43,826 nt of DNA from a virus, in the IMG/VR virus record IMGVR_UViG_3300045453_000084, positions 1 to 43,826 of that record; one strand, 5' to 3'. The notes beneath the pieces are model-generated. The model did no database searches. It saw only the letters and a program-made list of their open reading frames with translations, and was not told where the DNA came from. Position numbers and translations under genes: made by a program. Position 1 is the first letter of the stretch; every line of letters starts with the position of its first letter. Shown here piece by piece: positions 1 to 43,826 of this stretch.

Positions 1-324
1 ATGGTCCAGCGCAGCAGCAACAGCCACCAGATCGAGCTCGCCGCCCGCCCCTTCGTCGCCAGGCTGCGCCGCGAGGATCCGTTCCGCCTCGAGGACGATC
101 GCGCGTGGCGCGCCGCCGCCGATCGCATCGCCGGGCCGACCGGCTGGTATGCCCGCGCCGGCAGGCTCGCCGACGCCGGCTGCAAGCTGATCCACTTCGC
201 CACCCCGCTCGAGGCCGACGACATGCAGCGCTGGATCGCGGAGTCGGGCATCGAGACGCGGCCGGCGCCGCCGAAGTACGACGGCCCGATGCTCAGGGTC
301 GGCGATTACAGCAGCAAGGGTTAG
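1..324 (+). CDS. Hypothetical protein, 107 aa
   Basis: A 107-residue frame with an ATG at the first base of the window; the true start could lie upstream, outside it. The product is soluble, rich in Arg, Ala and Asp, with no membrane segment or motif that I recognise. Its TAG stop overlaps the tail of the convergent SRAP gene by 4 bases. It lies outside the leftward terminator that closes the phage late operon, so it may be host DNA or a phage moron. Function unknown. Confidence 0.5.
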   Translation: MVQRSSNSHQIELAARPFVARLRREDPFRLEDDRAWRAAADRIAGPTGWYARAGRLADAGCKLIHFATPLEADDMQRWIAESGIETRPAPPKYDGPMLRVGDYSSKG

Positions 325-983
325 GCGGCCTTCTTTTCCGGCGGCATCAGCACGATGGCCTGGTCGGCGGCGGGCTTCTGCAGCTCCAGCGCCTCCTCGA
401 GCGTGCCGTTGAGCCAGCGATCGACATCGCCCGGCGTCATCAGGATCACCGGCATCGCCTTGTTGTGGATCGGCTCCACGACACCGTTGGGCTCTGTCGT
501 GAGGAACGAGAAGAGCTTGTGCCTGCCGACATTGGGCTTGGCCTTGGTGCCTCGATCGCCCTCCCACTCGCGCCAGATCCCGGCGAAGAAGAACGGCTGG
601 CCGTCGGCGCGCTTGAACCAGCGGAACTGCACCGGCTTGCTGGTGTTGCGGTCGGGCTCGGAGAACGCCGTGGCCGGCACGATGCAGCGCTGCTCCGGCT
701 TCTTCAGCCAGGGCTTCCAGTAATTCGATGCGGTGTTGCGGATGTTGGTCACCGGCGCCTTGCTGCCCATGAAGGGCGGCGGCGGGAAGCCCCAGCGCAT
801 CGTCTCGACGACCCGCCCGCCGTCGCGCACGACGACGACCGGGGCTTCGTAGTTCGGATAGATGTTGGTGGCGTCGTTCTTCCCGGCGACCGCCTCGGCC
901 CAGTCCTTGCCGACCAGCTGGTAGTGCTTCAGCAGTCCGGCCACCTCGTCGCGCGAGAGCCGCATCGTGTAGAGATTGCACAT
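321..983 (-). CDS. SOS response-associated peptidase (SRAP, YedK/HMCES family)
   Basis: 220 aa, close to the usual family length. The family uses the N-terminal Cys, exposed after Met removal, to form a thiazolidine crosslink with abasic sites in single-stranded DNA. Visible hallmarks are Cys2 (MCNLYTM), the TNIRNTAS box with Asn80 and Arg82, Glu109 in ATAFSEP, and His173 in PIHNKAMPVIL. All expected active-site residues are present, so the protein should be active. It is convergent with the 1-324 gene and lies about 50 bases from the antitoxin-like gene, on the same strand. SRAP genes are common in prophages and plasmids, but it could equally be a host gene at the prophage edge. Confidence 0.93.
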   Translation of the reverse strand: MCNLYTMRLSRDEVAGLLKHYQLVGKDWAEAVAGKNDATNIYPNYEAPVVVVRDGGRVVETMRWGFPPPPFMGSKAPVTNIRNTASNYWKPWLKKPEQRCIVPATAFSEPDRNTSKPVQFRWFKRADGQPFFFAGIWREWEGDRGTKAKPNVGRHKLFSFLTTEPNGVVEPIHNKAMPVILMTPGDVDRWLNGTLEEALELQKPAADQAIVLMPPEKKAA

Positions 984-1034
984 GACTCGGATGCTAGCGT
1001 AGCGCGCCTGCGCCGTCAGCGCTTCCTCACGAAG

Positions 1035-1586
1035 TCAGGCAGCCTTGAGCTCTGTCCACGAGTCATCGAGCTTCTTGTCCGACTTCACGAGAACCCTCTT
1101 GAACACCATCTTCGGCGCCGTGTTGGGCTTGGTTCGATCACACTCGATCATGTGGGTCCGAATGAGCTTCTGGGGGTCATACTCGACGCCGCGGGCCTTT
1201 TCCTTCAGCGCCTCGCACACCGTCAGTCGCAGCAGCTTCTCGGCATAGCCACCAGGCACGACCGTCTCGGCTTCCCACCGGCTGATCGTCTCGACCGCGG
1301 TGTTCTCGCCCATGGCATCCGACAGCTCGCGCGCCGTCAGCCCCAGAATCTTGCGGACGGCGCGGATCTCGCACCCCCGCAGCCGGTGCGGCATCAGGCA
1401 GCGCGCCATAGCGGCGGCCGCGGCGAGTTCTTCCATCTGATGAATGTGGACGTAGGTTTCCGGCTCACCGTCGTCGCCCGTCTCCGTGATCTCCTTCGCT
1501 CCGTTGACCACAATGACTGGCAACCCGATTAGGGCCGATGCGTCGTAGCGCTCCAGGTCCTTGGCCATGATCGCCTCGCTCTTCAC
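1035..1586 (-). CDS. HTH antitoxin-like regulator (XRE / MqsA-type)
   Basis: 183 aa from the first ATG; an alternative start is MAKDLERY at 1568. The N-terminal half holds a short strand-rich segment (VIVVNGAKEITET, YVHIHQMEEL). Residues about 71-110 form a helix-turn-helix (EIRAVRKILGLTARELSDAM followed by ETISRWE), the pattern seen in MqsA/HigA-type antitoxins. It lies 20 bases downstream of the DUF4258 gene on the same strand, a toxin-first order. The likely job is to neutralise the DUF4258 protein and repress the pair. Assignment as an antitoxin is inferred from the HTH and the pairing. Confidence 0.7.
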   Translation of the reverse strand: MKSEAIMAKDLERYDASALIGLPVIVVNGAKEITETGDDGEPETYVHIHQMEELAAAAAMARCLMPHRLRGCEIRAVRKILGLTARELSDAMGENTAVETISRWEAETVVPGGYAEKLLRLTVCEALKEKARGVEYDPQKLIRTHMIECDRTKPNTAPKMVFKRVLVKSDKKLDDSWTELKAA

Positions 1587-1606
1587 TCTAAATCTCTCAA
1601 TATTCG

Positions 1607-1903
1607 CTATCCGGTATCCGACAAATCGATCACGGTGATGATGCGCAGGATGCCCACGGCGTCGCGCAATCCAACCACCACTCGAATCTGCCTGCCGTCG
1701 AGGTCGCCCCCCTCAACGTGCACGATGTCGTCTTTCTTCCTCTCGAACCACGTCACCTGACCGTTCATCAACACATGTTTGACGTCGGTATGAGTGATGC
1801 AACGCTTATCCATCTGGATGGGTGCATGGCTGCCCCACCAAATTTCATGACTAGAATCGGCCAGAATCGCGTCCAGCCGCCCCTTCTCTCTTGCGTACCG
1901 CAT
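1607..1903 (-). CDS. DUF4258-like toxin candidate
   Basis: 98 aa. Small basic protein with the DUF4258 pattern: an early His (SSHEIWWGSHAPIQMDKR), ITHTDVKHVLMNGQVTWFE, then two C-terminal strands GRQIRVVVGLRD and LRIITVIDL. DUF4258 proteins share the RelE/BrnT-like small-domain layout and are often paired with HTH antitoxins; toxicity here is inferred. The start has a GAGGAG Shine-Dalgarno upstream. The HTH gene follows 20 bases downstream. A perfect dyad at 1960-1974 upstream could be the autoregulatory operator. Confidence 0.72.
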   Translation of the reverse strand: MRYAREKGRLDAILADSSHEIWWGSHAPIQMDKRCITHTDVKHVLMNGQVTWFERKKDDIVHVEGGDLDGRQIRVVVGLRDAVGILRIITVIDLSDTG

Positions 1904-1959
1904 GCAAATCGCTCCTCGACGCTGTACATCCGCTTCTCATCGCGTTCCTCCCTTGCCTT

Positions 1960-1974
1960 TTGACGGTTCGTCAA
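1960..1974. promoter_or_regulatory. Palindrome upstream of the toxin-antitoxin-like pair
   Basis: Perfect dyad TTGACG-gtt-CGTCAA about 57 bases upstream of the DUF4258 start. TTGACG also resembles a -35 box reading leftward, but no convincing -10 follows at 16-18 bases. Best explained as an autoregulatory operator; inferred. Confidence 0.4.
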
Positions 1975-2009
1975 TACGCCATCGCCGGGCTTCTTGCAAA
2001 CCCTTTAAA

Positions 2010-2047
2010 CAAAAAAAGAGCCCCGCCAGCGCGAGCCGGCGGGGCTT
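2010..2047 (-). terminator. Intrinsic terminator of the late operon
   Basis: Read leftward, a perfect 9-bp stem AGCCCCGCC / GGCGGGGCT (arms 2038-2046 and 2019-2027) with a 10-base loop is followed by C and seven T residues, the canonical rho-independent form. It lies after the holin gene, the last gene of the leftward late operon, and before the toxin-antitoxin-like genes. Confidence 0.92.
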
Positions 2048-2160
2048 CTAGGTTTGGGAGGAAACGCCCAAGACGGGCTTACAGCAGACGAAGAGCGTCT
2101 GTTGCACCCCGCCGCGTGGTCGACGCGGCGAGCTCGTGACGCGGCGCTGCCGCGTGATTT
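2048..2160. other. Hairpin-rich gap between holin gene and terminator
   Basis: No coding frame is convincing here. Several small inverted repeats are visible: GCCC/GGGC near 2066-2078, CAGACG/CGTCTG at 2085-2101, and a GC-rich stem-loop near 2138-2156 (ACGCGGC/GCCGCGT). They may act as mRNA 3' structures before the terminator. This is not a clear copy of the dispersed repeat family found elsewhere in the window. Confidence 0.4.
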
Positions 2161-2697
2161 CTACTTCCCGATCGCCGCGCGGAGCGCCGCGTCCTTCGAT
2201 GCCGAGCCGGCCGAGCTGCCGACCCAGTAGCTCACCACCGCGGTGAACGAGGTGCCGAGGCTGCCCAGCATGATGTTGGCCAGGTCGCGGCTGCCCTCGG
2301 GGATCTCCTTGCGGATCACCAGCCAGAGCATGACGAAGAAGCCCACCGTGATCAGGACGCTGACGATCGGCGCGCCCCAGGCGATCAGCGAGCCGGCCCT
2401 GGCGAGCTCGACAGTCTGGTGGCGCGCGCTGGCCACGTCGGCGAGCTGCGCCTGCAGGGTCTCGAACTCGACGCGCCGCGCATCCGCTTCCGCCTGGACG
2501 ACGGCGATCCTGAACTGCAGCGCCTTCTCCGGGTCGGCGGCGATGGCGCGCTCGATCGCGCCGACGTCGTCTGTGCCGAGGATCTCGCGAGCGATGCCCG
2601 TCACCTTGCCGATGGCGGCGCCGGTCTTGTCGCCCGCGATCCACGAGGCGACGGTCGGCGCGAGGCCGAGCAGGAGCGGAATCAGCGGCAGGGCCAT
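2161..2697 (-). CDS. Holin, GTA-type 3-TM family
   Basis: 178 aa. N-terminal hydrophobic segment (LPLIPLLLGLAPTVASWIAG), a charged helical middle rich in Ala, Glu and Arg (about 55-95), then two C-terminal hydrophobic segments (LIAWGAPIVSVLITVGFFVM and ANIMLGSLGTSFTAVVSYWV). This layout matches the holin family of gene transfer agents and alphaproteobacterial phages. It should form inner-membrane lesions that release the endolysin. It is the last gene of the late operon, 10 bases after the small membrane protein and before the terminator. AGGA lies upstream of its ATG. Confidence 0.85.
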   Translation of the reverse strand: MALPLIPLLLGLAPTVASWIAGDKTGAAIGKVTGIAREILGTDDVGAIERAIAADPEKALQFRIAVVQAEADARRVEFETLQAQLADVASARHQTVELARAGSLIAWGAPIVSVLITVGFFVMLWLVIRKEIPEGSRDLANIMLGSLGTSFTAVVSYWVGSSAGSASKDAALRAAIGK

Positions 2698-2707
2698 GGG
2701 AGTCCTT

Positions 2708-2818
2708 TCACGACAGGAGGTGCCACGCGAGCGGCGAGGTCAGGACGAAGAGGCAGAGCGCCACGACGGCGAGCGCACCGAAGGCCATGCCGAAGAGAAA
2801 ACCCTGCCGGAAGGTCAC
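2708..2818 (-). CDS. Tiny membrane protein of the lysis cassette, 36 aa
   Basis: A 36-codon frame starting with GTG, whose GTGA overlaps the TGA of the endolysin gene. The product is almost entirely one hydrophobic helix (FLFGMAFGALAVVALCLFVL) with a basic N-terminus and short tail. The 4-base overlap is the same coupling used at many junctions of this genome, which supports expression. Possible roles are antiholin, pinholin-like or spanin partner; no lipobox is seen. Easily missed by gene callers because of its size. Confidence 0.6.
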   Translation of the reverse strand: MTFRQGFLFGMAFGALAVVALCLFVLTSPLAWHLLS

Positions 2819-3465
2819 GCGGCGACCGCGAAGGCCTCGAGCGCGTCGAGCGTGCGCTTGCCGACGATCCCGTCGGGCAGCAGGCCCTTGGCGAGCTGGA
2901 AGGCGATGATCGAAGCGCCCTCGCCGTCGAGGTCGACGGGCGGCAGGCCCAGCAGCTCGCGGTTGCGGCGCCAGTAGCGCACGCGGTCGGCGAGGCCGTT
3001 CAAGCCGCCGTTGATAACCTTCGTCTCGGTCTTGAACCAGTCGCGATCGGCCAGCAGAGACAGGCGCTTGCTGTTCCAGAACCACACCGCCGAGGCCGTG
3101 GCCCAGTGCGGCTCGCAGATCAGCGTCGGCTGCTCCAGCAGGTCGATGCCGAGCGCGCGTCCGCAGGCCTCGTGATTGGTGCGGCCGGTGACCTGCATCG
3201 GCCCGTGGCCCTTGAAGCGGCGGCCGTCGCCGGGATGGACATTGCCGAGGTCGGCACGGCCCTCGTAGTCGCTGCCGTCCGCAATCTCCTCCATCCACCG
3301 ATACTCGCCGCTCTCGTGCGCGAGCTGCGCCAGGAAGTCGGCGATGCGGCGCGGCGTCGTGAGGCCGCCCTCCTCCATCGCCGCGACGATGAACGGCAGG
3401 TGCGGCTCCAACCGCGCGCCGGCGGCCGGCATCATCCGGCGGATCAGATCGTCGGTCAGGATCAC
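2815..3465 (-). CDS. Endolysin, glycoside hydrolase family 19
   Basis: 216 aa with a GTG start overlapping the previous TGA (GTGA); GAGGAA lies upstream. The GH19 fold is shown by FLAQLAHESGEY with the likely catalytic Glu51, YEGR at about 67-70, and the substrate-cleft box GRRFKGHGPMQVTGRTNH at 81-98. A short C-terminal domain (FQLAKGLLPDGIVGKRTLDA) is a peptidoglycan-binding-1 repeat. It cleaves the glycan backbone of the cell wall after the holin fires. No signal peptide, so release is holin-dependent. It sits between the 1-TM protein and the tiny membrane protein. Confidence 0.93.
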   Translation of the reverse strand: MILTDDLIRRMMPAAGARLEPHLPFIVAAMEEGGLTTPRRIADFLAQLAHESGEYRWMEEIADGSDYEGRADLGNVHPGDGRRFKGHGPMQVTGRTNHEACGRALGIDLLEQPTLICEPHWATASAVWFWNSKRLSLLADRDWFKTETKVINGGLNGLADRVRYWRRNRELLGLPPVDLDGEGASIIAFQLAKGLLPDGIVGKRTLDALEAFAVAA

Positions 3466-3824
3466 GGGTTCCTCGAGGTCGGCAGGCGCAGGATCAGGCC
3501 GTCGAGCTTCTGCTCGTGGCGATCCATGCGGGCGTCCTGCTGGGTGTTGCGTTCGTCGATGCCCTTGAGGCGGTCGGCATGGGCGTCGATGCGGCCGTTC
3601 AGCACCTGGGTGAGGCCGCGGATGTCGCTGCGGATCTCGATCACGGCGCGGGTGTTCTGGTCGGTCGAGGCGATCACCTCGCGCGCCATCCAGCCGCCGA
3701 TGCCGAGCCCGATCGGCACGCCCACCACCATCACCAGCCGCGCCCCGAGCTTCAGCAGCGCGTTCTCGGCGACCTTGGCGAAGCGGGCCTCGCTGGTGCC
3801 GTTCGGTTCGCCGACTGCGCCCAT
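3462..3824 (-). CDS. Phage membrane protein with coiled coil, 120 aa
   Basis: The start is placed at MGAVGEPNGTSEARF because GAGGAG precedes it; a longer upstream frame would run into the neighbouring gene. One transmembrane helix (LVMVVGVPIGLGIGGWMA, about residues 30-50) is followed by a long charged coiled coil (RSDIRGLTQVLNGRIDAHAD and onward). The layout resembles DUF2730-like or i-spanin-like lysis-cassette proteins, but no family is certain. The gene overlaps the endolysin start by 4 bases. Confidence 0.75.
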   Translation of the reverse strand: MGAVGEPNGTSEARFAKVAENALLKLGARLVMVVGVPIGLGIGGWMAREVIASTDQNTRAVIEIRSDIRGLTQVLNGRIDAHADRLKGIDERNTQQDARMDRHEQKLDGLILRLPTSRNP

Positions 3825-3828
3825 GACG

Positions 3829-4314
3829 CTACTCCTCGGTCCACCCGCTGGTGTGGTCGATCGCCTGCACCGCCACGAGGGTGTTGGCGGCGGCGAGGGC
3901 ATCCTTGAGCGCGCCGGCGTTCATCCGCAGCGCGGTGAAGCGGTCGGCCGCCTTCACGGCCAGCGCGATGAAGTCGCCTTGCGTGAAGAGCACCGTGGAG
4001 TTGTCGAGCATTCGGAACGGATGGCCGCCCTCGGGCCAGGCGACGCCCTCGACCTCGAGGAGATTGGCCATGGCCCGCGCGAACACCGCCACGATGTTGG
4101 GGCGGTCTTCGTCGCGGATTTGCATCGCCGTGCCGGCGTGCGGCACGCCCTGCAGCACGGCCGCCATGTAGGCCGCGGCGATCGCCTGGCCCTTTGCCGC
4201 CTTCGCACCGGCGAGGTTGTACGCCGCGAGCTCGAGCTCGGTGGCGGCGCGGTCGCCCAACCGGCAGTCGCCGGTGTAGAGGGTTCCGGTTTCAGAGTTG
4301 CGCCACATGCTCAC
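3829..4314 (-). CDS. DUF4376-like tail-associated protein
   Basis: About 161 aa. The GTG at 4314 gives a GTGA overlap with the fibre gene stop; an in-frame ATG two codons later (MWRNSETG) is an alternative. The C-terminal half matches DUF4376-type proteins: an Ala-rich helix, FTQGDFIALAVKAADRFTAL and LKDALAAANTLVAVQAID ending in GWTEE. Such proteins follow tail-fibre genes and are thought to be structural or assembly factors. The exact role is unknown. Confidence 0.7.
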   Translation of the reverse strand: MSMWRNSETGTLYTGDCRLGDRAATELELAAYNLAGAKAAKGQAIAAAYMAAVLQGVPHAGTAMQIRDEDRPNIVAVFARAMANLLEVEGVAWPEGGHPFRMLDNSTVLFTQGDFIALAVKAADRFTALRMNAGALKDALAAANTLVAVQAIDHTSGWTEE

Positions 4315-5906
4315 CCCCACCGCCGTTCAAACATGAGCTTGTATTTCCAGTTTGCGAGCGTGAGGCCGAACGCCGCGCCGGTGTCTTTTCTGGTGACGGC
4401 CCATGCCGATGTGGCCGAACCGATGGTGTTGATTCCGCCGGCGATGCGGTTGCACCAGATGGAATTGGTGAACTCTTGCGGCACCGAGTTGGCGCCGCCG
4501 TGCGGGCCTACAACCCTATCGCCAACTGCGAATCCGCCATCGGCCGATGTGCACTCGATGACAAATACCGCACGCTCTGGATGGCACCCGATGTTGTGAT
4601 TCTTGGAAACGATGGTGCCGCTCGACGGAAGCGTTGAGGTCCAGCCCGAATCATAGCGGCCGTTGTAGGCGTAGGCGGTTACGGCGGTGACATTGCCGCC
4701 CGAGGTCACGGCCTCGCCGACAAACACCATAAAGACCTCATCGGCCGTCGACCCGTTGCCGAGATAGCCTTTCATTTCCCCATAGTTGAACGTGAACTGA
4801 CCCGAGGTGGTGCTCGGCGTGCCGCTCTCCTGATAGATCGGCGCCAGCGTGGTCTTCCCGCCGGTGAGCAACCCATCGGTGCCGACCGTCACATAGAGAT
4901 AGCTTGTCGTGGAGTCGGTCAGATTGCCGAAGCTCACGTTGCCGGTCGACCAGCCCCAGCGCTCGGCATCGCCGTTGCTCGCGCGCACCACCAGCGGCGC
5001 GGCGGCGGCCACGTTGGAAGTCGAGAGCGCCAGGCCGGACACCGTGGCTAGCAAGTTGGGAGCGCCCGAGGAAAGCGGCCCCCGCGCCACCGTCTGCCGG
5101 CGGCCCATCGGGGTCGGCCGGCCCTGCGAAAGCCACTTCGACCCGGTGGAGCGAAACCACACGACATGCCCCGGCGGCACCACGGCGTTGTCGACCGCCT
5201 CGCTGCCGTTGGTGTCGATGAAGGTGGGGAAGATGCCGTCCGCATAGATGCCGACGTAGAAGCCTTCGCCGGCGGTGGCGGCCGCAGGCAGGGCCGCCAC
5301 TCGGGCCGCCGCGGCCGTGTTGTGGCTGACGATATAGCCCCGGTCCGAGGCAGCGGCCGACGTCGCGATCGTGCTGCCTGACGTGCCGGTGTCGCGGATC
5401 GGCGCATTCTGGTAACCAACCCAGACCGTCTTCGCGACGTCGTAGATCCCGTCGTCGACCTGCGCGGCGTCGCCGGTGGCGATCTGCCGCCGCCAGCGCA
5501 CCGCGATGTCGGCATAGGTCCAGAACGAGGCGCCGGCGCGCAGCAGCGCGTGGCGGGCCGACGCCAGCCAGCCGGTGACGACGCCCTCGTCCAGTTCGGA
5601 CGAGGCCGGGATGTAGACGGTGAGTGGCAGGTCGTCGGTCGTCCAGGAGACGGCGGCATTGCCGTTGGTCGACTTCCACACGCCGCGGGCCAGCGTGTCG
5701 GGCGGCGAGCCGATCGACAGGGCGCCGCCGCGGTTCATCTCCCACTTGGTGTTGTCGCGGTTGCGCACGACATAGACGGGCTTGTCGCCGTTGGAGAAGC
5801 TCGCGCTGAACGGCAGGTAGTCGCCCTTGGCGCCCTCGAGCGTGTAGGTGCCCGTGCCGGTGGTATTGGAGGTCTCAACGGTCTGCTCGGCAAACGACTT
5901 GGCCAT
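4311..5906 (-). CDS. Tail fibre / receptor-binding protein
   Basis: 531 aa, rich in Gly, Ser, Thr and Ala with few charged runs, typical of beta-rich fibres. The N-terminus (MAKSFAEQTVETSNTTGTGT, then FSNGDKPVYVVRNRDNTKWE) matches the domain found at the start of many alphaproteobacterial phage tail fibres and probably anchors it to the tail tip. The middle contains repeated short strands, and the C-terminal part (about 330-531) is probably the host-binding region. It is the last large tail gene before lysis. GAGGAA precedes the ATG. Confidence 0.85.
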   Translation of the reverse strand: MAKSFAEQTVETSNTTGTGTYTLEGAKGDYLPFSASFSNGDKPVYVVRNRDNTKWEMNRGGALSIGSPPDTLARGVWKSTNGNAAVSWTTDDLPLTVYIPASSELDEGVVTGWLASARHALLRAGASFWTYADIAVRWRRQIATGDAAQVDDGIYDVAKTVWVGYQNAPIRDTGTSGSTIATSAAASDRGYIVSHNTAAAARVAALPAAATAGEGFYVGIYADGIFPTFIDTNGSEAVDNAVVPPGHVVWFRSTGSKWLSQGRPTPMGRRQTVARGPLSSGAPNLLATVSGLALSTSNVAAAAPLVVRASNGDAERWGWSTGNVSFGNLTDSTTSYLYVTVGTDGLLTGGKTTLAPIYQESGTPSTTSGQFTFNYGEMKGYLGNGSTADEVFMVFVGEAVTSGGNVTAVTAYAYNGRYDSGWTSTLPSSGTIVSKNHNIGCHPERAVFVIECTSADGGFAVGDRVVGPHGGANSVPQEFTNSIWCNRIAGGINTIGSATSAWAVTRKDTGAAFGLTLANWKYKLMFERRWG

Positions 5907-5916
5907 AGGGCGTTCC

Positions 5917-6741
5917 TCAGAGGATCTCGATCAGCGACAGCTCGGCTTTCCACACGTTCGCGTCCTGGTGGAACCAGGGCTCGGCGCCGAAGGCGGCGTC
6001 GGTCTCGAACAGTGCCTGCAGCGAGAAGGTGTGGAACTTCGTCGTCGCTGACGGGTCGAGGCAGAAGGCGATGTCGCGCGCCAGTCCGCAGTAGCGCTGC
6101 AGCTCGAATAGGCCGGCCGTCATCTCGGCCTCGTCGACCGCCGAGATCGGCAGGGTGAGGCGGCGCGAGGCCGGCCCGCGCGGGTCGCTGTAGCTTCGGC
6201 CGAACGGCGAGCGCACGCGCGCATCCGGCGAGATCAGGCCCAGCCCGACATTGGTGTCGACGTTGAAGGTGGGCTGGAACAGGGAGCCGATGAACAGCCG
6301 GCCCGCCTCGACATAGCCGTCAGGGTTCGAGTCGTCGGCGATGTCCAGCCGCCAGTAGCGGTAGGTGCCGGACGTGAAGCGCACCAGCGAAAATTCCTGC
6401 GGCCAGTCGGGATCGCTGTGCTTGCCCGAGCTCGGCCAGGCCGAGTCGGCGCCGCTGTCGACGACGGGCGACGCCGTGACGGCCGCCGCGCTGGCCGCGC
6501 CGCGCACGCGCAAGGTCGCGGCCGACGAGAGATTGTGACCGACCAGCACCAGCGCGTTGCAGGCACAGGCCGCGCCGAGGTCGATCGTGACGTACTCGGC
6601 CGAATCGCCGGTCGCGCGCCACTTCTTCTCCGGCCGGCGGTCCTGCAGGTTGCCGACCGACAGCGAGCCCTGCTCGGTCGAGCCGACCAGAGTCGCGGCA
6701 TCGCCGAACCGCGAGGAAAGGAACACCGCGCGCTCAGCCAT
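5917..6741 (-). CDS. Tail protein with discoidin-like (F5/8 C) domain
   Basis: 274 aa. Residues about 30-155 have the galactose-binding jelly-roll pattern: LQDRRPEKKWRATG, then VTIDLGAACACNALVLVGHN, and later RYWRLDIADDSN. The C-terminal part (ELQRYCGLARDIAFCLDP and onward) is a tail-specific domain. Likely a tail tip or baseplate component that binds surface polysaccharide; the binding role is inferred. Its start overlaps the end of the upstream tail hub gene by 8 bases. Confidence 0.78.
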   Translation of the reverse strand: MAERAVFLSSRFGDAATLVGSTEQGSLSVGNLQDRRPEKKWRATGDSAEYVTIDLGAACACNALVLVGHNLSSAATLRVRGAASAAAVTASPVVDSGADSAWPSSGKHSDPDWPQEFSLVRFTSGTYRYWRLDIADDSNPDGYVEAGRLFIGSLFQPTFNVDTNVGLGLISPDARVRSPFGRSYSDPRGPASRRLTLPISAVDEAEMTAGLFELQRYCGLARDIAFCLDPSATTKFHTFSLQALFETDAAFGAEPWFHQDANVWKAELSLIEIL

Positions 6742-8455
6742 AGAATTCCACCGTCACGGCCGAGGTTCCCTGAATATCCAGTGAAACGAACAGCACCGGC
6801 TTGGCAGCGCCGAAGCCCATGCGGCCCACGTTGTTGATGGTGGCGCCGCGGCCGATCAGGTCGACGAACGGGTCGATCTCGAAGTCGACCTGCCAGCGAC
6901 GGCGCTCGACCTCGAGGATGCCCTGCTGGCGCGCCGCCTCGGCCGCCGCATCGACCTCGTAGCGGAAGCCGGCCTGGGGCACGAAGACCTGCTTGGCCGT
7001 CGGGTAGAGCGCAGCCACCGCCGGCGAGGCCGCCTGCGCCCAGCGCGCCTCCTGCGCCAGGATGGAAGCGGTCTCGTCGTCGACCGAGGGCGCGAGCTCG
7101 CTGCGGCCCTGCGGGCTGCCGTTGATCGACCAGCCGACGAAGCTCGCCGCGCGCGGCGGCGCCATGGCCACCAGGCGCGGCTTGCCCATGCCCTCGGCCT
7201 TGAACTCGAAGGCGAGGCTGCTGCCGATCGAGGGCGATTCCAGCCAGCCCACCGCCAGGCGGCCGTCGGGCCGCAGCCGCCACCAGCCGAGGATGCCCGA
7301 CAGCACGATGTCGAGGGCCTCCGCCTTGGTGATCTCCTGGGAGAAGAACCAGCCGACCGGCGCGGAGTGCCGCGTGTCCATGCGGTTGAACGAGGTGACG
7401 TCGATCTGCGCCGCGTCGTCGAGCCGGCTCTGGCCGCGCGTGGTCGCGATGCGGCGCGCGATCTCGCCGCGCTTGGTGGGCGCGGGATGGCCGTAGGCGG
7501 TGTCGCCGTCGCCGACGCCCTCGACCCGCACGCCGTACTGCAGCGTCACGTTGGGCCTCACCAGCGACTTCGCCAGGCACGTCGCGCACTCACCGCCCGG
7601 GATGGTGGCCGCGGCCAGCGCCTCGTAGGTCGGATAGTCGGCGCCGATCGCGAGCGGGACGCCGCCGTGCTTGAAGGCGATCAGCTGCTGGCTGCTGCCC
7701 AGGCTCCACTGGAAGATCTGGTCGGCGGTCGACAGCAGCACCGGCTCCTCGTTGAAAAACCAGCCCAGCGCCCAGGGCTTCCAGCGGCCCTTCAGCGAGG
7801 CGTCGCCTTCGAGCCCGCCCTCGCCCTTGTAGAACTCGTTGTGCAGCAGCGCGTCGAGCTGCCAGCCGGGATCGCGCAGGTCGATGCGCTTGGTGTCGAG
7901 GTCGGCGATCAGGGCGCGGGCGGTGAAGCGCGCCACCGTCTCGAAGGTCGCGAAGTCGGCGCCGCGCTCGCCACGCTTCAGCGTGACCGGCGCACCGTCC
8001 CAGACATAGTCGAGCAGGTAGTCGAGCTTGCCATCGGGGTCGACCAGCACCAGCTCGCCCACCGTGGGCCTGGACCGGCCGAGCGGATCGACACCCGCGA
8101 ACAGCGACGAGCCGAAGTTCGGCGCCGCCGGCAGGATGCCGTCGACGAAGGTGGCGGCCGGCGTGTCGGCGTTGCCCGAGGAGCGCGAGGTGGTCGAGGC
8201 GGGATAGAGCTCGACCCGCGTGCCCGCCCAGCCCCACTCACCGCCTTCCGGCCACTCGGGATCGCCGTAGGGACCGAACGGGCCCAGCTCCAGCGCCGAC
8301 GCCGGGTCGGCCGGCTCCAGCACCAGCAGGAGATCCTTGCCGCGATGGCCGCCGAGGTTGAGCGGGTCGACGCCGGCGGCCAGCGGCCACGGCTCGTTGG
8401 GGCCGCCGAACTGGCCGTAAGGCGGGAAGTAATCGGCGAACTCCGTGCTGGCCAT
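6734..8455 (-). CDS. Tail tip / hub protein
   Basis: 573 aa, directly after the tape measure gene, where siphophages keep distal tail and hub proteins. Segments such as VGELVLVDPDGKLDYLLDYV, and the later WWRLRPDGRLAVGWLESPSI, recall the gene families that form the tail hub and its carbohydrate-contacting tip. No catalytic motif is recognised. The position and size support a baseplate role; a precise homologue is not claimed. Confidence 0.75.
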   Translation of the reverse strand: MASTEFADYFPPYGQFGGPNEPWPLAAGVDPLNLGGHRGKDLLLVLEPADPASALELGPFGPYGDPEWPEGGEWGWAGTRVELYPASTTSRSSGNADTPAATFVDGILPAAPNFGSSLFAGVDPLGRSRPTVGELVLVDPDGKLDYLLDYVWDGAPVTLKRGERGADFATFETVARFTARALIADLDTKRIDLRDPGWQLDALLHNEFYKGEGGLEGDASLKGRWKPWALGWFFNEEPVLLSTADQIFQWSLGSSQQLIAFKHGGVPLAIGADYPTYEALAAATIPGGECATCLAKSLVRPNVTLQYGVRVEGVGDGDTAYGHPAPTKRGEIARRIATTRGQSRLDDAAQIDVTSFNRMDTRHSAPVGWFFSQEITKAEALDIVLSGILGWWRLRPDGRLAVGWLESPSIGSSLAFEFKAEGMGKPRLVAMAPPRAASFVGWSINGSPQGRSELAPSVDDETASILAQEARWAQAASPAVAALYPTAKQVFVPQAGFRYEVDAAAEAARQQGILEVERRRWQVDFEIDPFVDLIGRGATINNVGRMGFGAAKPVLFVSLDIQGTSAVTVEFYG

Positions 8456-8459
8456 GACG

Positions 8460-11400
8460 CTAGCCGACGCGGGTGGTGTTGGTGATGTAGCGGCTCAGCA
8501 GGTTGTTCAGCCGCGCGCTGTTGGCGCGCTCCTCGCGCAGCTCCTCGGTCAGCGTCTCGACCGCCGCCAGCAGCCGGCTGACCTGCTGCGCCTGCGGGCC
8601 GCCGGCATTCTGGTCGAGCGCCTGGCCGCCCGCGCCGCCCGGCACCATGTTGGCCTGCAGCGCCAGCAGGTCCTGCAGGATGGCGTCGCGGTCGGCGTTG
8701 TAGCGGGCCGAGCCCGCGTAGTAGCTGCGGCTGAATTCCGCCCGCTCCAGACCTTCCTCGGCGAGGCGGCCGATCGCCGCCTGGTCGCCGGCGAAGGCCT
8801 GCGCGCGGGTGGCGGCATATCCCGCCTCGAGGCCGGCCAGCGTGCCGCGCGGGTCGAGATTGGCGAGGTCGCCGCCCGGCGTCAGGCGGCGGATCGCCTC
8901 CTCCAGCCGGCCGGTGCTCTGCTCGTAATACTGCTGCTCGATCTCGAGCTTCTTCTTCGTCCAGTATTCGGCGATGCGCGCCATGTCGACGTAGACGTCC
9001 TTGACGTTGTCGCGGATGTATTCGGCGCTCGCGAGCGAGTCCTTGCGCTGGTCCTCCAGCTCTCGCAGCGCCACCGCCCGCGGGTCGAGCATGCCGTCGA
9101 GGAAGTCCTGCGCGACGCGCTTCACCCGCTTTTCCTGCTCCTGGCGCACCGGCGCCAGCGACAGGCCGAGGCTGGCGGCCGTCGAGGCCGTGGCCTCGAA
9201 TTCGGCGTTGAGCTTCCTGATCGCATCGGCCACCGACGCCGTGCTCTTGCCCAGCCGGTCGTAGACGTTGGACACGAAATCGACCGCCTGTCCGACCTGC
9301 GCCAGACTGCCCGAGGAGCCGCGCTGACCAACCGTGTACAAGGCCGTCCGCATCGACTGCGAAATCTCGCCGACTGCGCCGCCAAGGATGGACCGGACCG
9401 CGACCTGGGCGCCGCCACTGTCCAGCATGTTGTCTTCGCCGGCGCGCCAGAGCGACTTCGCCCCGGTCGATGGATCGATGAGGTACGACCAGCTCTGATT
9501 CAGGTTCCAGCCGCCACCGGTGCGCGACGAGGTCTCCGACGCCATGCCCCAGACCTTGCCGGGATCCTTGACGCCGCCCAGCATGCCGAAGATCGAATCG
9601 AGACTGTTGCCGAGCTGGCCGAGCGGCTGCTGCAGGCTGCGCGCGTCGGCGCTCGGCCCCCAGGCGCCGCCCGAGGTCGACCAGCCGCCGGCGCCATAGT
9701 TGAGGGCACCGTATGCCTGGTTGTCGACGTACTTCTGTTGCTCGCCACCGAACAGGCCGGGCAGGAACGCCGACGCCAGGCTGATGAGCGGGCCGGCGAT
9801 CTGGCCAATGCCCGGAATCAGCGACACCGCGCCGCCGATCATGCTGCCGATGCCGCCGATCGTGCTGGCGGTGCTGCCGTTGCCGGTGGCGAGCTGGAAG
9901 ATGCCCGAGCCGATGCCGGCCACGGCACCGATGCCCTGAAGCGGCGTGATGCCCCATGAGGACGGGTTCCACATGCTCGGCGAAAGCATGGGCACGCCCT
10001 GCATCGACGCCGGCGACATGCCCGCATAGGGACCGGTGAAGGGCGTGTTCAGCCACTGGCCGAAGCTGCCCAGCGAACCCGACAGGTTGCCGAACAAGCT
10101 GCCGCCCCCCAGCGACGGCATGCCGAGACCGCCGCCGGCGCCGCCCCCCAAACCTCCCATCGAGCCGTAGCCCAGGGCCGACGCGGTCTGCGGCGACACC
10201 AGGCCAAGGGAGCCCAACGCCTGCACGCCCATGCCGATCACCGGCCGGATGGTGGCGAGCGCCAGCAGCTCGGCCGCGGCGCGGCGGGCGGTGCGGATGA
10301 AGAGCTGGCCGAACTCCTCCATCGAGAACCTGCCGTTCTCGAGGATGCGGTCCCACATGTCGGCGGCGGTCTGCTGGATGGACTGCAGGCCGCTCTTCAG
10401 CGGCTCCAGCCACATCTCGTTGGCCCGCTTCATCTCCTCGGCCTGGCCCTTGAGCCTCTCGTTCTGCTCGATCGCCTGGCGGCGGCGCTCGATGTCCTCG
10501 ACGGTAAGCGCGGTCCCGGCCTTCTCGGCCTCGTGCTTGGCCTTGATCAGGGCGAGTTCGCGCGCCCGCACCTCGGGGAACTCGTTCAGCAGCCGCAGCT
10601 CGGCCTCGAGCAGGACGTTCTGCTTCTCCAGCTCGGTCGTGGCGACGGCGAAGCTCTCGGCCGCCTTGCCCTGGGCGGCGCGCTGCATCAGCTCGACGAT
10701 CTTCTGCAGGCGCGGGTCGGTGGCCTCCAGCGCCTTGCCGTAGATCTCGATGGCCTTCTGCGCCGCCGCGGCCGCGACGGTCTGCTCCTGGAAGGCGACG
10801 TCGCCGCGGCGGGCGGCCGCGGTCATCCTGTCCTGCGCCTCGGCGGCGGCACCCAGCTGGGTGATCAGCTTGGCGTAGCGCTCGGCCTCGTTCTGGCCGG
10901 TGCCCTTCGGTGGCGGGTTGGAGGCGCCGACGGTCGGCGAGCTGTAGGACGGGTTGGGCTCCGGGCCGTTCCAGCCCTGGCCACCCCTTCCCTGCACGCG
11001 CGCGCGGTCGAGGTCGAGCTTCTTCAGCAGCGGCGCGGCGCCCGGCTGGCCGGCCAGGTTGTTGCGCTCGAACTCGATGCGCTCCAGGCTCTCCTGCGCG
11101 CCGGTGCCGCTGTCGGGGCCGGTCGTGAACTTGCTGCCAAGCCACGAGGCGGCCTTGCCTGCCTGCTCCATGCCGTAGATGAACAGCTTGAGCGGCGCGA
11201 GGGCCACTTCGATCGCGCCGGCGATGGCGCGGAAGCCGAAGGCGACCGGTTCGTAAAAATTCTCGGCGGCGAAAGCGCGCCACTTCAGCATCGACTGCTC
11301 GGCGGTCGAGCCGAGCTTGTCCCACTTGTCGATGGTCTCCGGCTTGATCATGGCGCCGGCGCGCTCGGCCGAGGCCGCGAGATCGTCCTGCCCCCTAGCC

Positions 11401-12017
11401 AGCGCCGGCAGCAGCACCAGCATCTTGCGGCCGGCCTTGTCGAACACCTCGGTCGAGAGCGCGACGCGGGTGTTGGCGTTGTCGACCTTGTCGAGCGAGC
11501 GCGCGGCGTCGGTCAGCAGGTCGCCGTAGGGCCGCACCGCGCCCTGGGCGTCGAGGATCTTTATGCCGAGACGGTTGAAGATCTCGATGGCTTCCTTGTT
11601 GCCCTCCGACGCCTGGCCGATCTTGCGGCTGTACGCGGCGGCGCCCACTTCGAGGTCGGAAAGCTTCACGCTGGCGCCGGTCGCGGCATACTGCATGCCC
11701 TGCAGCTGGCGCGTGTTGGTGGTGAGCTGCTCCGCCATGGAGCCGAGGCCCCCCACCGCCTCGGTCAGCTCGCGGGCGAAGGAGGTGACGGCACCCACCG
11801 ACAGGGCGATGCCGAACACGCTGGCGAAGCGCGAGACGGTGTTGAAGCCGGCGCCCAGCTTGCCCAGCTGGGCCTCCATGCGGGCCAGCGTGCCGTTGGT
11901 GTTTCCGACCGACTTCTCGATGTCCTCCAGCGACTTCCGCGCCTGGTTCGCGCCCTCGCGCGCCTTGGAGGCGTCGTAGACGATTCGGACGATTTTGACT
12001 TTACCGGCCTCCTCCAT
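8460..12017 (-). CDS. Tail tape measure protein
   Basis: 1185 aa, the longest gene, fixing tail length. It begins with a helical, Lys/Ala/Glu-rich region (VYDASKAREGANQARKSLED). The middle is Gly-rich and hydrophobic (about 640-780, for example IGGIGSMIGGAVSLIPGIGQ), which probably enters the membrane during DNA injection. The C-terminal third is again long and helical. It follows the tail chaperone frameshift gene, as expected. The short gap upstream carries one copy (A) of the dispersed repeat. The very long open frames antisense to it are high-GC shadows. Confidence 0.96.
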   Translation of the reverse strand: MEEAGKVKIVRIVYDASKAREGANQARKSLEDIEKSVGNTNGTLARMEAQLGKLGAGFNTVSRFASVFGIALSVGAVTSFARELTEAVGGLGSMAEQLTTNTRQLQGMQYAATGASVKLSDLEVGAAAYSRKIGQASEGNKEAIEIFNRLGIKILDAQGAVRPYGDLLTDAARSLDKVDNANTRVALSTEVFDKAGRKMLVLLPALARGQDDLAASAERAGAMIKPETIDKWDKLGSTAEQSMLKWRAFAAENFYEPVAFGFRAIAGAIEVALAPLKLFIYGMEQAGKAASWLGSKFTTGPDSGTGAQESLERIEFERNNLAGQPGAAPLLKKLDLDRARVQGRGGQGWNGPEPNPSYSSPTVGASNPPPKGTGQNEAERYAKLITQLGAAAEAQDRMTAAARRGDVAFQEQTVAAAAAQKAIEIYGKALEATDPRLQKIVELMQRAAQGKAAESFAVATTELEKQNVLLEAELRLLNEFPEVRARELALIKAKHEAEKAGTALTVEDIERRRQAIEQNERLKGQAEEMKRANEMWLEPLKSGLQSIQQTAADMWDRILENGRFSMEEFGQLFIRTARRAAAELLALATIRPVIGMGVQALGSLGLVSPQTASALGYGSMGGLGGGAGGGLGMPSLGGGSLFGNLSGSLGSFGQWLNTPFTGPYAGMSPASMQGVPMLSPSMWNPSSWGITPLQGIGAVAGIGSGIFQLATGNGSTASTIGGIGSMIGGAVSLIPGIGQIAGPLISLASAFLPGLFGGEQQKYVDNQAYGALNYGAGGWSTSGGAWGPSADARSLQQPLGQLGNSLDSIFGMLGGVKDPGKVWGMASETSSRTGGGWNLNQSWSYLIDPSTGAKSLWRAGEDNMLDSGGAQVAVRSILGGAVGEISQSMRTALYTVGQRGSSGSLAQVGQAVDFVSNVYDRLGKSTASVADAIRKLNAEFEATASTAASLGLSLAPVRQEQEKRVKRVAQDFLDGMLDPRAVALRELEDQRKDSLASAEYIRDNVKDVYVDMARIAEYWTKKKLEIEQQYYEQSTGRLEEAIRRLTPGGDLANLDPRGTLAGLEAGYAATRAQAFAGDQAAIGRLAEEGLERAEFSRSYYAGSARYNADRDAILQDLLALQANMVPGGAGGQALDQNAGGPQAQQVSRLLAAVETLTEELREERANSARLNNLLSRYITNTTRVG

Positions 12018-12030
12018 CTGACACTCCCAT

Positions 12031-12111
12031 CGTGCGCAATTGGAATCGTGCGGGCTTTTCGCGCGTGTGAACGCGCTGCCGCCCGCCGCCCTCCGGCTAT
12101 CGCCGGCGGGC
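12031..12111 (+). repeat. Dispersed structured repeat, copy A
   Basis: Box CGTGCGCAAT, then CGTGCGGGC, outer stem GCGGGC/GCCCGC, inner stem GCGCG/CGCGC, box CTGCC, then a terminal CCGGC/GCCGG hairpin. The TAG stop of the frameshifted chaperone (12097-12099) lies in that hairpin. Confidence 0.85.
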
Positions 12112-12881
12112 TGCCTCCTCGCGAAGACGCTTCATCTCGTGTTCGACCCAGCAGTCGTCGATCTCGACGAGCTGCTCGACGAAGAGCTCCAGCCCGTCGC
12201 CGATCAGGCCCTGCCGCACGCCCTCGTCGCGGAAGGTATCGGCGGCGATCGGCAGCGGCGTCGGGACCATGCCCCCGCTGAGGGGGCGGCTGCGACCCAG
12301 CCGCAGCAGGGTGCCGTAGAGCGCCAGGCCCTCGGGCCCCGGCTCGGGCCGGGACAGCAGCTTCGCGCGCGAGGCCTTGTCGCCCCGCTGCGCATGGTTG
12401 CGGAAGGCGGCGACCTTCGGCCCCCAGGCGCTGTCCCAGCGGATCAGTTTTTTACGTCTTCGACCGTTTCCTTGGCGCGCGCCATGCGGAAGTTCCTGTG
12501 CTCGAAGCAGGTCACCGCGAGGTCCTGGATGGCGTCGTCGGCGAAGGCCAGGAACTGCGCGGCCGCCTCCTGGCTGAACGGCGCGGCGCTGCCGTCCGGA
12601 GCCGGCACGTTCTTCCAGTCGCGCACGAACATGCGCGCGTAGTAGCGCGCACGCACCGCGGCAAGCTCCTCCTTCTCGGCACCCACGCCCTCGAGGCGGC
12701 GCAGCTCGGCCTGCATCTTGGGGAACAGCTCGACATAGGCCGGGTTGGCGTCGGTCGCGGCCAGCACCAGAAGGCGGGCCTCGCTGTCGGTGATCTTCAT
12801 CCAGAGGCCGGTCTCGCCCTCGATCGTGCGGTCGCGGCGCAGCGCGGCGAACTTAGTCGTGTCGATCAGCTTCGAATCCAT
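12097..12881 (-). CDS. Tail assembly chaperone, -1 frameshift fusion (GT-like)
   Basis: Predicted 261-residue product made when ribosomes slip -1 at A-AAA-AAC (12447-12453). The first 145 residues equal the short chaperone; the next 116 continue as LIRWDSAWGPKV through to EEAARRR and a TAG at 12097. The extension has no start of its own but is open, codon-biased like its neighbours, and fills what would otherwise be a 420-base gap. This is the lambda G/GT arrangement: the fusion loads the tape measure protein for tail tube assembly. The stop is inside repeat copy A. Frameshift efficiency cannot be judged from sequence. Confidence 0.85.
12444..12881 (-). CDS. Tail assembly chaperone, short form (G-like)
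   Basis: 145 aa from MDSKLIDTTKFAAL, preceded by AAGGA. The helical C-terminal half (EAAAQFLAFADDAIQDLAVT) and the location between tail tube and tape measure genes fit the zero-frame chaperone. It ends GTA-AAA-AAC-TGA, where the heptamer forms a perfect slippery site. The gene start overlaps the end of the 75-aa gene upstream. It should be made in excess over the fusion. Confidence 0.88.
   Translation of the reverse strand: MDSKLIDTTKFAALRRDRTIEGETGLWMKITDSEARLLVLAATDANPAYVELFPKMQAELRRLEGVGAEKEELAAVRARYYARMFVRDWKNVPAPDGSAAPFSQEAAAQFLAFADDAIQDLAVTCFEHRNFRMARAKETVEDVKN
12447..12453 (-). other. Slippery heptamer A-AAA-AAC for -1 frameshifting
   Basis: In phase with the chaperone frame (GTA AAA AAC TGA), with the zero-frame stop immediately after. 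Both tRNAs can re-pair in the -1 frame, which then stays open for 116 codons. This is the strongest known class of bacterial slippery site. Confidence 0.9.
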
Positions 12882-13080
12882 CGTCCTTGTTTCCTTCCGT
12901 GTCGTTGCCGGTTTCTTGGTGGCCCTCGCGCAGGAGACCTGCGGCCTTGCCGACATCGAGCTGCTCGGGCGTGCACTCGATCTTCTGGCCGGTCCTGAAT
13001 CGGACCTTGCGCTCGCCCTCCTCCGACCCGACGAAGACGCGGAACGGGCGGAGGACGGTGGCGCGGACCTTGGTCGTCAT
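12853..13080 (-). CDS. Small phage tail-region protein, 75 aa
   Basis: 75 aa with an N-terminal beta-like segment (RATVLRPFRVFVGSEEGERK) carrying a KVRFRTGQKIECTPEQ motif and a polar, acidic tail. It lies between tail tube and chaperone genes and overlaps the chaperone start. Similar short proteins (an SH3-like strand followed by a disordered tail) occur at this place in related phages. Role unknown. GAGGA lies before the ATG, just after repeat copy B. Confidence 0.65.
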   Translation of the reverse strand: MTTKVRATVLRPFRVFVGSEEGERKVRFRTGQKIECTPEQLDVGKAAGLLREGHQETGNDTEGNKDDGFEADRHD

Positions 13081-13090
13081 GAATCCTCGA

Positions 13091-13170
13091 ACGTGCGCAA
13101 GGGGAGCCGTGCGAGCTTCCGGCGCTGGTTACAGCGCCTGCCGCTCGCCAGCGGTGGCTACGCCACCGCT
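13091..13170 (+). repeat. Dispersed structured repeat, copy B
   Basis: Box ACGTGCGCAA, outer stem GCGAGC/GCTCGC, inner stem GGCGCT/AGCGCC, CCTGCCGCTCGCC, then a 9-bp hairpin AGCGGTGGC-tac-GCCACCGCT that holds the TAG stop of the tail tube gene. Both outer and inner stems differ from copy A by paired changes. Confidence 0.87.
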
Positions 13171-14072
13171 CGCGTGATCTCGATGGCGCAACCATCGCTC
13201 TCGTCGTGCAGGGCATCGACGTGGCAGCCTAGCATGACGTCGCCGTCGTTGCCCGGGTCGGAGCGCTGCGGGCGGCTGATCTTTCCGTTCGGGATGTTGA
13301 AGGTGTACTTCTTGGTGGTGAGGATGCCGGCCGTCATCACCAGCGCGCCTGTCGTGCCGGGCAGCAGGGTCGTGTACTGCGCCAGGCTCTCCCAGTAGAA
13401 CTGGAAGTCCATCGGGATGCGGAAGCGGCCGAGGCCCGTGCCGTAGGCCGCCGAGCTGCCGAAGGCGTACTTGCGGCGCACGTTGTTGGTGATGCGGATC
13501 GTGGCGTCGATCAGCTTCGGCGTCAGGCCGAAGAAGGTGCTGACCGTCACGTCGGCCGGGGTGATCGGCTCGTTGTCCGACGGATCCGCATAGGTCGCCA
13601 TCGACTTGGCGGCGGTGCCCGTCGTCTCGGTCATGCCGATGAGGTTCCAGATCATCGAGCCGGGCTGGCCGTTGGAAAGGCGCAGCTCGAGCGAGTCGAC
13701 GATCATGCCGGCGGACCAGACATAGGGATCGGTGCCGCCGTTCTCGTAGCGCTCCTCGACGGTGAGCGGCACCAGCGTGCTGGCGTCCTTCATCACGTCG
13801 GTCGACCAGTCGCTGCAGAGCAGCGAGCGGAACAGCAGCTCGACGCCGTCGTCGTAGACGAAGGGCATGGCGATGCGCATGCCGAGCGCGTCGAGGCCCT
13901 TATGCGTGGCCGCCAGGCGGCGATCGCCGCGGCGCTCGGGCGACTCGCCGAACGGCTTGTCGTTCAGTCCCTCGGTCGTGGCGTCGCGCAGGACCTTCCA
14001 CGCGGGGCTCGACGGGATGGTGCCCTGCGCCGACTCGGCGACGATCGACACCTGCTTCAGTGCGCTGTCCAT
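13158..14072 (-). CDS. Major tail tube protein
   Basis: 304 aa. The N-terminus KQVSIVAESAQGTIPSSPAW is the usual opening of this phage tail tube family, followed by beta-rich segments and the late block GALVMTAGILTTKKYTFNIP. It polymerises into the tail tube around the tape measure protein. It sits between the tail terminator and the chaperone. GGAG precedes the ATG. Its last codons and stop form one arm and the loop of the hairpin of repeat copy B. Confidence 0.9.
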   Translation of the reverse strand: MDSALKQVSIVAESAQGTIPSSPAWKVLRDATTEGLNDKPFGESPERRGDRRLAATHKGLDALGMRIAMPFVYDDGVELLFRSLLCSDWSTDVMKDASTLVPLTVEERYENGGTDPYVWSAGMIVDSLELRLSNGQPGSMIWNLIGMTETTGTAAKSMATYADPSDNEPITPADVTVSTFFGLTPKLIDATIRITNNVRRKYAFGSSAAYGTGLGRFRIPMDFQFYWESLAQYTTLLPGTTGALVMTAGILTTKKYTFNIPNGKISRPQRSDPGNDGDVMLGCHVDALHDESDGCAIEITRAVA

Positions 14073-14085
14073 CTCTAAGGCTCCA

Positions 14086-14511
14086 TCACTTCAGGTTGTA
14101 GACGAGGTAAGAGACCGCGACGTTCTCGATCCACCGGCCGGTGGCGCGGTTAGGCGACGGCGGGGACGAAAGGGTCCGCACGCCCCAACCGTTCGCCAGC
14201 GCGAAGCGCCGCTGCAGGAAGGCGTCGGAGATCGCGCGCGCGTAGCCCGCCACGTCGTTTCCGCTGTTCAGCGGTGCGACGACGCGGATCCAGACGTTGC
14301 CGCGCTCGCGGTAGAAATTGTTGCCCGGCGCGCCGAACGTGTACTGGTCCATCGGCGGGCCGCCGTCGAACTCCAGCGCGGTGAAGCCGGTTTCGCCCGT
14401 CGCCGAGGCATAGACGTTCTCGGTGTCCTTGCGGGCAAAAGGGATCGACTCGGCAGCGATGATGGTGTCGAGCTCGGTCTTGAAGGCGGCGCGGACGCGA
14501 TCGTCGGACAT
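14086..14511 (-). CDS. Tail terminator / completion protein
   Basis: 141 aa. Opens with VRAAFKTELDTIIAAESIPF, then YTFGAPGNNFYRERGNVWIR and a C-terminal VENVAVSYLV-like strand (written IENVAVSYLVYNLK in the sequence). This is the pattern of DUF4128-type tail terminators, which cap the tail and join it to the head. Its Shine-Dalgarno (GGAG) lies in the hairpin of repeat copy C1, so initiation could be structure-dependent. Confidence 0.8.
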   Translation of the reverse strand: MSDDRVRAAFKTELDTIIAAESIPFARKDTENVYASATGETGFTALEFDGGPPMDQYTFGAPGNNFYRERGNVWIRVVAPLNSGNDVAGYARAISDAFLQRRFALANGWGVRTLSSPPSPNRATGRWIENVAVSYLVYNLK

Positions 14512-14512
14512 A

Positions 14513-14596
14513 GGGTGCTCCGAAGGAGCACCCGGCGAGCGTCAGGCGCTGTAACCAGCGCCGGGAGCTCGCACCGCTCCAATGAGGTGCGCAATC
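14513..14596 (-). repeat. Dispersed structured repeat, copy C1
   Basis: Read leftward: GCGAGC outer arm, inner stem GGCGCT/AGCGCC, CCTGACGCTCGCC, then hairpin GGGTGCTCC-ttc-GGAGCACCC ending two bases before the ATG of the tail terminator gene. The 3' arm carries its GGAG. It lies head-to-head with copy C2. Confidence 0.85.
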
Positions 14597-14667
14597 TCAG
14601 CCATGCGGGCTTTCGCGCCTTCGCTTCGCTGCAGGCGCTGCCAACCGCCCGCGCCGCAAGCGGCGCG
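14584..14667 (+). repeat. Dispersed structured repeat, copy C2
   Basis: Box GGTGCGCAAT, ATGCGGGCTTTC, inner stem GCGCCT/AGGCGC, GCTGCC, a 2-base insertion before the CCGCCCGC arm, then hairpin GCGCCGC-aa-GCGGCGC ending at the TAG of the next gene. Shares its first bases with C1. Confidence 0.83.
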
Positions 14668-15366
14668 CTACCACACCGACTTCTTCATCAGGAACTGCAG
14701 CACCGGGTAGGTGTAGAAGCCGCCCTTGCCTCGGGTCTGCGCCTTCGACGACTTCAGGATCGTGGCGTCGATCTGCAGCGTCTCCAGCCGGAAATCCACG
14801 AAGACCGAGGCGCCGTAGCGCCGGGTCACGTCGACCACGACCTTGCGGTAGACGCCGCTCGGTGCCTGCTTCGAGAGGCCACGCCTGCCCTTCCAGCCCT
14901 TGCGCCGGTTGGCGCGGCCGCCCTCGATCTTGCGGGCGTAGGGCATGGTGTTGACGATCTGGACCTTGGCACCCGGCCGGAGCCGGTCGAGCGACGCCAG
15001 GGACTCCAGCGTGGCGGCGCGGCCGCCGGCGATACCCACGCCATCGACCAGGATGACGTGGCTGTCGCGATAGTGTCCGTCCTCGGCGGGGCCGATCGGC
15101 GAGAGCCTCACCAGCTCGGCATAGGCATAGGCCACCGCCGCGCGCAGCGAGGTGCGCCGCGCGAACTCGATCTTCCCGAAGGGCTTGACCTCGAGGTAGT
15201 TGCGCAGCCGCACGTTGTCGGTGATGACGATGGGCTCGGCGGTGAAGCCCTTCTTGACCTCGCGCGGCAGGTCCTGGTGGACCAGCGCGATGTGCTCGGC
15301 GCGGATGTCGCGCTGCAGCCAGGCGTCCAGCTCGACGACGGTGATGCCGTCGGTCGTGGCGGGCAT
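14668..15366 (-). CDS. Head-tail connector / tail completion protein (gp10-like)
   Basis: 232 aa, basic. It lies between the 105-aa head-closure gene and the tail terminator, the place of HK97 gp10-type tail completion proteins. Features are a helical ARRTSLRAAVAYAYAELV segment, a strongly basic stretch (EGGRANRRKGWKGRRG) and C-terminal strands ending VLQFLMKKSVW. The start overlaps the upstream stop as TGATG. The assignment rests mainly on synteny. Confidence 0.65.
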   Translation of the reverse strand: MPATTDGITVVELDAWLQRDIRAEHIALVHQDLPREVKKGFTAEPIVITDNVRLRNYLEVKPFGKIEFARRTSLRAAVAYAYAELVRLSPIGPAEDGHYRDSHVILVDGVGIAGGRAATLESLASLDRLRPGAKVQIVNTMPYARKIEGGRANRRKGWKGRRGLSKQAPSGVYRKVVVDVTRRYGASVFVDFRLETLQIDATILKSSKAQTRGKGGFYTYPVLQFLMKKSVW

Positions 15367-15683
15367 CAGGAATGGCCGCCCGAGACCACCAGGATGTGCA
15401 GCGCCACCGACTCGCCGACCCTGCGGGTGTCGCAGGACTGGATCAGGTAGCCGCCGATTGAGTCGCCCTGCCGCGGGTAGCGCGTCGGCGCGGCCGAGGC
15501 GGCGATCTCGGCGTTGGAGATCTTGATGGTGAATTCGGCGTCGTCCATCGCCCCGGCGAGTTCGACGCCGGTCAGGCTGTAGCGCTTGGCCTTCACGTCG
15601 ATGTTCGCCTGGCCGGCGCGCTTCAGGGTCAGGGTCTCGCCGTGACGCAGGAACATGCGCCGCGAGGCATCGACGATGCTCAC
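15366..15683 (-). CDS. Head closure protein, 105 aa
   Basis: 105 aa with a GTG start overlapping the upstream TGA (GTGA). The core RHGETLTLKRAG and later GDSIGGYLIQSCDTRRV are the strands of small head-closure (neck) proteins of siphophages. It plugs or extends the portal after DNA packaging. The position between the gp6-like adaptor and the tail completion gene agrees with this. Confidence 0.7.
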   Translation of the reverse strand: MSIVDASRRMFLRHGETLTLKRAGQANIDVKAKRYSLTGVELAGAMDDAEFTIKISNAEIAASAAPTRYPRQGDSIGGYLIQSCDTRRVGESVALHILVVSGGHS

Positions 15684-16375
15684 GGCAGCGGATTCCGCCA
15701 GGGCGCCAGCATGTCGCGCACCGACGGCAGCAGATACGGTGCCGTCAGTGCGCCGAGCGTGTCGCCGCCCGGCGTGGTGTAGGACACGCTGCCGACGTCC
15801 GGGGCGCTCTCGGACCGGATTGACGGGTCACGACCGGCCGACAGGACCGCTCCAGACATCTGTTCGATCGCGGCCGCCTCGAGAACGTTGTCGACGTTGC
15901 CCGACATCGTCGCGGCGAAGCCCGCCTTGAAGGTGACGACGATCTTCTGCGTCTTCCAGTCCGTGGGCGTGTCGCCGCTCATGCGGCGCAGCCTGGCCGG
16001 GCGGGCGCCGACGACGACATAGTCGGTGCCCGCGGCCAGGGCCGTGCCGTCCTCGACCACGCTGTCGACGGTGTAGAGAGGCAGGCGCCACGGCAGGTAG
16101 ATCTCGTGGCCCCTCTTCTCGCACTCGACGTGCCAGGTGGCGCGCAGGGTCTCGCGCGCGAAGGTCGGCTCGGCGCCGGCGGCGTCCTTGGCCAGGCGGC
16201 AGTAGTTGACGATGTTCTGCGACACCCGCGGGATCAGGTCGCCGATCAGGGAGTCGTAGTCGGTCGTCGTGATGCGCAGCGCCGTCTTCACCGCGGTGGC
16301 GGTGGTGAGGTTCCGCTCGGCATCCGACGAACTCGCCGGCGTCACGGTCTCCAGCAGGTCGCAGAAGGACTTCAT
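15680..16375 (-). CDS. Head-tail adaptor (gp6-like)
   Basis: 231 aa from MKSFCDLLETVTPASS; longer frames upstream would translate a hairpin-rich gap. Helical N-terminal half (TAVKTALRITTTDYDSLIGD) followed by PRVSQNIVNYCRL and LYTVDSVVEDGTALAAGTDY, the typical order of phage head-tail connectors of the gp6 / phiE125 gp8 type. These form a ring below the portal. The stop overlaps the next gene's GTG. Confidence 0.85.
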   Translation of the reverse strand: MKSFCDLLETVTPASSSDAERNLTTATAVKTALRITTTDYDSLIGDLIPRVSQNIVNYCRLAKDAAGAEPTFARETLRATWHVECEKRGHEIYLPWRLPLYTVDSVVEDGTALAAGTDYVVVGARPARLRRMSGDTPTDWKTQKIVVTFKAGFAATMSGNVDNVLEAAAIEQMSGAVLSAGRDPSIRSESAPDVGSVSYTTPGGDTLGALTAPYLLPSVRDMLAPWRNPLP

Positions 16376-16380
16376 GCGCG

Positions 16381-16475
16381 GGATCCGGGCGGCGAGAGAA
16401 TGGGGCACCGCCGGCCGGTGGGGTGCACCGGCCGGCAGCGGGAGACAGGTCAGGCAGGCCGGCTCTAGGCCGGCG
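16381..16475. repeat. Inverted repeats between adaptor and 140-aa gene
   Basis: An 11-bp perfect hairpin GCCGGCCGGTG / CACCGGCCGGC with a 5-base loop (arms 16410-16420 and 16426-16436), and a second GCCGGC/GCCGGC pair around the TAG stop of the 140-aa gene. No match to the core of the dispersed repeat family; may be an mRNA stabiliser or a weak terminator without a T-tract. Confidence 0.6.
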
Positions 16476-16887
16476 GGTTGACCGTCGGGGCGTTGCTCGG
16501 ATGGCCGAGCAGCGCCGTGGCCGCGATCAGGGCGGCCGTGGCGTTGTTGGTCGGCGTGATCGTGAGCCGCGTGTAGCGCTTCGATCCCTTGTAGCCGAGC
16601 TTGTAGCACTTATTGTCGTCGCTCTGGATGAACGACGCCAGAGCCTCGGTTCCGATCAGGTCGTTGTCGGAAACCGCCGCGGCGTCCGAGAGGTTGGCGA
16701 CGTCGCCCTCCTCGAGGAGCGCCGTGAACTCCGCGCCGGCATCGCCCAGCGAGCCGGTCAGGATGAGGTAGGTCAGCGACTCGAAGTCCTTGCGGTCGAT
16801 GATTTCGCCGACGAGGGCGGTGTTGTCGGCCACCGACTGCGGCGAGATGCAGCGCTTCGGGGTGACCTGGTTGAAAAGATCGCGCAT
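16465..16887 (-). CDS. Conserved phage head-region protein, 140 aa
   Basis: 140 aa from MRDLFNQVTPKRCISP; upstream codons in frame only translate repeat copy D. Pattern: IDRKDFESLTYLILTGSLGD, NDLIGTEALASFI, then YKGSKRYTRLTITPTNN and a hydrophobic helix. The protein is common directly downstream of capsid genes in alphaproteobacterial phages and may be a capsid decoration or head component; function is not established. GGAGGC lies before the start. Confidence 0.75.
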   Translation of the reverse strand: MRDLFNQVTPKRCISPQSVADNTALVGEIIDRKDFESLTYLILTGSLGDAGAEFTALLEEGDVANLSDAAAVSDNDLIGTEALASFIQSDDNKCYKLGYKGSKRYTRLTITPTNNATAALIAATALLGHPSNAPTVNPPA

Positions 16888-16948
16888 GGCCTGCGCCTCC
16901 GTGAAGAACGATGAAGAGGTGCGGCGGCTATTCTGGCCCGGCCGCCGC

Positions 16949-16995
16949 GGCGGGCTTTCTGCGACGCGAGTCGCTGCCACCTCTTACGAGGTGGC
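16949..16995 (+). repeat. Dispersed structured repeat, copy D (shortened)
   Basis: GGCGGGCTTTC, inner stem GCGAC/GTCGC with a 4-base loop, CTGCC, then hairpin GCCACCTC-ttac-GAGGTGGC. The outer 3' arm is missing. The capsid gene's TAA stop is in the hairpin loop. Confidence 0.75.
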
Positions 16996-18198
16996 GTTCT
17001 TCATGACCTTGATGGCCTCGAAGTTCTGCACGCCGCCGCCGACACGGCGGCGGTGGTAGAACTTCACCATCGGCTTGGCCGTCAGGGCGTCGCGGATCAC
17101 CTGGGTGCCCGTGCGCTCGACGATGATGTAGCCGCGCTTGAAGTCGCCGAACGCCACCGGGTAGGCGTTCGAACCGGCATTCGGCATGTCGTCGTCGCTG
17201 ACGATCGGCTTGCCGAGCAGGGTCTCGGTGAAGCCTCCGACCACGTCCTTGGACGGCATCAGGATGTAGTTGCCCTGGCCGTCCTTGAACTTGCGGACGG
17301 TGCCCAGCGTGGCGTCGTTCATCATCCACACCGCGCCCGGCCGGTAGACCGGCTTGAGGGCGTGCATGAGGTCGATGAAGGCGTCGGTCGGGTTGCTCGA
17401 CGCGAAGCCCGTCGCATGGCCGCTCGCGATGTAGCCGATCTTGCCCCATTCGTAGGAGGCATTGGCGACGATGTCGTAGGACTGGAAGCCCTTGGGGCGG
17501 TTGACGCCGCTGCCCGTGACATAGACGCCGTTCTCCTGCTCGGCGAAGGCGATGCCCACCTCGTCGGCCAGGTAGGCCTCGATGTTCTGGTCGGAGTCCT
17601 CGAGCAGCTCGGTCGTGACCTGGGGCTCCGCCCACAGCGTGCCGGGCGTGAACTCCAGCTCGACCATGCGCGGTGTGCCGGTCTCGCTCGGCGTGGTGCG
17701 CTCGTTGCCCCAGCCGCCCACCGAGGCGCCCGAGGTCGTCACCAGCTTCTTCAGGCTGCGGGCGCCGATGCTGCGGACCGTGGCCACCTGGCGCATGGCG
17801 ATGGTGCGCCGCGCGACACGGTCGATCGCCGAGTCGTATTCGGGATGGACCGTGAAGCCGCCGTCCGGGTTGGTCCCGGTGTTCATCGCCTTCTTCTCGA
17901 GGTCGCGCAGGCCGGCCTCGTCGCCGCTGCGCATGTAGCCGAACAGGCCGGTCTTGTACTCGGCCATCTCCTTCGACTCTTCGGCGCCACCAGCGCCCTT
18001 GCGCGGGCGGGCCGCCAGCTTCTCGACGTCCTCGAGCTTGGCCTTGATCTCCTTGGAGATCTTGGTCAGCTCGGCGTTCAGCGCGTTGGTCTTCTCCTCG
18101 AGAAGCGTGTCTTGCTTCGCCAGGCGCGCGTCGTTCGCGGCCTTGAACTCCTCGAACGTCTTGCCCTGCTTCTCCAGCAGTTCCTTGAGGTCGCTCAT
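16984..18198 (-). CDS. Major capsid protein, HK97 fold
   Basis: 404 aa. An N-terminal coiled-coil delta domain (about 1-65, rich in Lys and Glu: DTLLEEKTNALNAELTKISK) acts as scaffold and is removed by the prohead protease. The rest is HK97-type: MNTGTNPDGGFTVHPEYDSA opening, then LEFTPGTLWAEPQVTTELLE, and FASSNPTDAFIDLMHAL. It follows portal and protease in canonical order and overlaps the protease stop as ATGA. Confidence 0.97.
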   Translation of the reverse strand: MSDLKELLEKQGKTFEEFKAANDARLAKQDTLLEEKTNALNAELTKISKEIKAKLEDVEKLAARPRKGAGGAEESKEMAEYKTGLFGYMRSGDEAGLRDLEKKAMNTGTNPDGGFTVHPEYDSAIDRVARRTIAMRQVATVRSIGARSLKKLVTTSGASVGGWGNERTTPSETGTPRMVELEFTPGTLWAEPQVTTELLEDSDQNIEAYLADEVGIAFAEQENGVYVTGSGVNRPKGFQSYDIVANASYEWGKIGYIASGHATGFASSNPTDAFIDLMHALKPVYRPGAVWMMNDATLGTVRKFKDGQGNYILMPSKDVVGGFTETLLGKPIVSDDDMPNAGSNAYPVAFGDFKRGYIIVERTGTQVIRDALTAKPMVKFYHRRRVGGGVQNFEAIKVMKNATS

Positions 18199-18899
18199 GC
18201 GACTGCTCCTTTCATGCGGTCGGTGTTGCGGCGGATCAGGTCCGCCAGGTCGGCTTCGTCCTCACCGGCGTCGCGCAGGTGCTTGAGGCCGCTGAAGCCC
18301 TCGGCCATGAAGGCCTTGGCCTCGGCTCGCGAGAGTCCGGCGTCGCGCAGGATCTTCTCGATCTCGGAAGGCGCGGCGGACTTGACGTCCGTCACGCGCG
18401 CCTTGGGGTTGGCGGGGAAGGTCACCGGGGAGACCTCCCACAGCTTGACCTTCTTCAGGGTGCGCCGCGGCTCCTCGGGCTTGGTGCGCACCGACCACTC
18501 GACCGGCGTGTAGCCGATCGACAGGCCGTTGATGGCCGAGCGCGGCTGCATCTTCATCAGGGTGTAGAGGTCGCGGGCGCGCGGGATGTCGGCCAGCATG
18601 CCCTCGCAGACCAGACCCTTGTCGTCCTCCTCCATGGAGGTCCAGATGCCGATCGGCGTCATGTCCTCGGCCGTGCCGCCGAACATGCCGCCGCCGTGCT
18701 GCAGCAGCATGGCCGGCCAGATGCCCGAGCCCTTGGCCTCGCGCAGCGTCTCGGCGAAGCAGCCGGCCGCCAGCACGTCGCCGTAGGAGTCGACGTTGCC
18801 GAACACGGCGCCGTAGCCCGAGAACTTCATCGCCTTCTCGTCGCCCGTGGCATCGGCGAACTTCCACTCCGCGGCGAAGGCGGCGCGCTGGTTCTGCAT
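18195..18899 (-). CDS. Prohead protease, HK97 family (S78-type)
   Basis: 234 aa. Visible catalytic set: His68 in AMLLQHGG, Ser127 in SAINGLSIGYTP and Glu155 in LWEVSPVTFPANP. The N-terminal AAEWKF and FSGYGAVFGNVDSYGDVLAAG match the family start. It cleaves the capsid delta domain during maturation and digests itself. The C-terminal third (IEKILRDAGLSRAEAKAFMA) is a helical tail common in these proteases. Confidence 0.96.
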   Translation of the reverse strand: MQNQRAAFAAEWKFADATGDEKAMKFSGYGAVFGNVDSYGDVLAAGCFAETLREAKGSGIWPAMLLQHGGGMFGGTAEDMTPIGIWTSMEEDDKGLVCEGMLADIPRARDLYTLMKMQPRSAINGLSIGYTPVEWSVRTKPEEPRRTLKKVKLWEVSPVTFPANPKARVTDVKSAAPSEIEKILRDAGLSRAEAKAFMAEGFSGLKHLRDAGEDEADLADLIRRNTDRMKGAVA

Positions 18900-18911
18900 C
18901 GTCGGTGTCCC

Positions 18912-20174
18912 CTAGGTGGCGGGCGGCTGGGTTGACTTGGGCGGCTGGTACGGCAGGCCGTTAGGCTCCAGCACCGTGGTGTTGAGCGGGATGCGGAAGC
19001 GGTCGACGTCCGCCACCCAGTCCATCTCCTCGAGGGCGCGGACCTCGTTGGGGTTCATCGCGCCCATGTCGACCATGAGCTTCAGGAACTCGGCGCGCTC
19101 CTTGGCAGTGCCGCGCAGCAGCGCCTGCACCGTGAAGCGGAAGTAGAGGCCTGCATCGATCTCGTCGTCGGTCAGCAGCTGCTGCGCGGCGGCCTCCTCC
19201 CAGGCGACGTGCCAGGGCTGCAGCGTGTGCACGACATGCTGGATGAAGAACTGCTCGGCGCTGGCATAGGTCGGCGACTTGTCGCCGGTGTAGCCCACCA
19301 TCTGCGGGAACACGCCGAAGGCGCGGCAGATCTCCTCGATCTGCTGGCCACGCAGGCCCATGGTCTCGGCGTCGGTGTTCTTCAGTCCCAGCTGCTTCCA
19401 GTCGAAGTCGCCCTCGAGCAGCGCGTCCTTGCCGGTGTTCTCCGCCCCGCCCTGCGCCTCGCGCCAGGCGGTCAGCACAAGCTTGCGCTGGTCCTCGTCG
19501 GGGATCGGCGTCTTGGCGATCAGCAGGCCGCCCGGCCGCGCGCCGTTCTTGAACAGGCGCGCCTGGCTCATGTCGATCGCCAACCGCAGCCCGATGGCCT
19601 CGCGCGCGTACTGCAGGGCGCCGAGGCCCTTGACCGCGTCCCACGACGGGCCGCGCAGGACGAACACATCCTGCTGCTCGAACGTGTCGACACCGCCCTG
19701 CGGCCAGCTGACCTTGTACTCGATCGACCAGTCGTCGCGCTGCTTCCAGCTCAGCCAGGACGGGTTGACCGGCAGCAGCTCGAGCGGCTGGCCGCGCACC
19801 CCGCGGGTGATGATCGACAGGCCGAAGTCGCTGACCGAGGCGTGCATCGTCATCGTGCGGCGCCATTCGCTGGGCGTCTGCCAGGCGTTGGGCCGGCGCT
19901 GGATCAGCCGGGCGACAGGATGCTCGGAGAGCTTCAGCGCGGCGCGGCTCTTGCCGTCCTCGCTCTGGCGATAGAGCTTGAAGGGAATCTGCGCGCAGCC
20001 GTTGCCCAACAGGGTCGCGCAGCGCAGCACGGCGGTGACGCCGAGCGCCCGCTGTGCGGTGACGTTCTGGCCGCTCGCCGTCTCGGCGCCCAGCATGTAG
20101 GCGCGCAGGAGATCGAGCGACGAGCTCTTCGCCGCCGGCGGCTGGGCGCCGCGACCCGTCAACCACTTCCACAT
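18912..20174 (-). CDS. Portal protein, HK97 family
   Basis: 420 aa. Family pattern: helical N-terminus, VTAVLRCATLLGNGCAQIPF, LYRQ, GRxDAVKGLGALQYAREAI-like wing (SWDAVKGLGALQYAREAIGL), FKNGARPGGLL, and C-terminal QQIEEICRAFGVFPQMVGY. It forms the dodecameric DNA gate at the capsid vertex and binds terminase. Located between TerL and the protease as usual. Confidence 0.97.
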   Translation of the reverse strand: MWKWLTGRGAQPPAAKSSSLDLLRAYMLGAETASGQNVTAQRALGVTAVLRCATLLGNGCAQIPFKLYRQSEDGKSRAALKLSEHPVARLIQRRPNAWQTPSEWRRTMTMHASVSDFGLSIITRGVRGQPLELLPVNPSWLSWKQRDDWSIEYKVSWPQGGVDTFEQQDVFVLRGPSWDAVKGLGALQYAREAIGLRLAIDMSQARLFKNGARPGGLLIAKTPIPDEDQRKLVLTAWREAQGGAENTGKDALLEGDFDWKQLGLKNTDAETMGLRGQQIEEICRAFGVFPQMVGYTGDKSPTYASAEQFFIQHVVHTLQPWHVAWEEAAAQQLLTDDEIDAGLYFRFTVQALLRGTAKERAEFLKLMVDMGAMNPNEVRALEEMDWVADVDRFRIPLNTTVLEPNGLPYQPPKSTQPPAT

Positions 20175-20181
20175 GCAGGCC

Positions 20182-21882
20182 TCAGAGGACGGTGATGGAC
20201 GCCGTACCGCGCGCCGCAGGATTGAGGGACATCAGCGAGACGGCGTCGAAGGTCGCCATCAGGGGATCGATCTTGCCGACGCCGGAGCCCTGCTTGGTGA
20301 TCAGCTTGGCGCTGCCGCGGGGCTCGACCTTGGCGTTGCCGACGCAGTAGGCCATCAGGCGACGGCCGGCGTGCACCAGCGTGCCGTCGGCCAGGGCGCG
20401 CTCGGCGGTCATGATGGCACCGCTGAGGCGCCAGCCCTGCGAGACGCCGACGATCTGGTCCTGCCGCACGCCGCCCGACAGGATGGCGTCGAGCAGGCCG
20501 CCGAGGCCCGCGGCGTCGAGGCCGACGGCGTTCTTCGCCGGCAGCTTGCCGCTGGCGACCACCTGGCGGGTGATCTCGGTGACCTCTTCGAGGTCCTCGC
20601 CGAGCTCGGCCATGATGCCGAGATCGCCGTCGGCCGCGAACTGCCGGAACAGAGGCGCCTCGCTCTGGCGCAGGTTCAGCACCGACTCGTGGCACCAGGC
20701 GTGGGTCCACAGAAGCCAGCGCCGCGTGGCCTTCTCGCGGCCGAGCACGGCCAGGCCGAGCAGGTCGTCGAGGCCGCCGCCGTCGCCGCCCATGGTCACG
20801 ACCTCGGAGCGCTTCAGCAGCTCGGCGAGGTCGGAGATCGGCTCGAAGGTCGCGGCCTCCCAATAGTCGGCGCCGCGCCAGCGCTCGGAGTGCAGCGCCA
20901 GACCGATCTCGATGTTGAGGTGCTGCGACGCCCAGATGCGGACGTCCTTCTCGTCCTTCAGCTGGGCCTCGGCAAAGTCCTTCACCAGACGCGGGATGCG
21001 GATCGACCGGTTCAGGTTCGGCGTCACCAGCGGCCAGTTGCTCGGGTTCTCCCAGAATTTCCGGTCCTTCTGTTGCGCCTCGGTGAACTCGTAGAGGACC
21101 GGCAGCGTGTCGACGCCCTTCACCGTGCCGTCGCGGACAGCGCGAGCGATCTTGAGCTCGTCGCGGAACACGCCTGCCGGCGGCTCGAACGACTGCGTGG
21201 TGATCATCGCGAAGAAGGATTCGGGGATGGTGATCATGCCGCCGCGGATCTGCTGGATGATCCAGGCAGCGCGGGCGTTTCGACCCAGCAAGTGAATCTC
21301 GTCGATCGCTGCGGCGGCTACCACCGCACCGGTGACGATATCCTCGTCGAAGGTCTTCACCTTCAGCAAGGCGTCGTTGGTCCGGTCGGTGATCGTCTTG
21401 ATGTGATTGGCGACGTGGAAGCGCTTCTGAAGGTAGTTGTCGGGGTCGTTGGCGATCATGCCGCGGACCGTGTTGAAGGCCTTGTCGCTGATCTCCTGGC
21501 TGGGCCCGGTCAGCAGCATTTCGGCCGCCGGGCGCTTGTTCATGATCAGCGCCGTCAGCATGAGGCCAGCGGCATTGGTCGTCTTGGCATTCTTCTTCGG
21601 CACCAGGCAGAAGAGGCCGCGAATACGACGGACACCGGTCGCCATGTCGAGCGAGCCGAACAGGGCGCGCATGATGTCGCGCCACCAGTCGCCTGCCACC
21701 TCCTTCATCGCCGGCGTGCCGACGACGTCGTAAAGGCAGAGCTTGTCGAAGATGCCGACCGCGCGCGCAGCGATCGAGAGATCGAGCTGCGGCAGGTCGG
21801 GGACGAGTGACCGTCCCTCGCGCAGTCGCTCAGCCCAGTCGGGGCAGCTGAGGTCCCAGTCTTCGGCTTGGTCGAGCGGCAT
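20182..21882 (-). CDS. Terminase large subunit
   Basis: 566 aa. ATPase part: Walker A-like VPKKNAKTTN at 94-103 and Walker B AAAIDEIHLLG (Asp194, Glu195), motif III-like FFAMITTQSFEP. The nuclease part begins near VVTMGGDGGGLDDLLGLAVL, with an Asp in the first strand. It is the DNA translocase and cutting enzyme of HK97-type phages. Its start overlaps the TerS stop as TGATG. Confidence 0.97.
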   Translation of the reverse strand: MPLDQAEDWDLSCPDWAERLREGRSLVPDLPQLDLSIAARAVGIFDKLCLYDVVGTPAMKEVAGDWWRDIMRALFGSLDMATGVRRIRGLFCLVPKKNAKTTNAAGLMLTALIMNKRPAAEMLLTGPSQEISDKAFNTVRGMIANDPDNYLQKRFHVANHIKTITDRTNDALLKVKTFDEDIVTGAVVAAAAIDEIHLLGRNARAAWIIQQIRGGMITIPESFFAMITTQSFEPPAGVFRDELKIARAVRDGTVKGVDTLPVLYEFTEAQQKDRKFWENPSNWPLVTPNLNRSIRIPRLVKDFAEAQLKDEKDVRIWASQHLNIEIGLALHSERWRGADYWEAATFEPISDLAELLKRSEVVTMGGDGGGLDDLLGLAVLGREKATRRWLLWTHAWCHESVLNLRQSEAPLFRQFAADGDLGIMAELGEDLEEVTEITRQVVASGKLPAKNAVGLDAAGLGGLLDAILSGGVRQDQIVGVSQGWRLSGAIMTAERALADGTLVHAGRRLMAYCVGNAKVEPRGSAKLITKQGSGVGKIDPLMATFDAVSLMSLNPAARGTASITVL

Positions 21883-22520
21883 CAGTTCACCAACTGCGAC
21901 CAGCCGGTCCCCACTTCAGCAGTCCTAGCGTCGACCTTGGCCTGGGCCTTCTTGCCTAGCGGCTCGTCGTCCTGCTGCTCGGGCTTGGGAGGTGCCGGCG
22001 GGGCGACGAGGCCCGTCAGCTCGAGCAGCTTGTTGGATGCCGCGACCTTGCCGGCCTGCGACCCGCGCTGCAGGTCCAGCAGCACCTGGGTGCGAACCCT
22101 GTCGGCACCGAACTGGAGATCCTGCTCAAAGTGCTTGCGCAGCGTGTTGCGGGCAATGCCGAGCTGCTGCGCCATGCGGTCCTCAGTCCAGTCGTCAGCG
22201 GCCCATAGGCGCACCATCTGCCGCTGGCGCTCCGTCGGCTCGAACTCTGGCCGCCCAGGTGCCGCAGTAGGCTGCACCTGGTGCGTGCCCGTCAGTTCCA
22301 GCTGCGCCGGCTCTGCCGTAGCAGCGGCAGTGGCGAGCTCCGCAGCAAAGTGCTTGCGCAGTGTGTTGACCGAGACGCCGACCGCCTTCGCGATCACCTT
22401 GCGCTGCGTGTTGTCGCCGACCATGCGGCGCACCTCGGCACGCTGCTCTTCAGTCGGTTTGTATTCAGGACGCCCGCCAGTGCGAACACGTCCATTCTGT
22501 TCAGAAACCGGATCGGCCAT
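21882..22520 (-). CDS. Probable terminase small subunit with duplicated HTH
   Basis: 212 aa from MADPVSEQNG. Two similar ~48-residue modules: GRPEYKPTEEQRAEVRR ending GVSVNTLRKHFAAEL (about 15-62), and GRPEFEPTERQRQMVRL ending GIARNTLRKHFEQDL (about 89-136). Each is a three-helix HTH. The C-terminal part (VLLDLQRGSQAGKVAASNKL) fits TerS oligomerisation regions. Its place directly before TerL supports DNA recognition for packaging; a purely regulatory HTH role is the alternative. Confidence 0.8.
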   Translation of the reverse strand: MADPVSEQNGRVRTGGRPEYKPTEEQRAEVRRMVGDNTQRKVIAKAVGVSVNTLRKHFAAELATAAATAEPAQLELTGTHQVQPTAAPGRPEFEPTERQRQMVRLWAADDWTEDRMAQQLGIARNTLRKHFEQDLQFGADRVRTQVLLDLQRGSQAGKVAASNKLLELTGLVAPPAPPKPEQQDDEPLGKKAQAKVDARTAEVGTGWSQLVN

Positions 22521-22620
22521 CAAAAACCCCAAGTGACCGTGACACCCGCTCCCCGAACGTCAGCTCCCCAAGAAAAAAAGGTCCAGATGACACCCCGCGC
22601 GGCTGGCGCTCCCCTGGGGC

Positions 22621-22953
22621 CTAGACTTTTTGCATCCCCCTCCCCTCGCCGCGCTGGCGCCGTGCGCGCACTTCGTTGGTCTTGGTGGTGTGGTGCGAGG
22701 AGCAGAGCAGCTCAACGTTGCGAGGGTCGAGCCTAGCGCCGCCGTCCTTGATCTCGACGATGTGGTCGACGATGAAGCCGCGCTTGCCGCAGCCTAGGCG
22801 CCTACAGATACCCTTGGCTGCCCTGCGTTCGGCATCGCGCAGCGCGATCCATTCAGGCGAGGCGTAGAAGTTGTCGGCCACCTTGAGCGGCGGCGGGGCG
22901 AGCGAGGTGTCAAGCGTGGCAACACGCGGCTTCAGCATGGAGAGCCGAGCCAT
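22621..22953 (-). CDS. HNH endonuclease
   Basis: 110 aa. HNH core: CRRLGCGKRG Cys pair, then IVDHIVEIKDGGARLDPRNV with the DH pair and Asn, and LLCSSHHTTKT with Cys and His. Small HNH proteins next to TerS/TerL act in cos cleavage or packaging in HK97-type phages. This one lies about 100 bases upstream of TerS in the same operon, so that role is likely. All metal-binding residues are present. Confidence 0.93.
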   Translation of the reverse strand: MARLSMLKPRVATLDTSLAPPPLKVADNFYASPEWIALRDAERRAAKGICRRLGCGKRGFIVDHIVEIKDGGARLDPRNVELLCSSHHTTKTNEVRARRQRGEGRGMQKV

Positions 22954-23047
22954 CGAGACACCTGATTGTGAGCGGATTATTTATCGCGGCACTCAAATGG
23001 CCGACGATGTCAGATACATACCCGAATTTTGCGGAATGTGCGGAGCG
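22954..23047. promoter_or_regulatory. AT-richer gap upstream of the packaging genes
   Basis: 94 bases, clearly less GC-rich than the surroundings (for example GGATTATTTATCGC and CCCGAATTTTGCGG), between the DUF6362-like gene and HNH. A late promoter or cos region would fit here. I see no -35/-10 pair with correct spacing, so this is positional inference only. Confidence 0.3.
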
Positions 23048-23710
23048 TCAGTCGAGATTCTTGTGGATGAAGAGCCGCGCCGCTGTCACGTCGATGTCCT
23101 CCGGCTTCCAGCCGCGCTTGTTCCAATCTTCGGCGAGGAAGGCCAGCAGCTCCTGCTTGCGCGTCGCCGCGGTCTTGCCGTCGCAGCGCAGCTCGCGCCC
23201 GACCCGCCGATCGCTGCGCTTGTTGGCGATGCCCCACCACACAGGATGCTGGTCGATGGGCAGCGCGATCAGAGCGTTCAGGAATTGCACCAGGGCGCCA
23301 CTGTCCGCGCGCGACACGCCGAGCTTGATCACGACAGCATCGGGCTCGTCCTTCCAGCGCTCGCGGATGATCTCGGGCATGCTGCAGCGATATCCGCCCG
23401 GCTTGGTGTCAGGCGTGTGCGGCATGCGGTCGAGGATGCTGGCGCCACGCTCCAGCCTGGCCCGCACGGTCAGGTCGCACCACGGGTCACCGAACTCCGG
23501 CGCCCTCGGCATCTCCGGCTCGGGCTTGCGTGCCCGAAACCTCGACCGGGCATGCACCCGATAGCTGCCGCCGAAGGCCTTGCCGTTGCGGTCGACGACC
23601 TCGTCGAGGTTGGTCTCGACCACCACCTCCGGCCCATCCGTTCGCTGTTCCATGCCCGCCGCTCCCGCTCGCTTTGCCGCCGCACCACGCACCACCCTGC
23701 CGAGCCTCAT
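23048..23710 (-). CDS. DUF6362-like phage protein
   Basis: 220 aa from the ATG that overlaps the upstream stop as ATGA; MEQRTDGPEVV at 23653, with GGGAG before it, is an alternative start. The middle (RARLERGASILDRMPHTPDT, GGYRCSMPEI) resembles DUF6362, a phage family ending in an HTH-like region; here that would be LRCDGKTAATRKQELLAFLA. The likely role is DNA-binding or late regulation near the packaging genes, but the family match is remembered, not computed. Confidence 0.65.
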   Translation of the reverse strand: MRLGRVVRGAAAKRAGAAGMEQRTDGPEVVVETNLDEVVDRNGKAFGGSYRVHARSRFRARKPEPEMPRAPEFGDPWCDLTVRARLERGASILDRMPHTPDTKPGGYRCSMPEIIRERWKDEPDAVVIKLGVSRADSGALVQFLNALIALPIDQHPVWWGIANKRSDRRVGRELRCDGKTAATRKQELLAFLAEDWNKRGWKPEDIDVTAARLFIHKNLD

Positions 23711-24363
23711 GCTCGGAGAGCCGCCGGGTCGCCACGCGCGCGCGCGGCACCGAAGGGGATGACAGCAACAACCTCATGAGGAGATTGAGACTTGGAATAT
23801 GAAAGAGCGGGTCGGGTTCCGTTGTATATCAACGGGTTGTAACGCCAGTTCGGGCAATCATCGCCCGATGTTCGCTCGATCTTCGGCTGAACATCGCCCG
23901 ATTGCCGAAGTTCTCCCGGCTGATCCACAGGCTTCTCCACACGATCCGGGGGCAACTCGTGCCGCCTTTGGGCCGCATGCACGCCCTCGAGCAGCAGGCT
24001 GCCCTGGTCGCTCTCGCCGCCCCATCTCGACACATCGCCGCCGCGCTTCTCCTCGACCGCGCGCATGGTGCGCCCGATGTAGAGCCGCCCGTCGTCGGCG
24101 CGCCGGATCTTCGCCTTCTCCAGCAGCTCGTCCCGCACGCGCCGCCAGGTCCGCACGTTCTTCAGGAACAGCTTGTCGCGGAACCACTCGTCCCAGGCGT
24201 CCTTCGGCAGCTTCTCCTCGCGCGGCGGCAGCGGCTCGCGGTGCATCTCGTGCAGCATCCAGAACCGGAACAGCGCGCCGGCCGCCTCGAGCGACAGGTC
24301 GCTCGTGTCGAGGAGCGTGTCGCGAGGCTTGACCGGGACGACGAACTGCTTGCTCGAACTCAA
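23707..24363 (-). CDS. DUF1376-like replication-associated protein
   Basis: 218 aa with a TTG start at 24363, chosen because GGGAGG sits just upstream and because extending to the next ATG would only translate repeat copy E. The N-terminal domain (VPVKPRDTLLDTSDLSLEAA, FRFWMLHEMHREPLPP, WRRVRDELLEKAKIRRADDG) is DUF1376, typical of phage replication-initiation proteins. The polar C-terminal part (about 130-218) is low complexity. DnaC-like helicase partners are not seen in the window. Confidence 0.75.
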   Translation of the reverse strand: MSSSKQFVVPVKPRDTLLDTSDLSLEAAGALFRFWMLHEMHREPLPPREEKLPKDAWDEWFRDKLFLKNVRTWRRVRDELLEKAKIRRADDGRLYIGRTMRAVEEKRGGDVSRWGGESDQGSLLLEGVHAAQRRHELPPDRVEKPVDQPGELRQSGDVQPKIERTSGDDCPNWRYNPLIYNGTRPALSYSKSQSPHEVVAVIPFGAARARGDPAALRA

Positions 24364-24380
24364 CGCTGCGGTCCTCCCGG

Positions 24381-24449
24381 CAACCGAGCGGGCTCCCGCG
24401 CCTGAGAAGGCGCTGCCGCCCGCGCGAGCGAACGCTGCGCGTTCACTCG
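24381..24449 (+). repeat. Dispersed structured repeat, copy E
   Basis: CAACCGAGCGGGCTCCC, outer stem GCGGGC/GCCCGC, inner stem GCGCCT-gaga-AGGCGC, GCTGCC, then hairpin CGAGCGAACGC / GCGTTCACTCG with one mismatch. The TGA stop of the 98-aa gene lies in the 3' arm. Confidence 0.85.
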
Positions 24450-24739
24450 ACACCCCACTGCGACCCGACGCCGTGCAGCTTCAGCAGATGGCACAGGCGC
24501 ACGAAGTAGACGTCGTCGCGCGGCATCTTCCAGAGGTGCACGTTCAGCCACGCGCCGTGGCGCGCCGCCTCGTCCGCAGTGCGCGCCTTCACCAGGTCGG
24601 GCCGGAGATCGTGCAGCGCCGCCAGCGCCGCCCACATCATCCAGTCCGGGCAGCCCTCGAACACCTTGGCCACCAGCGAGTCGCGCAGCCGCTGCGCGTC
24701 GACCGCGGCCGTGACGTTGAGGTCCTTGTGGCGGGTCAC
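24443..24739 (-). CDS. Hypothetical phage protein, 98 aa
   Basis: GTG start overlapping the methyltransferase stop (GTGA); a longer frame upstream is only the shadow of that gene. Helical protein with LVAKVFEGCPDWMMWAALAA and WLNVHLWKMPRDDVYFVRLC, rich in Trp. No known family recognised. It is coupled to the methyltransferase gene and may be its partner. Its stop lies in repeat copy E. Confidence 0.7.
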   Translation of the reverse strand: MTRHKDLNVTAAVDAQRLRDSLVAKVFEGCPDWMMWAALAALHDLRPDLVKARTADEAARHGAWLNVHLWKMPRDDVYFVRLCHLLKLHGVGSQWGVE

Positions 24740-25368
24740 TGGCGCACCTCCCTCACCGGCGTGAACCACTCGATCGTCGGCTCGACCTTGCCGAGGTGCC
24801 GCTCCCACACGAACCACGCCCAGGCGATCATGCCGTTGTGGCCCTTGTCCTCGACCCGCTTGCCGTCGACGATCGGCAGCATGTTCACGCGGCCCGCGCT
24901 GACCATCACCGACGTTAGCCTGGTCGTCTGAAACAGCGCCGACACGCGCTTGCCCTCCAGCAGCTGCAGCCGCCCGAGCAAGGCGACGAAGCCGACGTCC
25001 ATCGCGAGCGCGTGCTCGGCGAACTCGCGCCACAGCCGGAACGGCGGGTTGGTGATGATGGCGTCGCAGGCCGCCGGCGGCTTCAGCTCGAGCAGGAAGT
25101 CGCGGCGGCTCTCGCCGTAGCCGCGATCGACGAGATCGGTGCCGACCGAGGCGATGCCGTGGGCCGCCAGCGTGCGGCAGATGGCGCCGTCACCGCAGGC
25201 CGGCTCCCACACCGTGCCGTCGAGGCAACGCCCGTAGCGTTCGATCAACGGCTGCGTCAGCGCGTCGGGAGTCGGATAGAAGTCGTCCTTCTCCCGATCG
25301 AAGCCGCGCGCACCGCCGAGGCCGCGCGATCCCTTGGGCGGGCGCGAGGTGACCTGGCCGGCGGTCAA
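24736..25368 (-). CDS. SAM-dependent DNA methyltransferase (NPPF type)
   Basis: 210 aa, TTG start after GGCGGG. Motifs in order: DDFYPTP at 28-34, WEPACGDGAI (SAM-binding motif I, about 54-63), ASVGTDLVDRGYG, and catalytic TNPPF at 106-110. This is the pattern of small phage N6-adenine methyltransferases without a separate target-recognition domain. The likely role is to protect phage DNA from host restriction. Coupled to the 98-aa gene after it. Confidence 0.85.
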   Translation of the reverse strand: MTAGQVTSRPPKGSRGLGGARGFDREKDDFYPTPDALTQPLIERYGRCLDGTVWEPACGDGAICRTLAAHGIASVGTDLVDRGYGESRRDFLLELKPPAACDAIITNPPFRLWREFAEHALAMDVGFVALLGRLQLLEGKRVSALFQTTRLTSVMVSAGRVNMLPIVDGKRVEDKGHNGMIAWAWFVWERHLGKVEPTIEWFTPVREVRQ

Positions 25369-25402
25369 GTACCCGCCCCCCCAAGTGACCGACGTTCAGC
25401 CG

Positions 25403-26344
25403 TCATGCCGCGACCTCAGCGAACATGCCGGCGTCTCCCTTGATCCGCTTCGCGGCGATCTCGGCGTATTGCGGGTTGAGCTCTACGCCGATGCAGTCGC
25501 GGCCCAGCCGATCGGCGACGAGGCCGGTCGTGCCGGCACCGAAGAACGGGTCGAGCACCACCCCCCCCTTCGGGCTGCCGGCGAGGATGCAGGGCTCGAC
25601 GAGCGCCGTCGGGAACGTCGCGAAGTGCGCTTCCTTGAAGCGAGCCGGCGCGATGGTCCATACGGAACGTCGGTTGCGGGTGCCACCGACGTCGGACCAG
25701 GCCGCTTCGCTGCCTTCACCGCCAGACTGCGGCCCTACTCGCTCGCTGCCGCCTTGCCGGCCCTGAAAGCCATTACCCGACGCACGGTCGGAGACCGCAG
25801 GCTCCGCGATCGCCTCGGCATCGAAGTAGTAGCGAGCGCTCTTGCTCAGCAGGAACAGGTACTCGTGCGCCTTGGTGCAGCGGTCGAGCACGGGCTCCGG
25901 CATCGGGTGAGGCTTCGACCAGATGATGTCCTGGCGCAGATACCAGCCATCGTCCTGCAGCGCGAAGGCGACGCGCCATGGCACGCCGATCAGGTCCTTG
26001 GGCTTCAAGCCCGTGTAGCGCTTGTTGCGGCCGATCGGAGATGCGTGCAGCACCTTCGCGTGCTTTCCGCCAGTGTGGCCGCCCCACTTGCCATCGTTGG
26101 CATAGCTGTCGCCTAGGTTCATCCAGAGCGTGCCGTCGTCGCGCAGCACGCGGCGCACCTCCCGGAACACGCCGACCAGCGTCTCGACGAAAGTCTGCGG
26201 CGTCGCCTCCAGCCCGATCTGCCCCTCGACCCCGTAATCGCGCAGCCCGAAGTAAGGCGGCGACGTCACCACGCAATGCACGCTGCCGTCGGCCAGCTCG
26301 CGCAGCTTCTCGCGGACGTCCCCCAGGAGGATGCGCACCGTCAT
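25403..26344 (-). CDS. Site-specific DNA methyltransferase, beta-class (TSPPY)
   Basis: 313 aa. Catalytic motif IV TSPPYFGLRDYG at 27-38 is N-terminal and SAM motif I DPFFGAGTTGL at 265-275 is C-terminal, the beta-class order for N4-cytosine or N6-adenine methylation; TSPPY favours N4-cytosine. The variable middle (about 130-240) should hold target recognition. Second of three methyltransferases in the early region. No cognate nuclease is adjacent, so it is an orphan, probably anti-restriction. Confidence 0.93.
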   Translation of the reverse strand: MTVRILLGDVREKLRELADGSVHCVVTSPPYFGLRDYGVEGQIGLEATPQTFVETLVGVFREVRRVLRDDGTLWMNLGDSYANDGKWGGHTGGKHAKVLHASPIGRNKRYTGLKPKDLIGVPWRVAFALQDDGWYLRQDIIWSKPHPMPEPVLDRCTKAHEYLFLLSKSARYYFDAEAIAEPAVSDRASGNGFQGRQGGSERVGPQSGGEGSEAAWSDVGGTRNRRSVWTIAPARFKEAHFATFPTALVEPCILAGSPKGGVVLDPFFGAGTTGLVADRLGRDCIGVELNPQYAEIAAKRIKGDAGMFAEVAA

Positions 26345-26412
26345 GGGGACAACTCACAATTCTTCACACGACGGCCCCGAGAAGCGCCGCAATACCCGGT
26401 AAGGTTGCGGCC

Positions 26413-26952
26413 ATGAAGCTCCTCAGCCTCCTCGCCGCCCTCCTCTCCCTTTCCACCGCCGCGCACGCCCAGCAGACCGGCAAGCCCGCCGACTGCGGCG
26501 CTCTCCCCGAGACATGGAGCGGCACCGCCTTCGCCATCGACGGCGACACGCTGGCCGGTGTCGGCCTGAAGCCGCACATCAGGATCTGGGGCATCCAGGC
26601 GCCCGAGCTGCGCGACGCCGCCAAGCAGGAGACCGTCCCCGGCATGCGCGCCCGCGCGGCCCTCGCCGACATGATCACTGCCGGCGCCGGCGGTGTGAGC
26701 TGCCGGGTCACCAAGTTCGACCGCTACTGCCGTCTGGTCGCCGTGTGCGTGGCCGGCAAGGACGATGCCTTCACGACAGACACCGCGCTCCATCTCGGCA
26801 TGCGCATGCTGGCCGCCGGCATGGCCTACGGCTTCTACCTCGAGGATGTCCCGCCGACCCGACCGGACCTCGGCGAACGCTACGACCGCGCCGAATTTTC
26901 CGCGCGCGAGAAGCGCATTGGCCTCTGGAAGATGTGGCTTGGCGAGAAGTAG
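26413..26952 (+). CDS. Secreted thermonuclease-like (SNase) protein
   Basis: 179 aa with a clear signal peptide (MKLLSLLAALLSLSTAAHAQ, cleaved after AHA). SNase fold: FAIDGDTL, IRIWGIQAPEL (Arg and Glu of the active site), and FDRYCRLVAVC with the second active-site Arg. It is predicted to be a periplasmic or secreted calcium-dependent nuclease. It lies on the plus strand inside a long minus-strand operon, so it has its own promoter in the 68-base divergent gap before it. A lysogeny moron or a host-derived gene is likely. Confidence 0.88.
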   Translation: MKLLSLLAALLSLSTAAHAQQTGKPADCGALPETWSGTAFAIDGDTLAGVGLKPHIRIWGIQAPELRDAAKQETVPGMRARAALADMITAGAGGVSCRVTKFDRYCRLVAVCVAGKDDAFTTDTALHLGMRMLAAGMAYGFYLEDVPPTRPDLGERYDRAEFSAREKRIGLWKMWLGEK

Positions 26953-26955
26953 CAT

Positions 26956-28650
26956 CTAGCCCTCCACGTCCCACAGCGCAGCGCCCACCAGGGCGCGCGC
27001 CATGTTGACCGGCACGGCGTTGCCGATCTGCTTGGTGATCTCGGTCTTGGTGCCGGCGAACTCGTAGTCGCTCTCGGCGTCGCTGAACGACATCGCGCGC
27101 GCGAGCTCGCGCCAGTGCAGCATCCTGAACAGGATGTCGTAGCGCTGGCCATCGGCCAGCGCCTGGCCTCCGATGACGCACCCCTCCGCCATCCGCACGC
27201 TGCCCTGCGCCGGGATGGTCGGCATCGGCATCATCAGGTCGTGCACCCGAGGCAACTGCCCGTCGCGCTCGCCGAAGCTCGCCGTGATGAACGCCAGCTC
27301 GCCGCGCCGCGCGCCCGTCACCGTCGGGATTGGCTGCGTGACATCGCGCGCCCGGTCGCCGCCATCGTCGTGCGTCACCGGAACGACCATGCCGAAGCGG
27401 TCGAGCGTGGTGACGGTGTCGAGCGGCTCGTCGACCGGCTTGCAGCCGCCGTTGGCGCCGTAATAGGCCGTGATCAGCGCCGTACCTTCGCCGCGCTGCC
27501 CGCCCGTCGTGAGGGTCGGCATCGGATCGCGCACCGGCCGCGGCGCGCCACCGCTCGCCTGGGAGAGGATGAAGGGCTCGACGAGCCCGAGCCCGCCGCC
27601 GGTCGTCGTGGTGTTGGTCGGCATCGGCCGATCGAGCGACTTGCCGATGTTGTTCGTCCGGTTGGCGAAGATGAACGGCTCCGTGATCGCGATCCCGCCG
27701 GATCCCACGATGGTCTGCAGCGGCTCGTCGGGCGAGCGGCCCTTGATCTTCCGCGCGCCGTGGCTGTCCGACCGGATCAGCACCGGCTGCGCCAGGCCGA
27801 CATGCGTGCCGCGCGCCGCGATGGTCGGCAGCGGCACGTCGATCGAGCGCGCGTCCATATGGTTGCGCAGCACGACGATGAACGGCTCGGGCCAGCCGAA
27901 CCGGACGGCGCCGGCATAGATCCGCTGGATGGTGCGCGGCGCCAGCGGCACCTTGCGGTCGAAGATCGACTTGCCGCGCAGGCCCCAGTCGATGCACTCG
28001 CGCGCCGCGCGCCAGCGACGGCGCGGCGCCAGCAGGTCGTGCCCGGGCTCCTTGGCGTGCGTCGGCTCGGGCCACTTCACCTTGCCGCGCAACCGGCCCA
28101 GCAGGAAGAACCGCCGCCGCGTCGTGGCGTCGCCATAGTCGGCGCAGTTCAGGATCTTCCATTCGACGCGGTAGCCCAGCCGCTCGAGCGTGGCGATCCA
28201 CTCGCGGAAATATTGCCCCTTCTTCGACTTCAGCGGCCGGCCCTTCTTCGGATCGACCGGGCCCCAGTCGACGAACTCCGGCACGTTCTCGATCAGCAGG
28301 CGCTGCACGCGCAGCTCGGTCAGCCAGGTCACGACGTGCCAGGGGTCCATGCGCTGCTGGTCCGACGTCGGCCGGCCGCCGCGCGCGCGGCTGTGATAGG
28401 TGCAGGTCGGCGACGCCATCAGCAGGTCGAGCCGCCCCTCCGGCACCAGCTCGATCGGCCGCGCCGAGGCGACGTCCATGCAGTGGTGCCGCGCCTCGGG
28501 GTGCATGCGCTGGTGGGTCTCGATCGCGCGGTCCCAGTGGTTGACGCAGGTGAGCACCATGCGCCGGCCGAGGGACTCGATGGCCTTCTTCGCACCGGTC
28601 GACGAGCCGCCGGCACCGCAGAAGAGATCGGCGACGAGGAGCGGCTTCAT
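26956..28650 (-). CDS. DNA cytosine C5-methyltransferase with repeat-rich target domain
   Basis: 564 aa. Motif I ADLFCGAGGSS (8-18), motif IV ASPTCTYHSRARGG with the catalytic Cys83 (PTC instead of the usual PPC or PC), motif VI IENVPEF (120-126), motif VIII TTRRRFFLLGR (177-187), and motif X QIGNAVPVNMARAL at the end. Residues 270-490 hold seven related modules starting (D/Q)xPxPT(I/V/L), about 31-37 residues apart, in place of a standard recognition domain. Third methyltransferase of the region. It overlaps the HNH gene by ATGA. Confidence 0.92.
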   Translation of the reverse strand: MKPLLVADLFCGAGGSSTGAKKAIESLGRRMVLTCVNHWDRAIETHQRMHPEARHHCMDVASARPIELVPEGRLDLLMASPTCTYHSRARGGRPTSDQQRMDPWHVVTWLTELRVQRLLIENVPEFVDWGPVDPKKGRPLKSKKGQYFREWIATLERLGYRVEWKILNCADYGDATTRRRFFLLGRLRGKVKWPEPTHAKEPGHDLLAPRRRWRAARECIDWGLRGKSIFDRKVPLAPRTIQRIYAGAVRFGWPEPFIVVLRNHMDARSIDVPLPTIAARGTHVGLAQPVLIRSDSHGARKIKGRSPDEPLQTIVGSGGIAITEPFIFANRTNNIGKSLDRPMPTNTTTTGGGLGLVEPFILSQASGGAPRPVRDPMPTLTTGGQRGEGTALITAYYGANGGCKPVDEPLDTVTTLDRFGMVVPVTHDDGGDRARDVTQPIPTVTGARRGELAFITASFGERDGQLPRVHDLMMPMPTIPAQGSVRMAEGCVIGGQALADGQRYDILFRMLHWRELARAMSFSDAESDYEFAGTKTEITKQIGNAVPVNMARALVGAALWDVEG

Positions 28651-29027
28651 GCCGCCGCCCCGATCGCTGCCACCTGCCGCCGGAACTCGGCCGCCTGCGC
28701 CCAGCCCATGCCCAGCAGGTGCTTGAACCCGGGCACCTTCTCGCCCGCGAGCTGCGCCAGCAGCGCATCGCCGCGCAACAGCATCTTCTGGTCGACGCTC
28801 AGTCCTTGCGTCGCGAAGTTGCAGGCTTCGTGGGCGATCACGAGATTGTCGGGATGATTCGAGCCGCGGTGCTGGCGCTCGACCAGGTGCTCCAGCGTCT
28901 CGTCGCTGCCCAGCGGCTCCAGGCAGTAGAAACAGGCGCCGCCATCCCGCGCGCGCAGCACGACGAGGCGGTTGAAGCGCTGCTTGCCGTTGAGGCGCTT
29001 GCCGGGGCGCGCGTTGAAGCCCTTCAT
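28647..29027 (-). CDS. HNH endonuclease, second
   Basis: 126 aa from MKGFNARPGKRLNG. HNH core: CFYCLEPLGSDETLEHLVER with the Cys pair and the catalytic His in LEHLVE, then NHPDNLVIAHEACN. It is directly followed by, and overlaps, the C5-methyltransferase gene, so the two are co-translated. A restriction partner or a homing/packaging nuclease are both possible. The helical tail (QKMLLRGDALLAQLAGEKVP) is not part of the HNH fold. Confidence 0.9.
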   Translation of the reverse strand: MKGFNARPGKRLNGKQRFNRLVVLRARDGGACFYCLEPLGSDETLEHLVERQHRGSNHPDNLVIAHEACNFATQGLSVDQKMLLRGDALLAQLAGEKVPGFKHLLGMGWAQAAEFRRQVAAIGAAA

Positions 29028-29239
29028 CGCCGCGCCTCCAGCAGCGCCAGCTTCTCGTCGGGCGACAGGTCGCGGCGCTGGCACACCACCCGCGCGCCCT
29101 TGGCGTGGATCCTGACGGTGCGGGCGGCGATGTCGCACTCGGTACGGCTGGTGTAGGTCGCGATCTCGTAGTGCGAGCGCCCCTGCCCCGCCATGTCGGG
29201 CTGCAGCAGGAAGACCGTGAGGGCGACGAGCGTTTCCAT
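29024..29239 (-). CDS. Small protein with hydrophobic N-terminus, 71 aa
   Basis: 71 aa from METLVALTVF; longer frames upstream translate repeat copy F. The first 20 residues are hydrophobic (ETLVALTVFLLQPDMAGQGR), either a signal segment or a short membrane helix, followed by Cys-containing strands (TECDIAARTVRIHAKG, RVVCQRRDL). It could be exported. Coupled at both ends (TGATG upstream, ATGA downstream). Function unknown. Confidence 0.68.
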   Translation of the reverse strand: METLVALTVFLLQPDMAGQGRSHYEIATYTSRTECDIAARTVRIHAKGARVVCQRRDLSPDEKLALLEARR

Positions 29240-29646
29240 CAGCGCGTGCCCTTTCTGGACCGTGCGGGCTCTCGCGCCTTCGCTGCGCTGCAGGCGCTGC
29301 CGCCCGCCGCCTCCGAGGCTTTCAGCCGCTGCGCGGCTGCGTAGCCTCGGAGGAGGTTCCACTGCGCCCGCATCACGATCACCGCGCCGCGGCTGCCCAG
29401 CCGGATGGCGATGGAGTTGACGATCTGGCGCACCTGGTCGTGCCGGGGCCCCAGGCCGCGCGTGTTCTCGTGCGCGGCGCGCATCGTGCGGCAGAGGTCG
29501 GCCGCCTCGAGGCTGCCCACCGCCGTGTCGCCCCTCATCAGCACGACGCCGCGCAGGTGCGCCGCCGAGGCGATGTCCTGCACCTGGGTGTCGAAACCCT
29601 TGGGCTTGCCCATGCCGGGGCGGAAAGGGGTGCCGGGCTGGTTCAC
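29239..29646 (-). CDS. Hypothetical phage protein whose C-terminus is repeat-encoded
   Basis: 135 aa with a GTG start overlapping the upstream stop (GTGA). N-terminal part: GFDTQVQDIASAAHLRGVVL, SLEAADLCRTMRAAHENTRG, and RQIVNSIAIRLGSRGAVIVM. The last ~37 residues (from about WNLLRGYAAA) are encoded by repeat copy F and are Ala/Lys/Arg-rich, unlike the rest. The ancestral protein therefore probably ended near MRAQWNLL. Family unknown. Confidence 0.7.
   Translation of the reverse strand: MNQPGTPFRPGMGKPKGFDTQVQDIASAAHLRGVVLMRGDTAVGSLEAADLCRTMRAAHENTRGLGPRHDQVRQIVNSIAIRLGSRGAVIVMRAQWNLLRGYAAAQRLKASEAAGGSACSAAKAREPARSRKGTR
29260..29352 (+). repeat. Dispersed structured repeat, copy F (inside a coding region)
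   Basis: CCGTGCGGGCTCTC, outer stem GCGGGC/GCCCGC, inner stem GCGCCT/AGGCGC with a CGC/GCG-bearing loop, GCTGCC, then a 10-bp hairpin CTCCGAGGCT / AGCCTCGGAG with a structured loop. It is translated in the opposite direction as the C-terminus of the 29239-29646 gene. Confidence 0.87.
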
Positions 29647-29996
29647 GACAGCTCCCGCGGCTTGCCGACCAGCAGCGCCCAGATGGCGTCCTTCTGGCGG
29701 TCGGCGTCGAACGGCAGGCACGGCAGGATCTGCTGCCAGTGCTCGCGCGCCACGACGCGGTAGAGCAGCTCGACCGAGCCGAAGTAGCGGCCGAGCGACT
29801 GGCGCCGCACGCAGGCCAGCGTCGCGATCTCGGCCGCGGTGCCCCGGAAGTTGCCCTGCCGGGCCAGCACGATGACGGCGGCGATCAGCGCCGTGCGCTT
29901 CTGCTCGGCCACCTTGCGGCGCGCCGGCGAGTGATACTTCCTTTTCGCGGGCACCCGGCTCGCGGAAGTTTCATGTGGAACGCCGGCGACGCTCAT
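29643..29996 (-). CDS. TetR-like HTH protein, HTH only
   Basis: 117 aa from MSVAGVPHETSAS. A basic arm (KRKYHSPARRKVAEQKR) is followed by a TetR N-terminal HTH: TALIAAVIVLARQGNF, TAAEIATLACVRRQSLGRYF, then GSVELLYRVVAREHWQQIL. The ligand-binding domain of full TetR regulators (about 190 aa) is absent. Probably an early-operon DNA-binding regulator. Overlaps the upstream gene as ATGA and the downstream one as GTGA. Confidence 0.75.
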   Translation of the reverse strand: MSVAGVPHETSASRVPAKRKYHSPARRKVAEQKRTALIAAVIVLARQGNFRGTAAEIATLACVRRQSLGRYFGSVELLYRVVAREHWQQILPCLPFDADRQKDAIWALLVGKPRELS

Positions 29997-30163
29997 GCCG
30001 GGCGCCCCTTCCACAGGCGCGGCGCCATCTGCTTGGCCAGCCAGATCACCAGCTCGCGCTGGCGGCTCCGACGCTGCCCAGGCGACGCGCAGCGGGCACG
30101 CTGGCGCAGCTGCTCATGCTTGGGGCTGAACGACTTGGTGCAGATCGGGCGGAGGCGGCTCAC
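29993..30163 (-). CDS. Small basic protein, 56 aa
   Basis: GTG start overlapping the TGA of the HD gene (GTGA), stop overlapping the TetR-like gene start (ATGA), so it exactly fills the gap in a chain of coupled genes. Translation reads VSRLRPICTKSFSPKHEQLR and onward to a basic end; about a third of the residues are Arg, Lys or His, suggesting nucleic-acid binding. No family known. Confidence 0.65.
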   Translation of the reverse strand: MSRLRPICTKSFSPKHEQLRQRARCASPGQRRSRQRELVIWLAKQMAPRLWKGRPA

Positions 30164-30714
30164 AGCGCCACCTCGGGGAACAACGCCTCAAAGTGCTCGA
30201 GGAAGCAACGCTCTGCCTCCTTCGGCGCCCACTCGTAACAGTAGATGTTGAGGCCGGTCTCGCCCGGTCGCTTCCGCTTGGCCTGGGCAGAGGTCTTGAA
30301 CAGCTGGTCACGCTCATCGCCCAGGATCGCTGTGTCTGCAGCCTTCACCTCGGGAGGCAGGGGGCCTCGCAATCCGAACTTGTCCCAGATCACCCGCTCC
30401 AGGCCGCGCTCGAAGCGTGCGTAGTCGGTGAAGAACGGCTTCAGCGGCCGGGGGATGTCACCCAGATAGGCCTCGGCGGCATCGTGCAGCAGCGCCCATC
30501 GTGCGAGCGAGCGCTTGCCGCGCGATGAGAAGTGAACGGATAGCAGCACGGAATGCTCGGCGACCGAGTAGGTACTGCGTATCGCGCCGCCCCAGCGATT
30601 GAGCCGGGCCAGGTGGTGAGCGATGTCACCGATCTCGATGTCCTCCGGGCGAGGATCGAGCGGCCAGACGGTCTTGCCGCTGGCGGTCGTTTGCCAGTCG
30701 CCTCGCCGCTGCAT
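30160..30714 (-). CDS. HD-domain phosphohydrolase (YfbR-like)
   Basis: 184 aa from MQRRGDWQTTASG; its ATG overlaps the MazG-like stop. HD motifs: IAHHLARLNRWGG, TYSVAEHSVLLS (metal His), WALLHDAAEAYLGDIPRPLK (the HD pair) and a later AADTAILGDERDQL Asp. YfbR-type enzymes remove phosphate from deoxynucleoside 5'-monophosphates. With the MazG-like gene upstream it forms a nucleotide-processing pair, perhaps shaping the dNTP pool during infection. Confidence 0.88.
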   Translation of the reverse strand: MQRRGDWQTTASGKTVWPLDPRPEDIEIGDIAHHLARLNRWGGAIRSTYSVAEHSVLLSVHFSSRGKRSLARWALLHDAAEAYLGDIPRPLKPFFTDYARFERGLERVIWDKFGLRGPLPPEVKAADTAILGDERDQLFKTSAQAKRKRPGETGLNIYCYEWAPKEAERCFLEHFEALFPEVAL

Positions 30715-31148
30715 CAGCCCGCACCTCCGACGATCACCACCGCCTCGTCCGGCAGCAGATTGTCGTGCTCGCATTGCTGGATGTGTACGCGCGCGCCAAC
30801 GCGGTCGCTGACCTCGTTGAACTTGTCCATGGTCGTCTGGCCGAGATCGACGCCAAGGCGGAACGCCAGGATGTCGAGGTAGGTGACGACGTCCGCGCAC
30901 TCCTTGCCCAAGGCCTCACGTGCTTCGTCGAGCGTCAGGTCTCCCCGCTCGACCTTCTTGATCAGGTTCGCCAGTTCGCCCAGCTCGCCCAGCACGGCAT
31001 TGCACCAGGTCGACAAGACCCAGTCGGACCCGTCCGGCTCGCTGTGCGCCGGCTCGCCCTTCTTGTTCTTGAAGCGCGGCAGCCGCGCGACGTTGGCCTC
31101 GCGCAGGACGGCGAACGTCATGATCCGGTTCAATGCTAGTCGCTGCAT
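30714..31148 (-). CDS. MazG-like nucleotide pyrophosphohydrolase
   Basis: 144 aa; MTFAVLREANVARL at 31121 is an alternative start. All-alpha MazG/NTP-PPase helices: AVLGELGELANLIKKVERGD with the metal-binding ExxE, and KECADVVTYLDILAFRLGVD with the ExxD set. A C-terminal helix KFNEVSDRVG follows. It should hydrolyse (d)NTPs or a related alarmone to NMP and pyrophosphate; phage MazG proteins have been linked to lowering stress signals. Coupled to the HD gene. Confidence 0.86.
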   Translation of the reverse strand: MQRLALNRIMTFAVLREANVARLPRFKNKKGEPAHSEPDGSDWVLSTWCNAVLGELGELANLIKKVERGDLTLDEAREALGKECADVVTYLDILAFRLGVDLGQTTMDKFNEVSDRVGARVHIQQCEHDNLLPDEAVVIVGGAG

Positions 31149-31173
31149 CCGAGCCCCCGCCCGTTGTTGAAGT

Positions 31174-31644
31174 TCAGGTCTTCTTGCGCTTGACGACGAG
31201 AGAACGGTTGAGCGCGGCGAGCTCGCGCTGCAGCGCGCTGAGCTTCGACTTCACGCCCGAGACCTCGTGCGGCTGGAGCTCGCCGTCCTGCAGCGATTCG
31301 CGCGTCGCCTTCAGCAGCTCGGCGGCGGAGATCGTGGCCTGCACGGCGCTCTCCAGCGGGCTCGCCTGCCCGCCCGGCTCGACGCCGACGGCGAGGCGAC
31401 GGAACAGCTCGAGGAAGATCGGCGCGTGGCCGGCCTTCAGCAGCAGCGCCTCGACGCCCAGCGCCTGGTGCAGCCCGATGCGCTGCGGCGCCTCGGGGTC
31501 GCTCCACTTGGCGACCAGCGACGTCGACACGGTCACGCCGGCGGCCTGGTTGGTCAGCGCCCGCGAGATCGCCTCGTCACCCAGCACGGCGATCGACTGG
31601 TGGACGGCGTCCTCGATCGAGTTGGGAGTGCGGAGCTTGGTCAT
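31174..31644 (-). CDS. CII-like phage regulatory protein
   Basis: 156 aa. The N-terminal half has an HTH-like order (IEDAVHQSIAVLGDEAISRA, VTVSTSLVAKWSDPEAPQRI) that recalls the phage CII/regulatory family of P2-like phages. The C-terminal part (about 100-156, SALQRELAALNRSLVVKRKK) is a coiled coil ending basic. It is the first gene of the leftward middle operon. Its ATG sits inside the 12-bp hairpin of repeat copy G, so initiation may be structure-controlled. Confidence 0.65.
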   Translation of the reverse strand: MTKLRTPNSIEDAVHQSIAVLGDEAISRALTNQAAGVTVSTSLVAKWSDPEAPQRIGLHQALGVEALLLKAGHAPIFLELFRRLAVGVEPGGQASPLESAVQATISAAELLKATRESLQDGELQPHEVSGVKSKLSALQRELAALNRSLVVKRKKT

Positions 31645-31712
31645 CGGCGCACCTGCGCCGATGACCGGCGGGCGGCAGCGCCTTCACAGGCGCGAGAGCC
31701 CGCACCGCGCAG
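31639..31712 (-). repeat. Dispersed structured repeat, copy G
   Basis: Read leftward: GGTGCGGGCTCTC, outer stem GCGGGC/GCCCGC, inner stem GCGCCT-gtga-AGGCGC, GCTGCC, then a perfect 12-bp hairpin GGTCATCGGCGC / GCGCCGATGACC with a 4-base loop. The ATG of the CII-like gene lies in its 3' arm. Confidence 0.87.
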
Positions 31713-31814
31713 AATGGACAAGAACATCATGTGCGGCAGCTCCCGGGCGTTCTCACAAGACGGGCGCAACCGACGCGCGCACCATGGCGGCCGATGCCAC
31801 TTGCTTCGCCACCG
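31713..31814. other. Non-coding gap between two repeat copies
   Basis: About 100 bases between repeat copies G (minus) and H (plus), with no convincing gene. Promoters for the CII-like gene (leftward) and the small-gene cassettes (rightward) would be expected here; I see no clear -35/-10 pair. TGTAAT at the start of copy H could serve as a -10. Confidence 0.3.
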
Positions 31815-31899
31815 CCTGTAATCGGAACCGCGCGGGCTCCCGGCCTTCGCGCCGCGAAGCCCTGCCGCCCGCCCGTGCGCGGCGCGCGCGCCGCGCACC
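31815..31899 (+). repeat. Dispersed structured repeat, copy H
   Basis: CTGTAATCGGAACCG replaces the usual GTGCGCAA box. Then outer stem GCGGGC/GCCCGC, inner stem GGC(C)TTCGC/GCGAAGCC, CCTGCC, and a perfect 12-bp palindromic hairpin GTGCGCGGCGCG / CGCGCCGCGCAC (31875-31898). First part of small-gene cassette 1. Confidence 0.87.
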
Positions 31900-32008
31900 C
31901 CATCCCCGCCTTCCACAGCTCGAACCGGCCGCCGGCCGTCGAGCGGACTCGACGGACCGGCGCCCGGCCCTCTACCAAGGAGGTGCCAACCAACCCTTGG
32001 GAGCTTTC
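31900..32008 (+). promoter_or_regulatory. Structured leader of small-gene cassette 1
   Basis: Starts with CCCATCCCCGCCTTCCACA, then a nested stem: GCCGG/CCGGC enclosing CGTCGAG-cgga-CTCGACG. A second hairpin CCAAGG (31975-31980) / CCTTGG (31995-32000) follows, whose 3' arm runs into the GGGAG Shine-Dalgarno, 8 bases before the ATG. Cassettes 2 and 3 show the same order with different, still paired, bases. Confidence 0.75.
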
Positions 32009-32179
32009 ATGCCCGAGACACCGAAGCTGCGACTTGTCGTCGACAACGACGCCGGGCGCGAGGCCGAGTTCGCGCGCTCGCTTGAATTCTGGAGCCGGCT
32101 CACGGCCGTCGCGCCCGATCCCGACGGCGAGCACATCTGGCTGCTGCTCGACGACAAGGCGCCCGCAGCGACAGGCTGA
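32009..32179 (+). CDS. Cassette 1 small protein, 56 aa
   Basis: MPETPKLRLVVDNDAGREAE start, GGGAG upstream. C-terminal module WSRLTAVAPDPDGEHIW then LLLDDK is shared almost exactly with the cassette 2 protein, while the N-terminal halves differ. No family known. Plus strand, opposite to the CII-like gene on its left. A 64-base exact copy of its 3' end is found again at 33460. Confidence 0.7.
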   Translation: MPETPKLRLVVDNDAGREAEFARSLEFWSRLTAVAPDPDGEHIWLLLDDKAPAATG

Positions 32180-32222
32180 GGCGGCGCGGCTCATGCCGCG
32201 CTCGCTTCTGACTTTGGCACTG

Positions 32223-32306
32223 CCTGTAATCGGAACCGTGCGGGCTCCCGGCCTTCGCTGCGCGAAGCCCTGCCGCCCGCCTGTGCGCGGCGCGCGCGCC
32301 GCGCAC
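32223..32306 (+). repeat. Dispersed structured repeat, copy I
   Basis: Nearly identical to copy H over its whole length, including the 12-bp terminal palindrome (32283-32306), with the small changes CCGCGC to CCGTGC and a different loop. Opens cassette 2. Shows that repeat, leader and gene were duplicated together. Confidence 0.87.
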
Positions 32307-32416
32307 CCCATCCCCGCCTTCCACAAGAAAAACCGGCAAGCCCGGCATCGACTCACGTCGACACCGGGCCGCCGGCCCTCTACCCAGGAGTTACCACACA
32401 CACTGGGAGAACTCTC
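32307..32416 (+). promoter_or_regulatory. Structured leader of small-gene cassette 2
   Basis: CCCATCCCCGCCTTCCACA as in cassette 1, then a long nested stem: CCGGC/GCCGG, GCCCGG/CCGGGC, TCGAC-tcac-GTCGA. The second hairpin is CCCAG (32383-32387) / CTGGG (32403-32407), with GGGAGA starting in the 3' arm, 9 bases before the ATG. Stem bases differ from leader 1 but pairing is kept. Confidence 0.75.
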
Positions 32417-32602
32417 ATGGCCGAAAAATCCCTCGCCGCCTCGCGCGCGCGCCGCCGAGCGGCGGCCCGCGCCGAGCGCGAAGCCGACATCGCGCGCAAG
32501 ATCGACTACTGGAGCCGGCTCACGGCCGTCGCGCCCGATCCCGATGGCGAGCACATCTGGATCCTGCTGGCCTCGCCGAAGGCCGGCGGCGCGAAGGGCT
32601 GA
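32417..32602 (+). CDS. Cassette 2 small protein, 61 aa
   Basis: Basic, helical N-terminus (SLAASRARRRAAARAEREAD) joined to the shared C-terminal module WSRLTAVAPDPDGEHIW then ILLASPKAGG. Paralogue of the cassette 1 protein in its second half only (51 bases with one mismatch). Function unknown; a small regulator or anti-host peptide would fit. Confidence 0.7.
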   Translation: MAEKSLAASRARRRAAARAEREADIARKIDYWSRLTAVAPDPDGEHIWILLASPKAGGAKG

Positions 32603-32624
32603 GGCTTCGGCCCTCACGCCGCGA

Positions 32625-32719
32625 TCCCCGTCTTGCACAGGAAGCGACGGCCCGCCGGGATCGACTCCCGACGAGCCGCCACCCACCATGGAGCTGCGAA
32701 ACAACCATGGGTGAGTCTG
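32625..32719 (+). promoter_or_regulatory. Structured leader of small-gene cassette 3
   Basis: CCCCGTCTTGCACA matches the start of leaders 1 and 2. It has a shorter nested stem with CGGGA/TCCCG. The second hairpin is CCATGG (32686-32691) / CCATGG (32705-32710), followed by GTGAG and the ATG 9 bases later. The upstream dispersed repeat is absent from this cassette. Confidence 0.65.
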
Positions 32720-32950
32720 ATGAGCGAGAAGATGGACATGCTGGACCGGCAGGTCCTGGTCGCGGCCACGCTGGCGGCGGGCTGCTGCGACGCCGACACC
32801 AGCGGCGAAGAGGCGGTCGAGATGTTTCAGGAGGTGCTGTTCCGTCTCGCCGCTCGCGGCGGCGTGTCGAAGATCCACGGGGCGGCGCGACGGACGGCGC
32901 GCGATCGACTCGCCCATCAGGCCGCCTCCCCCAGCAGGAAGGCGCGATAG
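32720..32950 (+). CDS. Cassette 3 small protein, 76 aa
   Basis: 76 aa from MSEKMDMLDRQVLVAA, with GGTGAG upstream. Helical with an acidic middle (CCDADTSGEEAVEMFQEVLF) and basic C-terminus. It is unrelated to the cassette 1 and 2 proteins but uses the same leader type. Its 3' end overlaps the convergent gene 32917-33234 by 34 bases. Confidence 0.65.
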   Translation: MSEKMDMLDRQVLVAATLAAGCCDADTSGEEAVEMFQEVLFRLAARGGVSKIHGAARRTARDRLAHQAASPSRKAR

Positions 32951-33234
32951 GCCTCGGCGCGCCGCAGGATCGAGCGCGTGTCCGCCGGCGTCCGGCCGGG
33001 CGGCACCCGCTCGAGGCGGACGTCCTCGCAAGCGAGCTGCAGGGCGCGGCGGGCCAGGAGCCAGCCGGGATAGTCGTTCGCCGTGACACAAGGCTTCAGC
33101 CAGGCCTCGAAGGCGCGCGCCCGGGCCAGCAGGTCGGCGGTGCGAGCCCGCCGGAAGCCGACGCTCGACCGCGCTTCCTCCAGTGCGGCACCGCGCAGAT
33201 CGCCCGGCATGAAGACTGAAGCCCGCTTGCTCAC
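32917..33234 (-). CDS. Hypothetical early phage protein, 105 aa
   Basis: GTG start overlapping the upstream TGA (GTGA). Helical, basic: TADLLARARAFEAWLKPCVT, YPGWLLARRALQLACEDVRL and a C-terminal SILRRAEAYRAFLLGEAA. Third gene of the leftward Cro-side operon. No family recognised. Confidence 0.7.
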   Translation of the reverse strand: MSKRASVFMPGDLRGAALEEARSSVGFRRARTADLLARARAFEAWLKPCVTANDYPGWLLARRALQLACEDVRLERVPPGRTPADTRSILRRAEAYRAFLLGEAA

Positions 33235-33485
33235 GCCACACTCGCTTCCGATGCCTGCCCTGCAGGCACCGCCATGCCGGGCATCCACCCCTCCGGGATC
33301 AGCGCCTCGAGCTTGCGGATCGAGCTCGACGAGGGGCTCCAGGCCGCCTCGTCCATGTCGCGGGTGACCGTCTCGGCCAGCCCCGCCTGCCGCGCCAGGG
33401 TGGCGGGCTTCAGGTCGTTGGCGGCCGCCCAGCCCCGGATGCGGTCGAGGACGGCCGAGTCGCGCCCGATCCCGACGGCGAGCAC
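33231..33485 (-). CDS. XRE-like small HTH protein, 5' end disturbed
   Basis: About 84 aa if the GTG at 33485 is used; the start is uncertain. Core: VLDRIRGWAAANDLKPATLA, then QAGLAETVTRDMDEAAWSPS and IRKLEALIPEGW, a Cro-like HTH. Its N-terminal codons read antisense through a 64-base exact copy of the 3' end of the cassette 1 gene, so the native start may have been replaced by this insertion. No good Shine-Dalgarno is seen. Second gene of the leftward operon. Confidence 0.65.
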   Translation of the reverse strand: MLAVGIGRDSAVLDRIRGWAAANDLKPATLARQAGLAETVTRDMDEAAWSPSSSSIRKLEALIPEGWMPGMAVPAGQASEASVA

Positions 33486-33530
33486 ATCTGGCTGCTGCTC
33501 GACGACAAGGCGCCCGCAGCGACGGGCTGA
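33460..33530 (+). pseudogene. Remnant of a cassette small-gene 3' end
   Basis: 33460-33523 is identical over 64 bases to 32109-32172, the last coding third of the cassette 1 gene, and is followed by the same in-frame TGA (33528-33530) and a similar GGCGGC trailer. There is no start codon or leader. It lies antisense to the N-terminal region of the XRE-like gene. Confidence 0.8.
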
Positions 33531-33541
33531 GGCGGCGGCCC

Positions 33542-33778
33542 TCACGCCGCGCTCTCCTTCTCGCCTTGAGCCTGCCGGGCCGCGATCTCTGCCAGGACCT
33601 CGAGCGTTACGCCGTCGATCTGGCGCTTGGCGGCGGATGCCACCGCGCCTTTCCAGACGCGGTCCGGAAGAGAGTTCCTGTTCCGCCACTGCCGAACGGT
33701 TCCGACTTCCTCTCCCAGGTCCTCGGCGAGGTCGGCGGGACTTCCCCAGCGGTTGATGATCTCGGAAAACGTCTGCAC
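33542..33778 (-). CDS. Cro-like regulator, carph-isopro domain family
   Basis: 78 aa with a GTG start at 33778. Pattern FSEIINRWGSPADLAEDLGE, GTVRQWRNRNSLPDRVW, then ASAAKRQIDGVTLEVLAEIA is the small HTH found opposite CI repressors in alphaproteobacterial prophages. It should bind the same operators as CI and favour lysis. A TTGACG-17-TATCGT promoter ends 7 bases before the GTG, so the mRNA would start at or next to the start codon (leaderless), which explains the lack of a Shine-Dalgarno. Confidence 0.85.
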   Translation of the reverse strand: MQTFSEIINRWGSPADLAEDLGEEVGTVRQWRNRNSLPDRVWKGAVASAAKRQIDGVTLEVLAEIAARQAQGEKESAA

Positions 33779-33785
33779 GGAGCGC

Positions 33786-33814
33786 ACGATACAATCTGTA
33801 TCGCTGCACGTCAA
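33786..33814 (-). promoter_or_regulatory. Leftward early promoter (PL-like / Pcro)
   Basis: Read leftward: -35 TTGACG (33814-33809), 17-base spacer, -10 TATCGT (33791-33786). Operator O1 covers the -10 and spacer, O2 touches the -35. Same geometry as the rightward promoter at 35763-35791. Confidence 0.75.
33787..33803. promoter_or_regulatory. Operator O1
   Basis: Perfect 17-bp dyad CGATACA-atc-TGTATCG, covering the spacer and -10 of the leftward promoter. Confidence 0.88.
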
Positions 33815-33828
33815 TACACCTCGTATCG
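33812..33828. promoter_or_regulatory. Operator O2
   Basis: CAATACA-cct-CGTATCG, 25 bases from O1 start to start; two imperfect half-site positions. Overlaps the -35 of the leftward promoter. Confidence 0.8.
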
Positions 33829-33835
33829 CCCCGCG

Positions 33836-33852
33836 CGATACGCTGTGTATCA
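33836..33852. promoter_or_regulatory. Operator O3
   Basis: CGATACG-ctg-TGTATCA, 24 bases from O2; its last base is the A of the cI ATG. Probably the autoregulation site of the repressor gene. Confidence 0.8.
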
Positions 33853-34502
33853 TGCGCTCACAGGGCGAGAGACTTGCTCATGCCATCCGGGTGGCCGGCT
33901 ACAAGCAGCGCGCGGACTTCGCCGCCGTGGCCGGCGTTTCGCCGGTGACGTTGCGTCAGCAGATCAACCGCGATTCGGTGCCCGCGGATGCCGCCGCCCT
34001 CTACGCGCGCAAGCTGCGGCGGGTTGGGCTCACGACAGATTGGCTGCTGTTCGGCAAGGGCCCTGCCCCGGGCCAGTCACCGGTTCGTCCCGACATCGCT
34101 CCCGACGACGGCGACAGGCCCACGGTTCCCGTGCAGCACTTCGTAGGGGCCGGCGACGAGGTGCATCTGTTCGACGACGATGCGCGAGTCGACACGACCA
34201 GCGCGCCGCCAGGCTACGAGAACGGTTCGGCCGTGATCGTGCGTGGCGATTCGATGCGTCCGACCTTCCAGCCGGGAGACCTGCTGTTCTTCCGCCAGCG
34301 CGAGGAGCCGCCGAAGAAGGACACCCCCCTCCGCGCGGTCATCGTGCAGGTGACGGACGGGCCGCTTCTCCTGAAGAAGATCCTGCCCGGCACGAAGCGC
34401 GGCCTCTTTCACCTGATTAGCGTCAATCCGACGACGCCCGAAATGCTCGATCGACATGTCGACAGCATCGCGCGCATCGGCTGGATCAAGCCGTCGGAAT
34501 AG
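33852..34502 (+). CDS. CI-type repressor with S24 peptidase domain
   Basis: 216 aa. HTH at about 1-45 (RLAHAIRVAGYKQRADFAAV, GVSPVTLRQQI), linker, then LexA-like domain: cleavage site VGAG (Ala100-Gly101), GDSMRPTFQPGDLL with nucleophile Ser134, and Lys175/Lys176 in PLLLKKIL. It should hold lysogeny and be inactivated by RecA-stimulated self-cleavage after DNA damage. The ATG is at the edge of operator O3 with no Shine-Dalgarno, suggesting a leaderless or very short 5' end. Convergent with the gene after it. Confidence 0.95.
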   Translation: MRSQGERLAHAIRVAGYKQRADFAAVAGVSPVTLRQQINRDSVPADAAALYARKLRRVGLTTDWLLFGKGPAPGQSPVRPDIAPDDGDRPTVPVQHFVGAGDEVHLFDDDARVDTTSAPPGYENGSAVIVRGDSMRPTFQPGDLLFFRQREEPPKKDTPLRAVIVQVTDGPLLLKKILPGTKRGLFHLISVNPTTPEMLDRHVDSIARIGWIKPSE

Positions 34503-35252
34503 TCACCAGGCGCAGGCCTTTCTCAGCGGTTCGATCGACGTCGACAGCGTTCCGAGCGTGAACGACATCTCCCGCGCACCGTCGCGATAGGGCGTGACCC
34601 TGATCAGCAAGGTCTCGCGGCCGAGGAGGGACTTGAGGAAGGGCACGGCCTGGCCACCGTTCCACAGCCCCGCCGCCTTGGAGTCGGTCGACGCCCGCCA
34701 GGTGGTCTGGACCGGCTTGTCCTTGTCGAGACGGTAGAGCACCGGCACTTCGTCGCCGAGGAACCAGTCCGCCGAAATGAACACGTTTGTGACGCGCTCG
34801 CGGCAGCGCAGATGCAGTATCGGCCGGGTGCGGCGACCGTAGGTCGAAGCGATGTCCTCATCGGCCGGCAGCGCCAGGAAGACGGTCGCCGAGCCATCCA
34901 TGCGCGATGTCTCCTCGCGCACGATCCAGTCGGGCCGCGGCGGCGGCAGTGCCGCGGCCGGAGGGGGTGCCGACGACGTCGTGATCGCGGGCGCAGCCGC
35001 CAGAGGCTCGAGGCACTTGCGCATGGCATCGAAGGTTCCCTCTTTGGCACACTCCCCGAGCTGTTCCATGCTCAGTTCGTAAAGTCTTTCCATGGAGTCG
35101 ATCGTCTTCAGGAGACTGTCGACGCAGTCGCGCAGGTCGTTCGGTTCTGTCGCCGTCTTGCATCGCTCGATGGAGGCGTCGCCACCGGGCGTCTGGGCGG
35201 CGGCCGGCAGCGGCGCCAGGGCAACCACCGCTACCGCAAGGATTCTCAACAT
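34503..35252 (-). CDS. Secreted TagO/VasI-like protein
   Basis: 249 aa. Signal peptide LRILAVAVVALAPLPAAAQ, Cys pairs in IERCKTATEPNDLRDCVDSL and LGECAKEGTFDAMRKCLEPL, a Pro/Ala linker (about 85-107), then a beta-sandwich domain resembling VasI/TagO: ADWFLGDEVPVLYRLDKDKP, FLKSLLGRETLLIRVTPYRD. The same domain type is found in prophage genes beside repressors and is likely a lysogenic-conversion factor in the periplasm. It is adjacent to the cI stop and convergent with it. Confidence 0.75.
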   Translation of the reverse strand: MLRILAVAVVALAPLPAAAQTPGGDASIERCKTATEPNDLRDCVDSLLKTIDSMERLYELSMEQLGECAKEGTFDAMRKCLEPLAAAPAITTSSAPPPAAALPPPRPDWIVREETSRMDGSATVFLALPADEDIASTYGRRTRPILHLRCRERVTNVFISADWFLGDEVPVLYRLDKDKPVQTTWRASTDSKAAGLWNGGQAVPFLKSLLGRETLLIRVTPYRDGAREMSFTLGTLSTSIEPLRKACAW

Positions 35253-35254
35253 CG

Positions 35255-35680
35255 TCAGGTCTTCCTGAGGCTGAAGTACGACCCGACCAGGAATATCAGG
35301 CCAAGAAAGAAACCGATCAATCCGCTCGCGATGGTGACGATGCCGCCGCCGATCGCCGTCCCTATCATTGCACCTGCCTTCTGGGCATTACCGACAGCCC
35401 CGCCGACGCTATCCGCCCCCACGACGCCGGTGAACAGAATGGCCGCGAGCGGCAGCGCGAAGCACAAAAGCCCTGCCGCGAGCAGGCCCCGGCCCCAGGC
35501 ATAACGGGCCCGCTGGGCGGAGATGGCAAGGACGACGGTCGCTGCGAAGCCGATCGCCATCGCCCACAGGCTTGCGCGGCCGCCTGACTCGCCGCCGCCG
35601 GCGCCCAGTCCCACGACAACCATCGCCAGCACGGCAACAACGACCCCCATCACCAGTCCTGCGAAGATCTTCCCGAACAT
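35255..35680 (-). CDS. Four-helix membrane protein, likely lysogeny gene
   Basis: 141 aa with four hydrophobic segments: IFAGLVMGVVVAVLAMVVVG, LWAMAIGFAATVVLAI, LLAAGLLCFALPLAAILFTG, and GGIVTIASGLIGFFLGLIFL. It lies 2 bases upstream of the TagO-like gene, so the pair forms an operon. Position in the immunity region suggests superinfection exclusion or host modification. No known family recognised. Confidence 0.75.
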   Translation of the reverse strand: MFGKIFAGLVMGVVVAVLAMVVVGLGAGGGESGGRASLWAMAIGFAATVVLAISAQRARYAWGRGLLAAGLLCFALPLAAILFTGVVGADSVGGAVGNAQKAGAMIGTAIGGGIVTIASGLIGFFLGLIFLVGSYFSLRKT

Positions 35681-35731
35681 GTGCCGCCTCCCCTACAGTT
35701 GAGCGTCGCGACGCGCTTCAACCTGCCGATT

Positions 35732-35746
35732 CGATGTGCCACATCG
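35732..35746. promoter_or_regulatory. Palindrome CGATGTG-c-CACATCG
   Basis: Perfect 15-bp dyad two bases before operator O4. The half-site shares CGAT with the CI operator but has a different spacing, so it may bind a different regulator, or serve the leftward membrane-protein gene. Confidence 0.5.
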
Positions 35747-35748
35747 TG

Positions 35749-35765
35749 CGATACAGTTCGTATTG
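35749..35765. promoter_or_regulatory. Operator O4
   Basis: CGATACA-gtt-CGTATTG. Overlaps the -35 of the rightward promoter. Confidence 0.82.
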
Positions 35766-35791
35766 ACATTGGACGATACATTCTGTATCGC
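35763..35791 (+). promoter_or_regulatory. Rightward early promoter (PR-like)
   Basis: -35 TTGACA (35763-35768), 17-base spacer, -10 TATCGC (35786-35791). It is overlapped by O4 and O5 exactly as the leftward promoter is by O2 and O1. Should drive the operon from 35947 to the integrase. Confidence 0.78.
35774..35790. promoter_or_regulatory. Operator O5
   Basis: Perfect 17-bp dyad CGATACA-ttc-TGTATCG, 25 bases from O4, covering the spacer and -10 of the rightward promoter. Confidence 0.9.
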
Positions 35792-35884
35792 TCATTCGTC
35801 CGCCCGTGGTGGGGGGACGCCGGTCAGTGTCATCCGAGCCAGCTCAAGTAACGAGGGGCCCTCGGCCGACCGGTTGGTTCAGGC

Positions 35885-35929
35885 ACCGCCCGCACCTCGA
35901 AGCATCCCACGCCCCGGGGTGCGGGCGGT
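35885..35929 (+). terminator. 12-bp hairpin in the rightward leader
   Basis: Perfect inverted repeat ACCGCCCGCACC (35885-35896) / GGTGCGGGCGGT (35918-35929), then TTTC, 17 bases before the first gene. The U-tract is short, so it is a weak terminator, attenuator or translation-control stem of the rightward transcript. Role inferred. Confidence 0.5.
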
Positions 35930-35946
35930 TTCACCGGAAGCGCCGC

Positions 35947-36294
35947 ATGCAGCAGCCCCTGTTCGACGATCTCGTCGGCCTCGACCTGGTCGCCACCTTC
36001 GACAAGCCCAGGATGGATCGCTTCATCGACCAGATCAGGGGCTATACCGCGCCGCAGCCGCTGCTGCCCCGTGACTTCCACAAGGCAGGCCTGGCGCCCT
36101 TCCGCACCCTGCCGCCCCAGGAGCCGCCGACGCACACCCGCACGCGGATGGCCGCGGCGATCGCCGAGGCCGTCGCCGCCAACGGCAACGTCACCCGCGA
36201 GGAGCTGCTGGCCCGCGGCTTCACGGTCGATGAGATCGCCACCCACTTCACCGAGGCCAGGCGCGCGGCCCGCGTCGAGAGGATGGCGGCGTGA
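35947..36294 (+). CDS. First gene of the rightward operon, 115 aa
   Basis: MQQPLFDDLVGLDLVATFDK start with GGAAG upstream. A short N-terminal region with PRMDRFIDQIRGYTAPQPLL is followed by a possible winged-helix part: MAAAIAEAVAANGNVTREEL, GFTVDEIATHFTEARRAARV. Probably an early regulator. No named family. The start lies after the 12-bp hairpin. Confidence 0.72.
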   Translation: MQQPLFDDLVGLDLVATFDKPRMDRFIDQIRGYTAPQPLLPRDFHKAGLAPFRTLPPQEPPTHTRTRMAAAIAEAVAANGNVTREELLARGFTVDEIATHFTEARRAARVERMAA

Positions 36295-36536
36295 CCGAGC
36301 GCAATCTCCGCCGCGTCGTCGCGGCCGACCATCCCGATCGCCGCCTCGCCCAGCCGGCGACGATGACGCAGATGTTCCTGCGCTTCGACACGACGCACGA
36401 GCTGCCGCTGCTGGTCGAGACCGAGGACGGCAAGCCGATCGCGCGCTTCGCCCTCGCTGGCGATCTCGCGATCTTCGTCTCGAAGGACCGGCAGACCCTG
36501 CCGGCACCCTTCGTGCTGGCGTTGGCGAACCAGTGA
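36291..36536 (+). CDS. Hypothetical early protein, 81 aa
   Basis: GTG start overlapping the upstream TGA (GTGA). Mixed strands: [34 protein letters not shown], ending LALANQ. The stop overlaps the next ATG (TGATG). No family known. Confidence 0.68.
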
Positions 36537-36808
36537 TGCGCGCCTGGCTGAAGCACCCGATCGGCCGGCCTTCGATCGACGAGATCGAGGTCACTATGGT
36601 TTCTCGCAAGCCCGGCCGCCGCATCCTGGTCGAGTTCAACCGCGGCCAGCACATGCAGGTCGACCGCTACCGCCTGCGCAATCCCGAGGACCGCCGCACC
36701 CAGATCACCGACGCCGAGTTCGCGGCGCTGCCGTGGGCCGGCAAGGGCGTCGACCCGGAGAGCCAGGCCGCCGGCGACATCTTCGCCTCGCTGGAGCAGC
36801 GGCCGTGA
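36536..36808 (+). CDS. Hypothetical early protein, 90 aa
   Basis: [20 protein letters not shown] start overlapping the preceding stop (TGATG). Strand-rich and basic ([20 protein letters not shown]), with a polar C-terminus. The stop overlaps the next gene as GTGA. No family known. Confidence 0.66.
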
Positions 36809-37170
36809 CCCTCGCCACACCCCTCGCGCCGGACGGCCATCGCGGCATCACCTGCCCCGAGTGCGGGCGGTGGGACACGAGCGTGCGCGACAGCCGGCCG
36901 ATCGCCAACGCCATCCGCCGGCGCCGCTACTGCGAGGGCTGCGGCACCCGCTTCACCACCCACGAGATCCCGCAGGGCGAGGAAGCCGCCACCGAGGTCA
37001 ACCGGCGCATCGCCATGCTGGCGCGCCGCCTGGAGGCCCTGCCGCAGCAAGACCGGCTGGCCGTGCTGCACGTCATCCAGGCCATGGAAGACCGCACGGC
37101 CGCCGTCGGCGAGCCCACCAGCCGCATCGCCGTCACCGGAGAGCCCGATGGACTACCCGCGTCCGCCTGA
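36805..37170 (+). CDS. NrdR-type zinc-ribbon protein
   Basis: 121 aa, GTG start (GTGA overlap). Residues 17-54 match the NrdR N-terminal zinc ribbon: [16 protein letters not shown], then [18 protein letters not shown] (Cys17, Cys20, Cys43, Cys46). The ATP-cone that follows in true NrdR is missing; instead there is a helical [20 protein letters not shown] tail. It may bind NrdR boxes and interfere with ribonucleotide reductase control, or act as another DNA-binding regulator; inferred. Confidence 0.8.
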
Positions 37171-37381
37171 CCGCCTCACCACCCTGCAGGCCGCGCAACG
37201 CGCCTGGGCGATCCGCCGCCTCTACCAGGAAGGCGTCGTCGACCGCAGCGCCGCCGTCCTCTCGCTCGACGCCATGGCCGCCCACGACAACCCGCGCATC
37301 GCGGGCCTCGTGCACCGCATCGTCACCGTGGGGATGGAGCGTCCGATCCTCGAACCCAACGTGGAGTCCTTCGCGCGATGA
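37148..37381 (+). CDS. Hypothetical early protein, 77 aa
   Basis: Begins inside the zinc-ribbon gene (23-base overlap). Helical: [40 protein letters not shown]. No family known. Stop overlaps the next start (ATGA). Confidence 0.66.
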
Positions 37382-37803
37382 ACCTTTCAACCATGATCAG
37401 GAGCCAAGCCGACATGAGCGATGCCAATCCGTCTCCGACCGCCACCACCTTCCTCGCCATGCTCGCTGCCCATCGCGGCGGCGGCACGGCGGACGTGCTG
37501 ACCGACAAGATGAAGGAGATCGTGGCGCACCTCGAAGACCTTCACATGTCGGGCGGCATCCGCAAGAGCAAGGCCACGCTGACGCTGACCATCGACTTCG
37601 ACCGCGACGACGGCGTCTACAAGGTGGTCGTCAAGCCGAAGACCAAGCTGCCCGAGGCGCCGCTCGCGGCCGCCGTGTTCTGGGCGACGCCCGGTAATGA
37701 CCTCAGCCAGCGCGACCCGCGCCAGGGTGACCTCGGCTTCACCGACGTCGCGCCCGCCCGGCGCATCGTCGACGTCGGCCACGAAGCCGGGCGCGACAAC
37801 TAG
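37378..37803 (+). CDS. Conserved phage protein upstream of the DUF2303 gene
   Basis: 141 aa from the coupled ATG; MSDANPSPTATTF at 37414 has AGGAG before it and may be the real start. Helix TADVLTDKMKEIVAHLEDLH followed by strands KATLTLTIDFDRDDGVYKVV and KTKLPEAPLAAAVFWATPGN. It is a common companion of DUF2303 genes in alphaproteobacterial prophages; role unknown. Confidence 0.75.
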   Translation: MNLSTMIRSQADMSDANPSPTATTFLAMLAAHRGGGTADVLTDKMKEIVAHLEDLHMSGGIRKSKATLTLTIDFDRDDGVYKVVVKPKTKLPEAPLAAAVFWATPGNDLSQRDPRQGDLGFTDVAPARRIVDVGHEAGRDN

Positions 37804-37849
37804 GCCTTTACAGGCGCGATCAGCCACTCGTTCAGCCAAGGAGGAAGTC

Positions 37850-38779
37850 ATGGAAGGAAATCTGCTGGGTCTTGTCGAGCATGCCGAGAAGCTCGCCAAG
37901 GTCGACATCATCGGCAAGGAGGGCGGGCCGCAGTTCGCCGCGCTCCCGTCGGGCCGCACGCTGCACAGCGTGAAGAAGCTGATCGACGAGTACCGCCAGC
38001 GCCCGGAGCGCCGCGCCGGCGAGGCCACGCTGCAGGACCTGTCGTCGTTCATCCTCTGGGTGAACCGCCACAAGGACGCCGCCAGCGTGCTGCGCTGCGC
38101 GATGGACCGCACCTCGCCCAAGCTGCACGCGGTCATCGACTACCATGAGGAGGGCGCCGGCGACCTGACCGGCGAGGACGGCAAGGCCCGCTTCGGCGGC
38201 TTCCGTGCCACCTACGCCATGCCGCTCGACAAGCGCTGGCAGGAGTGGACGCGCATCAGCGGCACTCCGATGGCGCAAGCGCAGTTCGCGGCCTTCCTCG
38301 AGGACCACGTCCTCGACCTGGTCGGCGCGCAGAACAGCACCACCGGCGCAGGCGATCTGGTGAGCAACCTGCCACCCGAGGTGGCGCGGTTCCTCGCCCT
38401 GAACGGCGGAAAGTGCGCCGAGCCAGCCGAAGTCGTGCAGCTCAGCAAGGGGCTGGAGATCTATGCCGACACCAAGGTGCAGGAGCGCGTCAACCTGCAG
38501 AGCGGCGAGACCAGCTTCACCTTCGAGGAGAAGCACCGCGGCGCGCCCGACGCCGTCGTGGTGCCGCAGGTCTTCCTGATCGCGATCCCGGTCTTCTACC
38601 TGGGCGACACGCTCTACCGGGTGCCGGTGCGACTGCGCTACCGGCTACACGAGGGCAAGCTCTCCTGGGTGCCGACGCTCTGGCAGGCCGACGAGGTCTT
38701 CGACAAGGCGGTCCGTGACGCTGCGGTGAAGGCCCAGCAGGAGACCGCGCTGCCGCTCTTCTTTGGCTCGGCGCTCTGA
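37850..38779 (+). CDS. DUF2303 family protein
   Basis: 309 aa, strong AAGGAGGAA upstream. Family pattern: LPSGRTLHSVKKLIDEYRQR, RAGEATLQDLSSFILWVNRH, AVIDYHEEGAG, FRATYAMPLDKRWQEW, AAFLEDHVLDL and the C-terminal FLIAIPVFYLGDTLYRVPVR. DUF2303 proteins are conserved in phages of proteobacteria and actinobacteria, often near recombination genes; the biochemical role is not known. Confidence 0.93.
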   Translation: MEGNLLGLVEHAEKLAKVDIIGKEGGPQFAALPSGRTLHSVKKLIDEYRQRPERRAGEATLQDLSSFILWVNRHKDAASVLRCAMDRTSPKLHAVIDYHEEGAGDLTGEDGKARFGGFRATYAMPLDKRWQEWTRISGTPMAQAQFAAFLEDHVLDLVGAQNSTTGAGDLVSNLPPEVARFLALNGGKCAEPAEVVQLSKGLEIYADTKVQERVNLQSGETSFTFEEKHRGAPDAVVVPQVFLIAIPVFYLGDTLYRVPVRLRYRLHEGKLSWVPTLWQADEVFDKAVRDAAVKAQQETALPLFFGSAL

Positions 38780-38781
38780 TC

Positions 38782-38952
38782 GTGACCGCTCAGCCGGGCG
38801 AGCCCGCCACCAAGCTCCCCGAAAGCCGCTCGGCATACATGATCGACGCCCGCGTGCACGAGGGCGTGCTGTGGCGGCTCGCGCGGCTGCGGCGACAGCA
38901 CCCGGAGCACGTCATCGTTCCCGCCGACGTCTGGAAAGGACTTCCTCAATGA
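38782..38952 (+). CDS. Small basic protein, 56 aa
   Basis: GTG start three bases after the DUF2303 stop. Reads VTAQPGEPATKLPESRSAYM, then RVHEGVLWRLARLRRQHPEH and IVPADVWKGLPQ. Stop overlaps the next ATG as ATGA, which supports it. No family known. Confidence 0.65.
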   Translation: MTAQPGEPATKLPESRSAYMIDARVHEGVLWRLARLRRQHPEHVIVPADVWKGLPQ

Positions 38953-39308
38953 TCGTCGTCCGCGTCGAGCTGCACAGCGCCGTCAACGGCCGGGTCACCG
39001 AGCTGGCGCGGGCGTACATCTGCAACATCGGCGGCACCGCGCAGCTGGGCGACTACGACGTCCGCACCTTGCGTGGCCGCAGCAAGGCCGACCTCGACGA
39101 GAACGTCGTGCAGCGCCGCGCCCAGGTGATCGGCCACGCGCGGCTGCGCGAGCACGTCTGGAACCTCGTCGCGAAGGCACTCGTGGGCATGGGCTACGGA
39201 GCGAAGGCCCCGGCTCAGGAACGTGCGCAGGCGGAGCCGAGCGAGCTCCCGGACCTTCGCTCCGCTGCAGGCCCTGCCGCTCGCCCACGCGCCGGTGACG
39301 GCGCGTGA
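38949..39308 (+). CDS. Hypothetical protein with repeat-encoded C-terminus
   Basis: 119 aa. N-terminal part: MIVVRVELHSAVNGRVTELA, ARAYICNIGGTAQLGDYDVR, NVVQRRAQVIGHARLREHVW, a strand-helix fold of unknown function. The last ~30 residues, from AQERAQAEPSELP, come from dispersed repeat copy J and are low-complexity. The native protein likely ended near KALVGMGYG. Stop lies at the end of the repeat hairpin. Confidence 0.72.
   Translation: MIVVRVELHSAVNGRVTELARAYICNIGGTAQLGDYDVRTLRGRSKADLDENVVQRRAQVIGHARLREHVWNLVAKALVGMGYGAKAPAQERAQAEPSELPDLRSAAGPAARPRAGDGA
39219..39307 (+). repeat. Dispersed structured repeat, copy J
   Basis: GAACGTGCGCAG box, GAGCGAGCTCCC, outer stem GCGAGC/GCTCGC, inner CTTCG.. 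to ..GCAGG arms, CCCTGCCGCTCGCC, then hairpin CACGCGCC / GGCGCGTG (39286-39293, 39300-39307). The TGA of the 119-aa gene is at the 3' arm. Closest relative is copy B. Confidence 0.85.
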
Positions 39309-39313
39309 CCGCC

Positions 39314-39595
39314 CTACGCCTTCTGCCGCTCCAGCGCGGCGACCAACACGGCCACGTCGCGCCGATCCTGCGGCATGTACCCTTTCGGCTCGTAGAGGTG
39401 CGGCAGCTCGGCGCGCATCATGGTGCGCTCGCCCTCGGGATAGGCGCCGGCCTCGAGCTGGCGGATCGCCTCGAGCAGCTGGTCGGCCTGCCAGCCCGTG
39501 AACTCTCCCGACTTCCCTGCCTCCGCCAGGAGCCGCTCGATGCGCTGCACCAGGTTCCGCCGCGCGGTCTCCATCGCTTTCACTGTCAGAGTCAT
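39314..39595 (-). CDS. Hypothetical protein on the opposite strand, 93 aa
   Basis: The only minus-strand gene in the rightward operon. MTLTVKAMETARRNLVQRIE, ERLLAEAGKSGEFTGWQADQ, LLEAIRQLEAGAYPEGERTM and C-terminal YEPKGYMPQDRRDVAVLVAA. Helical, no family known. The start is 16 bases from the start of the divergent ASCH-like gene, so the two may share control. Confidence 0.68.
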   Translation of the reverse strand: MTLTVKAMETARRNLVQRIERLLAEAGKSGEFTGWQADQLLEAIRQLEAGAYPEGERTMMRAELPHLYEPKGYMPQDRRDVAVLVAALERQKA

Positions 39596-39611
39596 GGCGA
39601 GGGTGTAGCAC

Positions 39612-40412
39612 ATGGCTGACCACGGCATCCTCTTCCAGCCCGCCATGGTCCGCGCCCAGCTCGCGCGGCTGAAGACCCAGACCCGCCGCGTCGTCGCGCC
39701 GTCGAACTGCACGGTCAACGGAAGCCGGGTGCGCGCCAGTTCGCCGGCGTGGCAGGGCCTGCTGTTCGACCATCCGCGCACGATCGTGCGGACGCGGTCG
39801 ACGATGATGCAGGCGGTCGCCGGGCCCGACGCGCCCTACGACCTGCACCTCGACGTGCCGTTCCTGCATCCGGAGGATGCCGCGCGCGGACGGAAGTGGG
39901 AGGACGACGAGTGCTTCTACCGCGTGCGCCCGATCGTGCAGCGCGGCGATCGCCTGTGGGTGCGCGAATCGGCCTGGTACGATCCGGAGGTCTGCCGTGG
40001 CCTTGAGGACCGCGGCCTGCGTTGCTTCTTTCCGGGCCGCCTGGTGCGCTTCCAGGATGGCGGATGGGGCACGTCTCCGTTCGGCAATGACGACGAAATC
40101 CTGAAGCTGGCCGGTCTTCGCCGGAAGCCCTGCATCCACATGCCGCGTTGGGCATCGCGGCTGACCTGGTCGGTGACCGACGTGCGGCTGCAGCGCCTGC
40201 ACGCGATCGACGAGGCCGACGCCCAGGCTGAGGGCGCGCTGCGCATGTCGATGGACGACGAGGCGAAGTTCTACGAGACGCCCGACGGTGGCAGCTACCG
40301 CTGCGGCTTCGCCGGCATCTGGGCCCACATCAACGGCCGCGACTCGTGGGACGCCAACCCGTGGATCGTCGCCTACACCGGCGACGTCGCGAACAGGAAC
40401 ATCGACGCATGA
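39612..40412 (+). CDS. ASCH/PUA-like phage protein
   Basis: 266 aa. Pattern FQPAMVRAQLARLKTQTRRV, VRPIVQRGDRLWVRESAWYD, KPCIHMPRWASRLTWSVTDV, RLQRLHAIDEADAQAEGALR, FAGIWAHINGRDSWDANPWI. This is the phage branch of the ASCH superfamily, beta-barrel proteins thought to bind RNA or modified nucleotides. No catalytic site is known for this group. Overlaps the next gene (ATGA). Confidence 0.82.
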   Translation: MADHGILFQPAMVRAQLARLKTQTRRVVAPSNCTVNGSRVRASSPAWQGLLFDHPRTIVRTRSTMMQAVAGPDAPYDLHLDVPFLHPEDAARGRKWEDDECFYRVRPIVQRGDRLWVRESAWYDPEVCRGLEDRGLRCFFPGRLVRFQDGGWGTSPFGNDDEILKLAGLRRKPCIHMPRWASRLTWSVTDVRLQRLHAIDEADAQAEGALRMSMDDEAKFYETPDGGSYRCGFAGIWAHINGRDSWDANPWIVAYTGDVANRNIDA

Positions 40413-40897
40413 CCGAGCGTTTCGTACTCCGCCTCAAGCGCACCTGCCGGAACTGCCAGCATTGGAACGAGACGATGTACGGCGACTGCCTCGAGGCGCA
40501 CGGGCCGAAGTTCCAGCAGTACACCGATGCCGACGACACCTGCAGCTACTTCGAGCGCGGGGCGTGGACGAAGCCCGACCAGCGCACCGCCTGCTCGATC
40601 TGCGGCGACAAGATCGGGCCGCATCGCAGCTGGGGTCGCGACACCAAGAACGAGCTGCCGTTCCTGCTGGCCGAGCTGCGCATCCCGCTCTGCGCCGGGT
40701 GCGGGCGCAGCGTCTTTGCCGCTCCCAGCGCCTGGTACAAGCGGGTCGGCACCAACGACACGCCGCGCGAGATGCTGAGCATCATCCGCAAGGTGAGGGA
40801 ATGCCACGGCGTGCTGCAGCGCGCCGCCAACGGCGGCATGGAACATTGGCCCTATCAGGAGAGCCCGGATGGCGCGGAAGAAGCAGCCCGTCGTTAG
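40409..40897 (+). CDS. Cys-rich zinc-binding protein, 162 aa
   Basis: Three cysteine clusters: TCRNCQHWNE, TACSICGDKIG and PLCAGCGRSV, plus CLEAHG and TCSYFE. Likely one or two zinc ribbons. C-terminal helix EMLSIIRKVRECHGVLQRAA. Probably a nucleic-acid or protein-binding early regulator; family unknown. The next gene starts inside its 3' end. Confidence 0.72.
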   Translation: MTERFVLRLKRTCRNCQHWNETMYGDCLEAHGPKFQQYTDADDTCSYFERGAWTKPDQRTACSICGDKIGPHRSWGRDTKNELPFLLAELRIPLCAGCGRSVFAAPSAWYKRVGTNDTPREMLSIIRKVRECHGVLQRAANGGMEHWPYQESPDGAEEAARR

Positions 40898-41105
40898 CAA
40901 GGACAACTGGCCCGACACGCTGGCCGATCTCGGCATCGCCCTGATCGACGACTATCACCGGCTGCGCCGCGGCGAGATCAGCCCCGCCCAGGCGCGCGTC
41001 GCCAGCGCGCTCGCCGAGCAGGCGCTGCGCAGCGTGCACCTGCAGTTCCAGGGCCTGCGCTTCCTCGGCGAGCAGGCCAAGCTGATCGAGGGCACGAAGC
41101 GGTGA
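40869..41105 (+). CDS. Hypothetical helical protein, 78 aa
   Basis: MARKKQPVVSKDNWPDTLAD, then IALIDDYHRLRRGEISPAQA and RVASALAEQALRSVHLQFQG. All helical, overlaps its neighbours at both ends (29 bases, then GTGA). No family known. Confidence 0.7.
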   Translation: MARKKQPVVSKDNWPDTLADLGIALIDDYHRLRRGEISPAQARVASALAEQALRSVHLQFQGLRFLGEQAKLIEGTKR

Positions 41106-41626
41106 GCGATCTCCTGCAGCAGCTCGACGACGCCAAGGCCAACGTCGCTCGCCTTGAGCGCGAGGTCGCCCGCGCCCACTGCAGCGAGGTCGGACACGAC
41201 CTGAAGCACATCGGCGGCCGCAATGCCGGCTGCCTGAACCGGGACTGCGCCTGCTCGGTGCCAGTGCACGAGTGCTCCAAGTGCGGCGGGTGCGATTACG
41301 GCGACAACGAAGAGGCCGACCAAGTCCGCGCGCAGTGTCCCAACCGGGATCACATCCACATAGTCGGCATCGCCCTGAGGTTACCAGACGGCCGGATCGT
41401 GTCGGCCCGAGAGCCGGCCCGCCACAGCCACGTCATCGCCATGCTGGGCAAGGCGCACGAATCTGCCGAGACGATCGCCAACAGCGAGCAGGGCTTCATC
41501 GACGATCACGGCCGGTTCCTGAACCGCGCCGACGCCCTCACGCTTGCGCGGTCGACCGGGCAGATGAAGCCACGCCAGCCCGGCCACTACGACGGGCCTG
41601 AGCTCTACTCGGAGGATTTGTGGTGA
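41102..41626 (+). CDS. Conserved phage protein with Cys-rich centre, 174 aa
   Basis: GTG start (GTGA). Coiled N-terminus LLQQLDDAKANVARLEREVA, Cys/His-rich middle (AGCLNRDCACSVPVHECSKC GG region, likely zinc-binding), then the C-terminal block IALRLPDGRIVSAREPARHS, SEQGFIDDHGRFLNRADALT and GPELYSEDLW. That last block is a frequent phage module of unknown role. Confidence 0.75.
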   Translation: MSDLLQQLDDAKANVARLEREVARAHCSEVGHDLKHIGGRNAGCLNRDCACSVPVHECSKCGGCDYGDNEEADQVRAQCPNRDHIHIVGIALRLPDGRIVSAREPARHSHVIAMLGKAHESAETIANSEQGFIDDHGRFLNRADALTLARSTGQMKPRQPGHYDGPELYSEDLW

Positions 41627-41970
41627 CCGACCTCTCCCTCACCGATGCCGCCCGGGCCATGGGCTGGTCGCGGCGGTCGCTGCTGCGCAAGCTTGCCGAG
41701 CACCGGATCTCGACCTACGGTTCCGGCCGCCTCGAGCGCATCACGCCGCACAATCTCGAGCTGCTGAAGGCCAAGGAGCTGCGATGCCGTACAAGCTCAT
41801 CCCCCCGGGAAGGCGCGGCCCCTGCTGGTATGTCCGCGGAATCGATGCGAGCGGGAACTTCGAGTATTCAACGGGCAAAGACGATCGGCGCTCAGCTGCG
41901 AAATGGGTCGAGGAGGTATTCCTCCCCGACCGCGCGCGTCGTCGCGTTCCCGGAAAGGGTGAATCGGTAG
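41623..41970 (+). CDS. Excisionase-like HTH protein overlapping the integrase
   Basis: 115 aa from a GTG overlapping the upstream stop, GGAGG 7 bases before. Residues 1-50 are a MerR/Xis-type HTH: LTDAARAMGWSRRSLLRKLA, EHRISTYGSGRLERITPHNL. The remaining 60 residues, from RCRTSSSPREGA, are read out of frame inside the first 187 bases of the integrase gene and look like non-native sequence. The original stop was probably lost. Likely controls excision. Confidence 0.72.
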   Translation: MTDLSLTDAARAMGWSRRSLLRKLAEHRISTYGSGRLERITPHNLELLKAKELRCRTSSSPREGAAPAGMSAESMRAGTSSIQRAKTIGAQLRNGSRRYSSPTARVVAFPERVNR

Positions 41971-42902
41971 GCTTCGCGGCCGCCGCCAGGCTCTACAGGG
42001 CCGCCAACCCGCACCTGTCGAAGGCCGACCTCCGCGCGATCGACGCGCTCGCCGCCGAGATCGGCGACCTCGACTGCCGGTCGGTCGGGCACCCCAACCT
42101 CGTCGCCGCCGCCAACGCGCTGAAGCCGGGCCTCTCCGACTCGACGAAGAATCGGTCGGTCATGAGCCCCGGCGCGGCCGTGCTGCACTACGCCGCCGAT
42201 CAGGGATGGTGCGACTACAAGCGGCTGCCGAAGTTCTGGGTGAGCCGGAAGTCGCCGCGCTCGCCGGCGAAGCAGGAGGACATGGCCAGGCTGCTGGCCC
42301 ACCTCGCCGACCCGATCGAGGAGCTGGCGCCTCAATGGGCGGTCAAGGGCGGCGTCGACCCCAACCTCGCCCACAAGAAGATCCTGCTGATGCTGTTGTT
42401 CGAACTCGGGCTGCGCCTCAGCGACAACCTCCGGATCTGCTGGACCGACATCGACCTGCAGGCCGCCAAAGTCCAGGTGCGGATCGGCAAGACCGACGAC
42501 GTAGCCAGCCTCGAGATCAGCGCGGCGATCGTCGCCGAGCTCGCCAACCTGCCCGAGGAGAGGAAGCGCGGCCGGCTTTTCCCCTGGTCGACCAGCCGAG
42601 GCGTCTATGCCTGGCTCGACCGGGTGAAGCGCCGCGCCAAGGTCCACTACACCCCGCACCTCAGCCGCCACGCCCTGGCGACGGCCGCCGACGAGGCCCA
42701 GATCCCCGACAAGCGGGCCGCCGAGCTGGGGGTGTGGGCCGATCCGCGCAGCCTGCAGCGGTACCAGCACGTCCGGCCGACGCCGATCCCGGGGCGGACG
42801 GCGGGGCTCCTCCTCGAGGAGCCGGCCCAGAAGCCGCTAGAAGCCGCGCCAGAGGCCGGAAACGAGGGCCAGGAGACGACTAACCGCAAGAGGACGGCCT
42901 AG
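41784..42902 (+). CDS. Tyrosine integrase
   Basis: 372 aa with AAGGAG before the ATG. C-terminal catalytic domain: Arg211 in LGLRLSDNLR, Lys near 236 in VRIGKTDD, HLSRH (His292, Arg295), GVWAD (Trp318 at the His/Trp position) and nucleophile Tyr327 in RYQHV. The N-terminal part (about 1-150) holds an arm-binding region (KLIPPGRRGPCWYVRGIDAS) and a core-binding helical domain. Last gene of the rightward operon; attP should be near, but no core repeat was found in this window. Confidence 0.95.
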   Translation: MPYKLIPPGRRGPCWYVRGIDASGNFEYSTGKDDRRSAAKWVEEVFLPDRARRRVPGKGESVGFAAAARLYRAANPHLSKADLRAIDALAAEIGDLDCRSVGHPNLVAAANALKPGLSDSTKNRSVMSPGAAVLHYAADQGWCDYKRLPKFWVSRKSPRSPAKQEDMARLLAHLADPIEELAPQWAVKGGVDPNLAHKKILLMLLFELGLRLSDNLRICWTDIDLQAAKVQVRIGKTDDVASLEISAAIVAELANLPEERKRGRLFPWSTSRGVYAWLDRVKRRAKVHYTPHLSRHALATAADEAQIPDKRAAELGVWADPRSLQRYQHVRPTPIPGRTAGLLLEEPAQKPLEAAPEAGNEGQETTNRKRTA

Positions 42903-42938
42903 CCGCCTCTCCACAGCCTTTCGTGCTGTAATGAGACT

Positions 42939-43826
42939 ATGGCCGCCTACAAGGACCTCGAGCTGCTGGTCACCAAGATCCAGAAGCAGCTCGCCCCGAA
43001 CGCCCAGGTCACCCACAACGTGAAGCTGCCCGGCCGGCACACCGGGATCGACCGCCAGATCGACGTCCTGGTGCACCAGCAGGTCGGCCAGTATCCGATC
43101 AACGTCATCATCGACTGCAAGGATCACCAGGCCCCTGTCGACGTGAAGGGCGTCGAGGAATTCAACGGATTGCTCGATGACGTGGGAGCCCAGAAGGGCG
43201 TGCTGGTCTCGCCGGCGGGCTTTACCTCGACGGCGAAGACCCGCGCCGAGAAGCTCCAGATCGATCTCTACAGCCCGGTCGACACCGACCCGCACAAGTG
43301 GCAGGTGAAGGCAACGATCCCAGTCGTGTGCGACTTCCGCAGCGCCGGCATTTCATTCCGGGTGGGCGTGAGCGCGCCGTACCCTTTCGCAATGCCGGAC
43401 AACTTCTTCGAGCAGATGGTCTTCGACGAAGAAGACCGCGAGCTCGGCAGCATGATCGACGCTGCCGCGGCCAAATGGAATGACGGCAAGTGGCCGATCA
43501 CGCCCGGAACCCACTCCGACATGAAGATCTTCGACGCGGACGAGACCCGCATGGACAACGGATATGACGGAGGCATTCGTTGCAGCGTCGACCTGTCGGC
43601 CAGCATCTTCGTCGAGAGCAGGCTCTATTTTGGCCAGTTCGACGTAACCAGCATTTCGGGCTTCGCTGATCACATCCGCGGAGGCGTGATTACCAATGCC
43701 TTCACCGTCGGAATGCTGGATCCGAACGAGGTGATGGAGAAGTGGCAGAAGATCGAAAGGGTCGAAGATGCACCCCAACGGCCCGTGCTGTCGGTGCGGG
43801 GCTTGGTCGCCTGGCTTTCGAATTGA
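42939..43826 (+). CDS. Mrr-like restriction endonuclease (PD-DXK)
   Basis: 295 aa, stop at the last base of the window. N-terminal Mrr-type fold: RQIDVLVHQQVG with Asp42, VIIDCKDH with Asp59-x-Lys61, then VEEFNGLLDDVGAQKGVLVS and GFTSTAKTRAEKL. The C-terminal half (about 125-295) is strand-rich and unassigned; it may sense the target. Located just past the integrase, where phages often carry defence cargo or where the host flank begins. No methyltransferase partner next to it. Confidence 0.85.
   Translation: MAAYKDLELLVTKIQKQLAPNAQVTHNVKLPGRHTGIDRQIDVLVHQQVGQYPINVIIDCKDHQAPVDVKGVEEFNGLLDDVGAQKGVLVSPAGFTSTAKTRAEKLQIDLYSPVDTDPHKWQVKATIPVVCDFRSAGISFRVGVSAPYPFAMPDNFFEQMVFDEEDRELGSMIDAAAAKWNDGKWPITPGTHSDMKIFDADETRMDNGYDGGIRCSVDLSASIFVESRLYFGQFDVTSISGFADHIRGGVITNAFTVGMLDPNEVMEKWQKIERVEDAPQRPVLSVRGLVAWLSN

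Follow-up and report, generated by a model that had tools for sequence, protein, structure and literature searches.

The window analysed here, an IMG/VR virus record of 43,826 bp with siphovirus head, portal, terminase and tail genes, contains three copies of a two-hairpin element, and the evidence supports its being real, repeated and conserved in cis ahead of small plus-strand genes. We favour, at a probability of about 0.5, the reading that the first hairpin (H1) is a tR1-like terminator of a leftward early transcript and the second (H2) the ribosome-binding-site hairpin of small genes read in the lysogeny direction.

As read from its genes, the locus is a λ-type immunity region of a λ-like prophage. 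A CI-like S24 repressor gene lies on the plus strand (33852–34502; phrog_4, E = 1.9e-23; PF00717), and a Cro-like HTH gene on the minus strand (33542–33788; phrog_409/phrog_35; start codon uncertain) would be the first of the leftward early operon. Between the two are three operator repeats, GATACNNNNNGTATC, at 33788, 33813 and 33837 (33788–33851; one mismatch in the middle copy), an O_R-like set overlapped by a sigma-70-like leftward promoter (33814–33786, minus strand). Two further copies at 35750 and 35775 (35750–35789) form an O_L-like set; spacing within the sets is about 25 bp, and one mismatch is carried by two of the five copies. The leftward operon runs from cro through a possibly truncated ORF and o4 (gene X; 32917–33243, minus strand; conserved in the related contig L010), whose 3′ end overlaps the third small gene, to the elements and then a CII-like regulator gene (31174–31644, minus strand; phrog_101, E = 6.8e-6; Pfam PF06892, E = 1.6e-4), the next gene downstream of the three elements on the early strand. 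The start codon of this CII-like gene sits in a perfect 12-bp hairpin, GGTCATCGGCGC-AGGT-GCGCCGATGACC (31639–31666, minus strand), with an SD-like AGGT loop; the start of λ cII likewise carries a stem-loop. Elsewhere in this viral record, positions 2004–2085 of the minus strand hold a suhB/mmgR sRNA (Rfam RF00519, 51.8 bits), whose terminator, CTTTTTTTG, is strong.

Three leader boxes of the form CCCCG[CT]CTT[CG]CACA, reported in a preliminary description of this DNA, were found at exactly 31904, 32312 and 32626, with none on the other strand. The H2 arms and the 8–9 nt spacing before ATG that it described were likewise present in all three leaders, with 8, 9 and 9 nt separating H2 from the start codons (ATG) at 32009, 32417 and 32720. 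H2 spans 31975–32000 in leader 1 (CCAAGG/CCTTGG, the 3′ arm running into the SD GGGAG at 31999–32003), 32383–32407 in leader 2 (CCCAG/CTGGG; SD GGGAG at 32405–32409) and 32686–32710 in leader 3 (CCATGG/CCATGG; SD GGGTGAG), all on the plus strand, the last being orthologous in L010. H1 spans 31925–31967, 32333–32375 and 32648–32678, respectively. No leader begins at 31815, where the range given in that description starts; this position falls inside a 126-nt stretch, 90% identical, which is common to copies 1 and 2 only and lies just upstream in each (31804–31929 and 32212–32337). Two of the three copies are therefore not independent and, given also that the first two small ORFs are paralogs, the locus consists of one unit present in duplicate and a third that has diverged, leaders 1 and 2 being a recent duplication. 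A perfect 24-nt palindrome, GTGCGCGGCGCGCGCGCCGCGCAC, occurs in identical form upstream of leaders 1 and 2 (31875–31898 and 32283–32306) and is missing from leader 3 and from L010.

Codon-position GC supports plus-strand coding for all three small ORFs, and conservation supports it most strongly for o3. Contrary to the suggestion that each leader drives a different small ORF, o1 (32009–32179, 56 aa; codon-position GC 0.74/0.49/0.84) and o2 (32417–32602, 61 aa; 0.71/0.61/0.89) are paralogs with 57% identity. The third, o3 (32720–32950, plus strand, 76 aa), encodes a small helical protein and is conserved in L010 (62%). It is clearly coding on the plus strand: amino acid identity to its L010 counterpart was 0.60, compared with 0.38 ± 0.04 expected under neutrality and reached in 0 of 2000 simulations. 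Its predicted structure comprises three helices (mean pLDDT 80), and a structural match search with the model gave nothing convincing. A minus-strand protein running across the leaders was considered and rejected, since those minus frames that stay open lack conservation (0.37) and the one that is conserved is interrupted by stops. The 3′ end of o1/o2 recurs in a fourth, degenerate copy (33456–33554; 95% identical to o1 over 96 nt), which lies directly beyond cro and continues into an ORF on the minus strand, maybe a truncated HTH gene, for which no family match was found.

The element is also present in two other viral contigs. L010, reached through a relative of o4, carries a leader 3-type element, o3, o4, a CII-like gene and cro, in the order seen in the window. 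Its H1 has a different sequence and the same fold, and only some 45 nt separate it from where the CII-like gene probably starts; given this gap, a promoter for o3 would have to lie within it or overlap the CII-like gene, like pE. The CII-like gene of L010 (6590–7064) is apparently frameshifted between its N-terminal part and the conserved core, either through assembly error or in reality. All copies share the H2 loop GGAGNTRCNAMMCAMM. A scan of 2.9 million viral contigs for this loop plus TGG and GAG, in which complementary arms, H1 and a start codon were not demanded, returned 11 stretches, one of them L010 and one L019; none of the others held a convincing element. L019 holds a further covarying copy, in which a 7-bp H2 (CCATCGG/CCGATGG) has H1 upstream and a start codon and an 83-aa ORF downstream. 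This small ORF lies antisense in an immunity region with the window's layout, where an HTH repressor, a YdaS/P22_Cro-type gene and a gene of 123 aa come before it and an HTH gene after it. Elsewhere, L019 shows only weak similarity to the window, including an early HD phosphatase (31%), and recurrence at the same genomic position in an otherwise unlike phage is the strongest evidence for a real element. In all three phages the elements are on the cI strand, opposite to that of the early operon, and fall between the cro side and the gene in cII position.

Beyond these phages, the loop pattern gave a single match, attributed to chance and lying within an unrelated gene, in 385 sampled Alphaproteobacteria, against 5 reversed-pattern controls. 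Protein scans of viral contigs gave no relatives of o2 or o3, genome scans gave none of o1/o2, and searches of phages and plasmids with o2, o3 and o4 yielded nothing beyond chance matches; neither the long shared 5′ repeat nor the CCCCG-box pattern was found elsewhere. Profiles of o3 and o4 retrieved nothing from 397 genomes in the order to which a distantly related MAG belongs, and o4 nothing from 385 genomes of the class, both weak blanks run without a positive control. Family searches with o4 and its counterparts gave no convincing match, and we found no description of this arrangement in open-access texts.

All five H1 hairpins are more stable on the minus strand than on the plus strand: −38.4 vs −35.6 kcal/mol in leader 1, −37.5 vs −29.4 in leader 2, −26.0 vs −16.7 for the core in leader 3, and −23.3 vs −17.9 and −20.5 vs −15.0 for the remaining two, from L010 and L019. 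Seven G·U pairs occur on the minus strand and none on the plus strand (three and none in leader 2); the same seven positions are A·C or C·A mismatches on the plus strand (three in leader 2, two C·A in the leader 3 core at 32648–32678, and one each in L010 and L019), and the minus-strand stems are nearly continuous. Wobble pairs are absent from leader 1, whose C·C mismatch is uninformative, and the second mismatch in L019 (C·U on the plus strand) remains unpaired on the minus strand. Minus-strand loops are GUGA and GCAA (GNRA), UCCG (UNCG) and, twice, GUCGA, compared with plus-strand loops of no known stable kind. Read on the minus strand, leader 1 (31925–31967) forms a terminator-like hairpin of 18 bp with the UCCG loop and the tail TTCGAGCTG, leader 2 (32333–32375) a canonical-looking intrinsic terminator of 19 bp with the GUGA loop and the tail TTTTTCTTG, ending in TTTTTCTT, and leader 3 (32642–32684) a 19-bp uninterrupted stem with a GUCGA loop, the longest uninterrupted hairpin in the window when both strands were scanned.

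Over the five hairpins, T makes up 23 of the 45 nt following H1 on the minus strand (9 nt each), against 7 of the 45 that follow it on the plus strand; the minus-strand richness has a binomial p of 4e-8 at the window T frequency of 0.157, and of 4e-4 when leaders 1 and 2 are omitted. A canonical U-tract is confined to leader 2, where the only terminators predicted in 31100–34600 also lie (minus strand); the other H1 tails have 4–5 T in 9. As the strand test was devised after viewing the data, and two of its five hairpins are duplicates, the case for the minus strand is strong but not conclusive. The preliminary description had placed its nested stem, H1, in the same plus-strand device as H2, a placement against which mismatches, loops, stability and T-rich tails all speak; its view of a repeated cis element that keeps its pairing as the sequence changes is supported, but not H1 as part of a plus-strand device. 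Because H2 pairing is wholly Watson–Crick, the strand of H2 cannot be told in this way.

It is unlikely, in our judgement, that H1 and H2 together form one plus-strand riboregulator, responding to a ligand, a protein or temperature and gating translation of the small ORFs. Such a device would be in keeping with the conserved pairing and loop and with the 3′ arm of H2 abutting the SD in all five leaders, the start codon following 4–7 nt later, but in H1 the A·C mismatches, the loop types and the tails all point to the minus strand. Rfam covariance models gave no match in the region at gathering score (chance matches only, E of 0.45 and above). Nor is the SD more occluded than at other genes: its predicted openness at 37 °C is 0.02–0.37 in the leaders, values that fall inside the spread given by 35 other start sites, whose median is 0.33. 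The thermosensor role suggested earlier appears unlikely because predicted openness hardly moves between 15 and 60 °C (0.28–0.33, 0.01–0.09, 0.29–0.42, 0.24–0.48 and 0.17–0.29 in the five leaders), with no melting transition, and the 5′ arms (CCAAGG, CCCAG, CCATGG, CCATGG and CCATCGG) are not those of a fourU element. A new riboregulator class, also proposed, is not claimable from five copies in three phages.

A further arrangement, which we consider improbable, is that both hairpins constitute a nutR/tR1-like unit on the leftward transcript, the plus-strand GGAG/GAG being incidental or belonging to a separate small gene. Read leftward, H2 (as H2′, with its G/U-rich loop) precedes the terminator H1′ as nutR precedes tR1 between cro and cII, a pyrimidine-rich stretch stands before H2′ on the minus strand, and H2 is slightly more stable on that strand in four of five cases. 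However, GAG and a start codon follow H2 in five of five leaders, including L019, where the start codon is present though absent from the search pattern, and o3 is clearly coding on the plus strand; moreover, the H2 loop (13–15 nt) is unlike boxB, which in λ nut sites has a GNRA-like pentaloop, and inspection revealed no clear boxA.

In DNA this rich in GC, chance alone yields many SD hairpins: the window holds 32 with arms of at least 5 bp, a 10–16 nt loop, GAG and a start codon, compared with about 30 in shuffles, and 4 with arms of at least 6 bp, compared with 9.4. Dinucleotide-shuffle z-scores for H1 plus H2 were −5.9, −5.9 and only −1.0 in leaders 1, 2 and 3. The loop GGAGNTRCNAMMCAMM has three matches in the window and none in 100 shuffles, a count qualified by the motif having been derived from the copies tested. 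When the 3′ arms of the four distinct H2 copies were re-dealt, only 1 of 24 permutations paired fully, which gives modest support to kept pairing. That nothing here is regulatory, and that chance GC-rich hairpins were merely copied by duplication, is very improbable and already disfavoured by L019: the frequency of SD hairpins in shuffles and the recent duplication of copies 1 and 2 agree with it, but H1 stems of 10–19 bp persist while their sequence is almost wholly altered between copies, an orthologous leader exists in L010, and L019 was recovered, at the same genomic position, from among 2.9 million contigs.

Returning to H1 as a leftward terminator and H2 as a ribosome-binding-site hairpin, we infer that leftward transcripts terminate at H1, that H2 gates translation, that o1–o3 have a P_RE-like promoter and that antisense control operates. 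Leftward early transcription from the O_R-like promoter would read cro, then o4, and would cross o1–o3, which lie on the opposite (cI) strand, before reaching the CII-like gene. Each small gene would bear a two-faced 5′ element. On the gene's own mRNA, H2 would form a short hairpin whose loop is A/C-rich and conserved, its 3′ arm holding the start of the SD and possibly limiting or gating translation. H1 would act mainly as RNA of the leftward transcript, where a stem of 11–19 bp, a stable loop and a T-rich tail would make it an intrinsic terminator or attenuator hairpin in the position of λ tR1, so that transcription of the lytic strand would halt shortly before the promoter of the small gene and before cII. 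On the early strand the hairpins do occupy that tR1-type position, the order being cro, o4, H2′/H1′ and the CII-like gene in the window and L010, and cro, gene X, H2′/H1′ and an HTH gene in L019. Transcripts stopped at H1 would cover the small ORF and H2 as antisense RNA. Positions, pairing, loop conservation, H1 strand asymmetry, o3 coding and three-phage synteny can be read in the sequence itself; no convincing plus-strand promoter for the small genes was found.

More doubtful, though possible, is a family of two-faced RNA elements in which about 100 bp combine, on one strand, a hairpin that gates translation of small genes read in the lysogeny direction with, on the other, a lytic-strand attenuator. 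Were this so, lytic transcription would make terminated antisense RNA against the small genes, and cII would be reached only when the terminators are overrun. Coding genes on a P_RE-like strand would then have control elements back to back with lytic-strand terminators, and sense/antisense control of lysogeny would become directly testable. A practical lesson is that counts of A·C mismatches versus G·U pairs can reveal the strand that a conserved hairpin serves.

As in the λ immunity region, a cro-like gene, a terminator-like element and a cII-like gene occur in order, the repressor is on the opposite strand with three operators between it and cro, and the elements are antisense, towards cI. 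Unlike λ, there is an extra gene, o4, between cro and the terminator, the P_RE-like strand carries small coding genes with their own RBS hairpins, and the element is present three times. The tR1 terminator of λ is Rho-dependent, whereas the elements here look intrinsic. The λ order is cro-nutR-tR1-cII, and pE overlaps the first cII codons, antisense to cro (PMC5869508). RNA thermometers such as fourU and ROSE likewise set the SD at the base of a hairpin that precedes the start codon, and a phage fourU thermometer is known from blyA of SPbeta (PMC10586365); unlike these, our leaders have no UUUU opposite the SD and no predicted melting at 15–60 °C. L010 and L019 resemble CP-933P ydaS-ydaT-type regions in having a YdaS/P22_Cro-type first early gene, and gene X/o4 would occupy the place of ydaT, whose product is described as the CII equivalent (PMC9986795), but o4 and its counterparts, unlike that type, are without a convincing family match. 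The plan is that of a λ-type switch; its unusual feature is a series of small coding genes on the P_RE-like strand, each having an RBS hairpin back to back with a terminator-like hairpin of the lytic strand. The locus therefore appears to be a variation on a familiar switch arrangement rather than a novel kind of riboswitch or thermosensor.
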